Source of the DNA: Candidatus Latescibacterota bacterium
GTDB lineage: Bacteria > JAAXHH01 > JABIQT01
Direction: 5' to 3'
NCBI GenBank assembly: GCA_018667995.1
Contig: JABIQT010000534.1
Coordinates: 1 to 10,823 of the forward strand
DNA length: 10,823 bases
Below the pieces are notes generated by a model. The model saw nothing but the letters and a program-made list of their open reading frames with translations. It searched no databases and was not told where the DNA came from. Made by a program: the position numbers and the translations under genes. Positions 1 through 10,823 of the stretch are shown one piece after another. Each line of letters opens with the position of its first letter. Positions within the stretch are counted from its first letter, which is position 1.

Positions 1-638
1 CTGTAATACACGCCCAGGGCATCTACATACACATAGTTGTAGGCAACTACGGGGCCCACATGCTCTGTCCACCATCCGTGCGGCGACTGCTCGGCGATAA
101 CCTTGCTGAGAAAGTCATTGGCCTGCTCCTGCCACTCGGGGCGCTCCAGCACCTCGCCTGCACAGTACAGGGCCATGGCATGATGTGCTGGGATATTGTG
201 AATACGCCCCAGCTCATGACCGGCTATACCTTCGAACCCCAATGTCAGGGCCGTGTCCCAGCGATTCTGCGTCAGCTCGTCCACATGTCCTCTGATGATT
301 CGATACGTTCTGATCCATCGGCTGTAGGTCCAGGGCATATATATCTGACCCCAGGTTGAGTGGTCCTTCTTCCGAAAAGTCCACATCCCCTGCTCGTCCT
401 GGTCGTCAATTAAGGCATCGCCGCTACGCACTATCGATTCAAGGACAACCGGGTCATGGTAGTAACGGTTGCCCGGAAGCTGCCAAACAGCCGCCAGAGC
501 GATCATTCGGTGCTGGTCACGAGAGATCCAGGGCTCATCACCAAATTGTCCGGTCGATTTCTGATCAGCGAGGATTTCTGGAACTGCAGCTAACAGGGAA
601 TCCAGTATTTGTGGTTCATTGCACCAGGTCTCTGGCAT
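1..638 (-). CDS. Alpha/alpha-toroid (heparinase/polysaccharide-lyase-like) protein, N-terminal part, cut by window edge
   Basis: An open frame runs from ATG at 638 to the left edge (212 codons, no stop), so only the N-terminal part is visible. The start is supported by AGGA about 5 nt upstream. There is no signal peptide, so it looks cytoplasmic. The sequence is rich in Trp, Tyr and His with regularly spaced helices. It includes a run reading HNIPAHHAMALYCAGE (about residues 150-165) and, near the edge, a GWWTEHVGPVVAYNYVYVDA segment. Such helix pairs with conserved Asn/His/Tyr are typical of (alpha/alpha)n-toroid enzymes such as heparinase-like lyases and unsaturated glucuronyl hydrolases. 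The exact family was not recognised, and catalytic residues cannot be assigned without the C-terminal half. It lies 47 nt downstream of the Gfo/Idh/MocA gene on the same strand with no terminator between, so the two are probably co-transcribed. A role in acting on uronic-acid or other polysaccharide fragments is an inference. Confidence 0.8.
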   Translation of the reverse strand, partial: MPETWCNEPQILDSLLAAVPEILADQKSTGQFGDEPWISRDQHRMIALAAVWQLPGNRYYHDPVVLESIVRSGDALIDDQDEQGMWTFRKKDHSTWGQIYMPWTYSRWIRTYRIIRGHVDELTQNRWDTALTLGFEGIAGHELGRIHNIPAHHAMALYCAGEVLERPEWQEQANDFLSKVIAEQSPHGWWTEHVGPVVAYNYVYVDALGVYY

Positions 639-685
639 AATTGTCCTATTTCTCTCTTCGCCCACATGAAGGATTATGTTGTCGG

Positions 686-1663
686 TCAGCTTACTGAGAC
701 CGGCTGTCCCGTTTTGGCTGACTCATAAATCCCGTCCATCAATAGACTATGATTTATGCCATTCTTGGTGCCCGCAGCTACGTCAGCTTTGCCATTAACC
801 GCATCTACGAAGTTCAGAATGGGGAGCATCTCCGGAAGGTCTATTTCGGGCTCGCTGGAGGTACCATTGGCATGGACTTTGATCCAATCACCACCCCAGC
901 CATCGATCTCGACAAGTGCATTTTCAAAAATGAAAGCCATATGTCGTCCATCGGCTGCACAATTTCCGCTGATGGTGATATTGGCCAAGACGCCATTGGC
1001 GAAACGTATGCTCATGATTGAATTGATATCAACGGCACATCCCTTGTTGTCCGTTATGGCGTATACAGATTCTGGTTGCGATTCAACACTCCAGAGGAGG
1101 CTGTTCAGGATGTGGGCGCCACTATCGTAGGCTTGCCCACCACCTGATAGCTCCGGATTCTGCCTCCAAAGGCCTTCCGTCAGCTTCATCCAGTTCTGGG
1201 AGAGGAAGCCCGTAACCATCTCGAGCGAACCCCAGGTGCCGCTCCTTATCTGTTGGCGGAGATATTGAAACACCTGCTTGCTTGCGGTATTGTAGCCCAC
1301 CGCGACCACACGATCGAGCTCATCGGCCCGAGCGGATAATGTACGGGCATCTTGTGACGAGGTGGTCATGGGTTTCTCAAGGAAGACATGACAACCATTT
1401 CCCAGAGCATCCATGGCCTGTCCGAAGTGAAGCGTATGGGGAGAGGTGATGATGACCGCGTCGAGATCCTCACCGTCATACATTTTCTGGGGTGTTGCAT
1501 ATCCAGGGAGCGGATTTTCTGTGAAGTACTTTTCATTAGTTTTGTTGATCATTTCCTCGTTCACGTCACAGAGCGCCACTATTTCGGCCTCCGTATTGCC
1601 CTCGAGGTGCATAATGTGCTTTCCGATAATGCCGCCACTGCCGATAACGCCGATGTTCAGCAT
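686..1663 (-). CDS. Gfo/Idh/MocA family NAD(P)-dependent oxidoreductase
   Basis: The protein has 325 residues from the chosen start. The N-terminal Rossmann domain opens MLNIGVIGSGGIIGKHI, with the dinucleotide-binding glycines at residues 8, 10 and 14. The family signature EKP is at 96-98 (LEKPMTTS), followed by AVGYN at 121-125. The C-terminal alpha/beta domain carries YDSGAHILN (179-187), the Asp/His segment that usually holds the catalytic His (here H184). Members oxidise or reduce sugars, inositols and related polyols with NAD(P); the substrate cannot be read from the sequence. The frame could start at ATG 1768, but the 35 extra residues do not resemble the family. ATG 1663 has a GGGAAGGGA ribosome site 6 nt upstream and begins directly at the Rossmann strand, so 1663 is preferred. 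The next gene on the strand is the toroid protein, suggesting a shared carbohydrate pathway. Confidence 0.93.
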   Translation of the reverse strand: MLNIGVIGSGGIIGKHIMHLEGNTEAEIVALCDVNEEMINKTNEKYFTENPLPGYATPQKMYDGEDLDAVIITSPHTLHFGQAMDALGNGCHVFLEKPMTTSSQDARTLSARADELDRVVAVGYNTASKQVFQYLRQQIRSGTWGSLEMVTGFLSQNWMKLTEGLWRQNPELSGGGQAYDSGAHILNSLLWSVESQPESVYAITDNKGCAVDINSIMSIRFANGVLANITISGNCAADGRHMAFIFENALVEIDGWGGDWIKVHANGTSSEPEIDLPEMLPILNFVDAVNGKADVAAGTKNGINHSLLMDGIYESAKTGQPVSVS

Positions 1664-1871
1664 GTTGATCCCTTCCCGAACGGGTTCTTTTGTGAATGAT
1701 TTTGGGTGCCGAAAGAAAGAATAGGTCCAGGCCGAATTAATCAAGATGATTTGCTGAAATGAAGGCATGTACTCTTGGCATTCTCAAGCGGCGGTCGCGG
1801 CCCGATTTCGATGAGATAATCTCTGGACCCTCCGGATTCTTAGATGCATAATAGACCAAACATCACAACTA

Positions 1872-2192
1872 TCAGCGATCCACATTAGTGAGAAGTCTCG
1901 ACGGGGCATAGGGTTGACGTGGCGGTCGGCCATACCCGCGGGGCATAACCATGTCGGAATGGAACGCCACTGCCCGGATTATGTGAAGCAGAAGTTCAAG
2001 TACAGGATGGTCTATTGATGCGAATTCGTGGGAATCGAAAGGTTGCGGCCACTGGTCGACTACCTGACGGAGGCGGCTCACTGCGATCCAATCGCCAGGA
2101 CGCCTTATCACAAACACGTACCCGTGACTTTGAGGAAAGCCGATACCGTCGATGTCGGCGGCGTGTAGACTGAATGAATGTTCGGCGTCCAA
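1872..2192 (-). CDS. Possible orphan ORF, 106 codons, unrecognised (doubtful)
   Basis: This minus-strand frame starts at TTG 2192 and stops at 1872. An in-frame stop lies about 35 nt upstream of the start, and no Shine-Dalgarno-like sequence precedes it. The predicted product includes VDQWPQPFDSHEF followed by a hydrophobic run, VLELLLHIIRAVAF. Its composition is more protein-like than the overlapping Arg/Ser-rich frame at 1996-2232, which is why it is listed. No family was recognised. It would be divergent to the PhyH gene. It could be a decayed gene remnant, a genuine small gene with a weak start, or chance. Confidence 0.25.
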   Translation of the reverse strand: MDAEHSFSLHAADIDGIGFPQSHGYVFVIRRPGDWIAVSRLRQVVDQWPQPFDSHEFASIDHPVLELLLHIIRAVAFHSDMVMPRGYGRPPRQPYAPSRLLTNVDR

Positions 2193-2248
2193 CGGAATGA
2201 CGATTGGACAGACGGTGGTATATCACTGCCAATTGCGGCGAATCAAGG

Positions 2249-2265
2249 TTGTCTAGCTAGGACAA
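2249..2265. promoter_or_regulatory. Palindromic operator-like site ahead of the PhyH gene
   Basis: The 17-nt sequence TTGTCTAGCTAGGACAA is nearly perfectly self-complementary: TTGT/ACAA arms around CTAGCTAG with one extra G. It is flanked by two copies of CAATTGC (2230-2236 and 2263-2269) whose starts are 33 bp apart, about three helical turns. It sits 24-40 bases upstream of the dioxygenase start codon, a place where a repressor or activator dimer would act. Function as an operator is inferred only from symmetry and position. Confidence 0.3.
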
Positions 2266-2288
2266 TTGCAGGAATGTACAGAGGCACT

Positions 2289-3077
2289 ATGCTCACAGAA
2301 GACCAGCTCCGCACATTTTCCGAAAGAGGATGGGTCGTTCAGCCAGACGTCTTCGACCCAAATAGTCTTGGGCGCTATCAGGAGGCCTTCGATGAGCATA
2401 TTGATGGACACTCCGAGGCTCGCTTGCAGCACGATGATATCATTAGAAGCATTCAGTTCGTAGTCAATTTCGACGTACGATTTCGAGATTGCCTCATGGC
2501 GCCCCAGATAATCGAAGAGAATCGACAGATCACCGGCACGGAGCTGAAGTACATAACCAGCTGGATTATCAGTCGGAATCCTGCACCTGGCCGGTATGAA
2601 GACAGGAATGCTCTGTTGGCGCCAGACAGTCAGAGCTGGCACAGGGATCTTCGTCCAAAATGGGGAATATATCCCCACGATTCCGATCCGAGACTCATTA
2701 ACTCGGTCTATAATAACTCGATGGTTCTATTGACAGATATCGGGAAAGATGATGGTGGAACGTTAATGTTAGATGGCTCTCACAGGATAGAGGGGAGTTG
2801 GCAGGATCTACTTGGAAAATGTGATGTCAGTCAATTGACTGGAAGTGCCGGCAGCGTCGTCTATTTCAGCGAAACTCTCATGCACAGTGGAGTAGCGGTT
2901 CTCGGAGAAAGACGTCGAGACGTGATGTTCATTGCATATGGTCCGCCATGGTTCAAAACATGGTACCGATCAACGGTGCCCGACGTTGTGTTGGCCGACG
3001 TGTCAGATGAGCTTCAGCGGAATATCCTGGAGGGCTGGGACATGTTTGGATATCACGGACAGCATCCAGCAATGTGA
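2289..3077 (+). CDS. Phytanoyl-CoA dioxygenase (PhyH) family Fe(II)/2-oxoglutarate oxygenase
   Basis: The protein has 262 residues and a double-stranded beta-helix fold typical of PhyH enzymes. These hydroxylate small molecules using Fe(II), O2 and 2-oxoglutarate. The iron-binding HxD motif is visible as SWHRDL (H118, D120). The distal iron His is in ETLMHSGVAV (H199), followed by a cluster of Arg (208-210) suited to bind 2-oxoglutarate. All key residues are therefore present. The frame is open from 2178, but the extra 37 residues look non-coding. ATG 2289 gives MLTEDQLRTFSERGWVV, the usual N-terminus of the family, with GAGG 4 nt upstream (a short spacing). The alternative ATG at 2274 has its AGGA abutting the codon. 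Bacterial members act on osmolytes, sugars, lipids and secondary metabolites, so the substrate is open. It appears to be transcribed alone. Confidence 0.9.
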   Translation: MLTEDQLRTFSERGWVVQPDVFDPNSLGRYQEAFDEHIDGHSEARLQHDDIIRSIQFVVNFDVRFRDCLMAPQIIEENRQITGTELKYITSWIISRNPAPGRYEDRNALLAPDSQSWHRDLRPKWGIYPHDSDPRLINSVYNNSMVLLTDIGKDDGGTLMLDGSHRIEGSWQDLLGKCDVSQLTGSAGSVVYFSETLMHSGVAVLGERRRDVMFIAYGPPWFKTWYRSTVPDVVLADVSDELQRNILEGWDMFGYHGQHPAM

Positions 3078-3456
3078 CTTCTATAGCAAACATGATTCTC
3101 TGTAATCCGCGTACCAAACAGTTTCAATAGTCCGTTCTCTCGTCATGTGTATTCACTCCTGTGCCCCGCGTCACTGTGAGTCCTTGCTTGACGTTACCTT
3201 CAAATCAGCTCCGATCTGCGAGCGAAGCACCTTGCGTGAATTTTGGACGAGTTCGCGACGCTCAATTCGGTCGACTGTTCAGATCTCTTACGCTTGTGCC
3301 GGCGATAACAAGGCTCCTCCCTTCTAAGAGTAGTAGTTGCAATCAGTTATTCAGCGACCTCTAAGAATTCCAGCCAATCATGCCTTCCGAAATCGAACAA
3401 TGATGCACCTCTGTTCTACCTTTCTTCATCAAACTTAGACTTTTATCGGTGGCCTC

Positions 3457-3503
3457 CATGACACTGTCAGGTTATTTTCGGACAATGTGTCATGCCAGGC
3501 ATG
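3457..3503. promoter_or_regulatory. Nested inverted repeats, candidate enhancer/operator for the sigma-54 promoter
   Basis: Left arm CATGACACTGTC (3457-3468) and right arm GACAATGTGTCATG (3481-3494) are complementary over 12 pairs, with two unpaired bases in the right arm. The loop between them is 12 nt. The right arm runs straight into a second dyad, CATGCC-A-GGCATG (3491-3503). No T-run follows, so it does not look like a terminator. The centre is about 160-175 bp upstream of the -24/-12 element, which is where activators of sigma-54 promoters usually bind. The regulatory role is inferred from symmetry and distance. Confidence 0.4.
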
Positions 3504-3634
3504 GCCGTTTTCGACTAATTCGTATTGAAATCATTTCGTGCGGTGCCCTGGTAAAGACATCTATTGATTTATGTATTAATTTAACGTGTGTAAATACAAT
3601 AACTTAGATTTTTTGTAAGGCTGTGGATGGTCAT

Positions 3635-3652
3635 TTGGCAAGGATGTTGCAT
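3635..3652 (+). promoter_or_regulatory. Sigma-54 (RpoN) type -24/-12 promoter
   Basis: The sequence TTGGCAAGGATGTTGCAT matches the known consensus YTGGCACG-N4-TTGCW at every defined base except one (A for C at the seventh). The invariant GG (3637-3638) and GC (3649-3650) are separated by exactly 10 bp as required. Transcription should start near 3661-3663, giving a leader of about 80 nt to the ATG at 3743. An AT-rich stretch and a dyad lie upstream, as expected for an enhancer-activated promoter. Confidence 0.7.
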
Positions 3653-3742
3653 ATGGAGAGAGACAGAACGGGACGACCCAGGAAACTGAAAAACATGGGA
3701 ACGATTTAGAGCAACCGAAGTAACACATACAGGAGACCAAAC

Positions 3743-3928
3743 ATGACAACGCTAACTTCAATGAAAAACTGGCTCGATGCGAAACTCGCCGAACACTGTG
3801 ACTGGTGGCAGCAGGAAATGATTCGCGAGACCGTTGACGAGATGGCAACGATCTCCGGTAGGTCTAGCAGGCCAGCCTATAGTGAGTACTTCGATTTTGC
3901 TCGCAACATGAAGGGACAGGCACACTAA
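3743..3928 (+). CDS. Small protein of 61 residues, unknown function
   Basis: The family was not recognised. The start is well supported: AGGAG at 3731-3735 lies 7 nt before the ATG. The product is short, has no signal peptide and no membrane segment. Residues 5-36 could form an amphipathic helix (MKNWLDAKLAEHCDWWQQEM), with three Trp and one Cys/His pair at 18-19. The second half is polar with an aromatic cluster (YSEYFDF, 46-52). The gene is a complete transcription unit: a sigma-54-type promoter lies about 90 nt upstream and a strong intrinsic terminator begins 58 nt after the stop. That packaging argues strongly for a real gene despite its size. A cytoplasmic regulatory or stress-response protein is possible but is a guess. 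The alternative is that the transcript acts as RNA and the ORF is incidental; the good ribosome site argues against this. Confidence 0.72.
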   Translation: MTTLTSMKNWLDAKLAEHCDWWQQEMIRETVDEMATISGRSSRPAYSEYFDFARNMKGQAH

Positions 3929-3986
3929 GAGAACCGTTAGACGCAGCAAGATTTACATTTTCACGGTATTACTCTGTTCGACGCCT

Positions 3987-4031
3987 AAGGAACCGGAAGT
4001 GGCCCGCTACCACTTCCGGTTCCTTTTTTTT
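3987..4031 (+). terminator. Strong Rho-independent terminator after the 61-codon gene
   Basis: The arms AAGGAACCGGAAGTGG (3987-4002) and CCACTTCCGGTTCCTT (4010-4025) form a perfect 16-bp stem around a 7-nt loop. An unbroken run of T reaches 4031. The A-rich foot also gives it some ability to stop transcription on the other strand. Confidence 0.95.
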
Positions 4032-4046
4032 ATGCCGTTCGGTTGG

Positions 4047-4075
4047 TTGACATGCCAATCCCATGTGATTAAGAT
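4047..4075 (+). promoter_or_regulatory. Sigma-70-type promoter, probably for recD2
   Basis: A perfect TTGACA (-35, 4047-4052) is followed after exactly 17 bp by TAAGAT (-10, 4070-4075, five of six consensus bases). It starts only 15 nt after the terminator of the preceding gene. The predicted start near 4082 would leave a leader of about 367 nt before recD2. Being a sequence match only, it is a candidate. Confidence 0.5.
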
Positions 4076-4448
4076 ATCTGGTCCTTGTGACGGCTAATCC
4101 TATAGGACGGCAAAGAGGTCCCGCCGAGCGTTATTAGTGGTTGTGGATATCCGCCCCCGTACCCTCACGGTGTACGAAACACCGTCGGCGACTGCGGTCT
4201 CGAAGAGACATGACGATTCCCTTAGGCCATCGTGTGTATCAGGAGGGTATTTTTCGTTCGTTTGTGGAAGGCGGTCTATTTGTTGTTCATTAAGCCGGAC
4301 GAGAATCGGATCGTCCTTTCTCTATTCTCGTATCAGTGTTGAGGCCATTATTTATGGGGCCAACGCATGGAATTTGTCGTCTCGTCCCCACGACTTATTT
4401 GTTTAGATTCTGCTTCCGCTTGAAATTGATAACCCCTGAGAGTTACGA

Positions 4449-6626
4449 ATGGACACCCTCGTTGGCAGCATAGAACGCATAACATTTCAGAGTTCCGAGA
4501 CGGGCTACACCGTGGCAAAACTGAGGCCGGAACTTAGGCTCTGCGAAACCACGGAGCGTCTCACGACAGTGGCATCGCGGGAGGGTCTCTTCTCTATTTT
4601 TGGCAATCTTGCATCACTGTCCGCGGGCGAGCGTGTTAAGATTGATGGCTATTGGATGACGCACGCCCGCCATGGACGTCAATTCAAAATTGTGGAATTC
4701 AAGGCCCTGCAGCCCTCGACAGTCGAAGGCATCACCAAGTACCTGGGTTCGGGCTTGATTAAAGGCATCGGCCCCGTGCGCGCGAAGATCATCGTGGATC
4801 ACTTCGGTACCGACACGCTTGACATCATTGATAGGCATCCCGATCGACTCTCAGAAGTTAAGGGAGTAGCCTTAAAGACATTGGATATCATTAAAAAGGG
4901 ATGGCGAGAGCAGAAACACATTCAGGAGGTGATGCAGTTTCTAATCTCTCACGATGTGAGCACTAGTTTTTCGGTGAAGATTTTTAAGACTTACGGCGAT
5001 GACGCCATTGAAAAGGTTACGGAAAATCCATATCGGCTCTCATCGGATATCTGGGGGGTGGGATTCAAATCAGCAGATCGCATCGCAAGGAATCTAGGCG
5101 TTGCGCCCAATTCGCCAGAGCGGATAGTTGCTGGGATACGATACGTACTTTCCCGCTTCACCGATGATGGACACGTGTACGTGCCGAACGCTGTCCTTAC
5201 GAAAGAAAGCCAGGCCACACTCGAGGTAGATGCCGAGACTATTCCAGTGGCCCTGAGCACGCTTGCTGCTGAAGACGAGGTCGTCATCGAAGGTGATCGG
5301 GTATATCTAACGCCCTATTTTCATGCGGAGCGCGGGATATCTCGTCATCTGAAACGGCTAATGGCCTCGAATCGAAGCACGAATCATTCACAGATTCTCG
5401 AGTCCGTCGAGCAAATTCAACGTGAACAGGGCGTACAATTCAACACCCGGCAACGCGAAGCCATTGTGGCTACGATCACTGGGTCAGTCCTCGTATTAAC
5501 TGGTGGACCTGGTACGGGTAAGACCACATGTACCCGCGGTATGCTATCCCTATTGATGTTATTTGATCAGCGAGTTCTATTGACGGCGCCCACCGGGCGT
5601 GCGGCAAAGCGTCTGACCGAAGTCGCAGGATCCGAGGCGAAGACCATTCACCGCCTACTTGAGTTCGGCCCCGATGGTGGATTTAAAAAGGGGAAAGACG
5701 ACCCTCTGGACACAGATGCGGTCATATTGGACGAAGTTTCAATGGTCGATACCGTTATTATGAACGCCCTGTTGCGTGCTATTCCTTCGCATGCACGTTT
5801 GATCATGGTCGGCGATGCGGACCAGTTGCCATCTGTTGGTGCTGGGAATGTACTTCATGATATTGTCGCATCGGATCATATCCCCGTCGTGCATCTAAAT
5901 GAAATCTTCCGCCAGGCCAGCGAGAGTGATATTGTGATGAACGCGCACATGATAAATCATGGTGAGATACCATCAATGTTCTCGCGGAAAGAAGGTGATT
6001 TCTTCTTCATTGAGGAGGACGATCCAAGTACCGTGCAGTCTATGGTTGTCGACTTATGCCTGCGACGCCTACCGGCTCGTTATAGATTCGACGCGATTGA
6101 GGATATTCAGGTTTTGTCCCCCATGTACCGTGGAGAAGTAGGTGTAGATCAGCTGAACGACGCACTTCAAGAGGCCCTGAATCCGAATACTGAGGCACTG
6201 AAGAGAGGCGACCGCGAGATTCGCGTGGGAGATAAGGTTCTTCAAACCAGAAATAACTACGACAAGATGGTTTTCAACGGCGATATAGGTCGGGTCGTCG
6301 GAGTGGATCAAGAATCGCAGACCGTCAATGTACTGTTCAGCGAGATTGTTGCGTACGAGCCCACAGAATTAGATGAACTGGTTCTCGCCTATGCGGTCAG
6401 CGTTCATAAGAGCCAAGGGGCGGAATATCCGGCAGTTGTGCTCCCTCTCTTAACCACTCACTATATGATGCTTCAGCGAAACCTGTTATACACCGCTGTC
6501 ACTCGTGCCCGGGCCCTGGTGGTGATTGTGGGCACACGAAAAGCGCTTGGTATTGCCATAAATAATGATACGGTTCGTGATCGATTTACGGGCCTTCGGG
6601 ACCGGCTTGTAGACGACGAACGCTAA
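4449..6626 (+). CDS. recD2: ATP-dependent RecD-like DNA helicase (RecD2, SF1B)
   Basis: The protein has 725 residues, the usual length for RecD2. The N-terminus (MDTLVGSIERITFQSSETGYTV) is the conserved N-terminal OB-like region of the family. It is followed by helix-hairpin-helix segments around 95-150 and 195-215. The helicase core contains FNTRQREAI (331-339, Q-motif-like), Walker A GGPGTGKTT (352-360), Walker B DEVSMVD (428-434), GDADQLPSVG (455-464), EIFRQ (485-489), SVHKSQG (651-657) and YTAVTRA (681-687). All appear intact. RecD2 proteins are 5'-3' helicases that work without RecBC in DNA repair and replication-fork maintenance; that role is family knowledge. The ATG at 4449 has only a weak GAGAG upstream but matches the family start. 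It appears to be a single-gene unit with a long leader. Confidence 0.96.
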   Translation: MDTLVGSIERITFQSSETGYTVAKLRPELRLCETTERLTTVASREGLFSIFGNLASLSAGERVKIDGYWMTHARHGRQFKIVEFKALQPSTVEGITKYLGSGLIKGIGPVRAKIIVDHFGTDTLDIIDRHPDRLSEVKGVALKTLDIIKKGWREQKHIQEVMQFLISHDVSTSFSVKIFKTYGDDAIEKVTENPYRLSSDIWGVGFKSADRIARNLGVAPNSPERIVAGIRYVLSRFTDDGHVYVPNAVLTKESQATLEVDAETIPVALSTLAAEDEVVIEGDRVYLTPYFHAERGISRHLKRLMASNRSTNHSQILESVEQIQREQGVQFNTRQREAIVATITGSVLVLTGGPGTGKTTCTRGMLSLLMLFDQRVLLTAPTGRAAKRLTEVAGSEAKTIHRLLEFGPDGGFKKGKDDPLDTDAVILDEVSMVDTVIMNALLRAIPSHARLIMVGDADQLPSVGAGNVLHDIVASDHIPVVHLNEIFRQASESDIVMNAHMINHGEIPSMFSRKEGDFFFIEEDDPSTVQSMVVDLCLRRLPARYRFDAIEDIQVLSPMYRGEVGVDQLNDALQEALNPNTEALKRGDREIRVGDKVLQTRNNYDKMVFNGDIGRVVGVDQESQTVNVLFSEIVAYEPTELDELVLAYAVSVHKSQGAEYPAVVLPLLTTHYMMLQRNLLYTAVTRARALVVIVGTRKALGIAINNDTVRDRFTGLRDRLVDDER

Positions 6627-6650
6627 ATGCGCGACGTGATGATCTTTATC

Positions 6651-6678
6651 TTGACATCCCATTTCAGAAATCTATTTT
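6651..6678 (+). promoter_or_regulatory. Sigma-70-type promoter for the transporter gene
   Basis: TTGACA (6651-6656), a perfect -35, is followed after 16 bp by TATTTT (6673-6678), a four-of-six -10. It lies in the 115-nt gap between recD2 and the transporter. Transcription would begin near 6685, some 57 nt before the GTG start. Confidence 0.45.
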
Positions 6679-6730
6679 TGCTTTACCGTAAAACAAGACG
6701 AACATCATTTGTCTCATAACAACCCTGTAT

Positions 6731-6738
6731 GGAGGTGA
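6731..6738 (+). promoter_or_regulatory. Perfect Shine-Dalgarno sequence that fixes a GTG start
   Basis: GGAGGTGA is fully complementary to the usual 3' end of 16S rRNA and its GGAGG core lies 6 nt before the GTG at 6742. It decides the start of the transporter in favour of this GTG over the internal ATG at residue 35. Confidence 0.85.
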
Positions 6739-6741
6739 CGC

Positions 6742-8760
6742 GTGGCCGTTCCTGAGGAGCGAATCCACGACGAGGACGACGAGCAACCGGCAGAAGAAGC
6801 TCTGTTCGGTGCGCCCGACGATCCCTACGAGCCTGGCTTCAACATGAAGACCATCTGGGCCTGCCTTTTCGTGGGGTTCGTCATGTTGCCGGGTTCTATC
6901 TATCTCAGCCTGGTTACCGGTGGCCAAACTGGCGCTGCAGATTGGGTAACCGTTATCCTGTTTCTGGAAATCGCCAAGCGATCTCTCGTGAAACTGACCC
7001 GGCAGGAGATTATAATCCTGTACTGGGCAGCGGCAGGGCTTGCGGCGGCCGGTAATGCCATGAATACCGGGGTTACAGGTGGTCCGTTCGCGCATCTTAT
7101 CTGGGAACAGTATTTTATACAGGCCCCTGAGTCCACAGGCCTCGCGCAGTTTATTCCTACCTGGGTTGTCCCCCAACCTGGATCAGCATCTCTGGCGGCC
7201 CGATCGTTCTTCCACATTGAATGGCTTGTCCCGATCGCGGTGTTGACGGCGGTCACGCTGCTCTTCACGATAAATTCCCTGTCGATGGGTTATTTCCTGT
7301 TCCGTGTCACCAGTGACGTAGAACGTCTTCCGTTCCCGCTCGCCTCGGTCCAGGCCGGTGGTGCGACAGCCCTCGCGGAGACCTCTTCGAAGTCGGAAGG
7401 CTGGAGATGGCGGGCGTTTAGTATAGGTACGGTAATCGGTGTATCCTGGGGGTTGATCTATGTCGTTATTCCAATCCTCTCCAGTACGTTCCTGGTTACC
7501 CCGATCAACATTCTGCCTATTCCGTTTATAGATTTCACGGTCAGCTTCAAGAGTGTCCTTCCCGCTACCATGATAGGTATAGGTACGGATCTTGGGCTTC
7601 TTATCGTCGGATTTGTTTTACCATTCTGGGTTGTTGTTGGTTCGTTCGTTTCCTCAGCGGCAAGTGCCATCATCGCCAATCCGTTGTTGTATAACGCAGG
7701 GATTTTGAAGACGTGGGAACCCGGCATGTCCATGATTCCTACTCAGATTGCCAATAGCATCGATTTCTGGCTTAGCTTTACCATAGGCTCTTCACTGGTT
7801 ATCGGGATCGTTGGAATGGCGGGAACGGTCAAGGCTCTTATACAGAATTCTCGGCAGAAAAAGGAGAATGAGGAAGGCCAATCGTCCCTATTCGATCCTC
7901 CCAAGGGGCGAGGGGATATTTCTCTCAAGACCGTTCTCGTGATCTGGTTTCTCAGCACTACCGGATTTGTAGCAATGATCTATTATCTTATTCCAGATTT
8001 CCCCGTTTGGATTACCGCAATATTCGGCTACCTGTGGTCCCCCATATTCTCGTATATAGGTGCGCGAATGGTAGCCATCACGGGTTCTCCCTATGGCTCA
8101 TCTTTTCCGTATGTGAAAGAGGCGTCTTTCTATCTATCAGGCTACAAAGGGGCAGCAGTGTGGTTTGCTCCGATTCCAATATTTGAACACGGTCCGGTGG
8201 CTTCTACGTTCAAACAACTCGAATTAACGAAGACATCCTTTGGCAGTCTGATCAAGCTCAACCTAGTGACTATGGTCATGATGTTCGTCTGTAGTTTCCT
8301 TTTCTATTCTCTCATTTGGAAGCTCAATCCTATACCTTCTGCAGCCTATCCGTTTACACAGAAGATGTGGCCCCTGAATGCTACCATGCGAGCAATATGG
8401 GTTAAGACGACACTGCCGGGCGAATCCAATTTCCTCCTGGAAGTTATTAATCCGAGTTATATATTCGCAGGTCTGATTGGCACTGGTGGCATCTACGGCC
8501 TCGTTACACTGCTGGGTGCCTCTCCCCTGTTCTTCTACGGCTTTGTAGGTGGATTGGCGGCACCCATGTGGAATACCATGCCCACGTTCATCGGAGCAAT
8601 ACTGGGCCGTTATTACTTCACCAAGCGATTTGGTCAGGAGAAATGGAGAGCTTACGTTCCAATTGTTGCGGCCGGCTATGGTGCCGGCATCGGACTGATC
8701 GGAATGACAGCGATCGCCATCGCACTAATATCCAAGGCCATTTCTCAGATCGTATATTGA
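6742..8760 (+). CDS. Large multipass membrane protein, OPT-like / DUF6785-type putative transporter
   Basis: The protein has 672 residues starting at GTG with a perfect ribosome site. A very acidic cytoplasm-like tail of about 33 residues is followed by roughly 12-14 hydrophobic segments (about 36-58, 66-107, 160-187, 226-250, 272-318, 342-365, 395-445, 505-526, 570-622, 638-665). A polar charged loop lies at 366-392. Motif-like stretches include VERLPFPLASVQAGGA (193-208), the acidic-Gly turn GIGTDLGLL (279-287) and ASAIIANPLLYNAG (307-320). The layout and the LPFPLA segment recall the oligopeptide transporter (OPT) superfamily and the large DUF6785/DUF6784 membrane proteins of Planctomycetes and Poribacteria-like bacteria. 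This assignment is from memory of the families and has not been tested by a search. The substrate is unknown. It appears to be transcribed alone, with a promoter upstream and a hairpin after the stop. Confidence 0.82.
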   Translation: MAVPEERIHDEDDEQPAEEALFGAPDDPYEPGFNMKTIWACLFVGFVMLPGSIYLSLVTGGQTGAADWVTVILFLEIAKRSLVKLTRQEIIILYWAAAGLAAAGNAMNTGVTGGPFAHLIWEQYFIQAPESTGLAQFIPTWVVPQPGSASLAARSFFHIEWLVPIAVLTAVTLLFTINSLSMGYFLFRVTSDVERLPFPLASVQAGGATALAETSSKSEGWRWRAFSIGTVIGVSWGLIYVVIPILSSTFLVTPINILPIPFIDFTVSFKSVLPATMIGIGTDLGLLIVGFVLPFWVVVGSFVSSAASAIIANPLLYNAGILKTWEPGMSMIPTQIANSIDFWLSFTIGSSLVIGIVGMAGTVKALIQNSRQKKENEEGQSSLFDPPKGRGDISLKTVLVIWFLSTTGFVAMIYYLIPDFPVWITAIFGYLWSPIFSYIGARMVAITGSPYGSSFPYVKEASFYLSGYKGAAVWFAPIPIFEHGPVASTFKQLELTKTSFGSLIKLNLVTMVMMFVCSFLFYSLIWKLNPIPSAAYPFTQKMWPLNATMRAIWVKTTLPGESNFLLEVINPSYIFAGLIGTGGIYGLVTLLGASPLFFYGFVGGLAAPMWNTMPTFIGAILGRYYFTKRFGQEKWRAYVPIVAAGYGAGIGLIGMTAIAIALISKAISQIVY

Positions 8761-8781
8761 TGTAAAGAAATCACTTGTGAG

Positions 8782-8825
8782 CGCAAAGAGGGCAACTGAC
8801 TATATAGTCGGTTGCCCTCTTTGCG
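8782..8825 (+). terminator. 44-nt near-perfect palindrome, probable bidirectional terminator
   Basis: Outer arms CGCAAAGAGGGCAAC and GTTGCCCTCTTTGCG (15 bp) flank, through one T-G pair, the central palindrome GACTATATAGTC. The RNA could form about 20 bp around a 4-nt loop. It sits 21 nt after the transporter stop, which fits a terminator. The T-run is only three bases and lies within the stem foot, so termination strength is uncertain. Confidence 0.7.
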
Positions 8826-9044
8826 TTGGGGGCCAGTTGATAGTACAAAGGGCAATAATGGGTGTATTGAAAAGTATCACCGCTTTAAGATAGTTAATTT
8901 CAACACTTTATGATTTCGTGCTAAATATGTGTATGTTTTAAAATACGAATAGCTGGGCCACGGTCAGAAATCGAGGCCATTCTTGCTGTAGAAATGGACT
9001 GTAAGTTGTTGGTGGTTAACAATTAAGATTTAGCAGGGGTTTTG

Positions 9045-9062
9045 TTGGCATGGATTCTGCAT
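9045..9062 (+). promoter_or_regulatory. Second sigma-54 (RpoN) type -24/-12 promoter
   Basis: TTGGCATGGATTCTGCAT keeps the invariant GG (9047-9048) and GC (9059-9060) exactly 10 bp apart. It differs from YTGGCACG-N4-TTGCW at two bases. It shares 14 of 18 positions with the promoter at 3635-3652. The predicted start near 9072 gives a leader of about 84 nt to the ATG at 9156, almost the same as for the 61-codon gene. Confidence 0.6.
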
Positions 9063-9155
9063 TTGGTTAGTGGCGAGCCATGAAGGTTTAGGCTCATTCC
9101 TCAGCATTCAAATCGCACCGCAGTAGAAACCATACCGTTTTAAGGAGGCAGCACC

Positions 9156-10085
9156 ATGGGACCCCTGTTCCGAAAGTTCGTCCTGGCACTGACGGCCGTA
9201 TCCTGCACCACCGGTTTGTCAGCCCAGTCGGAGATCTCAGATGAGATATTCTCGGACAACAAACAGCCCGTCATACTCGAACTGAAGAATATCGAGCGCA
9301 TGCAGTACACGGTTTACGTGGATGCCCGGCCGGCTACTACGGTCGAGGGATATAAATTGAACCCCAATAAAGCCTGGTCACGAACCGACGAAAGGGTGGA
9401 ATCCCGCACGGTGATATTAGACAATCTTGATCCGGGACTGCATACGGTAATCATAGACGCCAAGCAGGAACCACATCCAAGGAAAGCCCAGCGTCGCGAG
9501 GAGTTCCTATTCGAATATGAGCCCCTGATTTTCACTATTAACGCCGATCCCTCGGCCATGACGACCCACACGATCGATGTTCATTCGGGCCTTCAGAGCA
9601 AAGTGGTTGCAAACAACGCGTTCGTGTTTACCAAGGGGCTCGATAAGGATTGGCAGTCGGTGGTCGAAAGAATTGCTGGCTCTAAGCTCGAAGTACGCGT
9701 ACGTCAGTATCGAGAAAAAGATAAGATCGGTCGGGTCAAACGCCGATTGGATAGCAAAGGGATGTGGGACAGAGCGAAGAAATACATAAACTACGTAGAT
9801 ATCAACGTCTTCATGGATGGCAGATTGGTACTTGATGTGGACCAGGTGGCGTATTCGGGACGGGTAGAGTACAGGTACTGGGATTACCTGGAGGGAAAAT
9901 GGTGGAACAATCATTTCCTGAACAATACAATAAAGGATGAGCAGAGAATCTATCAGTTCGTCAGGGCGTTACCTTTGAGCAACACCCATGAATTGAGGAT
10001 TACCGGCTATGATGAAGAGATTTCCTATTCGGTAATTCGTACCGGGAGCCTGCCGCAGATTGTATCCGCAGGGGATGCCGATTGA
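9156..10085 (+). CDS. Secreted protein of unknown function with two PEGA-like beta halves
   Basis: The protein has 309 residues, with AAGGAGG 7 nt before the ATG. The N-terminus (RKFVLALTAVSCTTGLSA) is a signal peptide with probable cleavage after Ala23. A lipoprotein cleavage at Cys17 is less likely because the lipobox is poor. Residues 50-102 read YTVYVDARPA followed later by VILDNLDPGLHTVIIDA. Residues 212-285 read NYVDINVFMDGRL followed later by FVRALPLSNTHELRITGYD. Both halves thus have a short strand with a D-(A/G)-R turn and then a 'leucine/proline, H, alternating hydrophobics' strand, as in PEGA-type carbohydrate or peptidoglycan-associated domains. A basic stretch (185-210) links the halves. 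No catalytic motif or membrane segment other than the signal was seen, so it is likely periplasmic or envelope-bound. The family was not recognised. The sigma-54-type promoter upstream suggests conditional expression. Confidence 0.85.
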   Translation: MGPLFRKFVLALTAVSCTTGLSAQSEISDEIFSDNKQPVILELKNIERMQYTVYVDARPATTVEGYKLNPNKAWSRTDERVESRTVILDNLDPGLHTVIIDAKQEPHPRKAQRREEFLFEYEPLIFTINADPSAMTTHTIDVHSGLQSKVVANNAFVFTKGLDKDWQSVVERIAGSKLEVRVRQYREKDKIGRVKRRLDSKGMWDRAKKYINYVDINVFMDGRLVLDVDQVAYSGRVEYRYWDYLEGKWWNNHFLNNTIKDEQRIYQFVRALPLSNTHELRITGYDEEISYSVIRTGSLPQIVSAGDAD

Positions 10086-10105
10086 GGAAGTAGTCAGTTC
10101 ACCAC

Positions 10106-10138
10106 AAGGCCCCGGTGTGCTAGCGCTCCGGGGCCTTT
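10106..10138. terminator. GC-rich hairpin between convergent genes, probable bidirectional terminator
   Basis: AAGGCCCCGG (10106-10115) pairs perfectly with CCGGGGCCTT (10128-10137). The 12-nt interior can pair further (GTGC with GCGC). It lies 20 nt after the secreted-protein stop and 38 nt beyond the end of the permease on the other strand. The A-rich foot and TTT tail suit termination from both sides, although the T-run is short. Confidence 0.8.
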
Positions 10139-10175
10139 CCTGTTTCAGGAGTACTGTGGACTGTAACGCAGATAG

Positions 10176-10823
10176 TCAATCGTCTGGGGGGGATGTTGCA
10201 TGGGATAACGCAATGAATCGTTTATAGTAGGAGTATATTAGAAAGGTAATCGGAAGCGCGATTATCAGTCCCAACATCCCGAGCAGTTTTCCCCAGATCG
10301 ATAGTGACAACAGAATCACAGCTGGATTGAAGCCTGTTACCTGTCCCATTATCCTGGGCACGAGCAGACCGTCCTGAATCAACTGCACAACCGCGAAGAT
10401 GGCGAGTACAAGTATTATCATTCCCCATGGACTCGAACCGGTCTCCAGCGATGACATCAGGGCGAAAGCCACAGCCGGTACGATTCCAATGACCTGAAGA
10501 TAGGGTACCATATTCAGCAACCCAACAAAGAGCCCGAGCAGCACTCCCATGGGTAGATCTATCGCCCAGAAGCCGATTGCGAATAGGATCCCAACTATGA
10601 AGGCGATGAGAGCCTGTGCCCGGAAGTAATTCTGCATCGCGGTTGTGAAATCGCTCAACACCGCAAGGACAGTCTCCCTATAGTCAGGTGGGATGAGGTC
10701 CTTCCAACCTTCCGACACTTCATCAAAATCCAGAAGAATGAAGATCAGGTACATCAGCACGATAATCAGACCGAAAAGCCCGATAACAAAACTGATAGTG
10801 CCCGAAAAAACACCCCATACACC
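10176..10823 (-). CDS. AI-2E / PerM family transporter, C-terminal part, cut by window edge
   Basis: The frame is open from the right edge to the TGA at 10176, giving the last 215 residues. It continues upstream of GTG 10760 without a stop, so the true start is outside the window. The visible part has the family's C-terminal pattern. One hydrophobic stretch contains FRAQALIAFIVGILFAIGFW. It is followed by LLGLFVGLLNMVPYLQVIGIVPAV, then VVQLIQDGLLVPRIMG, and a final pair of segments ending LLGMLGLIIALPITFLIY. The PxIMG and GMLGLIxALP segments are hallmarks of PF01594 proteins. Members export autoinducer-2 or act as sodium/proton antiporters or general permeases, so the substrate is open. It converges on the secreted-protein gene with 90 nt between them. 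Confidence 0.92.
   Translation of the reverse strand, partial: GVWGVFSGTISFVIGLFGLIIVLMYLIFILLDFDEVSEGWKDLIPPDYRETVLAVLSDFTTAMQNYFRAQALIAFIVGILFAIGFWAIDLPMGVLLGLFVGLLNMVPYLQVIGIVPAVAFALMSSLETGSSPWGMIILVLAIFAVVQLIQDGLLVPRIMGQVTGFNPAVILLSLSIWGKLLGMLGLIIALPITFLIYSYYKRFIALSHATSPPDD

Follow-up and report, generated by a model that had tools for sequence, protein, structure and literature searches.

Two -24/-12 elements of the sigma-54 type were distinguished in the window (the whole analysed stretch of 10,823 nucleotides, contig C732 in full, from a draft genome of 6.06 Mb and 1165 contigs), and these are probably separate sigma-54 promoters, each giving one monocistronic transcript and most likely responding to different activators. 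The function of the sites, their start points and the assignment of activators are what we infer. According to the proposed mechanism, sigma-54 RNA polymerase would remain poised on the -24/-12 element, and the promoter would be opened by an AAA+ activator bound upstream: (i) site 1 would drive a 61-aa ORF as a single-gene transcript ended by a terminator (3987-4025), under an activator that, as at the pilin promoters, reads elements of the TGACA/TGTCA type located around -140 to -180, while (ii) site 2 would drive a gene for a 309-aa exported protein, also as a single-gene transcript, ended by a hairpin (10106-10137), and would most likely answer to an activator other than that of site 1. Sigma-54 dependence, the part of an earlier note on this DNA that stands, is supported by the presence of rpoN, 22 activator-domain matches, the enrichment of strict sites and promoter-like placement, whereas the small regulon under one activator proposed in the same note is not supported. 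The case for separate activators is drawn from the lack of a common upstream element, the occurrence of TGACA/TGTCA words at site 1 only, and the likeness of the site 1 upstream block to pilin regions. Both sites are probably unremarkable members of the sigma-54 set of this genome, serving mostly ordinary gene regulation, and through them two orphan genes from an uncultured lineage gain a likely mode of control.

Site 1 (TTGGCAAGGATGTTGCAT, 3635-3652) and site 2 (TTGGCATGGATTCTGCAT, 9045-9062) lie on the plus strand and outside long ORFs, with GG and GC separated by ten bases (3637-3638 and 3649-3650 in site 1, 9047-9048 and 9059-9060 in site 2). With respect to the sigma-54 consensus mrNrYTGGCACG-N4-TTGCWNNw, as quoted in PMC2725144, they carry one and two mismatches, respectively: both deviate from it by an A or T in place of the C of CACG, and in site 2 the first T of TTGC is also replaced by C. 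Nothing else in the window fits TGGCANGNNNNNTGCA with zero mismatches, and a weight matrix built from 23 further sites in this genome ranks site 2 (16.2 bits) first and site 1 (14.7 bits) second in the window. These values fall in the low tail of the genome's site scores (jackknife range 11.8-23.3), and the matrix penalises any core deviation because its training sites were selected by exact core match. The distance to the start codon is 91 nt for site 1 and 94 nt for site 2, so that leaders of approx. 81 and 84 nt are obtained if transcription begins about 12 nt after the GC; the predicted transcript starts lie near positions 3662 and 9072. The start codons are preceded by the ribosome-binding sequences CAGGAG (61-aa ORF) and AAGGAGG (309-aa gene). 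The coordinates and strand of the sites, the GG/GC spacing, the non-coding location, the mismatch counts, the leaders of about 80-85 nt and the good ribosome sites had been described in the earlier note and are confirmed here. A third partial core (TGGGGGGGATGTTGCA, 10185-10200; two mismatches), placed inside the end of a minus-strand AI-2E transporter-like gene, probably arose by chance. No Rfam families were found in the window.

Two checks suggested by the earlier note gave positive results. The rpoN gene is present in the genome, in pieces on two contigs (core-binding domain PF04963 on C652 and the C-terminal DNA-binding end, PF04552, on C643), and 22 matches to the AAA+ activator domain PF00158, 21 of them strong, were identified. 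The genome was scored by pattern searches with reversed-pattern controls, and the loci were retrieved. The strict pattern TGGCAYRNNNNTTGCA occurs 23 times, compared with 1 occurrence of the reversed control, and this excess is the largest among 16 genomes of the phylum, i.e., sigma-54 sites are strongly enriched here relative to the compared genomes. A looser pattern gave 46 matches vs. 23 reversed controls; the weaker sites alone (looser minus strict), to which both window sites belong, show no excess as a class (23 vs. 22 controls). The sigma-54 set of the genome comprises about two dozen sites and some 20 activators.

The equality of the weaker class with its controls is an argument for the explanation that at least one of the two sites matches by chance and that the genes are read from other promoters, e.g., of the sigma-70 type, which we consider rather unlikely. 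In shuffled windows the mean number of matches scoring at least as high as site 2 was 0.02, and as site 1, 0.05; if the latter rate per 10.8 kb holds, about 28 chance sites as good as site 1 or better would be expected per genome. Weak sigma-70-like candidates do exist upstream of the genes (3458-3486 and 8867-8914), but such matches are no commoner than in shuffles. Against chance stands also the joint occurrence of two such sites in the window, which was seen in none of 100 shuffles, and their placement. The latter was evaluated with a single script for all sites, a site counting as promoter-like if it fell in no called gene and was followed at 15-260 bp by an RBS-supported start. This was the case for 12 of the 23 strict sites, 4 of the 23 weaker ones and 1 of the 23 reversed-pattern controls, these being small numbers obtained with a crude gene caller. 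The four weaker sites are site 1, site 2, a pilin promoter and a site before a response-regulator gene. This suggests that around three in four of the promoter-like weaker sites are real, and each window site is, taken singly, quite likely a true promoter.

Genes located downstream of the other sites of the genome encode two pilins (N_methyl), two universal stress proteins, a Glu/Leu/Phe/Val dehydrogenase-type (glutamate-dehydrogenase-type) protein, a response regulator, a SpoIIE-type regulator, a sigma-54 activator, and Wzz-type, HlyD, outer-membrane efflux and histidine-kinase-type proteins. The two pilin genes (loci L012 and L027) are situated on different contigs, have near-identical N-termini, and each lies behind a separate sigma-54 site that has dense clusters of TGACA/TGTCA upstream of it.

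The presumed targets of the window promoters are both orphans. The 61-aa ORF (3743-3928, plus strand) has coding-like codon use (0.11; intergenic values average -0.10 and reach 0.04 at most), and its single-sequence AlphaFold model predicts a two-helix protein (helices 2-38 and 43-58; mean pLDDT 80), a simple helical hairpin of a kind common to many unrelated proteins. It is followed by a strong intrinsic terminator (3987-4025, plus strand), composed of a 16-pair stem-loop and a T run. The 309-aa gene (9156-10085, plus strand), also coding-like in codon use, encodes a predicted exported protein with an N-terminal signal and with Cys18 within a weak lipobox-like sequence AVSC; prediction from the single sequence gave no usable fold (pLDDT 39.5, a model too poor for a structure search). 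A GC-rich hairpin (10106-10137, plus strand; fold of 10080-10150, -32.1 kcal/mol) is the probable terminator of this gene. As the earlier note had stated, both genes are unrecognised: neither protein matched Pfam, NCBIfam or PDB entries, and no relatives were detected in 15 other genomes of the phylum, nor for the 309-aa protein in wider genome contigs and plasmids or for the 61-aa protein in viral contigs. The gene preceding site 2 (6742-8760) encodes a multi-pass membrane protein of 672 aa for which Pfam and NCBIfam gave no match and whose only named relative found, a protein of a Candidatus Zixiibacteriota MAG, is 74% identical over the full length; it is predicted to represent a conserved, unnamed, transporter-like family. 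In that MAG the neighbouring 309-aa gene is missing, and another gene follows instead.

Upstream of site 1, approx. 140-180 bp from the core, lies a block (CATGACACTGTCAG ... GGACAATGTGTCATG, 3457-3494, strand unspecified) which may constitute the activator-binding region of this promoter. It has inverted arms (CATGACAC and GTGTCATG, 3457-3464 and 3487-3494), TGACAC/GTGTCA words at about -140 to -180, and one copy of TGACA-N3-TGTCA with one mismatch (3480-3492), for which no 41-bp partner was found. When the block was compared with 23 upstream regions of the genome, the two pilin regions ranked first and second (p 0.007 and 0.013 vs. random stretches); this likeness is based on short words and was noticed only after looking, and we therefore treat it as a lead. 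A further-reaching interpretation, namely that the 61-aa ORF encodes an unrecognised small protein co-expressed with the type IV pilins of this lineage via a common TGACA/TGTCA-reading activator, seems improbable; if true, the protein may act in pilus assembly or surface behavior.

The region preceding site 2 is separated from the 672-aa gene by a long hairpin (8780-8827, plus strand; fold of 8755-8830, -42.3 kcal/mol), which would end the upstream transcript. Within 300 bp upstream of site 2 no TGACA or TGTCA words are present, and no activator-binding element was recognised; the similarity of this region to the promoters at L058, L025 and L008 is near chance (p 0.02-0.07 among 23 comparisons). 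A search for an element common to the 260 bp before the two sites yielded nothing above shuffles (best ungapped match 9.5, shuffled mean 8.5). The cores, which the earlier note regarded as matching, agree at 4 of 7 variable positions, a level equalled or exceeded by 29% of the other site pairs in the genome, and for this reason the spacer GGAT present in both sites was rejected as a sign of co-regulation. That one activator drives both genes, as a regulon of two or a few genes in which an internal protein is tied to an envelope protein, is very unlikely: the sites do share the core type, the strand and similar leaders and are 5.4 kb apart on one contig, but many pairs in the genome are equally alike, the leader lengths are typical of its other sites too, no upstream word is held in common, the TGACA/TGTCA elements of site 1 are missing at site 2, and the genome-wide set has about two dozen sites with some 20 activators. 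A promoter type in common should not be taken as an activator in common, and here the upstream elements separate the two genes.

Two separately activated sigma-54 promoters would resemble known systems in several respects. As in the RpoN regulons of Geobacter sulfurreducens (PMC2725144) and Desulfovibrio vulgaris (PMC4641369), the sites have a GG-N10-GC core, an intergenic position and a short leader, the genome encodes RpoN and many activators, and its target classes include pili and transport; unlike in these regulons, the target genes of the two putative window promoters have no detectable relatives. The TGACAC/GTGTCA words of site 1, found also at the two pilin promoters of this genome, are reminiscent of pilin systems, although the target of site 1 is a 61-aa orphan ORF and not a pilin, and PilR binding is putative. 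The half-site recognised by PilR is TGTC. Pilin promoters controlled by PilR-type sigma-54 activators occur in Pseudomonas, Geobacter and Myxococcus, according to the reports cited in PMC3333781.

Elsewhere in the genome, a group of loci fits the idea of a small one-activator regulon better than the window pair does. The exact sequence TGACA-N3-TGTCA occurs at 9 places (5 for the reversed control), five of which lie before sigma-54 sites. Dyads repeated every 41-43 bp, some copies with 1-2 mismatches, are present at L025 (1592/1633/1674), L029 (499/540/582), L063 (1040/1083/1124), L103 (1460/1501/1542) and L106 (1374/1415), and this arrangement resembles a series of binding sites for a single activator. 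The arrays at L025, L029 and L063 are located upstream of the sigma-54 sites of universal stress protein, dehydrogenase-type and response-regulator genes. In being multi-copy, close to sigma-54 sites and associated with universal stress protein targets, they resemble the NtrC-like array of NmpR, composed of GCGCA-N5-TGCGC dyads and likewise acting on a universal stress protein gene (PMC11841059), but their sequence is different, and so is their spacing (41-43 bp). Such an array (two or more dyads 41-43 bp apart) is absent from both window promoters, site 1 carrying a single imperfect dyad and site 2 none. At L008, an inverted repeat with 17-base arms (TGGTCGATAATGACCA...TGGTCATTATCGACCA) is located approx. 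150 bp upstream of a sigma-54 site preceding a response-regulator/activator gene, a case of possible autoregulation.
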